From positions 88,542 through 152,541 of the forward strand of contig NZ_JACJQU010000006.1 in assembly GCF_014696825.1 (NCBI RefSeq): a stretch of DNA of 64,000 bases, given 5' to 3'. Below the pieces are notes generated by a model that saw nothing but the letters and a program-made list of their open reading frames with translations, had not been told where the DNA came from and searched no databases. A program made the position numbers and the translations under genes. Shown here in pieces: positions 1 through 64,000 of this stretch (positions are counted from its first letter, which is position 1; every line of letters starts with the position of its first letter). This DNA is from Anabaena sphaerica FACHB-251. GTDB taxonomy: Bacteria; Cyanobacteriota; Cyanobacteriia; Cyanobacteriales; Nostocaceae.

Positions 1-1
1 T

Positions 2-124
2 GTCCCTGTGCCTACCATTCCCTTGATAATTACTGCCCAAGGTGCTGATCTCACAGATAACAGTTTCGGCGGTAGGATACTTGTTCTGACTGTGGGCTAT
101 GGTTTCAATTTTCTGCCTAGATAG
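2..124 (+). CDS. C-terminal end of an unidentified protein (partial)
   Basis: An open frame enters from the left edge and stops with TAG at 122-124, giving 40 residues that end GYGFNFLPR. The alternating hydrophobic/polar ending with aromatic residues is compatible with a last beta strand of an outer-membrane or beta-rich protein, but that is only a guess. The rest of the gene is outside the window, so no family can be assigned. It could also be chance, since 40 codons is short. Confidence 0.35.
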   Translation, partial: VPVPTIPLIITAQGADLTDNSFGGRILVLTVGYGFNFLPR

Positions 125-352
125 GTTTGATAGCATCAAAACTCAAACAATACAAGAAGGTTTTCAATGATTCTGAAAACTTCCTAACTTCCCCTGCTGA
201 CTCCTGAAAGGCAGTTGCTCTTGGGAAACCTCAAGACCGCACTGCCTCCTCCTGACTCCTACTCTATAGCTTACGTCAAGCCACTCCTCACGACAAACTT
301 TTTCAACCAACCCGAAATCACCACTTCAATATTTACTATCTAGAGAATCACC

Positions 353-1381
353 ATGTTAAAAATCAGAACCTTCTTTCTTAGTCTCGCTTGTACGCCTTTA
401 ATTATATTTTCTTTACACTTAACGAATCAAGTCCAAGCTAATTCACCAAGCAAAGGTCAGGCGGGATCTGCAAGTGGAGGTGCAATCTCACCCTCCAATA
501 ATCACCCTGGTCAATCACCCAGTAGAGGTCAGGCGGGATCGGCAAGTGGAGGTGCAACCCCACCCTCAAATAATCACCCTGGTCAATCACCCAGTAAAGG
601 TCAGGCGGGATCGGCAAGTGGAGGTGGAAACACAAATAACCCTGGTCAATCACCCAGTAAAGGTCAGGGAGGATCGGCAAGTGGAGGTGGAAACACAAAT
701 AACCCTGGTCAATCACCCAGTAAAGGTCAGGGAGGATCGGCAAGTGGAGGTGGAAACACAAATAACCCTGGTCAATCACCCAGTAAAGGTCAGGGAGGAT
801 CGGCAAGTGGAGGTGGAAACACAAATAACCCTGGTCAATCACCCAGTAAAGGTGAGGCGGGATCTGCAAGTGGATCTGAATCATCCGGTATCATTATTAT
901 ACGAAAACCGGATGGGTCTATACTGATTAAGCTTTCACCTGCGGTTGTACACAAGCTTAATGCTGCCGCTAATCGTATACTTGCTAGTGGTGGTGGTCAT
1001 AGATTCTCATCGGCTCAAGCTCATAAAGTTATGATCACCTTAACTTTAAGAGGTGTTTCTCCAAAATTATCACAAGCATTTTCACGTGCAGTAGTTAATA
1101 TTTTCACATTTTCCCGTACTTCTACTACACCCAGTTTTCCTTCAGTTCAGTTACCGCAAGGACAGCTAGTAGCCAGCACTAAAGCTTTCAAACCTAGTTC
1201 AAGCATCGCTGAGGGTGATGCAGTACCAACTGTTAACATTGACAACCTGAACGAAGCTATTAATATCTACAACAAGATTGTACTAGAAAGCGATCCAGCA
1301 ACTCTTCAGAAGCTTTCACAATACTCAGACTTTGTGGAAATTGGTAAAACTCTCACAGAATTAAGGGCTGCAATCAAGTAG
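353..1381 (+). CDS. Exported Gly/Ser/Pro-rich repeat protein
   Basis: This 342-residue protein begins with a clear Sec signal peptide (KIR, then a hydrophobic stretch to about residue 29, cleavage likely after VQA). Residues 30-175 are tandem units around SPSKGQGGSASGGGNTNNPGQ, about 21 residues (63 nt) each; the central four units are nearly identical in DNA, so the number of units probably varies between strains. Residues 180-342 form a non-repetitive, probably folded domain with no cysteines and no family I recognise. I infer a secreted or cell-surface protein with a flexible Gly/Ser linker. The repeats leave the other frames open too, which creates long false reading frames on both strands here. 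Confidence 0.75.
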   Translation: MLKIRTFFLSLACTPLIIFSLHLTNQVQANSPSKGQAGSASGGAISPSNNHPGQSPSRGQAGSASGGATPPSNNHPGQSPSKGQAGSASGGGNTNNPGQSPSKGQGGSASGGGNTNNPGQSPSKGQGGSASGGGNTNNPGQSPSKGQGGSASGGGNTNNPGQSPSKGEAGSASGSESSGIIIIRKPDGSILIKLSPAVVHKLNAAANRILASGGGHRFSSAQAHKVMITLTLRGVSPKLSQAFSRAVVNIFTFSRTSTTPSFPSVQLPQGQLVASTKAFKPSSSIAEGDAVPTVNIDNLNEAINIYNKIVLESDPATLQKLSQYSDFVEIGKTLTELRAAIK

Positions 1382-1581
1382 TATTTATTCAAGTACGTAG
1401 GGTGCGTTGGGCGCATTAGTAAAAAATACCCATTCATCAATAACTGGAGCAAGCTCCGTAACCCACCATCAGGGCGCATCTCAAATGTGCAGAATCCCCA
1501 AGCCCATGGCACGCTTCGCTTTGGTTTAAGAAGATGCGCCTGCATAGGCAATTTCCACCTCCGTGGACTAATAAGAGACTT

Positions 1582-1608
1582 AAAACCCGCCTTCGCGGGT
1601 TTTGTTTG
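1582..1608 (+). terminator. Rho-independent terminator-like hairpin
   Basis: AAAACCCGC, loop CTTC, GCGGGTTTT followed by T-rich sequence. It is A-rich on the other side, so it can end transcription in both directions. It lies 200 bases after the repeat protein gene that ends at 1381. Confidence 0.65.
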
Positions 1609-1996
1609 TATAGTCGCGAATTAAGTAGGTAGGCTTAAATAAACCTAACTAACTATGTAACGAAATTTAAAATGCTGGCTATAGCTTGCGTGACAACGTA
1701 GGATTAATACGCCTCCCGTCAGGGATACGTGAATGCTCAGTTCGCAATAACATAGTTATAAACTTTCCCACCCACCTACTTACAGCAGTTTTCACGTATT
1801 TGAACCACAATTATTAGACCTAACCCCCATGAAGGGAAGGGGAGGAAATCAAAGCATCTCTCCTACTAGGAGGACTGCTTGTGGACTATTTACCTGAAAA
1901 TAGCTGTATATTCGCTTCCCTATGAATTGCAAATACAGAAATGGTATAAATAATATGAAAAATATGCGAGTCTACTTTAGTAGACTTTAGCTATTA

Positions 1997-2018
1997 GCCC
2001 GGAACTTAAGTTCCGGGC
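1997..2018. repeat. Perfect 22-base palindrome
   Basis: GCCCGGAACTTAAGTTCC followed by GGGC is self-complementary over its full length. It lies 58 bases beyond the stop of the acyltransferase-like gene at 2076-3452 and could serve as its terminator or be a dispersed palindromic repeat; there is no T-run. Confidence 0.6.
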
Positions 2019-2075
2019 GGGCGTGGAAGCCAACAAATAAGCTATTGATTAGATATTCGGGGATCTATCTTCTTC

Positions 2076-3452
2076 CTAAGTAACTAACCCTTCCAAAACC
2101 TGCTGTAAATCACTTGTTAACTCAGCCACCGCTTGTCTGGCATCCACTCGACTAGCTTTATAAGTTAGATAACGTTCAGAAACAGATATTGGTTTGCCTA
2201 CAGTAATTTTGACTTTTTGTTGACCCAACTCTGGACGATTTAAAGGATTATTACCTTTAATTTTATTGACCATATCCCATAAAAGTAAAGTCGTTTCTGC
2301 AAATCTTTCTACTGTTGGTTTTTCGCGGATATAAGTACCAGAAACGGCCACAAAACTTTCTACTAACCTCATGTGCCACATCCGAAAATATGCTTCTTCG
2401 GCGATTCTATCCCCTAAACTTTTCTCAATGGGTGCTAATGATTTAATATCTTTAAAATCTTCTCTAAATATATAATTCCATCCTGCTTGTTCTAATCGTC
2501 TACATCTATCATTCCAATTGCCCCTAGATGGTAAATCAAAATATTGTTCAGCAATGAATAACGCCACATTCATCACAGATTGTAACCGATAAGCTAAAGC
2601 TTCATTTCTGTCTGTAATTTCCCCATTGGTAATTTTTTCATCTGGCAGTGTTTGATGATAGAAACGAGTGTAGAATTTCTCCATTATCGATAATAAATGT
2701 TCTGATAAAGTCAATAAGCGGGAATAAAGCACATCAAAGGAAGTGGCATTATTGGCTGATTTGACATTTAAACCACTAGCAGCTTCTAATTCAGTTAATA
2801 AATTGGCGATCGCTCCCCAAGGTTCGTTAACATAACTATATTTCAGCCCAATAGGTACAATTAAAACCTCCTCATTTCTGCCTGCTTTCTGCAAATCTTC
2901 CGCACACCAAAAACCCATTTGTGCAATACCTGGTTCTAAAGGGCTAACAATTTCTGACAAACCATTAGTTGCACCTTCTGGAGCAGCAGCCATTGGGAAC
3001 TTACCATTAATATACAAATCCCGTGCAGAACGCAACCCAGTCCAGTCAGCTTTACCCCGTTGAATAGGAGTACCACCTAAATTAGAAGCAAGCCAACCAA
3101 TATGTTTACCCGCCCAAAGAGGAATCCCTCGATCATAGATAAAATGGGCATGAATTGGATGCTGTATGGTTATTTTTTCCTGTTTTGCTGCCTTTGGCAC
3201 AAGTTGGGAAAACAAGTAAGTTAAACACAGAGGATCATCCGTTTTCGGATGCCGAAACGCCAACATAAAGCGGATATTACCTGTTTGAAACTGACTATAA
3301 AGCTCCGCTAAAACTTCCACATTTTCTGCTTCAATTTGGCTAATCTGAGTTTTCCAGCGTATCCAGTCCGGTAAGAACAGATGCACAAATTTCAACAACA
3401 ACGGGTTAAACGCTGGGGGGATAAATTCTAGCGGTGGTTGTGCTTGATACAT
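2076..3452 (-). CDS. PlsC-like glycerolipid acyltransferase
   Basis: The protein (458 residues from the ATG at 3452; a TTG eight codons upstream is possible) contains an acyltransferase signature. HPKTDD fits the HX4D catalytic motif, the APEGATNG segment fits the PEG(T/A) substrate-binding motif, and a GG-TPIQRGKAD stretch lies between them as in PlsC/LPLAT proteins. The expected role is transfer of an acyl group to a glycerophosphate-type or lipid acceptor at the membrane. It is longer than bacterial PlsC (about 240 residues), with a 200-residue C-terminal extension of unknown role. The acceptor cannot be deduced. Neighbouring genes do not help. Confidence 0.75.
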   Translation of the reverse strand: MYQAQPPLEFIPPAFNPLLLKFVHLFLPDWIRWKTQISQIEAENVEVLAELYSQFQTGNIRFMLAFRHPKTDDPLCLTYLFSQLVPKAAKQEKITIQHPIHAHFIYDRGIPLWAGKHIGWLASNLGGTPIQRGKADWTGLRSARDLYINGKFPMAAAPEGATNGLSEIVSPLEPGIAQMGFWCAEDLQKAGRNEEVLIVPIGLKYSYVNEPWGAIANLLTELEAASGLNVKSANNATSFDVLYSRLLTLSEHLLSIMEKFYTRFYHQTLPDEKITNGEITDRNEALAYRLQSVMNVALFIAEQYFDLPSRGNWNDRCRRLEQAGWNYIFREDFKDIKSLAPIEKSLGDRIAEEAYFRMWHMRLVESFVAVSGTYIREKPTVERFAETTLLLWDMVNKIKGNNPLNRPELGQQKVKITVGKPISVSERYLTYKASRVDARQAVAELTSDLQQVLEGLVT

Positions 3453-3739
3453 TAAATCTGAGAAGATAGAGGACAAATAAATTCAAAATCATCAAAATTC
3501 AAAATTTTGGCGCTGTTGATACCTTCCTCATGGAACCTTTACCTCACCAAATTACCGCAGTTGATGGAGAAATGCTACCACGTTAATCACTGCCTTTGCT
3601 CCTGATCTTCTTGCTTCTGATAGCATAGCGTGGTGTCAGCCATACTCCTGACTCTTGACTCCTGACTTCTCACAAGCGATCGCAAATGACACAATTGCGG
3701 GAAACTGAGAACAGGTATAAAGAAAGGAGAACTAACTCT

Positions 3740-4093
3740 ATGGCCTGGACAAAAATTCTGGAAGCAAACGCCCTATCCTCTGGTGCGCGAGAAGTTGTAA
3801 AAGTAGGGAACAGAAATATTTTGGTGTTAAACCACGAAAATCAGCTTTATGCCGTGGAAAATACCTGCCCCCACCTAAAATTACCCATGAAATCCGGTAA
3901 AATCCAAAATGGAGCCATTGTTTGTTCTTTCCACCGCAGTGCTTTTGACCTGAACACTGGTGAAGTCAAAACCTGGTGTCCGTGGCCACCTGGAGTCGGT
4001 AAATTATTATCAATGGTTTCCGAAGCCAAAACCCTGCCAGTATTTCCTCTTCGTGTAGAAGATGGCAATATTTTGATTGACGTGCCAGAGTAA
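3740..4093 (+). CDS. Rieske 2Fe-2S ferredoxin-like protein
   Basis: A 117-residue protein with both Rieske cluster motifs: CPHLKLPMKSG (Cys-X-His) and CSFHRSAFD (Cys-X2-His), 19 residues apart, followed by WCPWPPG. The family carries electrons in small ferredoxins or dioxygenase components; there is no signal peptide or membrane helix, so a soluble cytoplasmic carrier is likely. I chose the ATG at 3740 because AGAAAGGAG lies just upstream and homologues begin close to MAWTKI; an upstream in-frame ATG at 3686 would add 18 poorly conserved residues. It is followed 87 bases later by a DCC oxidoreductase gene on the same strand. Confidence 0.85.
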   Translation: MAWTKILEANALSSGAREVVKVGNRNILVLNHENQLYAVENTCPHLKLPMKSGKIQNGAIVCSFHRSAFDLNTGEVKTWCPWPPGVGKLLSMVSEAKTLPVFPLRVEDGNILIDVPE

Positions 4094-4180
4094 TCATAGC
4101 GATCAGATCCCCAACTTATTTAAGGGGATCTTGGATCATAACTACACCCTATAGTCTCCCCCAATCTAGCTAGAATTTAT

Positions 4181-4597
4181 ATGAATTATTACGTAATTTA
4201 TGATGGTCAATGTAATCTGTGTGTTACTTTAGTGCAGTTGCTAGAAAATCTAGACCAGGGAAAACTATTTCGCTACATCTCCATGCAAGATGAACAGATA
4301 TTATCCGCATGGGGAATTACCACCCAAGATTGTGAACAGGGTATGATTTTAATAGATGCTAATAGTTCCTCAAGACGTTGGCAAGGCAGCGATGCGGCTG
4401 AAGAAATTGGGCGACTATTGCCACTAGGTAGTTTATTTGTAGAGGCTTATCGTGCCTTACCGGGGGTGAAATGGCTAGGAGATAGGTTTTATGAACAAAT
4501 CCGGGATCATCGCTATACCCTGTTTGGTAAACGTGCTGATACCTATCAATCTGCATATTGCATAGATGGTAACTGCAAAATTGGGAATGATTCATAA
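4181..4597 (+). CDS. DCC family thiol-disulfide oxidoreductase (DUF393)
   Basis: This 138-residue protein starts MNYYVIYDGQCNLCV; the DGxCxLC motif is the hallmark of the DCC/DUF393 family, thioredoxin-like proteins with a CxxC pair. The length is typical. A second CxxxxxC (YCIDGNCKIG) sits at the C terminus. A redox role is inferred from the family only; the substrate is unknown. It may be cotranscribed with the Rieske gene just upstream. Confidence 0.8.
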   Translation: MNYYVIYDGQCNLCVTLVQLLENLDQGKLFRYISMQDEQILSAWGITTQDCEQGMILIDANSSSRRWQGSDAAEEIGRLLPLGSLFVEAYRALPGVKWLGDRFYEQIRDHRYTLFGKRADTYQSAYCIDGNCKIGNDS

Positions 4598-5013
4598 TTC
4601 GTAATTAATTGCTTCTTTCTTCTGACTCCTGCCTCTTAGCCTCCACGAAAAGACTTTTGGCGTTGCTGATTAAGAGTATGATTTTGTTTCACGCAGAGGC
4701 GCTCCAGTCACAGAGAGTAAGAGTTTGAAATCATTGATTTTTCAATTTCATACCCTATTTCAGCAACGCCGGATTAACGGAAATTTCTCGTTTTCCATTC
4801 TTAACATCTAACAGACCTGACATCAAGATTGAATATCAGCGGCTGTTGCCTACTTACTAAAGCTAAATAATGTTACATAAACGTTACTCAACATCTCAAC
4901 TTGTGATTTTTAGGCGATAATAAAAACGTCGAAAAATAAAAAGACAAAGAAATCACTACCTAACTCTAACCTCAAATAGTTTGTTAGCTAATGGCAACTG
5001 GAGGTGAAAGAAA
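4598..5013. other. Gene-free stretch upstream of small membrane protein gene
   Basis: Contains an imperfect dispersed repeat (GCGTTGCTGATTAAG ... TCAGCAACGCCGGATTAA, about 4660-4785) and AT-rich DNA that probably includes the promoter of the 37-codon gene starting at 5014. No open frame of interest. Confidence 0.5.
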
Positions 5014-5127
5014 ATGATATACAATAACATCGTCAGTGATAGTACTGCATACCTACTCATGAAAATAGGTGTGCTAATTCTGGCAGTTTTGCTGTGGTTT
5101 GTAGTCACAGCTACACCAGTGGTTTAG
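5014..5127 (+). CDS. Small single-span membrane protein (37 aa)
   Basis: A short reading frame preceded by a strong ribosome-binding site (GGAGGTG, 7 bases before the ATG) encodes 37 residues: a polar start MIYNNIVSDSTAYL followed by one hydrophobic helix (about residues 14-34) ending TATPVV. Size and architecture resemble the tiny single-helix subunits found in cyanobacterial photosynthetic and NDH complexes, but it matches none that I can name. The good ribosome site and the 400-base leader support a real gene. Confidence 0.6.
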   Translation: MIYNNIVSDSTAYLLMKIGVLILAVLLWFVVTATPVV

Positions 5128-5225
5128 GTACTCCGCCCAATTCCTGACCCTGAACAGATAACTTTTATTGACACAACTCTATAATATTATAGGATGGACG
5201 GAGTGTTAGAAAGCGTGGGGCTATT

Positions 5226-5573
5226 ATGGCTCGCTATACCTGTTCTTTTCTTGTTTCTGTTCCCATCGACCATCTGCAACCATTACTGATAGAACTACTA
5301 CAGTATTGTGGTTTAGAAGTTCAATACTACACAGCAGACTACATTATGGCTCGTGAAATTCCTGGTAATGTATCCTTTTCTAAACTAGTCACAGTGGAAG
5401 TGCTGATTGATAAATCCAATGCTACGGAAACGGAAACGCGGATGAGTATTGTGATCAAAAATGAAGAATTACCACTGAAATTGGACAATCACTGCCGACA
5501 AGTCTTTGATTTTGTCCGCCAGGAAATTGAACATAGCCGAAATTGGCATTTAATTGAAAGTCTAGCCGGTTGA
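5226..5573 (+). CDS. Conserved cyanobacterial hypothetical protein (115 aa)
   Basis: Soluble, compact protein without signal peptide, beginning MARYTCSFLVSVPI. The mix of strands and helices, with the segment VTVEVLIDKSNATETETRMSI, looks like a small alpha/beta fold. I do not recognise a named family. It lies 98 bases after the small membrane protein gene on the same strand. Composition is like its neighbours. Confidence 0.65.
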   Translation: MARYTCSFLVSVPIDHLQPLLIELLQYCGLEVQYYTADYIMAREIPGNVSFSKLVTVEVLIDKSNATETETRMSIVIKNEELPLKLDNHCRQVFDFVRQEIEHSRNWHLIESLAG

Positions 5574-5723
5574 CACTCTCCCGACTGTAAAAACAAGCAA
5601 TAGCAAAATTTTTATAAAAAGTCGGGAGATTCTTGATTCTACAAGTCCACTTAAACCCAACTCCTTGCAGTATAAGCAAAGCATCCAAGCTGCCACATTA
5701 CAGTAATAGCTCGACAACCAAGT

Positions 5724-5909
5724 ATGCACAGTAATCTAAATCCCCTCGAATTTCTTAGTGTCAAGGTACAAGCAGCTATTCCCCTTGCAGTTGCAGGTAT
5801 TGGTTTTATGGGAGTTCGCGCTTGGGAAATATTCTGTCATGCAGATAGCTTGTTTGCTATAACTGAACAAACACAAAAATTACTGGGAATAGGTGAAGCC
5901 ACAAGTTAG
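5724..5909 (+). CDS. Small hypothetical protein (61 aa), doubtful
   Basis: Opens with ATG and encodes MHSNLNPLEFLSVKV followed by a weakly hydrophobic segment AAIPLAVAGIGFMGV, then a polar tail. There is no clear ribosome-binding site. The amino-acid composition is protein-like and the stretch otherwise lacks genes, so it may be real, but the evidence is weak. Confidence 0.35.
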   Translation: MHSNLNPLEFLSVKVQAAIPLAVAGIGFMGVRAWEIFCHADSLFAITEQTQKLLGIGEATS

Positions 5910-5978
5910 AGCAGAATTCAGGAGACAGAAGGTTCTAAGGCAGTAGCAATATGTAGCTCAACTGTCAAAATATCCTTA

Positions 5979-6677
5979 CTAGGACTTATCAGTGAACAAA
6001 CCCAACAAAGGACCGAGAATCGCCCCAAAAATAAAACCACCTGCGTGCGCCCAGTAAGCAATACCGCCACCTTCCATACCAATGTTGGTAGGTGCTTCTA
6101 AACTAGCGATTCCGTAAAAAGCTTGTTGGATAAACCAAAATCCTAAAAAGAAATATGCAGGAACTCGAAAAGTTGGGAAGAAAATACCTAAAGGCAGTAC
6201 AGCCAGAATTTCCGCTTTGGGAAAACGAATAATGTATGCACCCATTACACCTGCAATAGCTCCACTTGCTCCCAAAGAAGGAATATTAGAATTTTGAGCA
6301 AAGTACCATTGGGTTAATGATGCCAAAACACCGCAAGATAAATAGAAGACTAAATATTTAAAATGACCTAACTTATCTTCTACATTGTTGCCAAAAACCC
6401 AGAGAAACAACATATTTCCAGCCAAGTGCAAAAAACCACCGTGGAGAAATTGCGCCGTAATTAAAGTTACCCATTCTGGTACTGGTTGATTTACAGAATT
6501 ACCTGCAAAGCTTAAAGAAAGTTCTCGTGGGACTACAGCCGCTAAATGCAAAAACCCATTTAATGCTTGAGGAGGAAGACTTGTTTCATAAAGAAAAGCG
6601 AGGACATTGGCAATAATTAGCCCATAAGTCACATAAGGCGTAATTTCCGCAGGATTGTTGTCTTTAAGGGGAACCAC
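5979..6677 (-). CDS. Rhomboid family intramembrane serine protease
   Basis: A 232-residue multi-span membrane protein. GASGAIAGVMGAY holds the rhomboid catalytic Ser (GASG motif), HAGGFIFGAILG holds the catalytic His, and HLAGNMLFLWVFGNNVED in the first half matches the conserved HxxxN-type oxyanion region. These proteins cleave single-span membrane substrates inside the bilayer. The start is a GTG (MVPLKDNNP), with AGGAAAA upstream. The substrate is unknown, as for most cyanobacterial rhomboids. No partner gene is adjacent. Confidence 0.9.
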   Translation of the reverse strand: MVPLKDNNPAEITPYVTYGLIIANVLAFLYETSLPPQALNGFLHLAAVVPRELSLSFAGNSVNQPVPEWVTLITAQFLHGGFLHLAGNMLFLWVFGNNVEDKLGHFKYLVFYLSCGVLASLTQWYFAQNSNIPSLGASGAIAGVMGAYIIRFPKAEILAVLPLGIFFPTFRVPAYFFLGFWFIQQAFYGIASLEAPTNIGMEGGGIAYWAHAGGFIFGAILGPLLGLFTDKS

Positions 6678-7115
6678 TGGATTTTTTCCTGATTTTTAAG
6701 CAACTAGCTTTAAAATAACGAATTTTCTCAGTAATTTCTTCTACCTAGTGGATGGATTAGGCTTTTACGGTTTGCAACAGTATTTATTTTGCAGCAACCA
6801 TAGAATTTCAAGAGCAGCACCTGAGTGATATCATGTCCGGTTGAATACTTATCATTAAGACAGCAGGGGGCATACTTCGACTGCGCTCAGTAACCAGGGG
6901 AGCAGGGAGCAGGGGGAAAAGAATTTTTGGATTTCTGCACAACCAGTTATATCGCAAGTGATTAGGCGGACATGATATGAAATAGAGTGAGTGCGATCGC
7001 CTTGTGGATATGATAGGAGAGATTGCACTTTCCACTACTCCCAACCCTATTTTTTAACTTTCCCACCTCTACACTAAGACTATAAGCGCAACTCCCCAAA
7101 ATTGGAGGCATAGCT
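6678..7115. other. Gene-free stretch with low-complexity repeats
   Basis: Carries the promoter side of the rhomboid gene and of the Uma2 gene. It includes short AGCAGGGG-type iterations near 6860-6915 and the fragment CTTCGACTGCGCTCAGT, a common dispersed cyanobacterial sequence. A good ribosome site, GGAGG, sits at 7104-7108 for the gene at 7116. No coding region seen. Confidence 0.5.
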
Positions 7116-7811
7116 ATGGTACAGCAACTCACACCCCACACCGCACCAGAAATCATCTACCCTGACAGCGACGGACAACCAATGGCAGATAATACTAAAC
7201 AATTTCGCTGGATTGTTACTATTAAAGAAAATTTAGAAATCTTATTTGCATCACGGGATGATGTCTTTGTCGCTGGAAATCTTTTATGGTATCCGGTAGA
7301 AGGCAGTGTTAAAACTCGCCAAGCACCCGATGTGATGGTTGTCTTTGGTAGACCAAAAGGTGATAGAGGTTCCTATAAGCAATGGCTAGAAAATAATATT
7401 CCCCCACAGGTAGTATTTGAAATTTTATCGCCTGGAAACCGCACTCAAGAAATGATTAATAAATCACTTTTTTATCAACGTTATGGAGTAGATGAATATT
7501 ACGTTTATGACCCCGATACATTAGAATTATCCGGCTTTTTGCGTTCTCAAGATTCTTTTGCAGCTATTGAAGAAATCAATGGTTGGGTAAGTCCATCCTT
7601 GGGTATATCTTTTCAACTTACTCCAGATACTTTAGAAATTTATTATCCTGATGGACGGAAATTTCTGACATCTGTGGAACTTGATCAACGTGCTGAACGA
7701 GAATATGAACGTGCTGAACAAGAACGGCAAGAAAAAGAAGCAGCAGTTCAGCAGTATCAAGAATTATTAGCCAAATTGCAAGCCAAAGGAGTTGATATAG
7801 ACAATTTGTAA
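7116..7811 (+). CDS. Uma2 family (DUF820) endonuclease-like protein
   Basis: The 231-residue protein has the PD-(D/E)xK core of the Uma2/DUF820 family, greatly expanded in cyanobacteria: APDVMVVFG, then VVFEILSPGNR with the conserved Glu, and YGVDEYYVYDPD. A charged coiled-coil tail (residues 185-231, RAEREYERAEQERQEKEA) follows. The start ATG has GGAGG eight bases upstream. Nuclease activity is inferred from the fold; the biological role is unknown. Flanked downstream by a MITE-like repeat. Confidence 0.85.
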   Translation: MVQQLTPHTAPEIIYPDSDGQPMADNTKQFRWIVTIKENLEILFASRDDVFVAGNLLWYPVEGSVKTRQAPDVMVVFGRPKGDRGSYKQWLENNIPPQVVFEILSPGNRTQEMINKSLFYQRYGVDEYYVYDPDTLELSGFLRSQDSFAAIEEINGWVSPSLGISFQLTPDTLEIYYPDGRKFLTSVELDQRAEREYERAEQERQEKEAAVQQYQELLAKLQAKGVDIDNL

Positions 7812-7898
7812 GCTACCATCCAATTTAGATAATTTTTTCAGTAATTTATTGTGTATTGTAGCCAGTTTTTGCATAAAATAGTTTTGTTGCACTGCCTT

Positions 7899-8063
7899 AG
7901 AGGTTGTTTGAAAAGTATTAGATGAAACCAATAATCTTCAGTAACCTAACCCCCCTTCCCCCCTTCCCTACGAGGGAATGGGGGTTTCAAAGCCTCTTCC
8001 CGCGTCGGGGAGAGGTTTGGAGAGGGGTTTATTTATACATTCAAAACTTTTAAAACATCCTCT
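7899..8063. repeat. MITE-like element A, copy 1
   Basis: About 165 bases bounded by imperfect inverted ends (AGAGGTTGTTTGAAAAGT and ACTTTTAAAACATCCTCT). The interior contains a G/C-rich hairpin (CCCCTTCCC ... TTGGAGAGGGG). Near-identical copies occur at 45515-45678 and 57496-57651. No coding capacity. TA dinucleotides lie at or next to both ends. Confidence 0.8.
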
Positions 8064-8077
8064 TAGCTAAATTGCTT

Positions 8078-8668
8078 ATGAACTGGCTGGCTCACCTTCT
8101 ATTATCGGAAGCAAACGTGGAAATGCAGTTAGGTAATATCCTAGCTGATATTGTTAAAGGGACGGCTCGCCAGGAATTAAACTCTAATATTCAGCGAGGA
8201 ATCCAGTGTCATCAAATCATTGACAGATTTACAGATAGTCACATAATTGTCCAACGCAGTAAACAGCGTATTGACGCAAACTACCGACGCTTTGCTGGGG
8301 TAATTGTAGATATTTTTTATGACCACTTTTTAGCTAAGAATTGGTCAAATTATGCAACTATTTCTCTCGATGAATTTACATCTGAGATATACAGATCATT
8401 TCAAGCATATCCAGGTGAAATACCTGCAATAGTCCGTCAAGTAATTAGTCGCGTTGCTGCTGAAGATTGGTTAGGCTCTTATCGTTATATTGATGGTGTT
8501 GAAAATTCCCTGTTGAGAATATCCCAACGGTTATATAGGCGTTTCCATAGAGAATTTTTGTTAAACCATGCTATCAGCGAACTAAGAAACCACTATGATG
8601 AATTTGAGCAAGACTTTCAAGAGTTTTTTCCTGAATTACGTTTGTATGTGCAGAATTGGTGCCAATAA
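8078..8668 (+). CDS. ACP phosphodiesterase family protein (AcpH-like)
   Basis: From the ATG at 8078 the protein is 196 residues, beginning MNWLAHLLLSEANVEMQLGN, the typical opening of the AcpH/DUF479 family, which removes the 4'-phosphopantetheine arm from acyl-carrier protein. The conserved Asp residues in ILADIVKG and DHFLAKNW belong to the HD-like metal site. A TTG two codons upstream is less likely. The upstream MITE-like element ends 14 bases before this start, so it may supply or disturb the promoter. The next gene follows closely on the same strand. Confidence 0.8.
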   Translation: MNWLAHLLLSEANVEMQLGNILADIVKGTARQELNSNIQRGIQCHQIIDRFTDSHIIVQRSKQRIDANYRRFAGVIVDIFYDHFLAKNWSNYATISLDEFTSEIYRSFQAYPGEIPAIVRQVISRVAAEDWLGSYRYIDGVENSLLRISQRLYRRFHREFLLNHAISELRNHYDEFEQDFQEFFPELRLYVQNWCQ

Positions 8669-8709
8669 GCAATAATGTACAGAGGTTCACGGTTTTGATA
8701 AGCTACCCC

Positions 8710-10905
8710 ATGTACGTAACTACCAATAGGACTGGGAAAATTGCCAGCATTATTGAAAAGCGCCGCCCGCTAATTGAGAAAATTGAAGTTGTAGAGGCGA
8801 ATCTGCATTTACTATCGTCAAAACTACATCATTTGGAAAACTACCGTCATCATTTACTGACAGCAGTGAATGACCAAAATGTTTATGGACGTTTGCAAGA
8901 AATTGATTTAACAACAATTCAAAACAGCATTGCCGATGAACTCAATAAGTTGGCTAAACTGAAAATGCGGTTTTGCCGTGATACCCTCAACATTGGGGTA
9001 GTAGGACGCGCAAGACAAGGTAAGAGCAGATTATTACAAAGTTTAACAGGATTGACTGCCGCAGAAATTCCCGATGGGGACAGACAACACTGTACAGGGG
9101 TGCGGAGTACCATACATCATAACCCTAATGTTGATACTTACGGTGAAGTGTGGTTTCATTCTGAGCGATCTTTTCTTGATGAAGTTATCAGCCCTTATTA
9201 TCAAAAACTGCATTTGGGTAATACTCCCATTACAATAGAAGAATTTGCTACAAATCCCCTGCCTAAGTTACCGCAAAACCTGCCCGGATACGCTGAACCG
9301 GGAGCAATGTATGAACATCTCACCAGGTATCACACACATTTAGATAAGTATCGTCACTTGCTACAAAATCTCTTACCCCGACGGATTTCTAGAGATGAAA
9401 TTCGGGAATATGTAGCTCAAGATACCCCTGACGGTAAAAGGGTATTTTTTAACTATTTGGCAGTGCGAGAAGTGAAGATTGTTTGTAATTTCCCTAATGC
9501 TGATGTGGGACAAATTGCTTTAGTAGATATGCCTGGTTTGGGTGATACTGGTGTTGGTGATGAAGAAAGATTAATGAAGACTTTAGGACAAGATGTAGAT
9601 GCTGTGCTATTTGTCAGGATGCCAAAGTCATCTGGTGATTATTGGGCAGATGTAGATGTGCGGCTTTATGATACATCTCGTGCAGCACTGGTTGATTTAC
9701 CAATTAACCTATGGTCTTTTATGGTACTGAATCAAACTGCTGCTAATTCTAAAAATGGTGATAATTCTCATAATTGTCAAGATTTGGCGGAGACTCTGAC
9801 AGATAAACACCTGCAAGTTGTTGATTGTTTAATTGCTAATTGTGCCGATAATTTAGCAGCAAATCAAGTTTTAGATCAAGTTCTTGATTATTTAGTTATC
9901 AATATTACGTCTTTAGATCAGCAATATGGATCATCTCGCCAGGAGCGATTAATTCAACTGCAAAATTCAGTTGAGGCTGAGTTAGAAAAAGCCAGAAATG
10001 CTTTAGGTCAATCTACTCCACAAGATAACTGGTTTCCTGTGTTTGAGCAGTTGTTTAATCAACTTTGGAATGATTTAACGAGTGGTTTAGAAAGATTGCT
10101 AAGACAGTTGAGACAGCAAAGAAACGCTGATGATATTGATTTTAAGCAACAGGTTGAGGCGGCTATTCAAGCTTGTCGCCATGATACTGGTATTCCTAGT
10201 TTAGAGCAGATTGAAAAAAGGCGCGATCGCATAGGTGGTTATCCTAACGCCTACTATCAATATCTCAATGAAATTCGCGCTCACTTATCGCAAAATTTCT
10301 TATTGCTGGATGAGGCTTTAAAGCGATCGCTCTCCCAACTTAAAGCCAATGTCGCTCAGGTATTGATAGAACAAGGACGTTTAGGAAAATTGACAAATGG
10401 GAAAAAAGATGAATTTTTTCCAGAAATTACTAATTTAATTCCTGAAAACCTCAGCAAACTCAAATTAGGATTTCATATACTCTCAGATTTTGATATTTCC
10501 TATCGCGGATTAATTCAGCACCGCATCCGCAAACATTTGGATGGACTCACACCAGATGATACCTCACTTCAACTTTCCAAATCTCCCTCAGCTAAAGAAC
10601 TTTTAGCCAACTTAAAAGCACTACAAGCAGAAGCTATTTATGGTTGTGAAACGGCTTTAGAAGACTTGCTGTGTGAACCTAGTCAAGCTGCTTTTGCTAT
10701 AGTTGAGGAATTTATTGATCGTGTACTTCGTGCCGAAGGTGCAAAAATAGAATGGCGCATCTTTTTAGAAGAAATGCGTGCAGAAATTTGGCAAGAAGAA
10801 TTTGAGCAATTAGGAGAACGTACAAAACTGCGTCGAGAATGGTTAAACTCAATAGAGCAAGCAGCAACAGCTAACAAATCAGACTCTATCAAATTTTTGA
10901 ACTAA
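8710..10905 (+). CDS. Large dynamin-like GTPase
   Basis: A 731-residue protein (ATG at 8710; an upstream TTG at 8656 would overlap the previous gene). Residues 15-90 are predicted coiled coil. A G1/P-loop GRARQGKS lies at about 99-106 and a G3 motif DMPGLGDTG at about 273-281; VLNQTAAN may replace the usual NKxD. The rest is long and helical with several coiled segments, as in dynamin-like proteins. It heads a tight three-gene unit (gaps of 22 and 9 bases) with a small GTPase and a membrane-anchored partner. I infer a GTP-driven system acting near a membrane; it may belong to bacterial conflict/defence GTPase systems, but this is not proven. Confidence 0.75.
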   Translation: MYVTTNRTGKIASIIEKRRPLIEKIEVVEANLHLLSSKLHHLENYRHHLLTAVNDQNVYGRLQEIDLTTIQNSIADELNKLAKLKMRFCRDTLNIGVVGRARQGKSRLLQSLTGLTAAEIPDGDRQHCTGVRSTIHHNPNVDTYGEVWFHSERSFLDEVISPYYQKLHLGNTPITIEEFATNPLPKLPQNLPGYAEPGAMYEHLTRYHTHLDKYRHLLQNLLPRRISRDEIREYVAQDTPDGKRVFFNYLAVREVKIVCNFPNADVGQIALVDMPGLGDTGVGDEERLMKTLGQDVDAVLFVRMPKSSGDYWADVDVRLYDTSRAALVDLPINLWSFMVLNQTAANSKNGDNSHNCQDLAETLTDKHLQVVDCLIANCADNLAANQVLDQVLDYLVINITSLDQQYGSSRQERLIQLQNSVEAELEKARNALGQSTPQDNWFPVFEQLFNQLWNDLTSGLERLLRQLRQQRNADDIDFKQQVEAAIQACRHDTGIPSLEQIEKRRDRIGGYPNAYYQYLNEIRAHLSQNFLLLDEALKRSLSQLKANVAQVLIEQGRLGKLTNGKKDEFFPEITNLIPENLSKLKLGFHILSDFDISYRGLIQHRIRKHLDGLTPDDTSLQLSKSPSAKELLANLKALQAEAIYGCETALEDLLCEPSQAAFAIVEEFIDRVLRAEGAKIEWRIFLEEMRAEIWQEEFEQLGERTKLRREWLNSIEQAATANKSDSIKFLN

Positions 10906-10927
10906 CAAACCAAGGTAACTCAGTTAT

Positions 10928-11890
10928 ATGCACGAATTGAAAATTACCATGCTAGGGCCTAGTGGTGTGGGTAAAACAAGCCTTTTAACTGCTATGTATG
11001 AGCAGTTTGAGAGCAATATAGGTAAAACTAATCTACAACTTACACCTGATTTAGATAGTTCAGCACTTCTGCAAGAACGTTTAGCAGAACTAAAAACTCT
11101 TCCTGACAGTTTTGAAACTAAAGGATGGATGCAGAATACAGAAGACTACAAATCTTTCTTTTTTGAACTTGGTAAAAAGGGTGCTAAACCTTCTTTAAAA
11201 CTGCATTTTCAAGACTACCCTGGTGAATATCTCAATTCTAAAAGTCCTCGTGAAGAAAAAGAACGAGTTGAAAATTTTGTCAATCAATCTGCTGCGGTAA
11301 TTATTGCTATTGACACTCCTGCTTTAATGGAAAAAAATGGGTATTGGCATGATTTAATTAATAAACCACAAATGATCACCAACATCTTTCAAAGAGCCTA
11401 TAGAGATATTGATTCCCCCAGATTAGTGATATTTGCACCTGTGAGATGCGAAAAGTATTTGCAAAATGAACAAAGTATTTCTGAACTAATTAATCAGATA
11501 GAAATTGGATATGCTAAATTACTTGACGACTTAAAAACAGAATTACTGCTTGCTAAAGTAGCAGTGGTTGTTACACCTGTACAAACAGTTGGTAGTGTAC
11601 TTTTTTCTCGAATTGAAATGAATGGTAATAATCCACTATTTATCTTTCGCAAAACTAGCCATGATGCTAAATATAATCCTAAAGATAGTGAACAACCGCT
11701 GAGATATCTTTTACGCTTCTTGCTAAAACTTCATCTGGAAAAGAAAAATTGGGGTTTCTTCAATGTTATCCGCGATTTATTTGGTGTAGACAATCATCTT
11801 AAAAATGCAGTGCGTGAATTTGCTAAGGGATGCAAAAATAATAACGGTTTTGCAGTGCTACAGGGTGATATTTGGCTAAATATTGATTAG
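10928..11890 (+). CDS. Small GTPase (P-loop, DYPGE switch)
   Basis: 320 residues starting MHELKITMLGPSGVGKTSLL; the P-loop GPSGVGKT is at 10-17. The segment LHFQDYPGEYL near residue 95-102 replaces the classical DxPG switch with a DYPGE form, a feature I associate with the 'double-GTPase' (DO-GTPase) families in predicted conflict systems. VIIAIDTPALM and VVVTPVQTVG form the central sheet. No membrane segment. It lies 22 bases after the dynamin-like gene and 9 bases before the tail-anchored protein gene; AAGG precedes the start. Confidence 0.75.
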   Translation: MHELKITMLGPSGVGKTSLLTAMYEQFESNIGKTNLQLTPDLDSSALLQERLAELKTLPDSFETKGWMQNTEDYKSFFFELGKKGAKPSLKLHFQDYPGEYLNSKSPREEKERVENFVNQSAAVIIAIDTPALMEKNGYWHDLINKPQMITNIFQRAYRDIDSPRLVIFAPVRCEKYLQNEQSISELINQIEIGYAKLLDDLKTELLLAKVAVVVTPVQTVGSVLFSRIEMNGNNPLFIFRKTSHDAKYNPKDSEQPLRYLLRFLLKLHLEKKNWGFFNVIRDLFGVDNHLKNAVREFAKGCKNNNGFAVLQGDIWLNID

Positions 11891-11899
11891 GAGTTAAAT

Positions 11900-12688
11900 A
11901 TGAATATTTACATTCGCAGTCGGGGATTTTCTCAGGATCATGGCTATTCTTGGCTACCAGAAATGCCTAATATTATCAGAGATAATCAGGTTTATCAATT
12001 AATTCAAAGTGAAGTTTTTTCTCTGGTAATTGGGCGATATAGCAATAAATTATTGTTACTAATTACTGGAATTGAGGCAAGCGAAAGAGCAGACTTTCGT
12101 GATAGAAAAATCCGTAATTCTGTTGCTTGGATAGGTGACGACTCAGAAGATAATGAACAAAAAATTAGAGTTATTGCAGCGGCTGCTTTACGAGATGAAC
12201 TAAGAGAAACCTTAAGATCAGAAATAGACCAAGCTGTGATCTTTGATGATGAGCAGGGATTTAAAGTTGAAGGAGATATTAGCAAATTATCTGTAGAGGA
12301 AGTTATCAATATACGTGATTTTCCGGGAAATATCAACTATAAAATAGGTAAAAACTGCAAAAAATTGAGAGATGAACTAGCTTATGAGTTGGAAGAAAAA
12401 TCTTTACCCAAAGGACTTGGTTTCAATAACTTACCTTTGGTAATTGTTACAGGGATTCAAAATCAACAGACACTAACTAATTGTGGAGTTTGGCGGGGTT
12501 TATCAAATAGTATACAATCAGAGGTGTGGACAGAATATAAAAAAAGTCCCAACTCTTTGGAAACGCTGCCAGAAAAGGATCTGATAATTCCAACAAACAA
12601 GAATTTAAGATTATTCATTATATTTCTTGTTTTAAGTGCAATTTTTATCATTCTTCTGTTGTTCTTATTTCAGTCACAGCCTAAATGA
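11900..12688 (+). CDS. Tail-anchored partner protein of the GTPase operon
   Basis: 262 residues, soluble for most of its length and ending in one hydrophobic helix (LRLFIIFLVLSAIFIILLLFLF, about 233-254) with a short polar tail: a C-terminal membrane anchor. It begins MNIYIRSRGFSQDHGYSW and has no nucleotide-binding motif that I can see. It is the third gene of the GTPase unit; its ribosome site TAGGAG overlaps the stop of the previous gene, so translation is likely coupled. It may tether the GTPases to the membrane or regulate them. Its 3' end overlaps the convergent gene by 8 bases. Confidence 0.65.
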   Translation: MNIYIRSRGFSQDHGYSWLPEMPNIIRDNQVYQLIQSEVFSLVIGRYSNKLLLLITGIEASERADFRDRKIRNSVAWIGDDSEDNEQKIRVIAAAALRDELRETLRSEIDQAVIFDDEQGFKVEGDISKLSVEEVINIRDFPGNINYKIGKNCKKLRDELAYELEEKSLPKGLGFNNLPLVIVTGIQNQQTLTNCGVWRGLSNSIQSEVWTEYKKSPNSLETLPEKDLIIPTNKNLRLFIIFLVLSAIFIILLLFLFQSQPK

Positions 12689-13154
12689 ATTCACATTTAG
12701 AGAACATACCAGCTTGACCACAATACTGATTTTGTTCATTCAAAATATTCCAGACAATACCATCTTCAATTTGAAAACGTTTACCTGTGCTGGTGATTCG
12801 CACACCAGAAAAATAGCTAAAGCCTTTAGTTGCTGCGTCCGCTAACAAGCGGTTTCTTTCTGGCTGTAGTACCGCTTCAGCTGTATTCCGTGAAGGTGTG
12901 CGGGTAAATTCCTCCCAAGACATTTCCCATTGTGCTAAAGCTTTGCGGTTCCCATAATTCAAAATTGGATTTACTTCTGTACCTTGAGATGCTAAAACAA
13001 AAGGTGCTGCAAACAGTGCTTGAGCTATTTCCAAAGGTGAACCACTGACATCCAACACAGAATATCCTAGCCAATACTGAAAACTGTTGAGGATGCGTTG
13101 GCTGTGAATGATTATAGCCTCTTGCTGCCAAGGAAATTCAATCATGCTAGTCAT
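12681..13154 (-). CDS. MEKHLA domain protein
   Basis: 157 residues from the ATG at 13154 (an ATG three codons later is also possible). WQQEAIIIHSQRILNSFQYWLG and VLDVSGSPLEIAQALFAAPF fit the MEKHLA domain, a PAS-like fold found alone in cyanobacteria and plants and at the end of plant HD-ZIP III factors. The typical ending (FSGVRITSTGKRFQIEDGIVW) is present. Function is unknown; ligand sensing is inferred from the PAS relationship. It converges with the GTPase operon, overlapping its last gene by 8 bases. Confidence 0.85.
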   Translation of the reverse strand: MTSMIEFPWQQEAIIIHSQRILNSFQYWLGYSVLDVSGSPLEIAQALFAAPFVLASQGTEVNPILNYGNRKALAQWEMSWEEFTRTPSRNTAEAVLQPERNRLLADAATKGFSYFSGVRITSTGKRFQIEDGIVWNILNEQNQYCGQAGMFSKCEFI

Positions 13155-13312
13155 AATCAGGGTAAAGTATAATATTAAAAATTTATCAGATCGACAAAAT
13201 TTAATATGCAAGTCAAATCTTCTATAGTTTAATACCGCATTCTACTTACCAGGGTTTATACTGGATTGATCTGGATATTTTCCCATATGGGGTTTTTAGG
13301 TGAAATTGAACT

Positions 13313-15364
13313 ATGCTGCTAAGTGGACGTTACGAAATAATCGAAGTATTAGCAACTGGTGGTTTTGGCATTACCTATAAAGCCACAGATACCCAAAAAC
13401 CCAGTCAACCTATATGTGTGGTGAAGGAACTCCTACCTCAACACCATAATACTTTCCGTGTGGATTTTTTTGATAAGGAAGCGAGAATTTTGGAAATCTT
13501 GGGTACACATTCCCAAATTCCTTGCTTATTCGCTTATTTTGAAGAAAAGCAAAAATTTTATATTGTGCAAGAATTTATTCAGGGACAGTGTTTAGACCAA
13601 GAAATTATTCCTGGTAAGCGACTAAGTGAAGGTTATGTCAGTAAATTATTGTACGATGTTTTAGAAGTTTTAGCTTTTGTTCACTGGCAACAGGTTATTC
13701 ACCGTGATATCAAACCGCAAAACCTCATCCGCAGACAGCAAGATGGTAAAGTTTGTTTAATTGACTTCGGCATAGTCAAAGAAATAGCTTCCCAAGTAAT
13801 AGACAGTCGTGGTAGTGTGCAGAGTTCACTTATGGCAGGGACTCTTGGTTATATGCCAGCAGAACAACTCAGGGGTAAAACAGTTTTTGCTAGTGATATT
13901 TATGCCTTGGGAATAACCGCTATTCAAGCTTTAACAGGGTTGCGTTCTCAAGACCTTGAAGAAGATCCACAAACAGCAGAGTTATTATGGGAAAAGGAAG
14001 CACAGGTCAGTGCTAATTTAGCTGCATTTTTAACAAAAATGGTGCGTCGTCATCATAGCTTACGTTATCAAAATGCTCAAGCAGCTTTAGAGGATTTCAA
14101 AAAACTAACTGCCTCTCTACCTACAGCCATTCTATCATCTCCCGTTACCGCCCTTCCTGCTAAAGATGTCTATTATCAAGAAGCAGCTACTCTAGCTTTA
14201 AAAGGTAACGGACAATTTTCTCCTGTAATGTTGAAAATATTGGAAACGAAAAGACTTGAATTAGGTTTATCTGAACAAGAAGCGCGGGAAATTAGGGAAG
14301 CAGTTTTACAACCCTACCGAAAGTATCAAGTTCGACAACAACAGGCAAAACAAATACCTCCAACTCAGCAATCAATTCACACAATAGCGCCGAAAAGCTA
14401 TGTTAATAGAAAAATCTATAAAGCTGAATCTCAACAACTACCAGAAGTAGAAAATAAATCAGTTGCTAAACCACTAACTTCATCTATTGTTAAAACTCAA
14501 TTATTTGAATTTGAAACAGCCCAATTGATTTTAAAGCATAGATTTTTTGGTTTAGGAACGACTTGGGAAATTCAACGCAGCAAGAAAACAGCAGAGTTAT
14601 TTTTAGAAGACTTAGAAAATGGCATAGTTTTAGAATTAGTTGCTGTTCCTGGTGGTACTTTTTTGATGGGTTCACCCGAAAATGAAATAGAAAGTGCAGA
14701 TAGAGGCAGTCCTCAACATCAAGTTACTATTAAACCTTTTTTACTAGGCAAATATCCTGTCACCCAAGCACAATGGCAAGCGGTTTCTAGTTTACCAAAG
14801 ATTAAAACTGATTTGTACGCAAACCCATCTCATTTTAAAGGTGCTAACCGACCTGTGGAAAAGGTATCATGGCATGATGCACAGGAATTTTGTGCTAGAT
14901 TATCACAGAAAACAGGTAAATTATATCGTTTACCAAGTGAATCTGAATGGGAATATGCTTGTCGTGCAGGAACAACTACACCTTTTTATTTTGGTGATAC
15001 CATTAACACTGATTTAGTAAATTATAATGCTGAATATGTTTATGGTAATGGACAAAAAGGTATTTATCGCAAAGAAACAACAAATGTGGGAACTTTTCCT
15101 GCTAATGCTTTCGGTTTACACGATATGCACGGTAATGTCTGGGAATGGTGCGAAGATGGCTGGTATGATAATTACATAGGTGCGTCAACCGATGGAAGTG
15201 CGCGGTTGAGCAGCAGTGATAATCACCCTCGTCGTGTGTTGCGCGGTGGTTCTTGGTCTTATCGTCCAGTCTACTGCCGTTCTGCCTATCGCGTCAATTA
15301 TCCAGCGATTAGTAGAGACTACAATCACGGCTTTCGTATTGCTTGTTCTGCTACATGGAGTTAA
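13313..15364 (+). CDS. Serine/threonine kinase fused to FGE-sulfatase domain
   Basis: 683 residues. The kinase domain (1-265) shows the glycine loop ATGGFGITYKA, VVKELL (Lys), HRDIKPQN catalytic loop, DFG and a GTLGYMPAEQ activation end, so it should be active. A linker of 150 residues leads to a formylglycine-generating-enzyme-like domain (about 425-683): VPGGTFLMGSPE, LPSESEWEYACRAG, GNVWEWCEDGW, RVLRGGSW and CRSAYR. The pattern with a single Cys in CRSAYR is that of FGE-like ligand-binding or Mur-type domains rather than a proven FGE. This fusion is common in filamentous cyanobacteria. A TPR protein gene follows 50 bases later. Confidence 0.9.
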   Translation: MLLSGRYEIIEVLATGGFGITYKATDTQKPSQPICVVKELLPQHHNTFRVDFFDKEARILEILGTHSQIPCLFAYFEEKQKFYIVQEFIQGQCLDQEIIPGKRLSEGYVSKLLYDVLEVLAFVHWQQVIHRDIKPQNLIRRQQDGKVCLIDFGIVKEIASQVIDSRGSVQSSLMAGTLGYMPAEQLRGKTVFASDIYALGITAIQALTGLRSQDLEEDPQTAELLWEKEAQVSANLAAFLTKMVRRHHSLRYQNAQAALEDFKKLTASLPTAILSSPVTALPAKDVYYQEAATLALKGNGQFSPVMLKILETKRLELGLSEQEAREIREAVLQPYRKYQVRQQQAKQIPPTQQSIHTIAPKSYVNRKIYKAESQQLPEVENKSVAKPLTSSIVKTQLFEFETAQLILKHRFFGLGTTWEIQRSKKTAELFLEDLENGIVLELVAVPGGTFLMGSPENEIESADRGSPQHQVTIKPFLLGKYPVTQAQWQAVSSLPKIKTDLYANPSHFKGANRPVEKVSWHDAQEFCARLSQKTGKLYRLPSESEWEYACRAGTTTPFYFGDTINTDLVNYNAEYVYGNGQKGIYRKETTNVGTFPANAFGLHDMHGNVWEWCEDGWYDNYIGASTDGSARLSSSDNHPRRVLRGGSWSYRPVYCRSAYRVNYPAISRDYNHGFRIACSATWS

Positions 15365-15414
15365 TAATTTTTGTTTTGTAATTACTAAAAAAATTAAGGC
15401 GTTACACAATATTT

Positions 15415-16035
15415 ATGTTTTTTACCAATTCTTTAGAAAATCAACTCCAACGCTGGAATGAAACTATTCGCAGTCAACCGAATAACCCTAATGCTTACAT
15501 TCGTAGGGGAATGGTTTATTTTCAATTAGCTAAAATTGAGGAATCAATTCAAGATTTTGATACCGCAGAAAAGTTAGATTCTAGACTCACACCCTATCTA
15601 TGGCAACGGGGTTTATCTTATTATTATGCAGCGCGATTTGCTGAGGGTGCTAAACAGTTTGAAATAGATTTAACTGTCAATGCACAAGATGTAGAAGAAA
15701 CAGTTTGGAGATATCTTTGTACTGCTCGTTTATCTGGTGTAACAGAAGCGCGTAATTCTCTATTACCTGTGAAAAATGATCCTCGGAAAATCATGCGGTC
15801 TGTATATGATTTATTTGCGGGTAATTGTACAACTGATGATGTTTTGAATGTGGGTAAATTGGGAGGATTAAAAGGTAATTTTTACAATCATCTTTATTTA
15901 GGTTTGTATTTTGAATCTGAGGGTAATTTGGAGTTAGCTCAAGAGTATATTGTTAAAGCTGCTGATAATTACAAAATTGATGATTATATGTGGTATTTGG
16001 CGGTGGTTCATAAACAGGTGAGAGGATGGGTTTGA
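15415..16035 (+). CDS. TPR repeat protein
   Basis: 206 residues with TPR-type helices: RSQPNNPNAYIRRGMVYFQLAKIEESIQDFDTAEKLD covers one full unit, followed by LTPYLWQRGLSYYYAARFAEGAKQF and a late unit around HLYLGLYFESEGNLELAQEYI. TPR proteins bind partners. No signal peptide. It lies 50 bases after the kinase-FGE gene and may be cotranscribed with it, which suggests a scaffold or target of the kinase; that is inference. Confidence 0.8.
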   Translation: MFFTNSLENQLQRWNETIRSQPNNPNAYIRRGMVYFQLAKIEESIQDFDTAEKLDSRLTPYLWQRGLSYYYAARFAEGAKQFEIDLTVNAQDVEETVWRYLCTARLSGVTEARNSLLPVKNDPRKIMRSVYDLFAGNCTTDDVLNVGKLGGLKGNFYNHLYLGLYFESEGNLELAQEYIVKAADNYKIDDYMWYLAVVHKQVRGWV

Positions 16036-16094
16036 TTTTTTTGAATTTTTAAAAACTGGCAAATATGCGTAAATATTCAGCTATAGCACTCGTT

Positions 16095-16168
16095 CATACC
16101 CAGATCCCCGACTTCACGAGATCAATTTATCATTTATGGACACAATAAATAAAAGAAGTCGGGGATCT
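16095..16168. repeat. GTCGGGGATC inverted repeat, copy 1
   Basis: CAGATCCCCGACTTC ... GAAGTCGGGGATCT around a loop of about 40 AT-rich bases. Closely related copies occur near 31178-31271 and 61589-61658. It could act as a terminator for the TPR gene or be a mobile palindromic repeat. Confidence 0.7.
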
Positions 16169-16198
16169 TATCACCTTACCTGAATTCTTACAAATATG

Positions 16199-16456
16199 CT
16201 ATTTATAAATAAAAACTTTCCAATGAGTTTCATTTTTGCCATTTTTCACGTCTTCTTCTGTAAACAATCTTCCTGAAGAGGTTGAGTATTGAATCGCACT
16301 AGAAAAGCGTGACAATAAAATAGCTAAACAATCAAAAATACTTGATTTACCCACACCATTAATACCAATAAATACTGTAGGTTCTATTTCATCAAAATCT
16401 ATCGTTAAATCACCAATACCACGAAACGATTGTATTTTTAGCAGCTTAACTCTCAT
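16199..16456 (-). pseudogene. Truncated SMC/RecF-like AAA ATPase
   Basis: The first 85 residues of an AAA-type ATPase: MRVKLLKIQSFRGIGDLTID, then a P-loop GINGVGKSS and LAILLSRF. Such proteins (AAA_23/RecF-like, often OLD-type nucleases) are several hundred residues long, but here the frame stops after HWKVFIYK with no Walker B or signature motif downstream. I read this as a 5' remnant of a lost gene. It lies directly downstream of uvrB on the opposite strand end, with no sign of the rest of the gene. Confidence 0.65.
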
Positions 16457-16556
16457 AATTTTTATGATGTCACCATTAAATTCTTAAAGTTTTATTATCC
16501 TGTAAACTCCCTCTTTCTCTGCGTCCTCTGCGCCTCTGCGGTTCGTATTCCTATAA

Positions 16557-18554
16557 TCATCTACCCAACATTTTATCCCTGAGATGCTTAATGCGATCAC
16601 GCAATTTTGCAGCTTCTTCAAATTCCATCTTTTTCGCTGCTTCCTTCATCTGTTTTTCTAACAGCGTTATTAACTCTGGAATATCTTCTAAAGATAATTC
16701 ATCTAAATGTTCATCCACCACCTTTAAATCACCTGAATTTAACCGCCGCGAGACATCTAAAAATGATAAAATCGCATTACTTGATTTTTTGACAATCGGT
16801 TGTGGTGTAATTCCGTGCAGCTTATTATATGCTGTTTGAATTCCCCTTCTTCTATCAGTTTCATCAATAGCTTTAATCATGCTATCTGTTAACTTATCAG
16901 CATACATAATCGCCTTTCCGCGAATATGACGCGCAGCCCGGCCAATAGTTTGAATCAAAGAACGTTCAGCACGTAAGAAACCTTCTTTATCTGCATCCAT
17001 AATTGCAACTAAAGAAACTTCCGGTAAATCCAAACCTTCCCGCAGTAAGTTTACACCCACTAAAACATCAAATTTACCAATTCTCAAATCTTGTAAAATC
17101 TCAATTCTCTGAATCGAATTAATTTCCGAATGCAAATATCTAACTTTAACTCCCTTATCTTCCAAATATTCCGTTAAATCTTCCGCCATGCGTTTGGTTA
17201 ACGTGGTAATTAGGGTTCTTTCTTTCAGTTCAACTCTATCTTTAATTTCTCCTAATAAATCATCAACCTGTCCTTCTGTGGGACGAACAAAAATTTCTGG
17301 GTCTATTACTCCAGTTGGTCTAATTACTTGCTCAACTATATGATCTTCAGAAATTTCTATTTCCCAATTTCCCGGCGTAGCAGAAACGAAAATACATTGA
17401 TTAGCCTTTTGCCAAAATTCTTCTACTTTCAAAGGACGATTATCAGCAGCACTGGGAAGGCGAAAACCATGATCAATTAAAACCTTTTTTCGTGCTTGAT
17501 CACCGTTATACATCCCACGAATTTGGGGAACAGTAACATGAGATTCATCAATTACTAATAACCAATCTTTGGGAAAATAATCAATTAAACATTCTGGTGG
17601 TTCTCCCGCTTGTCTACCTGCTAAATGACGAGAATAATTTTCTACGCCGTTACAGTATCCTACCTCACGCAACATTTCCAAATCGTAGCGGGTGCGTTGA
17701 TCTATGCGTTGGGCTTCGACTAATTTTCCTAATTCTTCTAATGTTAATTTTTGCTGTTTTAATTCTGCGGAAATATCTGCACAAGCGACTTCTAAACGTT
17801 CTTCTGGGGTGACAAAGTGACGCGCAGGATAAATATTTACTGCTTGCAAACTACTGATAATTTCTCCAGTTACCGGGTCAACATAACGTATTGCGTCAAT
17901 TTCATCACCAAAAAATTCGACTCTAATAATTCTATCTTCGTAAGCAGGTCCAATTTCTAACACATCACCGCGAACGCGAAATTTTCCCCGACCCATTTCT
18001 ACATCGTTGCGGCTATACTGCACAGATGTCAAATCTCGTAAAATCTGCCTTTGGTTAACTTCCATACCTATCTGTAGTGGAATTGCGGCTTTGAGGTATT
18101 CAGCCGGCATTCCTAAACCGTAAATGCAGCTAATGGAAGCAACAACAATGACATCACGACGTTCAAACAGAGAACGAGTGGCGGAATGTCGCAACATATC
18201 TATTTCATCATTAATCGCCGCTGTTTTTTCTATATATGTGTCTGTAACGGGAATATACGCTTCCGGTTGGTAATAGTCGTAATAACTGACAAAATACTCA
18301 ACGGCGTTGTGAGGAAAAAATTCCCGCAACTCGTTACACAACTGAGCCGCTAGGGTTTTGTTGTGCGCTAAGACTAAGGTAGGTTTACCAACTTTTTCAA
18401 TCACTGCGGCGATAGAAAACGTCTTACCGGTTCCCGTCGCACCCAGTAAAGTTTGGTAACGATTACCTGCTTGAATGCTGGCTACAAGTTGGGCGATCGC
18501 CTGTGGTTGATCACCAGTGGGAGTAAAAGGAGCCTGAAGACTAAATTCCGTCAT
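16557..18554 (-). CDS. uvrB: Excinuclease ABC subunit B
   Basis: 665 residues, the usual UvrB length. Motifs in order: [14 protein letters not shown] (Walker A, about 39-52), [10 protein letters not shown] of the beta-hairpin that probes [20 protein letters not shown] (helicase motif II), SATPGNWE (III), [16 protein letters not shown] (IV), [13 protein letters not shown] (V), QTIGRAARH (VI), and the C-terminal UVR domain [13 protein letters not shown] that contacts UvrC. It handles damage verification in nucleotide excision repair together with UvrA and UvrC. It is apparently a stand-alone gene here. Confidence 0.98.
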
Positions 18555-18828
18555 AACCGTTTCGCTGAACGAACATACCCTTTCCTATAGTAGCGATAGT
18601 GGCGATGCAATTGCCTAACCGTGTCATCAGATATTGTTTACAAAAGTTCACTCTTTAAATTTACTTATCTATCCGTTTTGAAGAAACTTATATCTGTACG
18701 TGGTTTTTTAAGGTTACACTTTACATATATTAGGAAAAAATAAACCTTTCCTTAATTATTGTAAAATTCACGTAACAAGTTCGAGGTGTTAGTTTACAAA
18801 GCACCTCAGATGCAAAGGAGATAAAAAA

Positions 18829-19179
18829 GTGGAAGAAAATCAAGGTAATACAGAACAGGGTTCTCAGGGGACAATTATAGTTGCTGGAGAGCGTCCTATT
18901 GGTAGCACTGACTTAGAATTTGCAGGAACAGTATCAATCGCAGGGTTACGTCCCATTAGTACAAGTAGTATACAAGTCATTGAGACTTTCAATGCAATGG
19001 GAATTCGTCCGATTAGTGCTAACACTTTCCAAGTTGTGAATAGTATTAACCTATCTGGTATTCGTCCCATCGGTTCTAGTGCATTAGTAGTTTCTGAAAA
19101 CTATTCAATATTTGGTAATCGTCCAATAGCATCAAATACTGTTGACGATTCTGATAGTTTGATGGGTTTTCTAGACTAA
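18829..19179 (+). CDS. 19-residue GxRPI repeat protein
   Basis: 116 residues starting with GTG (strong AAGGAG ribosome site 7 bases upstream). After a polar, Asn/Gln-rich start, the protein consists of five units whose RPI motifs are spaced exactly 19 residues apart: RPIGSTDLEF, RPISTSSIQV, RPISANTFQV, RPIGSSALVV and RPIASNTVDD, each followed by a hydrophobic run and a Gly before the next Arg. The exact period with alternating hydrophobic positions suggests a small beta-solenoid or beta-hairpin repeat. No cysteine, signal peptide or membrane helix. I do not recognise the family. A long AT-rich leader and a strong terminator flank it, so it is its own transcription unit. Confidence 0.75.
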   Translation: MEENQGNTEQGSQGTIIVAGERPIGSTDLEFAGTVSIAGLRPISTSSIQVIETFNAMGIRPISANTFQVVNSINLSGIRPIGSSALVVSENYSIFGNRPIASNTVDDSDSLMGFLD

Positions 19180-19207
19180 TCGCAAATATTATTACCCTAT
19201 TTTTAGT

Positions 19208-19240
19208 AACCCGGTTTTATCAATAAACTGGGTTTTTTTA
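19208..19240 (+). terminator. Rho-independent terminator
   Basis: AACCCGGTTT, loop TATCAATA, AACTGGGTT followed by seven T. It begins 29 bases after the stop codon of the GxRPI repeat gene and clearly belongs to it. Confidence 0.85.
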
Positions 19241-19459
19241 TTAGTTATAAGTAGTTGTGCAAAATAAATTATTTAGTGAAGACAGAGAACACAAATAAGA
19301 AAAAATTCTTACTTCTTTCTTCTGATAGCAGAACGTGGCATAAGTTATTTATTTCTTTTTGCATAGACATCTAATATAGAGTGTCTACCTTGTGGTGGAA
19401 GTAGTAAGCCCTTGTTCAAGCTACTATTAAATAGTAATAAATCACCAGAGGAAAAACAA

Positions 19460-19642
19460 ATGAGCTTAGAAGAACGGGCCAAAGCCACAGCTAAAAATGT
19501 TGAAGGCAAAGCACAAGAAGCTTTAGGCAATATTACTGGCGATCCTCAAGATAAAACCGAAGGTAAAGCAAAGCAAGCAGAAAGTGAAGTACGTCACGCT
19601 GTTGAAGATGTAAAAGATAATGTGAAAAAAAAGCTTGACTAA
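19460..19642 (+). CDS. CsbD family stress protein
   Basis: 60 residues from the ATG at 19460 (GAGG upstream): MSLEERAKATAKNVEGKAQE, then GNITGDPQDKTEGKAKQAE. This is the CsbD-like pattern (EGKAQEALGxITGDPxxxxEGKxxQ), small soluble helical stress proteins of unknown mechanism. Very rich in Lys, Glu and Ala. An upstream in-frame start at 19412 would add residues not typical of the family. Confidence 0.9.
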   Translation: MSLEERAKATAKNVEGKAQEALGNITGDPQDKTEGKAKQAESEVRHAVEDVKDNVKKKLD

Positions 19643-19663
19643 AAGATTGACTCAATAATATAC

Positions 19664-19730
19664 AGTTCGTAGTGAGCGATTTATCGTTCTCTTCTAAGGT
19701 TTTTCAGGGCTTTAGCCCTGACTACGAACT
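19664..19730. repeat. Palindromic dispersed repeat with 10-bp inverted ends
   Basis: Bounded by AGTTCGTAGT and ACTACGAACT (perfect complements) with an inner hairpin CAGGGCTTTAGCCCTG. It has the look of a small non-coding mobile repeat and could also terminate transcription of the CsbD gene, 22 bases upstream. Confidence 0.65.
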
Positions 19731-19807
19731 TTCGTTTTATTATTAAGTCTGTCCACTAAAAATCTGATTTTGTGGTTTAAATTTTAAATTGTCTGAGGAG
19801 AAAAACT

Positions 19808-20248
19808 ATGATTCTAATTCAGCAGAGTCGTAAAATATTGGCGACTTGTGTTTTGATGCTAATTCTGACCTTAACCACGGCTTGCGGTGGAGGAACAGTT
19901 ACACAAGTTGACCGCACAACTGCCCCATCAGCAGTGGGAAGAGATGTTACTTATGCAGAATTAGAACGTGGTAATACTCCAGCAGGGCAAAATTTTGGTA
20001 ACTGGGTTGTACAAACTTCTAAAGGATTAGTTACAGATGCTTTTGTTAAAGACAATAACAAACTAGGGGTGGTTATTTCTCCTCAAGTTAGTCCTAATCA
20101 AGTGCGACCTTTAGCTAGTTCTTTGGTACAGGGTTTTAGAAAGAATTTTCCTAATCAAGATGTGAAAATCTTGGTATATGGTCCAGATAAAAAACTAATT
20201 TTGACTGCTGATTATCTTGCTCAAACGAATCAAATCAAGTATAGCTAG
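19808..20248 (+). CDS. Putative lipoprotein (146 aa)
   Basis: The N terminus has a basic start, a hydrophobic core and a lipobox LTTAC (Cys about residue 26), so it should be exported and lipid-anchored. The mature part contains GNWVVQTSKGLVTDAFVKDNNKLGVVISPQVSPNQVRPLA and ends with KILVYGPDKKLILTADY, a compact alpha/beta domain that I cannot name. GAGGAG lies 8 bases upstream of the ATG. The next gene follows 53 bases later. Confidence 0.75.
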   Translation: MILIQQSRKILATCVLMLILTLTTACGGGTVTQVDRTTAPSAVGRDVTYAELERGNTPAGQNFGNWVVQTSKGLVTDAFVKDNNKLGVVISPQVSPNQVRPLASSLVQGFRKNFPNQDVKILVYGPDKKLILTADYLAQTNQIKYS

Positions 20249-20301
20249 GAAAATCGGCAATAAACATTAAGACTCAATCATTAAAAAAGGAGATCATTAG
20301 A

Positions 20302-20823
20302 GTGAGAAGTAGTGAAGAATATAGACGCAACATTTTGCAAGATTTGGCTCAGGGAAATGTCGAATCTTTAGATAATGTGAGTACCGATTCTACCGAAGAA
20401 TATCAAACTTTTGATGATTTCGCTCAACGAACCACAACGGATCAAAGACGGCATTTATTTAATCAATCTTTGCATCCAGAACGTATTCCTCCTAGTCAGA
20501 TGGAGCCAGAATTACAAAAGGCAATCGCACAAATCAAACCCAATGAACGGGATGATGTAGCAAGGGCTTTTTTCAAACAATTAAAAGGACGAGGACTAGA
20601 TGAAAAACATCTAGAACAACAGTTAAATCTTTCCACTCACAACTCTAACCGCATGACTGCTGATGATGTGAGTAAACTTGCATCTTTTACCTATCATAAT
20701 CATCCTGATGTTTTCCGTGAGGTGTTAGCGGAACAACCAGGGATTATCAAGTTTCTTAGTAATCCTGTGGTCGCCGGAATTATTGGTATTGCAGCGGCTA
20801 AATGGTTGGGTGGTCGCAAGTAA
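20302..20823 (+). CDS. Conserved hypothetical protein with C-terminal hydrophobic helix
   Basis: 173 residues, GTG start with AAGGAG 10 bases upstream. Soluble, charged N-terminal part; a helical middle (ERDDVARAFFKQLKGRGLDEKHLEQQL); and a C-terminal weakly hydrophobic helix PVVAGIIGIAAAKWLGGRK. The family is unknown to me. The proximity to the lipoprotein and CsbD genes suggests a stress-related group, but the link is only positional. Confidence 0.65.
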   Translation: MRSSEEYRRNILQDLAQGNVESLDNVSTDSTEEYQTFDDFAQRTTTDQRRHLFNQSLHPERIPPSQMEPELQKAIAQIKPNERDDVARAFFKQLKGRGLDEKHLEQQLNLSTHNSNRMTADDVSKLASFTYHNHPDVFREVLAEQPGIIKFLSNPVVAGIIGIAAAKWLGGRK

Positions 20824-21068
20824 AAATGTAGGGTGAGCATCAATACTCGTCGGGTTTTGCGGGGAAGGGGAAAAGGGAGAAGAAAAAACCTTTACCCTTT
20901 ACCCTTTTCACTATTCTAAAACCTACGTCCCGAAGGGATACAGAATGACAATTGGCGATGTTTTTGCCAAATTGAGATGCTCCCGCATTTATTGCCCAAT
21001 TGTTGATTGATTTCATTTACAAAAATATTATTAGTCCGTTTATATATTCTCATTACACAAAATATTTA

Positions 21069-22019
21069 TCACTGTAGAAAGCGATCGCGTCCGGCTAACT
21101 TTGCTTGATACATAACTAAATCTGCCGCCGCAATGATTTCTTCACAACTAGAATCAGGTTCAGGAATTAATGTAGATAACCCAACACTCAGGGTAACATA
21201 AGAATTAACTTGTGAATTTTCATGGGGAATAGCCAAAGACCGAACAGCAAAGCAAATTTTCTCAGCCAGGTAAGTAGCTCCTTCTCGGTTGGTATGAGGC
21301 AAAATCACAGCAAATTCATCCCCACCATAACGGGCCACTAAATCCCCTGGACGCTGAACAACATTTTTGATGGCTTGAGCAATATCATAAAGACAGCGAT
21401 CGCCTAAAATATGACCATAAGTATCGTTGTAGGACTTAAAAAAATCAACATCACAGAGAATGAAAGAAATAGGCTGTTGATCTCGTATTTGGCACTGCCA
21501 TTCAAGGGATAGATACTCATCAAAACGTCGGCGATTAGCCACTTGAGTTAAGGCATCAACATTAACTAATTGTTGCAATTGTTGATTATCAATAAGGAGT
21601 TTTTGCTGTAGCTGAGATTGCTCAATCGACCGTTTTACCCGTTGTCTTAAAATTGGCCAATGAATGGGTTTGATCAAATAGTCTTCCGCACCTACTTGAA
21701 AGGCATAGTCAATTGATTGCTTATCCTCAAGAACTGTAATCATAAAAACTGGAGTGTACTTGTTAGAGTCAACAGACAATAACTTATGGCAGCACTCAAA
21801 CCCATCCATCTGTGGCATTAGGGCATCCATAATTACAAGATCAGGGCGCGTTTGACGAAAAACATTTATTGCTTCTGCGCCATTTTTGGCTTCTGCTACT
21901 TGATACCCTTCCTGCTCTAGTGCAAGTCGCAATTCTTGACGGTTAAATGCTTCATCATCAACAATGAGAACTAAAGATTTGTTTCTTTCAAGAATAGCTT
22001 GCATTAGGGTAATTGCCAA
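21069..22019 (-). CDS. Receiver-GGDEF diguanylate cyclase
   Basis: 316 residues. Receiver domain (15-135) with DDE at 21-23, phosphoacceptor Asp65 (VIMDALMPQMDG) and the conserved Lys in LIKPI. GGDEF domain (about 152-316) with the intact active site RYGGDEFAVILP and an RPGD product-inhibition site exactly five residues before GGDEF. It should make c-di-GMP when phosphorylated and be feedback-inhibited, like PleD. No cognate kinase is adjacent; the next gene upstream on the same strand is a degenerate receiver. Confidence 0.95.
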   Translation of the reverse strand: MAITLMQAILERNKSLVLIVDDEAFNRQELRLALEQEGYQVAEAKNGAEAINVFRQTRPDLVIMDALMPQMDGFECCHKLLSVDSNKYTPVFMITVLEDKQSIDYAFQVGAEDYLIKPIHWPILRQRVKRSIEQSQLQQKLLIDNQQLQQLVNVDALTQVANRRRFDEYLSLEWQCQIRDQQPISFILCDVDFFKSYNDTYGHILGDRCLYDIAQAIKNVVQRPGDLVARYGGDEFAVILPHTNREGATYLAEKICFAVRSLAIPHENSQVNSYVTLSVGLSTLIPEPDSSCEEIIAAADLVMYQAKLAGRDRFLQ

Positions 22020-22071
22020 ATTACAGTGAACTACCGTGAATAGCTAATAACCATATATTTTTATGTATTTC

Positions 22072-22184
22072 AGGACTTACGCAAAACAGAAAGGAAGTAG
22101 GGGTAATTCATGTAGCTTGCTTGCCCGTTGCGGTATTACCCCTACGCAAGAATCAGGTTTTGAGTTCAATCTTGCGTAAGTCCT
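22072..22184. repeat. MITE-like element B, copy 1
   Basis: 113 bases with inverted ends AGGACTTACGCAA and TTGCGTAAGTCCT. The centre carries GGGGTAATTCATGTAGC. The same sequence occurs in reverse orientation at 25366-25478 and shorter versions at 51101-51191 and 61842-61933. Confidence 0.8.
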
Positions 22185-22228
22185 ATATTTAATGAAACAG
22201 CCATTTTTATTACTGAGATATCTTTTAT

Positions 22229-22696
22229 TTATATCTGATGACTACATTTCTGTTTGAGTCCGCAATCTGATAAATTATGTTCGCCAGTCCAGAATAACTT
22301 AGTAATCATTAAAATCAATTTGTCAAGGTCAACTGGTTTAAGTAAATATCTTTCAAGCTCTATCGCTGGAATCTCACTAATGATACCTGTGCTGGCGGTT
22401 GAAGTGACAATAACTGGAATATAATTCCTATTGTCTCCTTCCATAACACTTAATTTATTGAACAATTTGTAAACACTTTCACCTAAGAACCTAATTTCAC
22501 AAATGATGATGTGGGGAACAAACCAATGCAGGATTTCTAAAGCTTCCTTGATAGAGCTAGATGTCTTTACAGTTGCACCAAAATTCGTTAAAAAAATGCT
22601 ATATAGCACTCCACTATCAACATCGTTGTCTACAACGAGTATTTGTAAATCTTTGAGTATCCCAACTTTGGCAGGAGAGGCAACGCTTAAATTCAT
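22229..22696 (-). CDS. Receiver-domain protein with Glu at the phosphorylation site
   Basis: 155 residues, a stand-alone CheY-like domain: LQILVVDNDVDSG (acidic pocket), VPVIVTSTAS (conserved Ser/Thr) and YLLKPVDLDKL (conserved Lys). The expected phosphoacceptor Asp is replaced: IIICEIRFLGES has Glu67 where IIxCDIMMPG is usual. Asp-to-Glu can mimic the phosphorylated state, so the protein may be locked on or respond to something other than phosphate. There is no output domain. It lies 209 bases upstream of the diguanylate cyclase, separated by a MITE-like repeat. Confidence 0.75.
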   Translation of the reverse strand: MNLSVASPAKVGILKDLQILVVDNDVDSGVLYSIFLTNFGATVKTSSSIKEALEILHWFVPHIIICEIRFLGESVYKLFNKLSVMEGDNRNYIPVIVTSTASTGIISEIPAIELERYLLKPVDLDKLILMITKLFWTGEHNLSDCGLKQKCSHQI

Positions 22697-23153
22697 AACA
22701 AAACCTAAAATAAGGATTTCAAGTGCAAAGCGGGCTTGAAAAAATCGTAACTACAAGGCTGCTAAATAGGGTTTCCTGATAGCGTAGCGTGGCGTAAGCC
22801 ATAAAAGTCTTGTCGTGGAGACAGGGAACTCTTAACAGGGAACAGTGTCAAGAGTTGGATGGGAGCAATTTTTACTGGGAATCAAACTGAAATGCAAGGT
22901 TTTCAAGTTCCCACGCCATAAAATCTTGCACTTTTGGAAAGTCAAAATGCCTCAAACGTTTTACCTGTAAAGTTTTCCAATTTATTCAGCAAGCCCTAAA
23001 TAACCAGTTAGTCGAATCAAAACCGGAGAGAATTATCTGCAAGGTTCAAATAAAACTTTCTGCTCCTGTAGTATGATTTCGTGTTGTTTGATTTTGTGAA
23101 TGAATTGATTAATTACAACATAAAACTTATTCAAGATTATTTTGAAAATACAG
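22697..23153. other. Gene-free stretch
   Basis: No coding region seen. It contains the dispersed fragment GATAGCGTAGCGTGGCGTAA (near 22780), related to one near 3620, and short AGGGAACAG iterations near 22820-22850. Confidence 0.5.
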
Positions 23154-23843
23154 TTATTGCCATTCTCTGTCTTCCAGTTCCTTTTGAGGCAACAATAAGG
23201 TAGCTTCAATTTCCTGCCTGATAGCAGGCGTTACTTCACAATTGCTATGCAGACAATCAAGTAATAATTGATTGGCATCATAGTAGCGTTGTAGCATTTG
23301 CTCTTGTTCAGGACTAAACTGCCACTGATGATTAATATTGCGGTAGTTCGTCACCGTCATCCTCAACTGTTCAGCCCAGGTAGAATAGCTTGTTTCAAAC
23401 CATAACCGAAACCGTTCTTGATTTTGACTATAATTGGGCAATTCTTGTGAGAGTTGTTGCAAGGATTTATAGAGTCCAAGATCCAGAACAATCCCCAGAA
23501 TATTCGAGAGAGCATCTGCACAAACGTGAAAGTGGGCAAAGTCTTGGCTCTCAGCAATTGCAGACTCCACCAGCAGATTATCTAAAGCCGCATCGAGAAA
23601 CATCCCCTGGTCAAGACTAGTGGCTAAAGAAAAGTGAGGAGCTATGCGCGGATTCCGACTTAAAGCCAGGTAAAATGCCCGAACGGCTGCATCTTTTGGT
23701 TGGGTGGTAATAGAGCTAGATTTTTGGCTAGCCCAGGTCAAAAACTCTTGTAAATAAGGATCTTTGGCAACCAGAGCATCAATTTTTTGCTTCATTAACT
23801 GCACTAGGGAGTCTGCACTCCGGAGCATACTAACTGTCAACAA
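23154..23843 (-). pseudogene. C-terminal part of a decayed NACHT gene
   Basis: 229 residues, with MLRSADSLVQLMKQKIDALVAKDPYLQEFL near the start and SSSITTQPKDAAVRAFYLALSR, the pattern seen in the C-terminal half of cyanobacterial NACHT proteins. There is no own P-loop. It overlaps the N-terminal fragment (23830-24759) by 14 bases in another frame, and the normal middle of the protein (several hundred residues after the Walker B region) is absent. I read the pair as one gene damaged by an internal deletion plus frameshift. Separate expression from an internal TTG cannot be excluded. Confidence 0.6.
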
Positions 23844-24759
23844 GAAGATTTCGCGCCAGTGTGGTGGCTACCAAATGATTTTTGTGATATTTTTCTGAAA
23901 ATCTGCGAATTTCGCTTAAGACACTAATGCTTTGTTGGTTAAGAACTTCATCCATGCCATCAAGCAGGAGTAAGACTCTACCTTCCCTCAGCAATGTTTC
24001 TATAACGGAGGGATCGGAAATTCCAGATGTGAGAAACTCCTGACGGATATAATTTAATAGGCTGAATTCGTTGGTGACTTTAGATTCTTCAGCAAAATTT
24101 CTCAGTGTGATGAAGATTGGCACTTGATTCGCTGCAAATGCACCTTGGTTACACTGAATAGCGAGATGTTGCAAAAAGGTGGTTTTACCTACTCCTGGTT
24201 TTCCTAATACTCTGAGCTTGGAGTATGTTTCAACTGCCTGCATACCAGATATCTGTCTCTGGTTACTCTCACCTAAGCCAAAACGGTCAAATTCCTTTGG
24301 ATCAAGGTTTTGCAGTTCAGTGATGTCTAAATACTGTTGACTGGCAATTTCCTCCAAAATATTCAGATCTATATATATGTCATTGATGGCAACAGGACGA
24401 CTGATGTCCAATAATTGCAAGATGCCGCACTGGTCTTGAATTTTGTCAAAACGTTGCGATCGCACTTGTTGCACTAATTTATCAATATCCGGGACAGAGG
24501 GCTGGGTAAATTCTTCTCGGTCAATAAATTCTGCTGGGGGTTCAACAGTAATCTCTTGCCAATCTAGTTCCAATACAGAACAAATTTCCATAAAGGTATG
24601 ACGTTCAACAGGTTTTCCACTAAAAAATCGCCAAATGGGTTGTCGAGTTTTTAAGTTGACTTCAAAAGCTAGATTTTCTTGAGTCCAACCCTTGCGGGCA
24701 AACGCTTTTTTAGCCTGTTGAATCCCAATGGATGATGCCTGGAGCGATCGCTTAACCAT
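23830..24759 (-). pseudogene. N-terminal NACHT NTPase fragment
   Basis: 309 residues: an N-terminal HTH-like domain (GIQQAKKAFARKGWTQENLA ... about 10-70, typical of cyanobacterial NACHT proteins), then the NTPase with P-loop LGKPGVGKTTFLQHLA and Walker B RVLLLLDGMDEV. It stops at ATTLARNLLVDS, just where sensor motif and winged-helix parts should follow, and the C-terminal half continues in another frame. Intact homologues are STAND-type signalling or antiviral ATPases. The promoter side (24760 onward) looks normal, so a truncated NTPase may still be made. Confidence 0.7.
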
Positions 24760-25507
24760 AGGAAAAAAACCTGACCTTCAAATTTTTCAATCTAATTTTT
24801 AATAAAAATTTTCACTATTGCAGTTTTTTCTGTGCTATCACCATCCTACCCTATGAATCTTATACAAAATTCAATAATATCTCCTCAATTATTTAAAGTT
24901 TTGTGACAAAATCAAACACTATGCACTCATATTATACATATCAAGCTTTGGTAAGACTTGAACTCAAACATTGATATGTAATTATTAAAAAAAACAACTA
25001 CAAGCCTAATTATGAATACTTACTTAATCAGAAATTATAGTTGTATTAATAGATGTCAACTACATATATCTTCTGCATTCATTACAAAACATTTGATACA
25101 AAAATTGGCGAATTTTCCACCAACAAACTTGTGCTTATTGATTCCAATTTTTATAAAAAAAATGAGTTTATTGTCAAGGCACAAAATATATCACATTATT
25201 CAAAATAATAAATTAGTTTATAGTTCAAGGGGTTCTGGGAGAATAAACTAACCAGAAAAATTTCTGATTGAATAAAAATTGAAAATTCAGTAGTCAGAAT
25301 CAATTAGCGGGTGATCTTGATCCAGATTCTCCACTAATTTAAATCCGCCAAATCTATCTTTATATAGGACTTACGCAAGATTGAACTCAAAACCTGATTC
25401 TTGCGTAGGGGTAATACCGCAACGGGCAAGCAAGCTACATGAATTACCCCTATTTCCGCTCTGTTTTGCGTAAGTCCTGTTTTAGCGAAATATCTACAAT
25501 ACTGGCT
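24760..25507. other. AT-rich gene-free stretch with MITE-like element
   Basis: Very AT-rich DNA upstream of the NACHT fragment. A 79-codon frame at 25012-25251 has a non-protein-like composition and no ribosome site, so I do not call it. The MITE-like element B copy 2 lies at 25366-25478. Confidence 0.5.
25366..25478. repeat. MITE-like element B, copy 2 (reverse orientation)
   Basis: Same 113-base length and inverted ends as the copy at 22072-22184, in the opposite orientation, with only a few differences. Located 30 bases downstream of the DUF1816 gene's stop. Confidence 0.8.
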
Positions 25508-25756
25508 TCAAAAACTAAATATTTTGACTTTTGCTTCTTCGTGAAAAATCGTGAGGACATCAGGCTGACATTGCTTGACCAGCGCAACAATACCTCTAGC
25601 TTCTTCGGAATACAAGTCTTCAACATAGCCAGTTCTATAAAGTTGTGCCTCTTTTTCACTATCAAAAGGACCAAAATAATAAGTACAGTGCGGAACAGCA
25701 GTGTTAATTTCTACCCACCAAGCTACCCCTGACTCTTGAGATGGAAATAAATTCAT
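25508..25756 (-). CDS. DUF1816 domain protein (82 aa)
   Basis: MNLFPSQESGVAWWVEINTA followed by CTYYFGPFDSEKEAQLYRTGYVEDLYSEEARGI is the DUF1816 pattern, a short cyanobacterial domain also related to phycobilisome-associated small proteins. Function is unknown. The full expected length is present. The small cysteine-rich gene at 25841-26032 lies upstream on the same strand, 84 bases away, and may share its promoter. Confidence 0.85.
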   Translation of the reverse strand: MNLFPSQESGVAWWVEINTAVPHCTYYFGPFDSEKEAQLYRTGYVEDLYSEEARGIVALVKQCQPDVLTIFHEEAKVKIFSF

Positions 25757-25840
25757 GAGAGATCCCTGTGATTAATTAAACTGGATTAAAGATAGTATTT
25801 GCTTCAGAAAAAATATTCTCATTTTTCTTAGTGTCGGTTT

Positions 25841-26032
25841 CTAAACGGGCATTTCCTGATAGCAAGAGCTACAACGCCAGTAAACTCCTCTTGAACAAAC
25901 ATGACGCAGTAAAGTATCGGAACAGCAAAGACAAGTATATTTATCCTCCATAAATTGATGGATTTGTATAGATAGATAATCGTGGCTATCACCAGTAACA
26001 AAATTAGTCGGCATCGCTAATAAATGTTTCAT
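25841..26032 (-). CDS. Small zinc-ribbon-like protein (63 aa)
   Basis: Ends with CLCCSDTLLRHVCSRGVYWRCSS and CYQEM: cysteines arranged CxxC ... C ... CxxC, typical of a treble-clef or zinc-ribbon site. No DNA-binding helix is obvious. Similar short Cys-rich proteins occur next to stress or chromatic genes in cyanobacteria. The role is unknown; metal binding is inferred from the spacing. Confidence 0.65.
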   Translation of the reverse strand: MKHLLAMPTNFVTGDSHDYLSIQIHQFMEDKYTCLCCSDTLLRHVCSRGVYWRCSSCYQEMPV

Positions 26033-27047
26033 TTTTAACGCCTTAATTGTTAAATAGATTTAGCTAGAACCGAAAAAAGGTATTGATTTGACTGCAAACT
26101 CTCAGATTACTGAGAGATTGGATAACTCAATTATAAACTGGTCATCATTTACTACTTATTAGTATGACGTTTTAGTGTTAGAAATGATGTTTAAGAAGCT
26201 GTTAATTAGCGTATAAGTTGTATAATATCTTCTCAAAATCTTGAAATAGTTACAATAATTTACAAGGGTAGTGTTTGCATAAATAATTTTTTCAAGCACT
26301 TGAAGGAACGAGGACTGGATGAGAATAGGTTGGCTTAAACAAAAAGAAGCCCCACATCTCACTTTTAGGAGTGTGGGATGAATTTTTGGGCGATAACGAA
26401 TTGACCGCAACTGTGATTTTGTGGAAATGGCTTTTTACAAAGACCCGGATGTAGAACGCATTTTTGGAGGACAAGGAAGCGTTCTTTGGGAAAAAGTTTT
26501 GGTTTAGGGGTGAAATGAGGATTGATTCCGAAAGTTACGATAAGGACTTCTTGATGACCCGCTTTCAACAAACTCAGGTTGAATAGACCTCTCCGGAAAT
26601 ATGCTAGAGACGTTCCGCCGGAACGTCTCTACAAGGGTTTCAAACCACGCACATTTAATTACCGGAGATGTCTAATAGAGAAATCGGCTATTGCAGTGCG
26701 GCATTATCCCACCTAAACCAAGATAGGCAGGCGATTGGTAAACTGCTGTTACTTTATAAATCTACTCTAGCTTAAGTAAGTGGGCGTTAAAAAATATAAT
26801 ATAAACCTAACCCCCCAGCCCCCTTCCCTACTAGGGAAGGGGGAGTCAAAGCCTCTCCCCTACCAGGGGAGAGGTTTGGAGAGAGGTTTTATATTTAATT
26901 GTGCCAAGTTACTTACCAAAAAGCAATTTCTTGTGTGTCTACCGCAGGAAATATATAACAGTATATTTATAAAATAACGTAGGATAGATGTTGAAAATAT
27001 ATATTTCATGAGACATTTATCATAGATTAAAATATGAAAATTCAATA
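26033..27047. other. Gene-free stretch with IS-end and palindrome remnants
   Basis: About 1 kb without a convincing gene. Around 26340-26580 the hairpin CCCCACATCTCACTTTTAGG...GTGTGGGATG and an open minus-strand frame (26365-26571, ending CGQFVIAQKFIPHS) resemble remains of an IS200/IS605-type element, but no transposase motif is visible. A GACGTTCCGCCGGAACGTC palindrome lies at 26608-26626 and a G/C-rich repeat (CTAACCCCCC ... GAGAGGTTTGGAGAG) at about 26806-26890. Confidence 0.45.
26604..26640. repeat. GACGTTCC-type palindromic repeat, copy 1
   Basis: AGACGTTCCGCCGGAACGTCT followed by CTACAAGGGTTTCAA. Similar units occur at 51028-51060 and 51950-51982. Confidence 0.6.
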
Positions 27048-27950
27048 ATGAGGTACATATTCTTAGTGATTAAAAAAGATTATCAAAATACTTGGACACG
27101 AGAAATAAATGATATTGTGCGTGGCACTTGTGGAGGTTTTTTATTTGGTATTCCACTAATATATACTATGGAAGTATGGTGGATTGGCTCTCTAGCAAAA
27201 CCAAGATTGATTTTTATAGCGATTGCTTTAATGTTTATTGTAGTTTTTTTGCTCAATTATACAGAGGGTTTTCGCAAACGCAGAAATAACTGGCGAGTTG
27301 ATGAAGCAGCGATAGATACTGTAGAGGCAATGGCAATTGGATTTGTTTGTTCTGCATTTATGTTGTGGTTATTGCAAGAAATTACGCCAGAAACTTCCTT
27401 GAAAGAAAACCTGGGTAAAGTTGTATTTGAAGGTGTACCATTTACGCTAGGGGTGGCATTAGCCAACCAGTTTCTCCAAGAAAGTAATCAAAATAATTCA
27501 ACATCAATTACTCATAAAGGTAATGGTATCAGCAAACATAAGCAAAATGGTTTGCACGGCACATTGGCTGATTTAGGTGCCACTCTCATTGGTGCAATTG
27601 TGATTGGTTTTAATATTGCACCAACCGATGAAGTTCCTATGTTAGCATCTGCTATTTCACCCCCTTGGTTATTGGCGCTAATGGCTGCATCTTTAGTGAT
27701 TTCCTACGCAATTGTCTTTCAAGCTGGTTTTTCAGACCAACAAAAACGCAGACAGCAAAAAGGGATTTTTCAGAGGCCATTAAGTGAAACGACTATTTCT
27801 TATTTAGTATCTTTACTAGCAAGTGCAGTGATGCTGTTATTTTTTCAGAAGATAACTCTTGCAGACCCTTGGAGGATGTGGTTAGAACATACCTTAGTCT
27901 TGGGATTACCTGCAACTATTGGTGGTGCAGCGGGTAGGTTAGCAATATGA
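27048..27950 (+). CDS. TIGR02587 family membrane protein
   Basis: 300 residues, with at least six hydrophobic helices. The N-terminal WTREINDIVRGTCGGFLFGIPLIYTMEVWW is the signature I recall for TIGR02587, a bacterial integral membrane family of unknown function. A Pro/Asp-containing segment TDEVPMLASAISPPWLL lies centrally. Its stop overlaps the next gene's start (ATGA), and that gene encodes the partner TIGR02588 family, so the two are translationally coupled and probably form one complex. Confidence 0.85.
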   Translation: MRYIFLVIKKDYQNTWTREINDIVRGTCGGFLFGIPLIYTMEVWWIGSLAKPRLIFIAIALMFIVVFLLNYTEGFRKRRNNWRVDEAAIDTVEAMAIGFVCSAFMLWLLQEITPETSLKENLGKVVFEGVPFTLGVALANQFLQESNQNNSTSITHKGNGISKHKQNGLHGTLADLGATLIGAIVIGFNIAPTDEVPMLASAISPPWLLALMAASLVISYAIVFQAGFSDQQKRRQQKGIFQRPLSETTISYLVSLLASAVMLLFFQKITLADPWRMWLEHTLVLGLPATIGGAAGRLAI

Positions 27951-28345
27951 TGCAAACAGAACCCCAACCAAAACTTTCTTTAGCTGAGTGGGTAACATTT
28001 AGTATAGCTTTATTTATCCTGGCAATTATTATTAGCTTAGTCGGTTACATTTGGATGAATGAGGAAGACAAACCTCCCATTTTATCAGTTACTAAAAAAC
28101 AAATGATTCGCGAAATTGATGGGAAATTTTATGTTCCCTTTGAAATAGTTAATACTGGTGGTGAAACTGCTGAATCAGTGCAAATTATTGCTGAGTTACA
28201 AATTGCTGATAAAGTTGTTGAAACAGGAGAGCAACAGATTGATTTTTTGTCTGATGGTGAAAAGGAAGAAGGAGCATTTATATTTAGCCAAAATCCGCGT
28301 CAGGGGCAATTAACTGTGCGGGTTGCTAGCTATAAGTTGCCATAA
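27947..28345 (+). CDS. TIGR02588 family protein
   Basis: 132 residues (two adjacent ATG codons at the start) with one N-terminal membrane helix (VTFSIALFILAIIISLVGYIW) and an outside immunoglobulin-like beta domain (FYVPFEIVNTGGETAESVQI ... QGQLTVRVASYKLP), the TIGR02588 pattern. The start overlaps the TIGR02587 stop by four bases. Function of the pair is not known; a membrane complex is inferred from the coupling. Confidence 0.85.
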   Translation: MMQTEPQPKLSLAEWVTFSIALFILAIIISLVGYIWMNEEDKPPILSVTKKQMIREIDGKFYVPFEIVNTGGETAESVQIIAELQIADKVVETGEQQIDFLSDGEKEEGAFIFSQNPRQGQLTVRVASYKLP

Positions 28346-28490
28346 TCCAATTTCTGCACAGATGAGGTAATCATAACTAATCAACCGGACTTGATATAAC
28401 TCAAGCAACTCTTAACTTCTCTTTATATATTACAAAATGAAGTGCAGAATGCGGGCTATAGTTTCCTGAGTTGAATGCGGAAAATAAACA

Positions 28491-28526
28491 AGGGCGCTCG
28501 CTTGAGTTAGCGCCCTTTATTTTTTT
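28491..28526 (+). terminator. Rho-independent terminator
   Basis: AGGGCGCT, loop CGCTTGAGTT, AGCGCCCT followed by TTATTTTTTT. Located 146 bases after the TIGR02588 gene; it should terminate that transcript. The only long gene-free piece here is 28346-28641. Confidence 0.85.
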
Positions 28527-28641
28527 GATTTCGTTAGCTGAACCATTCTCATGTTCAGAAGTGATCCAAGTCAGCTAAAGATACCACTTCTGAAATAATG
28601 CAAGTTCAATGTGTAACAGGTGACTAATTATTCTTTCTAGC

Positions 28642-29349
28642 TTAAACAGCAGCTAATTCTGGTGCGGGACGCTTACTGTTACGGATATTGTTAATCGCTT
28701 CAGCATAATCAGGAGCATTAAACACAGCAGAACCCGCTACAATAGCATTAGCTCCTGCTTCCAAAACTTGCCAAGTGTTATTAGCTTTGAGTCCCCCATC
28801 AACTTCAATCCAAGGATCTAAACCGCGTTCATCACACATTTGACGCAGTTTACGAATTTTGGGAACCACACTAGGAATAAAGCTTTGTCCACCGAAACCG
28901 GGGTTAACGCTCATAATCAGCACTAAATCACACAGTTCCAGTACATATTCAATTAATTCTAAAGGTGTACCGGGGTTCAGTACAACTCCAGCTTGTTTAC
29001 CGAGTTCTCTGATTTGTCCCAAAGTCCGGTGTAGGTGAGGTGAAGCGTTATGTTCAGCGTGTACAGAAATTATATCAGCACCAGCCTTAGCAAAACCTTC
29101 TACATACTTTTCTGGTTCCACGATCATCAAGTGGACATCCAGCGGTTTGGTTGTAATCGGACGAATCGCCTCCACAACCAGAGGACCTATTGTAATATTA
29201 GGTACAAAGCGTCCGTCCATTACATCAACGTGAATCCAATCTGCTCCCGCTTTGTCCACAGCGCGAATATCGTCACCCAGACGACTAAAATCCGCTGATA
29301 GGATAGATGGAGAGATAACTATAGGCTTTTTAGATGGGTTTTGGGTCAT
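28642..29349 (-). CDS. rpe: Ribulose-phosphate 3-epimerase
   Basis: 235 residues from the ATG at 29349 (an upstream in-frame start at 29394 is less likely). [30 protein letters not shown] (metal-binding Asp and His neighbours), [27 protein letters not shown] and [10 protein letters not shown] are the classical motifs of the TIM-barrel epimerase. It interconverts ribulose-5-phosphate and xylulose-5-phosphate in the Calvin cycle and pentose phosphate pathway. It stands alone. Confidence 0.97.
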
Positions 29350-29490
29350 GGCTAGTGGGTTCTTAAGCGTCCTCGTCTGTAAGCATTGTAACAAAATATG
29401 GACTTTTTGGAAATTAGTGATTTGTGATTGGGGACTGGTGATTGGTGATTGGTAACTAATTATTCTCTATTCCCTATTACCTCTTAACTG

Positions 29491-29525
29491 TCACCTGTTC
29501 CCTGTTCCCTGTTCCCTGTTCCCTG
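29491..29525. repeat. Heptamer tandem repeat (CCTGTTC type)
   Basis: Four to five tandem copies of the heptamer GTTCCCT/CCTGTTC immediately before the subtilase-like gene. STRR-type repeat. Confidence 0.7.
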
Positions 29526-29535
29526 ATAATTGACT

Positions 29536-31125
29536 ATGAACAAAATCTGGATAATTTGCGGTTTGGGTATTTCCTGTTTAACTGTGCCAGTATTGGCATC
29601 TGTAAAGTTTGGCAGTTCTCTAGGAAGCGGTGGTATTGATGTGCTGAAATTACATCAACCTCCTTACAATTTAACTGGCCGCAAAATTGCCATCGGTCAG
29701 GTAGAAATTGGTCGTCCTGGTATGTTTGGCTTAGATAAAGCCGTGTCTAAAAATCGCGCTATTTCTCCCGTTGCCGTTTTTTTACGCACAGTACCAGCTA
29801 AGTCAAATACTGGCGTTGATCCCCATGCTTATAATGTGGCTGCGGTGATGGTCAGTAAAGACAAAGCTTGGCCGGGAGTTGCACCAGAAGCAAGACTATA
29901 TTCTTCTGCTGTCGGTGCTACAAAAAATATGGGTCAAGCAGAAGAGTGTTTATCAGCACAACATATAGCATTACAAAACAGTGGTGATGTTCGCGCTATT
30001 AACTTTAGTTTTGGTGAACCTTTGAACCGTGACCCCAGACCAGAAGCTGTTTTAGATGGTCAAGCTTTACTGACTTTGTGTATTGACTGGTCGAGTCGGG
30101 TTCATAATGTCGTGTATGCGATCGCTGGCAACCAAGGCAAAGGCGGGATTCCCATTCCTACAGATAATTTTAACGCAATTAACGTCGCTTTTTCATCCCC
30201 AAGAGAGGAGATTTTTAATAAACTTCATGTTTCTAATCTAGCAGGTAATAATCAAGGAGTGGGCGATCGCCTTGTTGGTAAAGAATTTAATATTGGTGGA
30301 CGCAGATCAATTAGTTTAGTTGCTCCTGGTAGTAATATTCATGTACTTAACCCTGATGGTAAATTGAATAAATCTACAGGTTCGAGTTTTGCCGCACCTC
30401 ACGTTACCGCTACCGTAGCTTTATTACAAGAATTTGCTGACCGACAGTTAAGAATTAAACAACCAAATTGGACTATTGATGCTCGAAATCATCAGGTTAT
30501 GAAAGCTGTATTATTAAATTCAGCCGAGAAAATTCAAGATAGAGGTGATGGTTTGTGGTTGGGAATGACCAAGACTTTAGTTGATAAACAAAATCGAGAT
30601 TGGTTTGCTTCTGATGCTTACAAAAACACGAAAATTCCCCTTGATGATCAAATGGGAACTGGTCATTTAAATGCTTTTCGTGCTTATCAACAATTTATGC
30701 CGGGTCAATGGCAACCTTCCGCACCAGTTCCATCAGTTGGTTGGGATTATAACACAATTAATGCTAATTCTTTCAGAGAATATAGTTTAGCAAAACCCTT
30801 AAAACAAAACAGTTTTATAGCTCTTACCTTAACTTGGGATAGATTAGTGGAATTAGATGATAAAAATAAAAATCACCAATATGATATAAATGAACCTTTC
30901 CAAAATAAAGGTTTAAATAACCTTGACCTTTATCTAGTCAAAGCAGACAGTCCAAAAACTGAAATTGCTGCTTGTGCTTCTGTGAGTGAAATTGATAATG
31001 TAGAACATATTTTTTGTCCCGTTCCTGCTACTGGGAATTATAAAATTCGCGTCCATTTTAAACAACAAGTCAATGAACCAACTCAAGCATACTCCTTAGC
31101 TTGGTGGACTGTTCCTGTCAATTAG
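29536..31125 (+). CDS. Exported S8 (subtilisin-like) peptidase with atypical catalytic region
   Basis: 529 residues with a signal peptide (MNKIWIICGLGISCLTVPVLA). GSSFAAPHVTATVALL is the classical subtilase Ser block, AIAGNQGKGG holds the oxyanion Asn, and DPHAYNVAAVM occupies the His position. The usual Asp block (V-I-D-T-G) appears as IAIGQVEIGRPG, so Asp seems replaced by Glu; whether it cleaves peptides is uncertain. A beta-sandwich C-terminal part follows (WTV end). Start: the ATG at 29536; a TTG two codons upstream is possible. Located in the periplasm or outside the cell. Confidence 0.8.
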   Translation: MNKIWIICGLGISCLTVPVLASVKFGSSLGSGGIDVLKLHQPPYNLTGRKIAIGQVEIGRPGMFGLDKAVSKNRAISPVAVFLRTVPAKSNTGVDPHAYNVAAVMVSKDKAWPGVAPEARLYSSAVGATKNMGQAEECLSAQHIALQNSGDVRAINFSFGEPLNRDPRPEAVLDGQALLTLCIDWSSRVHNVVYAIAGNQGKGGIPIPTDNFNAINVAFSSPREEIFNKLHVSNLAGNNQGVGDRLVGKEFNIGGRRSISLVAPGSNIHVLNPDGKLNKSTGSSFAAPHVTATVALLQEFADRQLRIKQPNWTIDARNHQVMKAVLLNSAEKIQDRGDGLWLGMTKTLVDKQNRDWFASDAYKNTKIPLDDQMGTGHLNAFRAYQQFMPGQWQPSAPVPSVGWDYNTINANSFREYSLAKPLKQNSFIALTLTWDRLVELDDKNKNHQYDINEPFQNKGLNNLDLYLVKADSPKTEIAACASVSEIDNVEHIFCPVPATGNYKIRVHFKQQVNEPTQAYSLAWWTVPVN

Positions 31126-31177
31126 GAGATAGCCCGGATTTCTAGCAACAATTTATAATTAATTTACAAATTCAAAA

Positions 31178-31271
31178 AAGAAGTCGGGGATGTGATTGTC
31201 CAGATCCCCGACTTCTAGCAACAATTCATAATTTATTCACAAATTCAAAAAAGAAGTCGGGGATCTATGTC
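31178..31271. repeat. GTCGGGGATC repeats, copy 2 (tandem)
   Basis: Two direct units of about 80 bases (ATTTACAAATTCAAAAAAGAAGTCGGGG type) plus the inverse CAGATCCCCGACTTC between them. It lies between the subtilase-like gene and a small lipoprotein gene. Confidence 0.7.
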
Positions 31272-31386
31272 TGTTACCAAAACTGTAACCATTAGCTGTT
31301 TATGTGCGGTATATGAGATAGTGAACACCTGACACATCATTAGCGTCTAACTTAATAGAAAGCTGAAACAACAAATGAGGTAGTAG

Positions 31387-31599
31387 ATGAACCGACACAA
31401 GTTTAGTGCTGTGCAAGAAAATTTCTTACAAAGACGGTACGGAGTGAGTTTAGGTAGACGCTACGTTTTAGCCGCAGCTAGTATTGTGATGTTGAGTGTA
31501 CTTGGATGTTCCCAAATTGATCACAATACAGCATTAATCACCAAATCTCGTCTACCTGGCACTGAGTCGGAATTTACCAAGGATAATGGCTACTTCTGA
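31387..31599 (+). CDS. Short lipoprotein-like protein, possibly truncated
   Basis: 70 residues: a basic N-terminal region with RRYGVSLGRRYVLAAAS, a hydrophobic helix and a lipobox LSVLGC at about residue 41-46, then only 25 residues. The very long pre-lipobox part and tiny mature part suggest a 5' fragment of a longer exported protein, cut before a decayed region. It could also be a genuine small lipoprotein. Confidence 0.4.
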   Translation: MNRHKFSAVQENFLQRRYGVSLGRRYVLAAASIVMLSVLGCSQIDHNTALITKSRLPGTESEFTKDNGYF

Positions 31600-31624
31600 T
31601 GTTTGTTACTTCTGGCTGCTTGTA

Positions 31625-31916
31625 CTAACGCCAATCATCCAACACAAACACATCCCTACGATTGTATCCTGGTTGATTAGGTCTGTGCATGGCTACACCG
31701 ATGCTTTGACTACGAAAACCACGGGTTTGCATCTGCAAATAAGCGGCTTCTCGACTGGTATTTACTCCCGCAACCAAGCGAGACATCCGCTACAGTTAAA
31801 CCTTCACACAAGTCTAACAACTGGTCAAAACGTTTTTGTGCATCATTCCCAGAACGCACAGCGCCAAATTTGACAAAGCAATTATTACTACCAGCTTCTG
31901 TAGCAGCGCCGGACAT
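31625..31916 (-). pseudogene. Frameshifted remnant of an unidentified gene
   Basis: On the minus strand two frames together give a coherent protein. The first frame reads SGAATEAGSNNCFVKFGAVR ... LDLCEGLTVADVS; the second continues as a different frame through AAYLQMQTRGFRSQ and ends with RRDVFVLDDWR and a stop at 31625. One frameshift joins them around 31770-31790. The 5' side is cut by a palindromic repeat from about 31917. No family assigned. Confidence 0.5.
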
Positions 31917-31917
31917 T

Positions 31918-32030
31918 TCTCGTTCCCATACTCTGTATGGGAATGAATTTTAGAAGGCTCTGCCTTCTATTAAATCAGAGGCAGAGCCTCTTCATAGCAT
32001 TCCCAGTCTGAGACTAGGAACGAGATCAAC
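31918..32030. repeat. Palindromic dispersed repeat
   Basis: CGTTCCCATACTCTGTATGGGAATG, AGAGGCAGAGCCTC and CATTCCCAGTCTGAGACTAGGAACG form nested inverted repeats. This is a familiar dispersed type in filamentous cyanobacteria and adjoins the remnant gene to its left. Confidence 0.6.
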
Positions 32031-32078
32031 GAGATGTCTATTTTTCTTTCTTCTACCTCCTAACTCGTTGATCTCCTG

Positions 32079-33875
32079 CTAATAATGTGAACCCGTCTTG
32101 CGGTGGTTGATAGCAGTCACTGCATCAGGTTTGAGTAATTTGCCGTTATCAATGGTTGCGTATATCACCCAATGATCGCCACATTCTAGACGTTGGTTAA
32201 CGGAACATTCTAAATATGCACAAGCATCGGTGAGGACTGTGCAACCGTTGTCTGCTTCTACAGTCTGGAAGTTAGCAAACCGATCTTCTCCAGGGGCGAA
32301 ATTCTTGCGGAAATGTCTCATGTAGTCTACATGAACCCCTTCAGGGAGAATATTCAGGACAAACTTACCACCAGGATACATTAATGATTCAACTGCTCGT
32401 TCCTTAGCGATCGCCACTGTAATTCCTGGTGGATTAAAAGTAGCCTGAGACACCCAAGCCCCTAGCATTCCTGTAGAAACTTCTCCTTGTTTAGCTGCGA
32501 TCACACACACAGAACCAATAATTCTACCTACAGCTTGTTCTACAGGAGTAGCAGCTTGTTGGGGTACACGGATTTTCTTTGCTTTCTTCAAACTTTGAGC
32601 AAAGTCTGTACCGATTTCTTCCGACATTTTCAGAGTCACTTCATCTGGTTTAAACTTGACTTTCAGCGTGTCAAAACCAAACCGATATCCAGCATCCCGC
32701 AGTTTACATTCTACCAGGTCTAATGCTTCACCACTCCAACCATAGGAACCAAACACCCCGGCTAATTTACTATTGTCACCGATTGCCAGGACAATACCTA
32801 AAGCAGTGTGAATAGGTGTAGGTGCATGACCACCGATGGTAGGAGTACCAATAATAAACGCATCCGCTTGTTCTACGGTATGACGAATTTCGTCTGGGGG
32901 TGCAAATTCGCAATTTATAGATTTAACCGCAACTCCACCTTTGGTCAATCCCAAAGCCATCGCCTGTGCTAAAGTTGCTGTGTTGCCATAGGCTGAGGCA
33001 TAAAGTAACGCCACAGATATTTCCCGATTCTTGTGGGAATGACACCATTCACCATAAGCTTTCGTTAGTTCAATTAAGCCAGTCCGTACCAATGGACCAT
33101 GACCAACAGCATACATCCTCACCTGCAAATCAGAGATTTTCTCTAAAGCAGCTTCTACATGAGTTGCATGGGGAGCCATCAGGCAATTAAAGTAGTAACG
33201 TTGGTCTTCTTTGAAAGTTTCCACGTTATCATCAAAGACTTCATCACCGCAGATATGCACCCCAAATAACTTATCTGTGTAGAGAATTTGGGTTTGCTGG
33301 TCGTAGGTGCAAAGTGCTTCTGGCCAACGGGGACTTGGAATAGGTAAGAATTTCAAAACATGACCCTTACCCAAATCTAAGGTTTCTTTCCCCCGCATTG
33401 TCAAAACTTTGATATCTTGGTCGAGAAAAGCCGCTCGCAAATTAGCAGCACCAGGAAGAGAACATACAAAAGTAATTTGTGGTGCAAGTTCTAAAAGTGC
33501 TTTTAAAGTTGGTATGCGGTTAGGGCTAAAATGACCCAAAATCACATAATCCAACTTGCGGAAATTGACGCTATTTTGTAATGCTTCCAAATAAATATTT
33601 GTGAAGCTTTCCCCCGGAGGATCAATCAATGCAGTTTTATCGGCTTCTATTAAATAGCAATTGGAGGTAGTACCTCGGCAAAGTGCATATTCAATTTCAA
33701 ACCGTAGACGTGACCAACTTCTCGCTCTGAGAACTTTTGTATTTGTAGCAATCGGTAGAATTTGTACGTCGCGTGGTTTGGAATCGCTCATAGCTGTTTG
33801 TTGTGGAGAAAAAACTTGAAAAAACCAGTTTTTAGCCGATGCCAAGGCGTTAGAAAAAGAATCTGGGGGTTGCAT
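32079..33875 (-). CDS. flv1: Flavodiiron protein (Flv1-like)
   Basis: 598 residues from an ATG at 33875; ATG at 33791 (570 residues) is also reasonable and no ribosome site decides. Three domains: a metallo-beta-lactamase-like diiron domain in which the HxExDH ligand motif is replaced by GHFSPNRIPT, as in the Flv1/Flv2 class; a flavodoxin domain (SVALLYASAYGNTATLA); and a C-terminal flavin reductase-like domain ending RKTGSHY. Flv1 pairs with Flv3 and reduces O2 to water with electrons from photosystem I. It is the second gene after flv3, 290 bases away. Confidence 0.85.
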   Translation of the reverse strand: MQPPDSFSNALASAKNWFFQVFSPQQTAMSDSKPRDVQILPIATNTKVLRARSWSRLRFEIEYALCRGTTSNCYLIEADKTALIDPPGESFTNIYLEALQNSVNFRKLDYVILGHFSPNRIPTLKALLELAPQITFVCSLPGAANLRAAFLDQDIKVLTMRGKETLDLGKGHVLKFLPIPSPRWPEALCTYDQQTQILYTDKLFGVHICGDEVFDDNVETFKEDQRYYFNCLMAPHATHVEAALEKISDLQVRMYAVGHGPLVRTGLIELTKAYGEWCHSHKNREISVALLYASAYGNTATLAQAMALGLTKGGVAVKSINCEFAPPDEIRHTVEQADAFIIGTPTIGGHAPTPIHTALGIVLAIGDNSKLAGVFGSYGWSGEALDLVECKLRDAGYRFGFDTLKVKFKPDEVTLKMSEEIGTDFAQSLKKAKKIRVPQQAATPVEQAVGRIIGSVCVIAAKQGEVSTGMLGAWVSQATFNPPGITVAIAKERAVESLMYPGGKFVLNILPEGVHVDYMRHFRKNFAPGEDRFANFQTVEADNGCTVLTDACAYLECSVNQRLECGDHWVIYATIDNGKLLKPDAVTAINHRKTGSHY

Positions 33876-33998
33876 ATAAATTATGAAATATTCGCCAGCA
33901 AATATCTGTGCATTGCAATTCAAAATTAAAAAAGGGGTAATTGGTAATGGGGGGTAATGCGTAATTGGTAATGGGTAATAGGGAGAATTATCTATCAC

Positions 33999-34288
33999 CT
34001 ATTCCCAGTCCCCAATCCCCAATCCCCAGTCCCTCACAAGGGTAGGTATTTTACATTGTCGTGAGGGCAAGACTTGGATGACAAGGAAGGACAGTGGATA
34101 AGGGAGGAAAACCGTACCAAATCAAATTCTCTTGGTAACAAGAACAGTCCGTCAAAATACCATTGTGCGTATCAAATCTTCCTTGTCTACCTTCCATCCT
34201 TGTCTTCCTAGTCCTGCCTTCACAGTTAATATTAAAAACCTACCCCTGTGAGATCCCCAGTCCCCAATCCCTAGTCCCCAATCCCCAA
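33999..34288. repeat. Intergenic tract with heptamer-like tandem repeats
   Basis: Short CCCCAATC/CCCAGTC iterations near 34000-34035 and 34255-34290 flank the gap between flv3 and flv1. No coding region. Confidence 0.5.
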
Positions 34289-36007
34289 TTAATAGTAGTT
34301 CCCTACTTTGCGATGACGTACTGCTGTCACTGCTTCAGGTTTGGAAACTCGTCCATCTTCGACTGTGCAGTATAAAATCCAGTGGTCGCTACATTCCATG
34401 CTGGTGACTACTTCACATTCCATGTATGCGAGTGCATCGGTTAAAATTGGTGAACCGTTTTTGGCGGTTTGGGTTTTTACTCCTGCAAATCTATCCGCAC
34501 CCGGATGTAAACGTTTGAGGAAGTGTTTTTTCAGGTCTTGATAGTTTCCTTCTTCCAGAACATTGAGAACAAAGCGATCGCCTATTTGCAGTAAGCTATC
34601 AATCGCTCGATCTTTAGCTACAGCAATTGTGAATCCTAAAGGCTGTAAACTAGCTTGTGTTACCCAAGAAGCTATCATTGCACCGCTAACATCTCCTTTT
34701 TTAGCAGTAACAATGTACAATCCACTGCTAATTCTCCCTAACGCTTTTTCCATGTTCACGTCGAGGGATTTGATTTGTTTGATGTTGCGTTCTCGCATCA
34801 CCAATTGTCCCAAATCTGTACCAGCTTCTTCACAACTTTTATAAGTTGATTCACCAGGAACTTCTTTAATCCGAATTGCTGGGAATGCTTCTTTAATCCC
34901 TAAGTCAATAAACTTGCGTCGTAGGGTATCAATGGGTTCATCATCACCACCATAGGACTCAAATAGTCCTACTACTTGCTTATTTTTGGCGACAGATAAT
35001 AAAGAACTAATTCCGGCTTGTGCAACAATAGAAGAAGTAGGTGGCATTCCAATAATTAAACCGGATGCTCTACCTGCTAGTTCTTGAATTTCTTGCAATT
35101 CTGCTGTGTGGAGATCAATTACTTCTACTCCTACACCAGCTTTTTGGAGACCGTCACCAATTGCATGAGCCAAGCGATCGCTATGACCATAACCGGAAAC
35201 ATAGAACAAACCAACCACAGTTTCTGCTGTAGCTTGTCTTTGGCTCCAAGTTTTGTAGCATTCGGTTAAAACATCAAGGTGATGGTATAGTAATGGTCCG
35301 TGTCCGTTAGCAATTATTTGAATTTTGCCTAAATCACCCATTCTCTTCATTGCATTCAATAAAGAACGAGCATTGGGACCCATTAAGCAATCATAATAAA
35401 ATCGAAAATCAGCTTCAATTGCTTCTAAATCTTCGTCAAAGGTGCGACTATCACAAAAGTGCATTCCAAACGCATCACAAGTGTAAAGGATTTGGGTTTT
35501 GCGATCAAAACTGAAGATGGTATCAGGCCAGTGTAAATTTGGCGCACTGACGAATTCTATTTCATGTCCTTTACCAATATCGATGCGATCGCCACTTTTG
35601 ACAATTCGCTTGGAAAAAGGATCATGTACCAAACCTTCCAAAAATTGCAGTGCTACTTTGGAAGCTAAAACAGTTGCTCTCGGTGCTAACTGTAATACGT
35701 CTTCTACCAAACCACTATGATCTGGCTCTGTGTGACTAACAATTATATAATCAATTGTCTTGGGGTTAACAAGTCCTTTGAGGGTGTCTAAATACAATTG
35801 ACGGAACTTCTGGTGAGAAGTATCAATCAAAACAGTTTGTTCACCCCTAATTAAATATGAATTATAGGTTGTACCGTTTTGCAATCCAAATTCAATATCA
35901 AAACGATCTCGATCCCAATCAAGAGAGCGAATCGCTGTCGTATTAGGGGCAATTTCTACAGTTTGTATAGTTAACCTTGGTTCAACTTTCTCTGAGATCG
36001 CTACCAT
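34289..36007 (-). CDS. flv3: Flavodiiron protein (Flv3-like)
   Basis: 572 residues. The opening TAIRSLDWDRDRFDIEFGLQ and NGTTYNSYLI is characteristic of cyanobacterial Flv3. Canonical diiron ligands HTEPDHSG are present, followed by HWPDTIFSFD, the GHGPLLY site, a flavodoxin domain (VVGLFYVSGYGHSD) and the flavin reductase domain (AMIASWVTQASLQPLGF), ending RKVGNYY. It reduces O2 to water with electrons from photosystem I, as a partner of Flv1, gene adjacent. Whether this is the vegetative or heterocyst copy cannot be decided from the sequence. Confidence 0.92.
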   Translation of the reverse strand: MVAISEKVEPRLTIQTVEIAPNTTAIRSLDWDRDRFDIEFGLQNGTTYNSYLIRGEQTVLIDTSHQKFRQLYLDTLKGLVNPKTIDYIIVSHTEPDHSGLVEDVLQLAPRATVLASKVALQFLEGLVHDPFSKRIVKSGDRIDIGKGHEIEFVSAPNLHWPDTIFSFDRKTQILYTCDAFGMHFCDSRTFDEDLEAIEADFRFYYDCLMGPNARSLLNAMKRMGDLGKIQIIANGHGPLLYHHLDVLTECYKTWSQRQATAETVVGLFYVSGYGHSDRLAHAIGDGLQKAGVGVEVIDLHTAELQEIQELAGRASGLIIGMPPTSSIVAQAGISSLLSVAKNKQVVGLFESYGGDDEPIDTLRRKFIDLGIKEAFPAIRIKEVPGESTYKSCEEAGTDLGQLVMRERNIKQIKSLDVNMEKALGRISSGLYIVTAKKGDVSGAMIASWVTQASLQPLGFTIAVAKDRAIDSLLQIGDRFVLNVLEEGNYQDLKKHFLKRLHPGADRFAGVKTQTAKNGSPILTDALAYMECEVVTSMECSDHWILYCTVEDGRVSKPEAVTAVRHRKVGNYY

Positions 36008-36409
36008 GATTCGTCTCCGAGTCCAAATAATATTCTCTTCTCCCCACCATTTTCTTCCTAAATTCTTTTTAAAGTTGTAATCAAGAATATATTTCGATAA
36101 ATTAAACTTGTATTAATTAATGCAGTTTTTTAGCATATTTTCTAACTAGGAAAATACACTAATTTTAAATTATGTCAAAGGCAATACAACTTAAATATTT
36201 ATTTTTATTGGCATAATTTAAAATCCCCAAATCATTATACATATCCTTGCATTTCTTGACAAATAATTCGTCAAAAAAAAATGATCGATATAGTATTTCC
36301 TAATCAAATGATATGTATCATAGCCCCCTCCTGGCTTGCGAGTATGGGATTGGAGTTGGGATTCTATTTTGACATTTTTACAGTTAGTTCGGAAATCATT
36401 AATTAAATT
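36008..36409. other. AT-rich gene-free stretch
   Basis: Very AT-rich DNA between two minus-strand genes, likely containing the flv3 promoter. No repeat or reading frame of note. Confidence 0.5.
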
Positions 36410-39310
36410 CTATTCATGTTGAGTCCAAGCTTTAACGCCTTCAATTAAAATACCAGCAGGAGCAAATATCACCTTTACTGTTTCAATACCAACTGCTGTT
36501 GCAACTCTACGTAAACGTATTTTTAGATTTGGATAATTTTTTATCGCTTGTTCAATCACTTGTTTATCTTTAAGTACAGGATAATTATCAACGGCTTGAT
36601 TAACAATTAACTCAGCTTCGATTGGTGTTGGTTTATTTTGTTCTATTTGTTCAAGCAATTTTTGAATTACTGTTTCTACTTCAGCAATATTTTGTGCTGA
36701 TGGATAATTGTTTTGAGTACCAATGCTATCGCCTTCAACATTTCCTGCAACACTGCTACCAGTAATAGGTGCGTGAAAATTCATTGATACTTTAGGTTGT
36801 TCTGACATAGTTTTGATATTTTGAGCGAGTGTGTTTATAGAATTAGTTAACTGATTAGTTAATGGATCAGTATTATTCTCCTTTTCAGGTGGCGGAGAAG
36901 TTGCGATTATATAATTATAATACTTACAACGCCCTTGAATTGCTAATATTACTTCAAGGATGCCGGAGAAACTATTTTCAAACTTTAATAGCATCTCCGA
37001 TAGGTCAGGTAGCAATTCAGGAATAGCACTTGTAGCTAATACAGATGCAGCACATCCTGCAACGTCACCATTTTCATCATTTATAGCTTTTAAGAGGCAG
37101 GTAAATATAATTTCATTGTGATTGTGGCTTGCAATTTTACCTAACCAATGCACACTATCAAATCGTACTCTCCAATATTCGCTTTCTAGAGCTTTTAAAA
37201 GAGCATTGATAGCTTCTTCATTGCCAAGTTTACCCAATAAATAGACCGCAACTTTACGAATGTCTGGGTCTTCATTTTCCAAATTTTGACACAATTCAAA
37301 GACTGTTGGCTCGTCACACATTTTATCTATTTGAAAAGAATATGGAGAACTGTAGCCTAACCGTCCTAGCAATCTTTTTTTGGGAGGAGATAAAATTGAA
37401 CAATAAAATTCAGGTAAACTTTTAATAGCAACAATAACCGACTTGTTGATTTGAAAACCTTTATTTTCTAAATATTGAATGAGTTCGGAAATATTATTTT
37501 TACCGCAAATATGTCCCAGCATTTGTATAGCTAAACCATGAGCCGGATCTTGTCTAGCTAGAGCTTCTATTAAATCTGGAATAGCCGCTTCACGAAGCAT
37601 ATTTCCCAGACGGTGAATAGCTTCCCACGAAATGAGCCAATCCTGATTTTTTAACGCTTGTTTAACCGAGGGTATTATTGCTTCAGTTCCTATGTTATCT
37701 AAACTATCCCAGGCATCAAAACGAATGTAAGAATTTTCATCTTCTAAAGCTTTACTCAAAAAAGTAATAGTTGCTTCACTACCAATTTTACCTAGTGCTT
37801 GGTTAGCAAAATAACGAATACCATCATCTTTATTTTCTAAAGATTTAGATAGAATGGAAATTGCATAATTTGAGCGGGTTATACCTAGTAACCAAAGTTT
37901 TAATCTTTGATGAATCTCTGTTCGTTCAGCAATCAGACCAACAGTTTCTTCCTGAACTTTTGTTTTCACTGATCCTGCCAACTTTGCTCCTAAATTTAAA
38001 TCTACATTTAAAGCTAAACTCACTATTTCGACTGCCTTCTTTTGTGTTACTTCAGGCAATGCCAACATTAATGATAAAGGTTCTGTCCACTTCAAATAAT
38101 TCAGATAATAATATTTCAACTGCTCAGGACTAATTTGGTCAAGTCGTTGCAGCAGACTTTCTGCGGCGTAATATTCCTGAAGTAATTGATGACAAAATTC
38201 AATTTCGTCATTTTGAGGATTGCGTTGAATTAAGTGGTGCTTTAGCAAATCTTTTAGACAAATCTTCGCTAAACTTGCTGGTAACTCGTCCTTACCTTGT
38301 AGAAATTCTCCAAAATTTTTTTCTGCTTCTTTTTCAGAAATACTCAAACGAAAATCTGTAGGTTTATCAGCTTGCATCATTTCAAAAGCCAGATGTGCCA
38401 ATAAACCAGACCACCAGCGACGGGACTTTTCGGTAACTGGGACATCATCTTTAGACTTACGTTCATACAACTGGGTAAACTCCCGCAATGCCGCTCCGCT
38501 ACTTAAAGGTACATCTTGCGTTTTCTGAAATATGAAATAGAGCATCCACATTACTAGCGGCGTTTGTCCCAACTCCCGCAAGCGATCGCGTAATTGTTGT
38601 AAAATTTCTCTAGTCTGCCCTGGCATACAATCATCAATAAATCTCTGCACCTCAATATCGGAGAGGGGTTGCATTTCTAATTTCTTTCTAATCCCTAAAT
38701 CATCACCACCATCTCTTGTGGTGAATATCATCGGTGTATGAGAGTTATCCCGACAGAAAAGTTTGATATTTGTCCGAGCATTATCGTCAGGTAATTCATT
38801 AATGCCATCCATTAACAACAAAAATTGCCCCTCGAATAATAAATCTTCTAATGTAGAAATATCCAAACGTAACTTGTGTCGTTTCAGAAAAGCTTGCACT
38901 AAATCCAGGACTGAAGTTTTGTAATAATCTTTGTAATATCGCAACTCCACCAACACCGGAATCTGGCTTTGCTGATTTTGAAGTGCTTCTTTAGCTGATT
39001 CCACCAACAACCGCGCTAAAGTCGTCGATTTACCCGCACCTGGACGACCTATCAACAACACAGATTCGTTGGCAGCATACTTACGCAATCCCTCCAAAAC
39101 TGAGAGACGTTCTGTTTTTTCAGAAATTTCATTTTGTCGTTGTTTTGGCTCAATTATCTGCGCCATCAAGCCAAAATCAAACAGTGAGGATAATTCTTCC
39201 CCATCAGCTTTTTGTAAAGCTACGGTATTTGTTAGTTTATCTACTAGGCTCCACCACTGTTGATACTTCCTGCAAATAGATTCCAGATATCTTTGAAAAT
39301 CAATGCCCAT
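36410..39310 (-). CDS. NACHT-HEAT repeat STAND protein (966 aa)
   Basis: N-terminal part (about 1-80), NACHT NTPase with P-loop VLLIGRPGAGKSTTLARLL, Walker B QFLLLMDGINELP and sensor TTRDGGDDLG (about 90-380), then a HEAT-like helical repeat region with repeating HRLGNM and ALGKIGSEA units (about 460-760). A C-terminal tail has SMNFHAPITGSSVAGNVEGD-type sequence followed by a helical domain (PTPIEAELIVNQAVDNYP). This architecture fits bacterial NLR-like antiphage ATPases: the repeats would sense and the N terminus act. No separate effector gene is adjacent. Confidence 0.8.
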   Translation of the reverse strand: MGIDFQRYLESICRKYQQWWSLVDKLTNTVALQKADGEELSSLFDFGLMAQIIEPKQRQNEISEKTERLSVLEGLRKYAANESVLLIGRPGAGKSTTLARLLVESAKEALQNQQSQIPVLVELRYYKDYYKTSVLDLVQAFLKRHKLRLDISTLEDLLFEGQFLLLMDGINELPDDNARTNIKLFCRDNSHTPMIFTTRDGGDDLGIRKKLEMQPLSDIEVQRFIDDCMPGQTREILQQLRDRLRELGQTPLVMWMLYFIFQKTQDVPLSSGAALREFTQLYERKSKDDVPVTEKSRRWWSGLLAHLAFEMMQADKPTDFRLSISEKEAEKNFGEFLQGKDELPASLAKICLKDLLKHHLIQRNPQNDEIEFCHQLLQEYYAAESLLQRLDQISPEQLKYYYLNYLKWTEPLSLMLALPEVTQKKAVEIVSLALNVDLNLGAKLAGSVKTKVQEETVGLIAERTEIHQRLKLWLLGITRSNYAISILSKSLENKDDGIRYFANQALGKIGSEATITFLSKALEDENSYIRFDAWDSLDNIGTEAIIPSVKQALKNQDWLISWEAIHRLGNMLREAAIPDLIEALARQDPAHGLAIQMLGHICGKNNISELIQYLENKGFQINKSVIVAIKSLPEFYCSILSPPKKRLLGRLGYSSPYSFQIDKMCDEPTVFELCQNLENEDPDIRKVAVYLLGKLGNEEAINALLKALESEYWRVRFDSVHWLGKIASHNHNEIIFTCLLKAINDENGDVAGCAASVLATSAIPELLPDLSEMLLKFENSFSGILEVILAIQGRCKYYNYIIATSPPPEKENNTDPLTNQLTNSINTLAQNIKTMSEQPKVSMNFHAPITGSSVAGNVEGDSIGTQNNYPSAQNIAEVETVIQKLLEQIEQNKPTPIEAELIVNQAVDNYPVLKDKQVIEQAIKNYPNLKIRLRRVATAVGIETVKVIFAPAGILIEGVKAWTQHE

Positions 39311-39488
39311 ACATCAACGAGAGAAAGGTAGGCGCTGTTTTCTATGTTACTCGATAAAATAAGCTGTTCCGCATTTAAACTGTATAACTTAAACAAGTCT
39401 AACTCTTGTGGGGTGGGCATCCCTGCCCGCCCTCATCTTTAAATTAGATGAGTTTTAGCTTAACTGTTGATTCACCCATAATAAACAA

Positions 39489-39523
39489 AATCCACCCACA
39501 CATCAAAGTGTAAGTGGACTTGT
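39489..39523 (-). terminator. Likely tmRNA terminator
   Basis: On the minus strand, CCACTTACAC, loop TTTGA, TGTGTGGGTGG followed by a T-rich run (ATTTTGTTTATT). It lies 14-50 bases beyond the tmRNA 3' end. Confidence 0.6.
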
Positions 39524-39536
39524 TAATCATTTAAAA

Positions 39537-39924
39537 TGGAGCTTATGGGAGTTGAACCCATGTCCAAATTGGGTATTAACCCACCGCTCATTCACAGGTT
39601 TAGCCTTTCTGACCCTCAAGGCGGGAATCGTTCATTATCCCGAACGTAGGATGCTCTGATTTAATCTTAGTCAGCAAGCCAACCAGAGAACGCTTACTGA
39701 AGCATCCGTTGGGGTTAGGTCTTTAATCCTTAACGGAGTCAAATTAAAGACGCTCGAACCTAAAAGAGGTTTCTTAGGCAGCTACTAGAGCTTCCCGACG
39801 AGCAAATTTTACGATATTGTTCGCATTTACTTTTTTTTCGAGTCTTTGATTTCCGAGAGGAGACTCGCTCTCGACCTGAATCACAGAGAAGCTTTCGCCA
39901 ACCTGTCGAAACCGTTAAAGCCCC
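39537..39924 (-). ncRNA. ssrA: tmRNA (ssrA), one-piece
   Basis: The minus strand starts GGGGCTTTAACGGTTTCGAC at 39924 and ends ...AAGCTCCA at 39537. GGGGCUU pairs with AAGCUCC to form the acceptor stem, and GTTCAACTCCC forms the T arm. The tag frame (39824-39774) encodes ANNIVKFARREALVAA and a stop. CCA is not encoded. tmRNA rescues stalled ribosomes and tags proteins for degradation. Both tRNA-like halves flank the tag in one piece, the order expected in Nostocales rather than the split form of some picocyanobacteria. Confidence 0.95.
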
Positions 39925-39992
39925 ATGCGCTTTATATTTTTATTATAGTATACCGTTTTGGAAATGTGTTGCCTAACAGAAAAAATTTTATT

Positions 39993-40105
39993 GTTATTGG
40001 TCATTGGTCATTAGTCATTAGTCATTAGTCATTGGTCATTAGTCATTAGTCATTAGTCATTGGTCATTGGTCATTAGTCATTAGTCATTAGTCATTAGTC
40101 ATTGG
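39993..40105. repeat. Heptamer tandem repeat, about 16 copies
   Basis: Runs of TCATTAG/TCATTGG arranged with a strict 7-base period. This is a typical STRR array located between ssrA and the NYN gene. Confidence 0.9.
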
Positions 40106-40153
40106 TAAAATTCTTACCAAGTCCCCAGTCTCCAGTCCCCAGTCTCCAGTCCC

Positions 40154-41809
40154 CTAAGATGGCGATACCTTGTATTTATTGCCTTTTTGCTGGATCTGTA
40201 AGGAAGTGCAAGATTGCAAGAATTTGACGAAACTACCACTAATCTGTAAATCTTTCATCTGCTTAGTGATGGGTTTACCATATTTTTGATTAAATTTAAT
40301 ACCTAAAATCCCAATATCAACATAGCTGTTGTGAGATTCTTGTGTTAACTCTATCAGAATCATCTTTAGTGCTTGTTCTAAATCAGAGAGGGAATTAATA
40401 TCAGAGAATGAAACAGAGGGCTGGATGCGAGAATCTATTTTACTTACTTCCCATTTATTATCTTTGAGTTGAATTTGGAAATAACTACAAGACTGCAAAA
40501 ACTTTACGAACGTACCACCTATCTGTAATTCTTTCAGTTGCTCAGTAATAGGTTTACCATATTTTTGCTTAAATTTACTGGCTAAAACGGTAATATCAAA
40601 ATTACTATGCTTGGATTCTTTGATTAATTCTTCCAGAATTTTCTTTAGGGCTGCTTCTAATTCTAGTTGGGAAGTAATAGTAGATAATGACTTAGATGTG
40701 ATGCTGTTGAGTGTTTCAGATTTGTTACTATCTTTTTGCTGAACTAGACCATGTTCAAAAAGCGTTATGTATAATTCCCCAACATCATCAATTTGATGAA
40801 TTACAAAATCTGCCGGATAGTTAATAAATATATCCCTAGCCCTTTTACCGGGTAAATATTTGGCAACAATATGGCTTATATTCAACTCATATTTAATTTT
40901 ATATAATTTAGAAAGTTGAGAAAGTTTAATCCAATAAGTATCAGTCAGCTTCTGCTGTTCTTTAATTAAATTTTTGACTTGCAGAACAAATTGCTCAAGG
41001 GTTGGTATTTCTGGTAATGGTTTAACGCTATGGATGGTATTTTTACCTGTAGAGTTATTGAAAATATTAATGTTTTCTCCATGCTGGCTGACTTGATATA
41101 CTGTTAACCCATGCTGCTGTAAATTGTTGCATAAATTAGTCATTACCTTATCTGATGAGCAAACAAAAACTTCTTTAGCATTGGGATAAAGTTCATGAAT
41201 TGATGCACCGAAAGCAATCATTTTTCCGTCAGCATTATCCCTACCTGCGGGAACATGAATTAAATCATAGCCACGTTCATGTAATTCTATATCTAACTTG
41301 CCCCGGTTACTCCAATTAGCAAAGGCAATTTTTACTTGAATCGGACATTTACAAATGGTTGCTAAAAATTTTTCTGTGTTGATGTTAAGTTGTAAATTTT
41401 CAGCATCTAAAAGTAAAACAGCAATTCCTACTGGCACTAAAGGGGGAATCAATGCCGGATTTAATGAACTATTTAACTCAGATATCACAGGATTGTGTTG
41501 GCGAATTTCGGCAATTAATTCGGCTAAGATTGGTAAATTTAAAGCTTCGGGAACTAGAATTGCTTTCAGGTATAATTGCAGCTTTTTTACTAGGTCTTCC
41601 CAAGTTCGAGTTTGACTGAGTAATGCTGTAAATTTAGCACTCAAAGCAGATTGATTAGATATGTGTTGCCACTGGACTTTCCTGTACTTTTCCAGCAATA
41701 ATTCTGGCTGCTGTTGTTGAATAGTAATGATGGCTTGGCAGACCTGAGAGGCTATTTTATTTAACAGGGCAGAATCATAGGTAGTCAGCGATCGCTCATG
41801 ATTTGACAT
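40154..41809 (-). CDS. NYN (PIN-like) domain protein with tandem LOTUS-like repeats
   Basis: 551 residues. A central NYN/PIN-like domain (about 130-250) has VLLLDAENLQL, VKIAFANWS, AGRDNADGKM and VFVCSSDKVMTNL with the acidic residues expected of a metal-dependent RNase fold. After a linker, two related C-terminal units (about 375-445 and 465-540) share ILEELIKESKHSNFDIT / KFKQKYGKPITEQLKELQI and FVKFLQSCS; this winged-helix pattern fits OST-HTH/LOTUS domains, which bind RNA, so the protein is likely an RNA-processing enzyme. A third, weaker unit (270-350) may exist. Targets unknown. Confidence 0.85.
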   Translation of the reverse strand: MSNHERSLTTYDSALLNKIASQVCQAIITIQQQQPELLLEKYRKVQWQHISNQSALSAKFTALLSQTRTWEDLVKKLQLYLKAILVPEALNLPILAELIAEIRQHNPVISELNSSLNPALIPPLVPVGIAVLLLDAENLQLNINTEKFLATICKCPIQVKIAFANWSNRGKLDIELHERGYDLIHVPAGRDNADGKMIAFGASIHELYPNAKEVFVCSSDKVMTNLCNNLQQHGLTVYQVSQHGENINIFNNSTGKNTIHSVKPLPEIPTLEQFVLQVKNLIKEQQKLTDTYWIKLSQLSKLYKIKYELNISHIVAKYLPGKRARDIFINYPADFVIHQIDDVGELYITLFEHGLVQQKDSNKSETLNSITSKSLSTITSQLELEAALKKILEELIKESKHSNFDITVLASKFKQKYGKPITEQLKELQIGGTFVKFLQSCSYFQIQLKDNKWEVSKIDSRIQPSVSFSDINSLSDLEQALKMILIELTQESHNSYVDIGILGIKFNQKYGKPITKQMKDLQISGSFVKFLQSCTSLQIQQKGNKYKVSPS

Positions 41810-41929
41810 AAGTTACACAGTACAGTAAAGCATCCTGGCGGAAAATCTTGTTCAAGATCCTAATTTAATTTATACCAATTTGGGATTTTAGATTGGGGAA
41901 CATCTATCTAGACGTATAAAAGTGCTAAT

Positions 41930-42238
41930 CTAGTGTTGAGGAAATTTCCGTACTTGATATTCACTCGCTTCTGACATTTCATAGGAAAAGCCCAGATATT
42001 GGTCAAATTTTTGAGCGATCGCCTCTAGTTCCGTTTCCGAGATAGCTTTCCACTGTTCCCGATTTTGCCAATGCACCACAATCACGACTTCTGTGAGATC
42101 ATCAGGACTAATCCAAACTTCCTTACCTAAAAACCCTGGATACTTAGATAACACAGTAGTCCAGATTTCCTCATCCTTCTGGATAAATGTTTCTCGCAGT
42201 TCCGCAGGCATTTTAAACTTAAGAAACTCAATAATCAT
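41930..42238 (-). CDS. TIGR03792 family protein (102 aa)
   Basis: MIIEFLKFKMPAELRETFIQ, then YPGFLGKEVWI, HWQNREQWKAISETEL, typical of the TIGR03792 family, a cyanobacterial ABM-like ferredoxin-fold protein of unknown function. Full length. Its gene is divergent from the VOC family gene at 42330, with the two starts 91 bases apart, so they may share a regulatory region. Confidence 0.85.
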   Translation of the reverse strand: MIIEFLKFKMPAELRETFIQKDEEIWTTVLSKYPGFLGKEVWISPDDLTEVVIVVHWQNREQWKAISETELEAIAQKFDQYLGFSYEMSEASEYQVRKFPQH

Positions 42239-42329
42239 GTTTTTTGACTCTAGTTATATAACAGGTAACAGGTGAAAGGGGACAGGGGACAGGTGAGAGG
42301 TAACAGTTGACACCCAAATTGATTTTGCC

Positions 42330-43361
42330 ATGACTCAAGGAACAATGACTGCAATTGAAGGTATCTATGAAGTGTGTATTGGCGTTCCAGAGCCGATTTT
42401 AGCAATTCAATATTGGCAACAGTTTGGCTATCGCATCGGGGAAGTCGGAGAATTAACCCCAGAGTCAGCGTATCAATTATATGGGGTAAATTCCCCTTTA
42501 AAAGCAATTCGTCTTTATCACCAAGATGCAGATCATGGTTTAATCAGATTGATGATTTGGCAAAATCCCACAAATCAAGGTTTGGGTATCAGTTCAATGA
42601 AAGTTAAGGGTAATCGCTGGACTACAGCTTTAACTGCTGATTTGTTAGGGATTTTAAACCACGCCGAAAATGCCAAAGGCGCTGGTGAGATAATCAGATA
42701 TACTTACCCTTATTGGGAAGTAATTTATCAAAAAGAACGCAAAAGCCGTCCCTTTGTTGATCCTGCGGTGGGAGTCAGAGAAATGCTACTGCTGCAACCC
42801 TTGATGCGACAGGTGTTATTTCAACGCTTTGGTTATGTTATGCCCCATTATGGCAAAATCAATCACAATGCAGCTTTTAGCACCAGCCAGTTTACCCATC
42901 TGGGGTTAGTTGTTCAAGACGACAGCAAAGACAGCTTGCGGTTTTATGAAGAGGTGTTAGGTTTGTTGCGTGTGCGGGATGATGTGGAAACCAGCTATGA
43001 GTCTTCTTTTGCAGGTCGAGACTTTTTTGACCTCCAACCAGGGGAAAAATTTATCGTCACTGCTTTTGATGATCCTCGTTCCTCTGGGACTGACTTAATG
43101 GCAGCACGCAGCGGTAGACTTTATATTGTCCGCTTTCCAGAGCATATCCCATTAGAATCACGGTTTACATTTGCCCAACCCGGAAGTTTAGGAATGTGCC
43201 TTTACACTTACCGCGTGCAGGGAATACACAATTATTTTGACCGCATTCGGGCAAGTAATGTACAGAAATTTACTAATATTGTAAATAATGAATTTGGGGA
43301 AATAAGTTTTTCTTTTGTTGCCCCAGATGGGTATTTCTGGACTTTAGTAGAAAAAAGTTAA
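42330..43361 (+). CDS. VOC (glyoxalase/bleomycin resistance) superfamily protein
   Basis: 343 residues with two vicinal-oxygen-chelate halves. The first half (about 10-100) begins EGIYEVCIGVPEPILAIQYWQ; the second, HLGLVVQDDSKDSLRFYEEVLGLLRV ... FVAPDGYFWTLVEKS, is a complete VOC module. The two-module length fits dioxygenase-like VOC proteins. Metal ligands may be present (HLGLVV His) but a specific reaction cannot be assigned. A second ATG five codons in is possible. Followed by a DUF1838 gene on the same strand. Confidence 0.75.
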   Translation: MTQGTMTAIEGIYEVCIGVPEPILAIQYWQQFGYRIGEVGELTPESAYQLYGVNSPLKAIRLYHQDADHGLIRLMIWQNPTNQGLGISSMKVKGNRWTTALTADLLGILNHAENAKGAGEIIRYTYPYWEVIYQKERKSRPFVDPAVGVREMLLLQPLMRQVLFQRFGYVMPHYGKINHNAAFSTSQFTHLGLVVQDDSKDSLRFYEEVLGLLRVRDDVETSYESSFAGRDFFDLQPGEKFIVTAFDDPRSSGTDLMAARSGRLYIVRFPEHIPLESRFTFAQPGSLGMCLYTYRVQGIHNYFDRIRASNVQKFTNIVNNEFGEISFSFVAPDGYFWTLVEKS

Positions 43362-43497
43362 TGTCAGGAGTCAGAAGAAGCAGGGGGGCGGGATGCAGGG
43401 TGCAGGGGAGAAGAGTGATCCCCCTTGCTCCCTGCTCCTTGTCCTCTTCCCTGTTCCCTGTTCCCTACTATAAAAATCAGGAGAAAAAATACAATAT

Positions 43498-44313
43498 ATG
43501 GTAGCCCACATCCAAGAAATTGATGCCCAACAATGGGTAAAAACTCGTTCTTCCCTCGATGCTAATGAATCTACTTTTCTGGTTTGGACTGGTAAGATTT
43601 ATAGCTTTGTCCCAGGGGAAAAGCGACAAATATTATTTAAAATCATCGGTATGAGCGTGAGCCGGTGTATCCTCACTGCTGAAGGTCGCTGGGATTTTAC
43701 TTCTAGAGAACTAACTTATTACCTGAACCCAGAAACAGATGAAATTTTGCGAAAATGGGAAAATCCTTGGACGGGTGAAACTGTCTCAGTGATGCACGTC
43801 GCTAACAGTCCGGTACAAGGTAAGTTTAAAGGTAAGCTGCCGGTGGAAGTGGAAGGTGAAAATACTACCTTTGTATTTGATCTGTTTCCCCATTATCCCA
43901 ACCCTTTGGCAGAAGATCCCAAGTTTGCGCCATATTGTCCATCTCGCATTTATCAAGCAGCTGAGTTGTTTAAAATCACCGTCAAGAGTGCAGATTTGCT
44001 GAACTCGGAACTCAATTCTGTAACGGAACTAAAATTAAGTTGGGATAGAATTGGTCAATGGTTGCCTTGGATGAAGATGGGAGAATACCCTGGTTATCTG
44101 ATCTATAGTGCTACTGGTAGCAAGGTTGGCGGTTTTACGGAGTTACCCCCACTGCTACAAACTGAAATTAATAACCGTGTTCCTTTGTATAAGCAAGCGC
44201 CAACTGCTTTTCTGGATGGGGAAGATATGACTTCTTGGTTATATTTCCAAAAGAATTTTCCGGCTTATGAAGCTGGGGAAGTTTTTCCTTTACCAGCACC
44301 GGAGGAAGGTTAG
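43498..44313 (+). CDS. DUF1838 family protein
   Basis: 271 residues. FLVWTGKIYSFVPGEKRQILFKIIGMSVSR and DPKFAPYCPSRIYQAAELFKIT with DRIGQWLPWMKMG match DUF1838, a family found in cyanobacteria and proteobacteria with no assigned function, often near oxidoreductases. A possible ribosome site AGGAG lies 15 bases upstream. Probably cotranscribed with the VOC gene (136-base gap, which contains low-complexity CCCTGTTCC runs). Confidence 0.8.
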   Translation: MVAHIQEIDAQQWVKTRSSLDANESTFLVWTGKIYSFVPGEKRQILFKIIGMSVSRCILTAEGRWDFTSRELTYYLNPETDEILRKWENPWTGETVSVMHVANSPVQGKFKGKLPVEVEGENTTFVFDLFPHYPNPLAEDPKFAPYCPSRIYQAAELFKITVKSADLLNSELNSVTELKLSWDRIGQWLPWMKMGEYPGYLIYSATGSKVGGFTELPPLLQTEINNRVPLYKQAPTAFLDGEDMTSWLYFQKNFPAYEAGEVFPLPAPEEG

Positions 44314-44344
44314 TTAGAAGGCAGGAGGCAGGAGGCAGGAGGAA

Positions 44345-44640
44345 ATATTATTGTTTAATCAGCTTTTTAACCTCTTGTGATGATGCCGTTGTGTACTGCT
44401 TTTTTGGCTAAAATGCGCGAGGGGGTGGGTGTAAATTTTCAGGTGATGGAAAAAATGCTTGAATCTCTCTCTACAGAATGGTTTGCAGGTATTTTTGTGG
44501 TTGACACCCTCGCGCACCTTACACCGTCTAGGTTTCAGCGTTTTTCGCTCTTGACACGATTCCTGAAATGGACTATGATGATATCGCTCGCGCAATCGAA
44601 CCTTGAAAACTACATATATATAGGCTTTCAGACTCCCGCA
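44345..44640 (+). promoter_or_regulatory. CRISPR leader
   Basis: About 300 bases directly before the first intact repeat, with AT-rich runs and the segment CTTGAAAACTACATATATA near 44610 that is typical of cyanobacterial CRISPR leaders. A 96-codon open frame (44377-44667) crosses into the first repeat and has no ribosome site, so it is not called as a gene. Confidence 0.55.
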
Positions 44641-45254
44641 GTTGCAACATTAAATAATCCCTATTAGGGATTGAAACCATTAAAAACCTCTGGTAAGCAA
44701 TTTAAATGCAGATATCAGGTTGCAACATTAAATAATCCCTATTAGGGATTGAAACTCAATAACTATGAGCAAATAAAAATTGCTCATAGTTGCAACATTA
44801 AATAATCCCTATTAGGGATTGAAACCTTTCTTCTGGAGAATAATTGATGATTGTTTACCAGTTGCAACATTAAATAATCCCTATTAGGGATTGAAACAGG
44901 AGTCGAGCCGGTGGCGATCGCCCAAGTTGCAAGTTGCAACATTAAATAATCCCTATTAGGGATTGAAACGTCTTTATATCAAATATATTGATGTAAAAAA
45001 GCACGGTTGCAACATTAAATAATCCCTATTAGGGATTGAAACAATAAATTCTCATGCCTCAGCCCCTCAAAAATTTTGTTGCAACATTAAATAATCCCTA
45101 TTAGGGATTGAAACCGCTCGATTTTGGATGGTAGAGAAGCGGATAAAGTTGCAACATTAAATAATCCCTATTAGGGATTGAAACAGAGAAAAACGTCAAT
45201 CCCTAATGGAGCGCGTCAAACGTGGCAGTTGCAACATTAAATAATCCCTATTAG
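44641..45254 (+). CRISPR. CRISPR array, 8 full repeats plus truncated ninth
   Basis: Repeat of 37 bases starting GTTGCAACATTAAATAATCC and ending ATTAGGGATTGAAAC. Eight copies are identical (starts 44641, 44719, 44789, 44861, 44933, 45006, 45078, 45148). The ninth (45228-45254) lacks its last 10 bases and runs into a palindromic repeat. Spacer lengths are 41, 33, 35, 35, 36, 35, 33 and 43. The ATTGAAAC end and the decayed distal repeat place the leader on the left, so transcription runs to the right. No cas gene is in the window, so type cannot be assigned. Confidence 0.97.
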
Positions 45255-45697
45255 AACCCAACATTTACAAGGGTTTGTTGGGTTTCACTTTGTTCAACCC
45301 AACCTACAAAAATCCTTAACCGAACAGTATTGGGACAGGACTTACGCAAAATTTCTCTGAAACCCTCTTTCCTTCGTATCCTTGGTTCCTATGCCTTCGG
45401 CACGCTTCGCGAACGTAGTTCATTCTTTCGCAAGTTCTAACAAATTAAATGCACAACAGCTTAATATTGGGCGAAATTTTACAATACAAAAGAGCGATCG
45501 CTAAAATTCCCCTAAGAGGTTGTTTGAAAAGTATTAGATGAAACCAATAATCTTCAGCAACTTAACCCCCCTTCCCCCCTTCCCTACGAGGGAATGAGGG
45601 TTTCAAAGCCTCTCCCCGCGTCGGGGAGAGGTTTGGAGAGGGGTTTATTTATACATTCAAAACTTTTAAAACATCCCCTAATAAAAATAGTTAACCT
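45255..45697. other. Repeat-filled stretch after the CRISPR array
   Basis: Palindrome AACCCAACATTTACAAGG ... TTGTTGGGTT directly follows the broken repeat. A lone AGGACTTACGCAAA end of element B lies at 45337, and MITE-like element A copy 2 at 45515-45678. No gene. Confidence 0.55.
45515..45678. repeat. MITE-like element A, copy 2
   Basis: About 164 bases with ends AGAGGTTGTTTGAAAAGT and ACTTTTAAAACATCCCC, nearly identical to copies at 7899 and 57496; flanked by TA dinucleotides on both sides. Confidence 0.85.
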
Positions 45698-46066
45698 TTA
45701 GAATTTCCGCATCCCATGATTAACAGGATCAAAACCCCTAGAAAAACGCGTACTGTCATCATAACAAGCACCCGTCAAATTCGCACCATATAACTTAGTA
45801 TAGTGAAGCCTAGCACCCCGAAGATTAGCTTCAGAAAGATTAACACCGCACAAATTAGCCCTAGTCAAATTAGCATTCGCTAAATTAGCCCTACTCAAAC
45901 TTGCACCCCAAAGTTTAGCCTTAGCAAGATTCGCATTACTTAAATCTGCTCCCCACAAATTGATTCCAGGTAAATAAGCATCAATCAAATTGATTCCACT
46001 TAACTGAGCAGATAGAAAATATCTCTCTCCAGCGGCATAGCGCCGTTTAATATCCTCAGCATCCAT
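45698..46066 (-). CDS. Pentapeptide repeat protein (122 aa)
   Basis: Residues 20-100 consist of A(D/N)LxX pentapeptides (ADLSNANLAKAKLWGASLSR, ANLTRANLCGVNLSEAN), which fold into a right-handed beta-helix. These proteins are common in cyanobacteria and of mostly unknown function. The short N-terminal part carries EDIKRRYAAGERYFLSAQLS, frequent in this group. No signal peptide, so likely cytoplasmic. Confidence 0.9.
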   Translation of the reverse strand: MDAEDIKRRYAAGERYFLSAQLSGINLIDAYLPGINLWGADLSNANLAKAKLWGASLSRANLANANLTRANLCGVNLSEANLRGARLHYTKLYGANLTGACYDDSTRFSRGFDPVNHGMRKF

Positions 46067-46245
46067 CTGTGATTCACCAGCTTTGGCAGTAAAACAGCGA
46101 TTTCTATTTCTACTTCTGATTTAACCACAAAAACAGCCTCTCCGCTATCTACTTCCTGCCTCAGCCCTGTATTTTCCCGTCTTTTCCAGTACCATTAAAA
46201 ACAAACAAATTGATACCAGAAAAATAACGCTTATTTCTTTATACA

Positions 46246-46445
46246 CGAAAAAGCGCCTGAGTCCTTTTCGCTTACTCAGACGCTCCCCCGTATAACTTTA
46301 TACCATCTCACTGTGTAATGCAACATTTTAAATCCTGCACACTGCTATTAGGGGAAGCACTGCTAGGATAACCTGTAACAAACATGAATGAAGTGGTATC
46401 ACTCCTTGCATTAAATAAGAATATCTCTTTTGACACCAAATAGCT
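46246..46445 (-). ncRNA. Candidate small RNA with Rho-independent terminator
   Basis: On the minus strand, GCGTCTGAGT (46283-46274), loop AAGCGAAAAGG, ACTCAGGCGC, then TTTTT form a good terminator. Upstream is about 150 bases without a reading frame; the region contains GTTACAGGTTATCC and CAGTGTGCAGGATTT. An RNA start is not identified; AAGAGATATTCTTATTTAAT could be a promoter -10 area. Presence is inferred from the unexplained terminator. Confidence 0.4.
46253..46283 (-). terminator. Minus-strand terminator
   Basis: 10-base stem, 11-base loop, one G-T/A-C mismatch in the stem, followed by five T on the minus strand. No protein gene on that strand ends here. Confidence 0.7.
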
Positions 46446-47376
46446 AGTGTAGAGAGTGACAGTTTATTAACTGACACGAGTTAAAAACGACGCAACCGGG
46501 TTAGTAACTTACAAGACAAAGACAAACAGTAAACATTTTCTGAAAAAAGTATAAAAAATCTCAGGCTTTTGGCCAATAAATCCAATACAACCTCATCAAA
46601 CCCATGAGCCACGAAATCAAAATTGTAGCCTGATTTACTGAATTTTATCGGTGAAGAATCCCCCTAGCATCCACAGATAATGGCTTAGAGAATTGGCTCT
46701 AGCCGATTTAGCAGCCAGAAAACCCAACCTCCAGAAAAGCTGAATGTATTTTTTCTCCCCCCCAACCCTGAAAATTGCGGTTTTGGAGTGCTTGTATCTA
46801 TTTGCAAAACATAGTGATTAAGTAAGAAGTTATCCTCGCTACCAACCACAACTAGAAAAAAGCTACCTTTGTTTTTGAGAACTAATCAGCCCAAAGCCCA
46901 CCCCTCTGGAGTTTTGACACAAAATATCGCCTGCTTGCATCTCTACAGTTGCAGTTTTGTAAAACTTCGCCCAATCTATAGACAAATATTACCTAAAATA
47001 TCCTCAGTGCCATTTTGACCGAAAAAAATTGTAGCTCCGACCCACTTTGCCGACAACTATTGTGGCTGCCATATAGCATAGCAAGCCTAACTGATCAGAG
47101 CTTAGTAGTCTTACGGACGGTTCTGGGATGCAACACCGTAGGACTAACTAAATTACGGAGAGTGAATAATTGGTTATTTGTCACGAAGCCTAAATAAACA
47201 GTAGTTGTCCATAATAGATCATTCGATATCTGGAGGTAAAAAATAGAGCCGAGAATCCCCTTCCATGGAACATCTCTACAAAAATTCTAGAAGATACAAA
47301 TTTAAATTCGGTCGATGTCTATTAAAAGTAATTACCCACAGGATCTAAACTTTTACCCCAAATTTTCCTTAATTTT

Positions 47377-49092
47377 ATGAACAAAATTCTGATTATTGAA
47401 GATGATGCTCAAATACGAGACAACATTCAACAAATTCTCGACCTAGAGGGGTTCAGTACGATCACAGCTGAAGATGGATGGCACGGTTTACAGATGGCTG
47501 AACAACATCAGCCAGATATGATTATCTGCGATCTGATGATGCCTCATTTAGATGGCTATGGACTGATTAAAGCATTGCGTCAAAAGCCAGGAACTGCCGC
47601 TATTCCGTTCATTTTTATCACCGCTAAATCAGAAAGAGCGGATCTGCGTCGAGCGATGGAACTTGGTGCGGATGACTATTTAACCAAGCCGTTTCAAGTA
47701 GATGAATTTCTCCAGGTGATTACGACTCGGCTGGAAAAACACCAAATAGTTAGCCAGTATTATCGAGGTCAGATTGAGCAGATGGAATCTCAGCTTAATT
47801 ATCTGGCTCGTCATGATAGCTTAACTGGCTTACCTAATCAACTATTTGTAGAAGAGCATTTCAATCAAATCCGCCTTCAAGCGTACAGTCAAGGTCAACT
47901 ACTCCCCTTGTTACTGATTGATATAGATATCCTCAACCGCAATAAATTCTTATTTGAACCAACCTTGAGGTGTTTATTACTCAAAGCTATAGCTGAACGA
48001 TTAAGTGAGTTGAATTCTCCACATCAAATTATTGACTTAATCGCTTACTTAAAAACCGACCAAATTGTACTCTTGTTAAAGCCAAATCAAGACAGTCAAG
48101 TTGCTGCTGATATTGCTCAACAAATTTTAGATCATCTATCACAACCTTTATTAGTCAATCATCAGCAAATCTCTGTTAAAACTAAAATTGGGATTGTTTG
48201 TTATCCTGATGACGGGCTGCAACTCAATGAACTACTGACTCATGCAGAATTAGCCCTGGAACATTTTAAACATGAAGATACTACTTCTTATCATTTCTAC
48301 AATCAAGAACTTTTCAATATTCTCTGTAGAAAAATTATTTTGGAAACTGATTTATGGCACGCCCTAGAACGAAATGAGTTTGAACTTTACTATCAGCCTC
48401 AATGTAATGTCAAAACTGGAAAATTTGTCGGTGTGGAAGCTTTAATCCGCTGGCGACATCCAGAATATGGACTTGTTTCTCCAGGCGAATTTATTCCTAT
48501 TTCTGAAGAATCAGGTTTTATTATTCCTTTAGGGAAATGGATTTTGAAAACTGCTTGCTCCCAATTAGAAGATTTGCGATCGCAAGGATTAGTAAATTTG
48601 GATTTAGCGGTTAATATATCAGCAAATCAGTTTAAACAACAAAATTTTATTCAAGACAAAACTTTTGTGCGTTCAACCATTGAAAAGGTAGCTTTTAGAA
48701 TTTCTCAAGACGCAGGGAGAGCATCTGATTTAACTATAGAAATATCAGATGCCATGATCAATATTTCTCAATTAAAGCTGAGTAAAATTGCTGAAGAAAT
48801 AATTGACAATGCTTTTAAATTTTCTCAACCAAATACACCTGTAAAAATTATAGGTTGTAGCAGTTTTCATGGGTTTAATTTGTATGTAATTGACAGCGGT
48901 CGAGGCATGAATAAAGAGCAAATTGCTAGTGTCGGGGGTTATGTACAGTTTGAACGCAAAATGTATGAACAGCAAGGTTCCGGTTTAGGATTATCAATTG
49001 CTAAGAGATTGGTGGAAATCCACGGAGGAGAACTTTCAATTGAGAGCTTACCTGGTAAACAAACCATTATCCGCATGGTTCTGCCTCAGTAA
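47377..49092 (+). CDS. Chimeric REC - GGDEF-like - partial EAL - HATPase protein
   Basis: 571 residues. Receiver (1-125) with DD at 9-10 and Asp52; a degenerate GGDEF domain (about 145-300) whose active site reads YLKTDQIVLL, so no cyclase; the first half of an EAL domain (about 325-425: YYQPQCNVKTGKFVGVEAL, then NISANQF) that breaks off before the catalytic second half; and from residue 428 a histidine-kinase ATPase domain (EEIIDNAFKF, YVIDSGRGM, GSGLGLSIAK). There is no His-containing dimerisation domain. The last 143 residues match those of the kinase at 56112-57200 at about three quarters of positions. It can bind ATP and probably transmits receiver state, but cannot autophosphorylate. 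Confidence 0.85.
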   Translation: MNKILIIEDDAQIRDNIQQILDLEGFSTITAEDGWHGLQMAEQHQPDMIICDLMMPHLDGYGLIKALRQKPGTAAIPFIFITAKSERADLRRAMELGADDYLTKPFQVDEFLQVITTRLEKHQIVSQYYRGQIEQMESQLNYLARHDSLTGLPNQLFVEEHFNQIRLQAYSQGQLLPLLLIDIDILNRNKFLFEPTLRCLLLKAIAERLSELNSPHQIIDLIAYLKTDQIVLLLKPNQDSQVAADIAQQILDHLSQPLLVNHQQISVKTKIGIVCYPDDGLQLNELLTHAELALEHFKHEDTTSYHFYNQELFNILCRKIILETDLWHALERNEFELYYQPQCNVKTGKFVGVEALIRWRHPEYGLVSPGEFIPISEESGFIIPLGKWILKTACSQLEDLRSQGLVNLDLAVNISANQFKQQNFIQDKTFVRSTIEKVAFRISQDAGRASDLTIEISDAMINISQLKLSKIAEEIIDNAFKFSQPNTPVKIIGCSSFHGFNLYVIDSGRGMNKEQIASVGGYVQFERKMYEQQGSGLGLSIAKRLVEIHGGELSIESLPGKQTIIRMVLPQ

Positions 49093-49322
49093 TAACGTCA
49101 GTTGCAAGTTCGTCGGTTATGAATGAAAAAACAAAATCCTCATTGTTATAGCTGTAGCCAGGATAATGAGGACATGATGAGTCCTTGAAACCAAAGAATA
49201 ACAAGGGTTTTACTCTTGCCTCTTGCATGAGTGCCTCTTGCCTTCTGCTATAAATTGTAAGTGGGTTAATGGGGGAATACAGAAGCTTATTTACAAACAA
49301 TAATTGACTTGAGAAATTTTGG

Positions 49323-50342
49323 CTAAATTACTGCTGCTGCTAACATTTTGATTGTGCCATTATCAGCGTCTATTTCTACCTCTAAACCTACAGGCACTGT
49401 AAATTTATCTTTGATATGACCAATCATAGAACCATACCAAGCGGGAATATCTAAAGGCTTGATATGTTGTTTTAGTATTTGCATTAAAGTAAAGGATTGT
49501 TCATCTGAAGCTTGACAATTTGTGCATTGTCCAAAAATAAAACCTGCAATTTGATTGAGAATACCAGCATTTTTTAACTGCGTCAGCATTCTGTCTATGC
49601 GATAAGGATCTTCACCTATATCTTCCACAAATAAAATACTGTTATACCATGATGGCAAATAAGGAGAACCTACCATAGCAGCTACAACTGATAAATTACC
49701 TCCAATTAGTTTACCCCTAGCTTTACCCGGTGTAATTATTTCTATTTTGCCCTCTTTGGTGGAGTTATTTTCCATTGTTAATTTTTCCCCGTTAAATAAG
49801 ATCCTTTTAAAGTAATCAACGGTAAATTGATTCCAAGTAGAAGTAGCAACTGCGCCATGAAAGGTAATTAATTGACTCCGAGCGTTAATTGCTAATAATA
49901 AGGAAGTAATATCGCTATAGCCGATGATAATTTTCGGATGGGAACGGATCAGCGGATAATTAAGTAAAGGTAAAATCCGATTACAACCCCAACCGCCACG
50001 CATCGCCATAATTACTTTTACCGATTTATCGGTAAACATGGTATGAATATCTTGGGCGCGGTTTATATCTGTTCCTGCTAAATATCCATCACGATCTAAA
50101 ATATGTGCGCCTGTTATTACCTTCAGCCCTAAGTTGGTAAAAGTTTGTTTTGCATCTTCTATATCTTTGGGTTCAATAATACCAGCAGGAGAAACCAAGC
50201 CTATCGTATCCCCTATTTTTAGACGTGGTGGTTTGATGGTGGTTTGTGGTGAAAGTTGACTTTGGGCGATAACTGGGGAAATTTGGGCTGCTAAGGTCGT
50301 TATTCCTAAAGTGGTGAGAAATTGACGGCGTTTGATGGTCAT
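49323..50342 (-). CDS. LD-carboxypeptidase (peptidase S66), exported
   Basis: 339 residues. A Tat-like signal (MTIKRRQFLTT, then hydrophobic, cleavage after VIAQS) suggests periplasmic export. The S66 fold shows IGLVSPAG, MAMRGGWGCNRILPLL and the nucleophile block IIIGYSDITSLLLAIN, with FVEDIGEDPYRIDRML near the C-terminal Glu/His region. This family removes the terminal D-Ala from L,D-tetrapeptides in peptidoglycan recycling (LdcA), or acts as the microcin-resistance MccF type. The Tat-like signal is unusual relative to cytoplasmic LdcA of E. coli. Confidence 0.9.
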   Translation of the reverse strand: MTIKRRQFLTTLGITTLAAQISPVIAQSQLSPQTTIKPPRLKIGDTIGLVSPAGIIEPKDIEDAKQTFTNLGLKVITGAHILDRDGYLAGTDINRAQDIHTMFTDKSVKVIMAMRGGWGCNRILPLLNYPLIRSHPKIIIGYSDITSLLLAINARSQLITFHGAVATSTWNQFTVDYFKRILFNGEKLTMENNSTKEGKIEIITPGKARGKLIGGNLSVVAAMVGSPYLPSWYNSILFVEDIGEDPYRIDRMLTQLKNAGILNQIAGFIFGQCTNCQASDEQSFTLMQILKQHIKPLDIPAWYGSMIGHIKDKFTVPVGLEVEIDADNGTIKMLAAAVI

Positions 50343-50678
50343 CGGGAATGTAGGCTGAACAAGGACTATAACAAAGTTTCAACTATAAGTGACACAACCC
50401 TACGGGAAATATGAATTAAATTTAAAGTTTTCTTAAGAAATTACCAAAAAAATTGACCCTAAAAATGGTAGATAAAACCAAGTGTAATCCAGTAATTGAG
50501 CGAAATTTGCACAAATATTGTATTGCTATTGGCTCACTCTGAGCAGAAAAAAAAGAAGCTCAAATTCTTAAATTCCCTATAGCTGATATACTATCTTATG
50601 ATAGGTAGCTAAAGTATTATACTTGGCAATATCATAAGATGGTGTTTATCTGACCACGCATTTAAACGTGTATAAGCT
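50343..50678. other. Gene-free stretch with inverted repeat
   Basis: ATCTTATGAT (50593-50602) and ATCATAAGAT (50631-50640) form an inverted repeat 40 bases before the hypothetical gene at 50679, possibly regulatory. Otherwise AT-rich. Confidence 0.45.
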
Positions 50679-50960
50679 ATGGAAACTACTGCAAATTCAA
50701 TTCCAGCATTTGAACAATTATTTAGACAAAAACTCAAACTAAATAATTGCAAACTCAAAAAGAAAAGACAAGAGAATAATTATGAAATTACTACTCCATC
50801 TAAAGACGTTTTTTTGATGTATTGGTGCGAATTTCCAGAAATTAACTTGATCTATCAACATATAGGGGTACGCACACCACAGACTGGAGTTTATGAAAAG
50901 GCTATCCGCTCCCATATTAATTTTTGTGTCAGTAGTATTAAGGATAAACCGCTCTCTTAA
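50679..50960 (+). CDS. Hypothetical protein (93 aa)
   Basis: METTANSIPAFEQLFRQKLKL, a lysine-rich middle and EINLIYQHIGVRTPQTGVYEKAIRSHINFC. It looks like a small soluble protein. No recognised family and no strong ribosome site; the composition is protein-like. Confidence 0.5.
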   Translation: METTANSIPAFEQLFRQKLKLNNCKLKKKRQENNYEITTPSKDVFLMYWCEFPEINLIYQHIGVRTPQTGVYEKAIRSHINFCVSSIKDKPLS

Positions 50961-51027
50961 TTAAGATTCTTGGTAAAACCTTTACTATTCAAATAACAGA
51001 CAGAATCATACAGCACAATTGAGGAGT

Positions 51028-51060
51028 AGAGACGTTCTGGTGGAACGTCTCTACAGGGTT
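51028..51060. repeat. GACGTTCC-type palindromic repeat, copy 2
   Basis: AGACGTTCTGGTGGAACGTC and CTACAGGGTT, like copies near 26604 and 51950. Confidence 0.6.
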
Positions 51061-51100
51061 AAAACCTGCTTGATACTTAATTTTTGATTTAAATTTTTTC

Positions 51101-51191
51101 AGGACTTACGCAAACAGAACCAAAGTAGCGGTAATTCATGAATTACCACTACGCCAGAATAAGGTTTTTAGTCAAATCTTGCGTAAGTCCT
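51101..51191. repeat. MITE-like element B, copy 3 (short form)
   Basis: 91 bases with AGGACTTACGCAA and TTGCGTAAGTCCT ends. It lacks about 22 internal bases present in the 113-base copies. Confidence 0.8.
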
Positions 51192-51309
51192 ATTTTTACT
51201 TCATTTACCTGCAATACGCTGTAATTATACTCTTGTCAGTGTTTGTGTAAAATAACTGACTGGAAAACTAGCCGCAAGCCCCTGGCTTTAGACGTGGAAA
51301 GGTTCAACT

Positions 51310-51687
51310 ATGGCACTAAAACGCTTTATTATCGAAATGGGCATGGGTGTAGACCAGCACGGACAGGAACCGACGGTAGCAGCAGCAAGGGCGGTGAGAA
51401 ATGCGATCGCTCACAATGCCTTACTCGGTATTATGGAAGTAGTCGGTTTAAAAGACCCCAATGACATGATTGTAGAAGTCAAGGTAGCCGTACCTTACCC
51501 CGAACAAGTACGGGAAGCAGAGGTATTAGCTGTCCTTCCCTTCGGTCGCAAATCTCTAACAGTAGAAGCTGGGGGAATGGTAATTGATGGGTTAGCGATC
51601 GCTTCCCTCAACGATAAAAATGACCAAATGTTGATAGCAGTTGCAGCAGTGACAGTTTTAGTTGAAACAGCAGAACCGAGAAACTAA
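51310..51687 (+). CDS. Lin0512 family protein
   Basis: 125 residues. MALKRFIIEMGMGVDQHGQ, then TVAAARAVRNAIAHNALLGI and AVPYPEQV with FGRKSLTVEAGGMVIDGL match Lin0512/TIGR02058, a small, widely distributed family of unknown function. Length is standard. It is the only clear gene in the 50-52 kb part. Confidence 0.85.
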   Translation: MALKRFIIEMGMGVDQHGQEPTVAAARAVRNAIAHNALLGIMEVVGLKDPNDMIVEVKVAVPYPEQVREAEVLAVLPFGRKSLTVEAGGMVIDGLAIASLNDKNDQMLIAVAAVTVLVETAEPRN

Positions 51688-52183
51688 GTAAGTCGGCGGG
51701 AAAAAACCGAAGTATGTAACAAAAAGTAAATTCACCAAAACCCTCTTCCCCGTTCCCCGTTAAGAGTTCCCTGTTCCCTTGTCATAACGACAATTTTTAA
51801 CGCCCACTTACTTAATCAACCATGTTTTGATTTTCAGTTTGTACCTCATTCACTTGCAATCTGCTGTAAGCTTTTCAACTTTCCATGTGTATTTTCTGCG
51901 CTAAACTAAATTTATTGGGATTTATATGAGACATCTGGTGAAAAAGTAAAGACGTTTCATGGAACGTCTCTACCAGGGTTTCAGGTAAGGCATATTTACA
52001 CATACAGCAGGAGTCAGGAGTCAGGAGTAAAACTGGCTTTGTGTATAGGTTTCAATTTAGATTCTCTACCTCATTGATCTGCAATCTGCTGTATTTATTT
52101 CTCACCAGATGTTTATCGAGATTTAATGGGATCATCTCTGGCAGTAAGTTCAATAAACCAACTACTTCCATCACTACAGAGCA
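51688..52183. other. Gene-free stretch
   Basis: Holds a GACGTTTCATGGAACGTC palindrome (51951-51968), CCCTGTTCC iterations near 51750-51780 and repeated CATTTACCTGCAATCTGCTGT-like sequences (about 51208, 51850, 52075). No gene. Confidence 0.5.
51950..51982. repeat. GACGTTCC-type palindromic repeat, copy 3
   Basis: AAGACGTTTCATGGAACGTC followed by TCTACCAGGGTTT; third copy of the family. Confidence 0.6.
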
Positions 52184-52522
52184 ATGTCTCAAGAGCCTAA
52201 AAAATCACTCCAAATTCAGGAAATTATCGGACTAAAACCGCAACACTTTGCCGATTTAATCAGAACTGCACAATTAGTTTTTGACCCCTGTGCGGGACTG
52301 TCTGGCAGAAATCTAAAAGTTGATTGGGAAGACTTTGGGATTCCGCGCGATGTAGCGGATAATCTCAGAGAAATTGGCCAAGAATATCAGTATGCTTCTC
52401 CTTACATTCCCCCTGAAGTAGTTTGGGGTAAGTTAACCACTGAATCACGGATTTGGTTCATTGAAAATAAAGATAGTTTGTGGCGGTTTGAAGAAATTTT
52501 CCCTGCACTTGACGAAGACTAG
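52184..52522 (+). CDS. Conserved cyanobacterial hypothetical protein (112 aa)
   Basis: Soluble protein with LKPQHFADLIRTAQLVFDP, VDWEDFGIPRDVADNLREIG and RIWFIENKDSLWRFEEIFP, an acidic C terminus, no signal peptide. I do not recognise a named family, but the composition is fully protein-like. Confidence 0.7.
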   Translation: MSQEPKKSLQIQEIIGLKPQHFADLIRTAQLVFDPCAGLSGRNLKVDWEDFGIPRDVADNLREIGQEYQYASPYIPPEVVWGKLTTESRIWFIENKDSLWRFEEIFPALDED

Positions 52523-52640
52523 AAAGCTTGATCATTCTCAGCAATATAGGGTAAAGGGTAAAGGTTTTTTCGTTTCACCTTACCCCTTCCCCTGGAATCG
52601 AAACCCGCCAGATTGAATACAGTGCTACTTCCTGACAAAA

Positions 52641-53357
52641 TCAATCCCCCAGTAATTTATAATTTCGGAGTAACTTTGTATTTTCAGCAGTCAGTAATTC
52701 CTGCAAACTATCTACCTCATTCAATATATCGAGTTCCTGCGTGTATGCTTCTTTTAAAATTGACAGATATTTCTCCCGATTTTTTTCATCCTTAGCCTGT
52801 TTGAGCATATAAATTGCCATATTAATACTAGAAAGGGGATTGCGTAAGTCCTGGGAGAATTTCTCTAACAAGTTTCCTCGAATTTGTGCAAGTTGCTGGG
52901 AGTTTTGCAATTCAGTTCGATTCTTTTTTATTTCCTGTTGGAGTATTTCTGTATTCTGAGATTCTTTCAGATATGCTTGATTTGAAATTGAATGTCTCTC
53001 CAAACGTGCTTTGACTGCTTGTAAAATTTCAAACGGCTCAAACGGTTTGGTAATGTAATCATCAGCCCCCAACCCCATACCTTGACGGAAATCATTGCGA
53101 TCTGCTTTAGCGGTGAGGAAAATTAGGGGAATATCAGCAGTCTTAGGTTCTTGTCGTAGTTCTGTTAACACTTCATAGCCATTTAACCCTGGCATCATAA
53201 TGTCACAGAGAATCAAATCCGGGTTTTTTCTTTTAGCTAATTGCAAGCCGATAATGCCGTCTTCAGCAACAATAACAGAGAAATCTGCTAGTTCTAAAAT
53301 TTCTTGGAGATTAGACAGAATTTGAGTTTCGTCTTCAATCACTAGAATTAAGCTCAT
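52641..53357 (-). CDS. Receiver protein with kinase-like helix lacking His
   Basis: 238 residues. Receiver (1-120) with ILVIEDE, CDIMMPGLNG (Asp52) and YITKPFEP. A coiled coil follows (120-165), then a HisKA-like helix: NLLEKFSQDLRNPLSSINMA, where the phosphoacceptor His of the H-box (S-H-E-L-R) is replaced by Gln-Asp. No ATPase domain. It probably dimerises and may act as a decoy or phosphate-independent partner of a kinase. The remnant of a kinase lies just upstream on the same strand (53384-53520), so this may have been part of a kinase-regulator pair. Confidence 0.8.
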   Translation of the reverse strand: MSLILVIEDETQILSNLQEILELADFSVIVAEDGIIGLQLAKRKNPDLILCDIMMPGLNGYEVLTELRQEPKTADIPLIFLTAKADRNDFRQGMGLGADDYITKPFEPFEILQAVKARLERHSISNQAYLKESQNTEILQQEIKKNRTELQNSQQLAQIRGNLLEKFSQDLRNPLSSINMAIYMLKQAKDEKNREKYLSILKEAYTQELDILNEVDSLQELLTAENTKLLRNYKLLGD

Positions 53358-53383
53358 AATTGAGAGGCAACCTATATAGAGAC

Positions 53384-53520
53384 TTATCTATCAGTATTGT
53401 TGACTAATTCCGGCAAATAAATCACAGATTGTAAGGGAATTGTCACAATATTTACAATAACAGTTGTTCCCATTCCCATTTCGCTATTCACAGCGATTGA
53501 TCCGTCGTGCAATTGCTGGA
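53384..53520 (-). pseudogene. C-terminal histidine kinase remnant
   Basis: The minus strand encodes LLQQLHDGSIAVNSEMGMGT and TVIVNIVTIPLQSV, then a stop at 53384; this is the final G2-box region of a histidine-kinase ATPase domain. Nothing upstream on this strand continues it; the IS607-type recombinase gene begins about 115 bases further on, in opposite orientation. I infer that an insertion or deletion cut the kinase gene. Confidence 0.65.
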
Positions 53521-53635
53521 GTAGCACAAGTTAGTTTCCAAGGACAAGGTATTGTTAAGTTTTTGAGAGTTTATAGACAAATGTTCCCAAATATAGACTT
53601 CTGCACTAAAATAATTGTGGAAGTCGGTAAAAACT

Positions 53636-54205
53636 ATGAAGTTATCAGATTACGCTAAATCAATAGGTGTTAGCTATAAAACAGCTTGGCGAATGTGGCA
53701 ACGTGGTGAGCTTAATGCAACTCAATTGCCGACTGGGACTGTCATAGTTAAATTTAATGTTCCTACTAATAAGGGTGTTGTAATTTATGCCAGGGTTAGC
53801 AGTAGTGAAAATAAATCTAATTTAGAAAGTCAAGCTCAAAGGCTTGAAGACTATTGCACCGCAAAAGGTTATCAAATTGTTAGAGTAGTTAAGGAAGTTG
53901 GTAGCGGTGTAAATGATAACCGACGTAAGTTAATAGATTTACTCAATCAAGATGACTATTCGTTAATTGTTTGTGAGCATAAAGACAGGTTATCTAGGGT
54001 TGGGTTTAACTATCTAAAAGTGCTTCTTAATCAGTTAGGTAGAGATATTGAAGTAGTTAATTTAGCGACAGAAAGGACAGATGATCTGATGCACGATTTT
54101 GTCTCCATAATCACTTCTTTCTGTGCAAGGCTTTATTCAATTAGACGACGTACTCGTAAAACTGAATGCCTGATTAAATGCTTGCAGGAAGACGAATGCA
54201 GATAG
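53636..54205 (+). CDS. tnpA: IS607 family serine recombinase (TnpA)
   Basis: 189 residues from the ATG at 53636. An N-terminal MerR-type HTH (MKLSDYAKSIGVSYKTAWRM) is followed by a serine-recombinase catalytic domain: VVIYARVSSSENKSN with the nucleophilic Ser, EDYCTAKGYQIV, GSGVNDNRRKL, CEHKDRLSRVGF. This order (HTH then resolvase) is typical of IS607 transposases. The C terminus ends in YSIRRRTRKTE. The enzyme appears intact. The element lies between two broken kinase fragments; its ends are not identified. Confidence 0.92.
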   Translation: MKLSDYAKSIGVSYKTAWRMWQRGELNATQLPTGTVIVKFNVPTNKGVVIYARVSSSENKSNLESQAQRLEDYCTAKGYQIVRVVKEVGSGVNDNRRKLIDLLNQDDYSLIVCEHKDRLSRVGFNYLKVLLNQLGRDIEVVNLATERTDDLMHDFVSIITSFCARLYSIRRRTRKTECLIKCLQEDECR

Positions 54206-54300
54206 TTGACAAACACATAACAGCAGGAGTCACTCGATTTTGGATTGACGATTTTTCCATCCTGAACAACCCAGACCTATACCAATTTTTTTTAATCTAA
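54196..54300 (+). pseudogene. Possible tnpB remnant of the IS607 element
   Basis: Starts ATG inside the last codons of tnpA, an overlap typical of IS607 tnpA-tnpB pairs, and reads MQIVDKHITAGVTRFWIDDF. The frame closes after 34 residues. Only the position supports it; it may be noise. Confidence 0.3.
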
Positions 54301-54541
54301 AATCTAATATCTAAAATTCCCGGTCAGGAGTCAGGAGTAAAATCCTTTTTTAGTGGGAGTTTCATTATCAATTGATGTCCTAACCACCCTGTCCATGGCT
54401 ATAGAATATGCCATACAGGGACAAATGAAGGGTTAGTAACTGAATGCAGCAAGAGCTAGATCGCCTACTTCAAAGTAATGAAAGCTACCGCCCCTTTGTA
54501 GATAAAATAACTCTGGTGCTGCGAGGGTATAAAATTAGTTT

Positions 54542-54757
54542 AGCGATCGCCTGAGTGCAGACCAAAAACAGAGACACCTAGAGACTATCCAAGAAACTAT
54601 CAATCACATGACTCAACTTCTTGATGACGTACTAATGATTAACCGCACCGAATCTGAAAATATGGAATTTAAACCAGAAGCCGCAGATATTATTGGCTTC
54701 TGTCGCCATCTCCCAGAGGAAATAGCAACTATAGTCAAAATTCCTTTTCAAATATAG
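54542..54757 (+). pseudogene. Histidine kinase remnant (His-helix region)
   Basis: Reading SDRLSADQKQRHLETIQETI, then HMTQLLDDVLMINRTESE and FCRHLPEEIATIV. This matches the intact kinase at 54887-56101 (SDRLSEERKQEHLQTIQSTI, LDDVLMINRAEAE, FCRHLKEEIETSI) with no start codon. The phosphoacceptor and the ATPase parts are absent. It looks like leftover of a tandem duplication of the next gene. A 36-codon frame from 54444 (MQQELDRLLQSNESYRPF) precedes it in another frame and may be part of the same lost gene. Confidence 0.7.
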
Positions 54758-54886
54758 CAGGAATCAGAAGTCAGGAGTTAAAATCTTGTGCTATATGGCT
54801 TCTTCCGTAAATAGGTGATAATTAAAAATAATCAATCACCAATCACTAATGACCAATTACTAATTACCAATCGCAAGGACGAGACT

Positions 54887-56101
54887 GTGGAGAATTTACC
54901 TAAAAATAGCACCATTTTAGTAGTTGATGACAATCCGGTTAATTTAAAAGTTCTTGGTCATACATTGAACGCCGCAGGTTACACAGTCCAAATGGAACTA
55001 AATGGGCTAAATGTCATCCAAAAAGTTTATGACAGTAGTCCCAATTTAATCCTGCTAGATATTATGTTGCCTGATATTAGCGGATTTGAAATTTGTGAGC
55101 AGCTTCAAGCCGATCCTCTTACCCAAGGTATCCCTATAATTTTTATGACGGCTCTGACTGATACTATGGATAAGGTGAAAGGTTTTAGTTTAGGTGCTGT
55201 AGACTATATAACTAAACCATTTCAAAAAGAGGAACTACTAGCTCGTGTACGTACTCATTTACATTTACAGAAGTTAATTACATCTTTAGAACTGCAAAAC
55301 CAGGAACTCAGACAACTTACACAACGGAATGAGGACTTAGAAAATAGAGTTGCGGAACGGACAGCAGAATTAAAAGAAGCACTAGAAAAGGAAAAGGAAT
55401 TAAGCCAATTAAAATCGCGGTTTATTACCATGGCATCCCACGAGTTTCGTACACCTTTAGCCATTATTTCCTCATCATCGGGTATTTTACAAAAGTTTAG
55501 CGATCGCCTCAGTGAAGAAAGAAAACAGGAACATCTACAAACAATCCAAAGCACCATCAAGCATATAACTCAAATCCTTGATGATGTATTGATGATTAAC
55601 CGCGCCGAAGCCGAGAAGATAGAATTACACTTAGAAGCATTAGATATCATCCCGTTCTGTCGTCATCTCAAAGAGGAAATAGAAACTAGTATTAGCGAAC
55701 ATAAAATTAATTTCTCTTTAGAATTAGGCGAGGAAATTTCTAACAATTCTCTGATTGTTCAGTTCGATCAAAAACTGTTACGGCAAATTCTCACCAATAT
55801 CCTTACTAATGCTATTAAGTATTCTCCTGATCACAATGTAATTAATTTTAGTTTGACTCAAGAAAATAATCAAATTATATTTAAAATTAGCGATCGCGGC
55901 CTTGGTATTCCTGAAGCAGATCAAGCTAATCTATTTGCACCTTTTCATCGAGCATCTAACGTCGGTACGATTTCTGGAACTGGGTTAGGGTTGGCCATAG
56001 TCAAAAAATGTCTAGATTTGCACAAAGGGGAAATTAGCGTAGATAGTCGAGTGGGAGAGGGAACAACATTTACAGTTAGGATTCCTTTTTTAAGAAGATA
56101 A
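54887..56101 (+). CDS. Receiver-histidine kinase hybrid
   Basis: 404 residues from a GTG at 54887 with AAGGA upstream; the in-frame ATG at 54815 would add 24 residues encoded by heptamer repeat DNA, so I reject it. Receiver (1-130: ILVVDDNPVNL, LLDIMLPDISG), coiled coil (145-180, NRVAERTAELKEALEKEKEL), HisKA with FITMASHEFRTPLAII and HATPase (LTNILTNAIKYS, DRGLGIP, GTGLGLAIVKK). All catalytic motifs are intact. A soluble kinase regulated by its own receiver, common in filamentous cyanobacteria. Neighbour kinases suggest a phosphorelay cluster. Confidence 0.9.
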   Translation: MENLPKNSTILVVDDNPVNLKVLGHTLNAAGYTVQMELNGLNVIQKVYDSSPNLILLDIMLPDISGFEICEQLQADPLTQGIPIIFMTALTDTMDKVKGFSLGAVDYITKPFQKEELLARVRTHLHLQKLITSLELQNQELRQLTQRNEDLENRVAERTAELKEALEKEKELSQLKSRFITMASHEFRTPLAIISSSSGILQKFSDRLSEERKQEHLQTIQSTIKHITQILDDVLMINRAEAEKIELHLEALDIIPFCRHLKEEIETSISEHKINFSLELGEEISNNSLIVQFDQKLLRQILTNILTNAIKYSPDHNVINFSLTQENNQIIFKISDRGLGIPEADQANLFAPFHRASNVGTISGTGLGLAIVKKCLDLHKGEISVDSRVGEGTTFTVRIPFLRR

Positions 56102-56111
56102 AAATCTGACC

Positions 56112-57200
56112 CTACTGCGGCAGCACAATCTTAATAATGGTTTGTTTTTCAGGTACGCTCTCAATGCTAAACTCTCCTCCGTGCAGTTCCACTAACCTCT
56201 TAGCAATTGATAATCCCAGACCAGAACCTTGTTGTTCATACATTTTCCGTTCAAATTGGACATAAGCCCCAACCTTAGTAATTTGCTCATTGGTTAGTCC
56301 CCGACCGTGATCAATCACATACAAGTTAAAGGTATTTTTACTGCTATGCCCTATGATTTTTACAGGTGTATTGGGCTGGGAAAATTTAAAAGCATTATCA
56401 ATTATTTCTTCAGCTATTTTACTGAGCTTGGTTGAAGAAATTTTGACTATGGCATCTGATATTTCTATACTTAAATCAGCCGACCTATTTGCATTTTGAG
56501 CAATTTTTACAGCTAGATTTTCCACCACTGACTGCACGAAAGTTTTCGCCCCGTTATTCCTCAGAGCCACAATTCTTTCTGGGTTAGATACTAATAACTC
56601 CAGGTCTGCATACATGAGGAAATTAACAGTCAGTCTATGCAGCCTTAGAGCCGCTTGATGAATTGATTCTACCATTTCTAAATTTTCACGGGAAAGGTTT
56701 TCCTCCTCAAGAATCAATAAATTTGATAGTCCTAGAATATGATTGAGAGGAGTATTGATTTCATGGGGGAGTGAATGACTGATAGAACTGCTTAAATCAT
56801 TTAATTTTTGTTGAGTTTGTTCGTCAGCTATTGCTTGTTTATCCAATCGAGTAGTGATGGCTTGTAGTAATTCATCAGGACGAAAAGGCTTGGTTAGGTA
56901 ATCATCTGCACCCAGTTCCATCCCTCTACGTAAATCTGACCATTCCGATTTAGCAGTTAAGAAAATTAAAGGAATTGTGGCAGTAGAACTATCCTGACGG
57001 AGTTGAGTTAATACACTATAGCCATCTAACTCAGGCATCATCAAATCACAAAGAATCAAATCAGGATGCTTATCTTTAGCCAATTGCAAACCCTTTAACC
57101 CATTTTCTGCAACTATCGCCTCAAAGTCTGATAATTCCAATATTTCTCGGATATTGTTTCTGATTTGAGCTTCATCTTCAATAATGAGAATTGTATTCAT
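56112..57200 (-). CDS. Receiver-histidine kinase hybrid
   Basis: 362 residues. Receiver (1-125) with DE 9-10, Asp52 (CDLMMPELDG) and YLTKPFRP. HisKA-like helix with SLPHEINTPLNHILG (His146). HATPase (about 240-362) with EEIIDNAFKF, YVIDHGRGL and GSGLGLSIAK. The C-terminal 143 residues match the end of the chimeric protein at 47377-49092. Converges with the kinase at 54887-56101 (10-base gap). Confidence 0.92.
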   Translation of the reverse strand: MNTILIIEDEAQIRNNIREILELSDFEAIVAENGLKGLQLAKDKHPDLILCDLMMPELDGYSVLTQLRQDSSTATIPLIFLTAKSEWSDLRRGMELGADDYLTKPFRPDELLQAITTRLDKQAIADEQTQQKLNDLSSSISHSLPHEINTPLNHILGLSNLLILEEENLSRENLEMVESIHQAALRLHRLTVNFLMYADLELLVSNPERIVALRNNGAKTFVQSVVENLAVKIAQNANRSADLSIEISDAIVKISSTKLSKIAEEIIDNAFKFSQPNTPVKIIGHSSKNTFNLYVIDHGRGLTNEQITKVGAYVQFERKMYEQQGSGLGLSIAKRLVELHGGEFSIESVPEKQTIIKIVLPQ

Positions 57201-57796
57201 ATAGATTTGGGTGAAATTTCAGATGGCTTTTTTAGTTAATCTTGATACCCTATTATCACCAATTCCCAGTTCTTTGCGCTTCGTGATAAATGAGGAATAG
57301 TTACTTAATATAATTTAGCTGATCATACTGTCTAGTGAGTAGAGCCTTACCGTAGATATACTGAACTAGCTCCGTAGGTTGAAGAGATTGAAGTTAAGAG
57401 GGAACAGGGAACGGGCAACAGGGAACAGGGGAATCCCCATAATTAAAATTAGGGGCTTTAAACCCTACATTCGGGGCTAATTCTTTTTCCTGTTAAGAGG
57501 GTGTTTGAAAAGTATTAGATGAAACCAATAATCTTCAGCAACCTAACCCCCATTCCCTCGTAGGGAAGGGGGGTTTCAAAGTCTCTCCCCGCGTCGGGGA
57601 GAGTTTTGGAGAGGGGTTTATTTATACATTCAAAACTTTTAAAACATCCTCTAAGAGTTCCCGCCCCGAAGGGGCTTGGTAAAGTCTTGGAAATTTAATT
57701 CTTGTACAGTTACGTTACGTGATGATTTTAATGATCTTAACCCGGAATGGGGCTAAAGATAATGGAATTAATGACTAATATAATATCTGACAGAAA
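57201..57796. other. Gene-free stretch with MITE-like element A copy 3
   Basis: GGGAACAGGG-type iterations near 57400-57435 and element A at 57496-57651. No gene. Confidence 0.5.
57496..57651. repeat. MITE-like element A, copy 3
   Basis: About 156 bases with ends AGAGGGTGTTTGAAAAGT and ACTTTTAAAACATCCTC; flanked by TA on both sides. Confidence 0.8.
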
Positions 57797-58333
57797 ATGC
57801 TTATGAGAATTTCGGCTTTGAGGTTTTTGCTAACTTCTCTGTGGTTAATAGTTGGCTTTGTAGCTGCGAATTTGAACAATAGGAGTACGGTTTTAGCGGA
57901 AGCGCCCCCGGAAGTTTCTCAATTAATTAATGGTAAACAAATTACTGTCAATAAATCTGAGTTTGGGGTGAGGATAGTTGATTCTCAGGGTAAAGCTAAT
58001 TTTTTTCCCACAACTAAAGTGCCACTGAAAAAAGGTGATGCTTATGGTTGGCGAATTAAACTGCAAAATTACCGGGGTAAAGTCAAATGGAGGGAAGTGC
58101 TGCGTTTACCAAAAACCCCAGAAACTTGGGCTACACAGGAGAAAGATGAGAATTTTTCTTTATCTGCTGATGGAACTACAGCCATCACAAAACGCACCCA
58201 AACAGTTACAAATGGTGTGATTGAGAATTTTTGGAAAATAGCTCCTGGTGATCCTCTTGGTAAACATAGAATAGAGGTCTATATTGATGACCGTCTAATT
58301 GCAATTTTTGAATTTGAAACCGTGGAATTTTAG
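57797..58333 (+). CDS. Exported hypothetical protein (178 aa)
   Basis: An N-terminal signal-peptide-like segment (MLMRISALRFLLTSLWLIVGFVAA) with likely cleavage before EAPPEV, then a beta-rich mature domain (GWRIKLQNYRGKVKWREVLRLP ... GKHRIEVYIDDRLIAIFEFE). An ATG two codons downstream is equally possible. It may be a small exported beta-sandwich protein. I recognise no named family. Confidence 0.7.
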   Translation: MLMRISALRFLLTSLWLIVGFVAANLNNRSTVLAEAPPEVSQLINGKQITVNKSEFGVRIVDSQGKANFFPTTKVPLKKGDAYGWRIKLQNYRGKVKWREVLRLPKTPETWATQEKDENFSLSADGTTAITKRTQTVTNGVIENFWKIAPGDPLGKHRIEVYIDDRLIAIFEFETVEF

Positions 58334-58504
58334 GCACAGGAAGCAGAAACTAGGAAGTGAACTACCTACACCAACCTGACGGTACAGTGTAGGCTTCCCA
58401 ATTCATTTTCATGAGTTGCTGTTTAAGGTAAAAAGCTGGTAATTTTAGGTTATTAAAGAAGTCTGAATCGTGAAAATATTCAAACTTCTTCAATTATCAG
58501 GCTT

Positions 58505-59584
58505 TTATTCTTCCTCTAATTCAATTTCTTCTTCTTCTTCTTCTCCATTTACTTTAGTAACAGAGTTAGCAGAAACCACAGCCCCTTTATCTAGCTTTTC
58601 ACGTACCTGCTCTTCAATTTTGGCAGCAAATTCTGGTTTTTCTTCTAGATATTTGATAGCGTTGTCTCGACCTTGGGAAATGTTGTCACCGTTATAACTG
58701 TACCAAGCACCTTTACGCAGGAGGACACCTGTTTCTTCTGCTAAGTCAACTAGACAACCCAGGGTGGAAACTCCCTTACCAAAGATAATGTCAAATTCCG
58801 CAATTCTAAAAGGTGGTGCTACTTTATTTTTTGCTACCTTCACCTTCACGCGATTACCAAATTCATCAGTGCCTTTTTTCAAGGTTTGAATCCGACGAAT
58901 ATCTAGACGCACGGAAGCGTAAAATTTCAACGCATTACCGCCAGTTGTGGTTTCTGGACTACCGTAGGTGACACCGATTTTTTGCCGCAATTGGTTAATA
59001 AAAATTACTGTGCAACCTGATTTACCAATATTACCTGTAATTTTACGTAATGCTTGGCTCATTAATCTGGCTTGTAAACCAACGTGGATATCACCCATAT
59101 CGCCTTCTATTTCGGCGCGGGGTACTAGTGCTGCTACGGAGTCAATGACGACAATATCAACTGCGGCAGAACGCACAAGTTGATCAACAATTTCTAAACC
59201 TGCTTCACCTGTGTCAGGTTGGGAAACGAGCAAATTTTCAATATCTACACCTAGTGCGGCGGCGTAGGTGGGGTCTAGGGCGTGTTCAGCATCAACAAAG
59301 GCAGCAATACCGCCTCCTTTCTGCACTTCTGCGATCGCGTGAAGTGCTACTGTAGTTTTACCAGAACTTTCCGGTCCATAAATCTCAATTACCCTTCCCT
59401 TGGGTAGACCACCACCCAAGGCTAAATCCAAAGTCAGCGCCCCAGTGGAAATCGTCTCTACACGCATCCGGGTTGCGTCACCCAAACGCATGATTGCTCC
59501 TTTACCAAAGCTGCGCTCAATCTGGTTGAGTACCATATTCAGTGCTTTTTGCTTGCCAGAAGTATCTGCTGTGTTGGTTGCCAT
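58505..59584 (-). CDS. recA: Recombinase RecA
   Basis: 359 residues with [19 protein letters not shown] (Walker A), [16 protein letters not shown] (Walker B region), [21 protein letters not shown] (L2 loop) and an acidic C-terminal tail of Glu residues ([11 protein letters not shown]). Catalyses strand exchange and LexA cleavage. The start ATG lies at 59584. No recX follows in the window. Confidence 0.98.
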
Positions 59585-59700
59585 TAGAGCCTCTAAATAT
59601 AGGATTTAAGGAAGTTTGCGTTGGGAGCTTGATTAGAACAGATATACTATTTTAACCGGAAAATGTGCGATTGGTACTTTTGGGAAAAAAGTTTTGGAGT

Positions 59701-59730
59701 AGGTGACAGGTGACAGGTGACAGGTGACAG
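59701..59730. repeat. Heptamer tandem repeat (AGGTGAC)
   Basis: Four copies of AGGTGAC/GGTGACA between recA and moeB. Confidence 0.8.
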
Positions 59731-59771
59731 GAGTCAGGAGAAATGAAAATTGTAACTTTTGCCTCTTCCTA

Positions 59772-59814
59772 TTCCCTGTTCCCTGTTCCCTGTTCCCTGT
59801 TCCCTGTTCCCTGT
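59772..59814. repeat. Heptamer tandem repeat (TTCCCTG), six copies
   Basis: Six copies of the heptamer, just after the moeB stop codon at 59818. Confidence 0.85.
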
Positions 59815-59817
59815 GAT

Positions 59818-60990
59818 TTAATACTGAGGAACAGAAGGATCTACTTCTTGACTCCAAGCATTAATCCCACCTTTGACATTTGTTCCCACAATACCCGCTT
59901 CCTTGAGGATAGCAAGAGCTTTGGCAGAACGTCCGCCCATCTTACAATGAGCAATCAAGCGGTGTCCGTTGAGTAATTCCTTCACCTGAGCAACACCGTC
60001 ACCATTTTCAATATCTGGTAAAGGTACTAATACAGAACCGGGAATTTTGGCAATTTCATACTCATGGGGGTTGCGTACATCCAGCAGTACAAAATCTTTG
60101 GCATCACTATCCAGTAATGCTTTCAATTCCTTAACTGTCATTTCTTGAACTTCCATCTGCTGTTTCGCTTCTTCTGCTTTTGCTTGGGGAATACCACAGA
60201 ATTCTTCGTAGTCAATCAGTTTTTCGATGACTGGACGGATGGGGTTAGGACGCAGTTTCAACTCCCGGAATTTCATATCCAAAGCGTTGTAAAGCATCAA
60301 TCTACCACTGAGGGTATTACCTTGGCCAATAATAATTTTGACTGTTTCCGTCGCTTGGATAACGCCAATAATTCCCGGTAAAATACCCAGTACACCACCT
60401 TCTGCACAAGAAGGAACCATTCCTGGTGGTGGTGGTTCGGGATACAAGTCACGATAGTTAGGACCACCTTCGTAGTTAAATACGGTTGCTTGTCCTTCAA
60501 AACGGAAGATAGAACCGTAAACGTTGGGTTTGTCTAACAATACGCAAGCGTCGTTAACTAAATACCGAGTGGGGAAGTTATCAGTTCCATCCACAACGAT
60601 ATCGTAAGGACGAATGATATCTAAGGCGTTTTCGGAACTTATCCGAGTTTCGTATAAATCAACCTGACAATGGGGGTTAATTTCGTGAATACGGTTTTTT
60701 GCGGATTCTATCTTGGGTTTACCTACCCAGGATGTCCCATGAATAACCTGACGTTGTAAATTTGAGGTATCAACAACATCAAAATCAACAATACCGATGC
60801 GGCCAATACCTGCTGCTGCTAAATATAACAGCAATGGTGAACCCAGTCCACCTGTACCGATACACAATACACTGGCAGCTTTGAGGCGTTTTTGCCCCTC
60901 TAGTCCCACTTCTGGCAAAATCAAGTGGCGGGAGTAGCGTTCATAGTCGTCTTTGGTCAACTGGATTTCATCCAGATTGGGATTTAGCAT
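59818..60990 (-). CDS. moeB: Sulfur-carrier adenylyltransferase with rhodanese domain (MoeB)
   Basis: 390 residues. N-terminal E1-like domain: YSRHLILPEVGLEGQKRLKAA, the GTGGLGSPLLLYLAAAGIG nucleotide loop, DVVDTSNLQRQ and GTDNFPTRYLVND. C-terminal rhodanese domain (about 285-390) with an active-site loop AHCKMGGRSAKA (Cys). Activates MoaD or ThiS C termini for sulfur transfer. Two Zn-binding-like Cys pairs are not obvious. It lies 33 bases downstream of an M67 peptidase gene, an association typical of sulfur-carrier processing. Confidence 0.93.
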   Translation of the reverse strand: MLNPNLDEIQLTKDDYERYSRHLILPEVGLEGQKRLKAASVLCIGTGGLGSPLLLYLAAAGIGRIGIVDFDVVDTSNLQRQVIHGTSWVGKPKIESAKNRIHEINPHCQVDLYETRISSENALDIIRPYDIVVDGTDNFPTRYLVNDACVLLDKPNVYGSIFRFEGQATVFNYEGGPNYRDLYPEPPPPGMVPSCAEGGVLGILPGIIGVIQATETVKIIIGQGNTLSGRLMLYNALDMKFRELKLRPNPIRPVIEKLIDYEEFCGIPQAKAEEAKQQMEVQEMTVKELKALLDSDAKDFVLLDVRNPHEYEIAKIPGSVLVPLPDIENGDGVAQVKELLNGHRLIAHCKMGGRSAKALAILKEAGIVGTNVKGGINAWSQEVDPSVPQY

Positions 60991-61023
60991 AGTAGTAAGA
61001 TGCAGAATCTCAGAGTATTAATG

Positions 61024-61497
61024 TTAACTTAAAGTTGCTAAATTTATACGTTCAATGGTTTCCGATTGAAATTGGTGGTTGTCGTCAAGACTCCAGCTTT
61101 GCAGTTCACAAGCTTTACCATTTTGCACGGATACTATCACATAAGAGTATTCTGGCCAAGCATATAGGCGATCGCATTCTGAAGGTATAGCGGGATAATC
61201 GGGATGGGAGTGATAAATACCAATGATATTCAGATTGCGGTTTCTGGCTTCTCTCTGCGTTTGTAATAGGACTTGGGGCGCGATCGCATATCTCCGTGTG
61301 CTAATATATCCTTCCTGGTCTTCTGTAAAATTAGCTGCTTCTGTATTCCACACATTTTCTGTAGGTATGACTTCTACTACAGTTTTAGATTCACTACTTA
61401 TATAGCCCAGTATTAGCCCACAGCATTCGTCTGGGTAGGTTTTTTGGGCGTGGTTTTTGATAATTTGGAGATGATTTGTATTAAATTGGAGATTCAT
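61024..61497 (-). CDS. M67 (JAB1/MPN) metallopeptidase
   Basis: 157 residues. The JAMM zinc site HSHPDYPAIPSECD fits HxH(x10)D, and YPDECCGLILG supplies the catalytic Glu. These peptidases trim the C-terminal extension of sulfur carrier proteins (ThiS/MoaD-like) in bacteria. The gene is immediately upstream of moeB on the same strand, so the two likely act together. Confidence 0.93.
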   Translation of the reverse strand: MNLQFNTNHLQIIKNHAQKTYPDECCGLILGYISSESKTVVEVIPTENVWNTEAANFTEDQEGYISTRRYAIAPQVLLQTQREARNRNLNIIGIYHSHPDYPAIPSECDRLYAWPEYSYVIVSVQNGKACELQSWSLDDNHQFQSETIERINLATLS

Positions 61498-61588
61498 TTA
61501 GATTTTTAACCGTAGATGAACGCAGATAGACGCAGATGAAGAGGATGATTTGATTTATAGTTATAGGGTAAGAATTCAGGTGAAGTGA

Positions 61589-61658
61589 TAAGATCCCCGA
61601 CTTCTGAGATCAATTTATCATTTATGGAAATAATAAATAAAATAAGTCGGGGATCTGG
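61589..61658. repeat. GTCGGGGATC inverted repeat, copy 3
   Basis: AAGATCCCCGACTTCTGAG ... AAATAAGTCGGGGATCT, with a core almost the same as that at 16095-16168, including the ATCAATTTATCATTTATGGA loop. Confidence 0.75.
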
Positions 61659-61841
61659 GTATCAATTGCTATAGCTGAATACTTAGGTTATAGGTTACGA
61701 ACTACTCTTTTAAATCCTACTTTTACTAACAGCAAATGCACTACCCATAATCTTTTCTGTAATATCATTTAAATCCCATCTGCGTTTATCTGCATTTATC
61801 TGCGTTTAAAAATTACTCAATTTAAATTTTCTATTATTATT

Positions 61842-61933
61842 AGGACTTACGCAAGATTGAACTCAAAACCTGATTCTTGCGTAGGGGTAATTCATGAATT
61901 ACCCCTACTTCCGTTCTGTTTTGCGTAAGTCCT
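61842..61933. repeat. MITE-like element B, copy 4 (short form)
   Basis: 92 bases, ends AGGACTTACGCAA and TTGCGTAAGTCCT; the interior lacks the AGCTTGCTTGCCCGTTGCGG part of the full copies. Confidence 0.8.
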
Positions 61934-62072
61934 GATTATATTATTATAATAATAGACCCAAATATAATCTAAAAGCTAAACTTAATTATACCATTATCTA
62001 AATGAATTTATTATAGATGTCTATATAAAAAATCTCCCATCAACTTTAAAGAAGAAAGGAGATGGGTAAGGA

Positions 62073-62807
62073 TCAATTTAAAAATCTAACTTTACCAGTG
62101 TCAATATCGTAAAAAGCGCCAACAATTTTCAATCTACCTGCGCGGATTAATTTAGCTAAAACTGCTGAATTTCTCAACAATTTTTCAGTTTGGAATTGAA
62201 TGTTGGTAATGACAGCATTTTCATCATCATTAATATCACTTGTTCTGTCTTGATTTTGATCTAAAGTCGGTTTAATGCCATCAACAACAGTAGCAATTTT
62301 TCCCGAAACTGCTTCATTTTTCATAGCTGCTGAAACTGCACCACATCTTTTATGACCCAAAACTACAATTAGTTGTGTACCCAAAGCAGCGGTAGAATAT
62401 TCTAAACTGCCTATAGCTTCATCACTAGCAATATTACCGGCTACACGCACAACAAATAAATCCCCAAGTCCTTGATCAAAAACCATCTCTGGTGGTACAC
62501 GAGAATCAGCACATCCTAATATTGCTGCATAAGGATACTGTGTTTTAGCAACAGATTGTAACCGTCTTTTTGATTGATTGGGATTTTGAGGATTTTGATT
62601 ATAAAATCTTCTATTTCCCTCTACTAATCTTCTTTGGGCTTCATTTGCACTAACTGGGTTAGGATTAGGATTATTTTCAGGAATTGTGATTGTTTCTCGA
62701 TTCGTAATTATGCCATTACAGGCAGTAATACCACCAATACTAAAGGTGGTTAAACCTGCGAATTTTAAGAAGTTACGACGACCTACAAAACCGTTAATTC
62801 TACTCAT
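62073..62807 (-). CDS. Beta-class carbonic anhydrase, exported
   Basis: 244 residues from an ATG at 62807 (an earlier ATG at 62822 adds 5). Zinc-site motifs: GCADSRVPPEM (Cys, Asp) and VVLGHKRCGAVSAA (His, Cys), the canonical beta-CA set, with VRVAGNI between. The N terminus has a twin-arginine motif GRRNFLKFAG, a hydrophobic run and a lipobox-like GGITAC, so it is likely exported and may be lipid-anchored. It would interconvert CO2 and bicarbonate outside the cytoplasm. Confidence 0.9.
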   Translation of the reverse strand: MSRINGFVGRRNFLKFAGLTTFSIGGITACNGIITNRETITIPENNPNPNPVSANEAQRRLVEGNRRFYNQNPQNPNQSKRRLQSVAKTQYPYAAILGCADSRVPPEMVFDQGLGDLFVVRVAGNIASDEAIGSLEYSTAALGTQLIVVLGHKRCGAVSAAMKNEAVSGKIATVVDGIKPTLDQNQDRTSDINDDENAVITNIQFQTEKLLRNSAVLAKLIRAGRLKIVGAFYDIDTGKVRFLN

Positions 62808-63015
62808 AAGTCTACCTGACAACTTCTATATAGCTGCTAGGAAGATATCAGATTTAATAATAATGTAAGAGTTCCTAATTACACGGTTTAAGGCTTATTT
62901 AATCTTTTGCTGAAAATAAGGTCAAATTATTGACAAATTGAATTTATAATCTTACCTCATTTCACTCTTGCATTCTTCTTTGCGCCTCTGCGCCTCTGCG
63001 TGAGAAAAAATATCT

Positions 63016-63744
63016 TTAATGTCTTTTTCCTGCACCTAAATATAATTCTCCCACCTTGGGATCATTTAATAATTGTCTACCAGGTCCAGACATCGCATCA
63101 CGTCCCGATTCTAAAACGTAACCTGTATCAGCCATTTCCAAAGCTTTCCGGGCATTTTGTTCTACTAAAACAATAGCAGTACCCGCTTGATTAATTTGTT
63201 TAATTTGTTCAAATACTTGCGTTACCAAAATAGGAGATAAAGCCGCAGAAGGTTCATCTAAAAGTAGTAGACTTGGTTCTAACATCAAAGCTTTACCCAT
63301 GGCTAACATTTGACGTTCTCCACCAGATAGTGTACCAGCACGTTGACGACGGCGATCGCTCAATCTCGGAAACATGGTAAATATCTTATCTTTCAAGGGT
63401 TTGAGGGTAACATTCCGCACAAACGCCCCCATTTCTAAATTTTCTTCTATTGTTAACGAAGGGAAAACGTTAGCTATTTGGGGAACATAACACATTCCTC
63501 TCTCCACAATTTGATTTGATTTTAAACCTGTAATATTTTCCCCTTTAAAAGTAATAGTACCTGTGTGGGGTGTCAAAAGTCCAAAAATTGTTTTTGCTAA
63601 AGTAGATTTACCAGCACCGTTAGGACCAATTACAGTCACTAATTCTCCTACTGCAACTCGGAAATTTATACCCTGCAAGATATCTACATCTTTAATATAT
63701 CCAGCATGGACATTTTCAACTTCTAATAAATAGTTATTGGTCAT
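63016..63744 (-). CDS. livF: ABC transporter ATP-binding protein, branched-chain amino acid type
   Basis: 242 residues. Walker A GPNGAGKST, Q-loop VPQ, signature LSGGERQ, Walker B LLLLDEPSAAL, switch His is replaced by EQN (LVEQNARKAL), typical of the LivF class. It binds ATP for uptake of branched-chain or neutral amino acids (Nat-type in filamentous cyanobacteria). The start ATG lies within a TCATTAG/GTTATTA heptamer tract (63742-63780), so the repeat forms the ribosome-binding region. The next upstream gene is the ferredoxin fragment at the window edge. Confidence 0.9.
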   Translation of the reverse strand: MTNNYLLEVENVHAGYIKDVDILQGINFRVAVGELVTVIGPNGAGKSTLAKTIFGLLTPHTGTITFKGENITGLKSNQIVERGMCYVPQIANVFPSLTIEENLEMGAFVRNVTLKPLKDKIFTMFPRLSDRRRQRAGTLSGGERQMLAMGKALMLEPSLLLLDEPSAALSPILVTQVFEQIKQINQAGTAIVLVEQNARKALEMADTGYVLESGRDAMSGPGRQLLNDPKVGELYLGAGKRH

Positions 63745-63897
63745 TAGTTATTAGTTATTAGTTATTAGTTATTAGCAATAGGGAACAGGGAACAGGGAAC
63801 AGGGAACAGGGAACTCTTAACAGGGAACAGGGAACAGGGAACAGGGAATAAGTAAAAATGATTTACTGTCACCTGTCACCTGTCACCTGTCACCTAT
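63742..63897. repeat. Heptamer tandem repeats, three types
   Basis: Successive tracts of TTATTAG, AGGGAAC and CACCTGT heptamers, upstream of livF and next to the ferredoxin fragment. Confidence 0.85.
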
Positions 63898-63901
63898 CCA
63901 C

Positions 63902-64000
63902 CTAATCTGCTATTTTTTGCAATTCAGGGCGTTCTTCTGGCAAAATAGCCCCTTCTACTGGGCAAACTTGTAAACAGATGCCACAGTCAATACAGGTAGC
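63902..64000 (-). CDS. 4Fe-4S ferredoxin, C-terminal part (partial)
   Basis: The last 32 residues before a TAG (63902-63904): ATCIDCGICLQVCPVEGAIL, then PEERPELQKIAD. The CxxCxxCxxxCP pattern is a complete 4Fe-4S site of a bacterial-type (PsaC/FdxB-like) ferredoxin. The gene runs off the right edge, so the other cluster and the start are not seen. Confidence 0.85.
   Translation of the reverse strand, partial: ATCIDCGICLQVCPVEGAILPEERPELQKIAD

Follow-up and report, generated by a model that had tools for sequence, protein, structure and literature searches.

How did one open reading frame (ORF) in the genome of Anabaena sphaerica FACHB-251 come to join the front of an EAL-type regulator to the ATPase end of a histidine kinase, and is its product of any use to the cell? 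The ORF lies on the forward strand at 47377–49092 of the window (the whole stretch of DNA analysed, 64,000 nucleotides) and encodes 571 amino acids from an ATG start, with the order REC - degenerate GGDEF - partial EAL - HATPase_c (CA) according to the ORF and its Pfam matches. The receiver (REC) domain occupies 47386–47721 (residues 4–115, Response_reg, 1e-29), and the GGDEF domain 47806–48279 (residues 144–301, 5.6e-21) with YLKTDQ as a degenerate signature. The first part of an EAL domain follows at 48349–48654 (residues 325–426), where the EALIRW and VNIS motifs are present and the later catalytic motifs are gone; its Pfam match spans residues 325–437 and covers only profile positions 3–104 of 236 (2.9e-28). 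After codon 427 (48655–48657), a junction codon whose parentage is uncertain on comparison with relatives, the kinase ATPase (CA) domain runs over 48658–49089 (residues 428–571; HATPase_c at residues 465–570, 4.8e-19), and no HisKA domain was found among the Pfam matches of the ORF up to an E value of 0.1. The initial annotation, read from the sequence without database searches, had described a receiver, a degenerate GGDEF, the first half of an EAL and a HATPase domain from residue 428, and this description was borne out by Pfam and by alignment.

The catalytic motifs of EAL phosphodiesterases are EAL, N, ELTE, DDFGTG, K, EGVET and QG, and the ATP-binding boxes of HATPase_c are named N, G1 and G2. 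Compared with a complete EAL domain bearing its catalytic motifs, the fusion has the EAL and VNIS motifs only; YLKTDQ stands at the site of the GG(D/E)EF signature of diguanylate cyclases, and the HisKA/DHp domain of histidine kinases with its phosphoacceptor His is missing. The N, G1 and G2 boxes are all present (motifs at 473, 504 and 525), as are the acidic pair, phosphoacceptor Asp, Thr/Ser and Lys of a receiver (E8, D9, D52, T82 and K104, in columns invariant across 29 rows). As to the degenerate GGDEF, also remarked on in the initial annotation, the alignment indicates that it is inherited, family-wide and old rather than damage, because none of the 19 family members aligned, of which 18 are full-length genes and one is the fusion, has the signature. 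All 18 full-length REC-GGDEF-EAL genes keep the EAL, ELTE, DDFGT and QG motifs (three have LKIE or LKVD for LKID, and one has EGAET for EGVET), so that the parent EAL genes resemble phosphodiesterases whose GGDEF domain is degenerate, the function being taken from family knowledge. By the same kind of knowledge the fusion product should not hydrolyse c-di-GMP, because ELTE, DDFGTG, LKID, EGVET and QG are gone, and should not autophosphorylate on His, because the DHp helix is missing; phosphorylation of REC and binding of ATP are possible, judging by the residues kept.

The last 144 residues of the fusion align without gaps to the C terminus of a REC-HisKA-HATPase kinase at 56112–57200 on the reverse strand, a paralog of the tail by Pfam and alignment (434 nt at 78.8% DNA identity, 75–76% identity of the proteins), which confirmed an earlier hand count of about 75 percent. 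The shared tail starts at K428 (48658), and the EAL part is traceable to about residue 426, where relatives such as L149 and L156 have QENFIQ and after which they diverge. The view that two signalling genes were joined into a protein that retains an ATP-binding domain and lacks the His helix is supported by Pfam, by the DNA alignment and by the relatives described below. Neither convincing repeats or transposon ends nor any long repeat were found at the join, and a tblastn search (E 0.1) of nine intergenic stretches from 46067 to 58504 gave no remnants of EAL or kinase genes.

The front is common to the fusion, to REC-GGDEF-EAL regulators of related Nostocaceae and to a paralog in the same genome (C14): all have REC, a GGDEF-like domain with a similar degenerate signature and the first part of EAL, at 56–72% identity to the fusion in whole-length search matches (C14 63%, G064:C23 72%). 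Whereas these regulators have a complete EAL, that of the fusion ends soon after VNIS, with the later catalytic motifs gone and the CA domain next. With REC-HisKA-HATPase kinases the fusion has the CA domain from the linker on in common (75% to 56112, 53–72% to the tandem kinases discussed below), but it is without their own REC and HisKA (DHp) and hence without the phosphoacceptor His.

In a tree of the front (21 rows), the fusion was the basal member of a clade of 13 rows (98/97), the other 12 grouping together at 89/86. In 8 of these 12 rows, all from related Nostocaceae, a REC-HisKA-HATPase gene stands on the same strand 3' of the REC-GGDEF-EAL gene (L150, L152, L153, L154, L155, L055, L158 and L159; duplicate loci are L150 = L052, from Anabaena sp. 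UHCC 0204, L153 = L053, L154 = L057 and L158 = L058), although the pair of L153/L053, counted among the eight, has internal stops in both genes. A tandem kinase is missing from L149, L151, L156 and L165 of this paired clade and from all seven rows of its sister clade, which includes C14, and is present in the outgroup row L167. An intact REC-GGDEF-EAL gene, which was of interest from the start, exists as C14, but it is not of the nearest parent type: C14 was tried as the nearest parent of the front and rejected (constrained tree, p-AU 2e-43), the front lying in the paired clade instead.

We consider it probable from these comparisons that the fusion gene arose by an in-frame deletion within a tandem REC-GGDEF-EAL / REC-HisKA-HATPase pair, an origin we prefer over general recombination because relatives carry both parent types as tandem neighbours. 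Judging from those relatives, the ancestor would have held REC-GGDEF-EAL followed by REC-HisKA-HATPase on the same strand, and an in-frame deletion of about 1.15–1.35 kb would have taken the second part of EAL, the intergenic gap and the REC and HisKA of the kinase, leaving a single ORF. The receiver, phosphorylation residues included, and the ATP-binding CA domain can both be read in the present gene. The size of the deletion, taken from pair coordinates as the distance between EAL codon 427 and the kinase codon matching K428, is about 1.15 kb for L150 and L152, 1.24 kb for L155 and 1.35 kb for L154, and the intergenic gaps of six measured pairs are 25, 44, 49, 49, 130 and 254 bp. Searched with the L149 sequence, the genome gave no near copy elsewhere of the second half of EAL (best match C14, 71%), nor, with the L155 sequence, of the first 219 residues of the kinase (best match 56112, 74%). 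The break was compared with the pairs of relatives rather than with the true parent, and microhomology at the deletion cannot be shown.

The tail pointed to the same type of source. In a tree of 56 rows, whose bootstrap had not fully settled, the fusion paired at 100/87 with L023, which is the kinase of the tandem pair G027:C26 (L155), and 56112 grouped with L051 and L024 (89/77); in a tree of 18 rows the fusion and L023 were again together (91/78), with most forks open. Unlike the tail, the front sits at the base of the paired clade and not beside the G027 copy, which counts against a deletion origin, and constraining it with L155 (the G027 copy) and L156 was not rejected (p-AU 0.10). As far as the trees go, both halves agree on a paired-type origin, though not on one exact sister.

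Recombination had been proposed initially as the joining event, with 56112 as the implied partner. The joining itself holds; that an EAL gene recombined with the 56112 kinase, or with a copy of it, is unlikely in our judgement, in view of the tandem neighbours in relatives, for which one in-frame deletion is enough, and of the tail trees. In favour of such an event, the closest match to the tail in both DNA and protein is 56112, which lies 7 kb from the fusion in inverted orientation and seems to have lost an EAL gene just 5' of it, and a clade of the fusion and 56112 is not rejected at 0.05 (18-row test: cost of 8.7 log units, p-AU 0.082). Yet the nearest relatives of 56112 are kinases of other genomes (78% identity to L052; L051 and L022 nearest at a path of 0.24) rather than the fusion tail (path 0.3), from which it is separated in both best tail trees, and a tandem type of source is at hand in relatives. 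A recent copy of 56112 as tail donor was accordingly set aside as disfavoured, short of formal exclusion at that p-AU. That the join is an artefact, the assembler having skipped about 1.2 kb between two genes, is hardly credible: the genome is a draft of 44 contigs, and the lack of near copies of the missing halves is what an artefact would also give, but the join is in frame and has no long repeat, though the trace left by a collapsed repeat might be small. The gene is a real but local oddity, in which two tandem neighbours seem to have become one ORF by a single deletion, and a readable example of how architecture can change in multi-domain signalling proteins, the CA domain being taken whole from its linker onwards and EAL being cut inside the domain.

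An old gene would be expected to recur in relatives, as had been pointed out initially; the same fusion was found in none of the genomes searched, in which the genus is represented by one genome, that of the window itself. A whole-length query against 217 genomes of the family (own included, E 1e-100) gave matches that, in other genomes, all end at query residue 426–458. Queries across the junction (388 genomes of the order at 1e-55 and 386 of the phylum at 1e-45, own included) gave matches elsewhere that start near the junction, or cover the EAL part alone, or, in the ordinary REC-kinase ORFs of G100:C57 and G027:C26, start 18–31 residues ahead of the junction. A second case was therefore found in 0 of 216 other family, 0 of 387 order and 0 of 385 phylum genomes, these sets overlapping and the thresholds being strict, with 6–8 candidates scored per genome, so that a diverged case could be missed; an old and widespread architecture was rejected on this result. 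Some junction-query matches in other genomes start as many as about 42 residues ahead of the junction, and 11 such loci were inspected as candidates for further fusions. Nine again matched before query residue 40, with main-match ORFs of 357–507 aa; by a crude text test seven of these carry a REC signature (L104 and L050 do not), and none has a half-EAL match at E 1e-3. The early match of L155 came only via its separate EAL gene and L187 gave none, the kinases of both being ordinary 363-aa ORFs. We attribute the early starts to kinase helices aligning weakly with the EAL part and discarded these candidates. Matches to both half-EAL and CA at E 1e-6 occur in 45 of 192 sequences (191 loci and the window), and they are joined in the window gene only (window, L001 and L021 being the same gene). 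No title or abstract opening among the literature matches listed describes this architecture.

The flanking genes 43498, 45698, 49323, 51310, 52184 and 57797 are in the same order in G100 (L185) and G061 (L183), both of which are without the fusion and without the 52641–56112 cluster. Three other genes stand at the place of the fusion in G061, only about 143 bp separate the points matching 46487 and 49321 in G100, where the site is empty, and 49323 and 45698 adjoin in G099 (L184), where the fusion is missing. With nothing at the site in G100 and G099 and other genes in its place in G061, the comparison indicates that the tandem pair, or the fusion itself, arrived at this locus; an intact tandem pair at this place was seen in no genome examined, which also counts against a deletion origin. 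In G031 (L191), at the recA/57797 site, the EAL gene is reduced to a REC stub of 105 aa (L191:8928–9245), next to which comes a kinase 80% identical to 56112, and about 190 bp 5' of the stub match the region directly 5' of 56112 (57201–57392). Because of this match, an EAL gene was probably also lost near 56112, between promoter region and kinase, by a separate event. A partial EAL gene precedes the kinase in L054/L188 (G064; L188:10875–11258) and the gene pair of G223:C62 has stops; by these sequences, loss or breakage of the pair has happened repeatedly in the family.

A 16-base element, TTATTTGTCACGAAGC, lies on the forward strand at 47174–47189, 203 bases 5' of the fusion start. The pattern TTATTTATCACGAAGC is found at −203 from the fusion, −93 from 56112, −117 from the G031 stub and −91 to −109 in L149, L151, L152, L153, L161, L162 and L167, these last being 7 of the 17 other REC-GGDEF-EAL genes examined for close matches. 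Allowing up to 4 mismatches, and with a pattern derived from the same sequences later counted, the element is in 10 of 28 upstream regions compared with 163 of 5600 shuffled ones (48 occurrences in 407,982 strand-bases of loci); the 18 regions without it include those of L150, L154, L155, L156, L158, L159, L165 and C14. It was dismissed as a mark of the paired clade, being present in members of both clades. The element suggests an old upstream region retained in the fusion, and it says little about function.

Whether the product is used is a separate matter. The ORF may equally well be a functionless relic, a deletion product open by chance, which concerns use and is compatible with a deletion origin; a selected function is a tentative proposition, and we judge a relic or bystander slightly likelier. 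A relic would fit the absence of the fusion from all other genomes searched, the other damage to the same pair (G031 stub, L054/L188 partial gene, G223:C62 stops, EAL loss before 56112) and the junction, residues 412–427, being modelled at a confidence below 50. Otherwise-invariant positions are changed in the fusion at 4 of 54 sites in REC, 8 of 68 in GGDEF, 1 of 42 in half-EAL and 0 of 44 in CA (13 front rows; 17 tail rows, CA being compared with 16 other kinases); the REC and GGDEF fractions are the largest among the 13 front rows, as a relic would predict, and also fit the fusion being the most divergent there. Against a relic stand the 571 open codons, the unchanged invariant sites of CA and the omega values of the fusion branch (front 0.18, REC 0.15–0.19, GGDEF 0.24, half-EAL 0.08–0.11 and tail 0.09–0.15, from three-taxon codon models on chosen triples), which are rough owing to large distances (neutral t 1.4–3.9) and in no triple were significantly above the other branches. 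The half-EAL likewise gave no relaxation by which to date the deletion. Because the branch includes time before the deletion, these values do not prove selection on the fused protein, and a recent relic is compatible with them. If unused, the product would add to the various forms of damage seen in a gene pair repeatedly lost or broken in the family; if used, it would represent a CA protein without DHp, made in nature and joined to a receiver.

An AlphaFold model of the fusion (29 rows) has a mean pLDDT of 73.9 and a pTM of 0.40, with REC confident, CA fair except for a weak stretch at 518–536, and a junction of the low confidence given above, so the arrangement of the domains cannot be read from it. 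The best 50 of 1751 fold-search matches are REC, REC-GGDEF, GGDEF-EAL, hybrid kinase or kinase-regulator entries, with nothing decisive. If it acts at all, the fusion is most likely a phosphate acceptor by its REC, and its ATPase-type tail may make contact with a partner kinase. Split histidine kinases are known from Rhodobacter sphaeroides CheA3/CheA4, in which the ATP-binding kinase part is reported to be on a protein without the phosphotransfer part (PMC3591291), as in the fusion; unlike in them, any partner of the fusion is hypothetical, its DHp-only neighbour 52641 has no His and its CA was seemingly acquired by deletion. The defining property of a split kinase is that its CA protein phosphorylates the phosphotransfer domain of another protein. 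By analogy with such kinases (PMC3591291), a role in trans on 56112 is conceivable, in which a REC-gated CA of a newly born split-kinase component would phosphorylate or block the DHp helix of 56112; we regard this as quite improbable. If true, a c-di-GMP phosphodiesterase-type output would have been rewired into a phosphorelay input.

The neighbour in question, a REC-HisKA protein without HATPase (52641–53357, reverse strand), has an H-box without the phosphoacceptor His: it reads SQDLRNPL, with Q where 56112 has His, and five relatives aligned over the box have Q or E. With Q in place of His, this DHp-only protein is, by its sequence, no obvious partner for the CA of the fusion. Its full-length relatives are in the same cluster and on the same strand in L149, L152 and L159, and relatives of similar length (237–245 aa) in L149, L152, L159 and L167 are also without the His, making it a conserved pseudo-DHp protein. 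A further REC-HisKA-HATPase kinase (54815–56101, forward strand) is convergent with 56112, and the same arrangement, a similar gene convergent with the tandem kinase, is seen in L150 and L158. Elsewhere around the locus, a CRISPR array occupies 44641–45184 (8 Rfam CRISPR-DR5 matches, 37-nt repeats, starts 70–78 bases apart), and a direct repeat of about 165 bp, 89% identical, flanks the region at 45513–45681 and 57494–57654, part of it also matching L182. The stretch 46165–46885 is without an ORF of 90 aa, has no Rfam match at gathering score and is 77.7% identical to G061 DNA beside a pentapeptide gene. Between the signalling genes, an ORF at 53615–54205 carries a resolvase N-terminal domain, which we take to resemble IS607-type TnpA.
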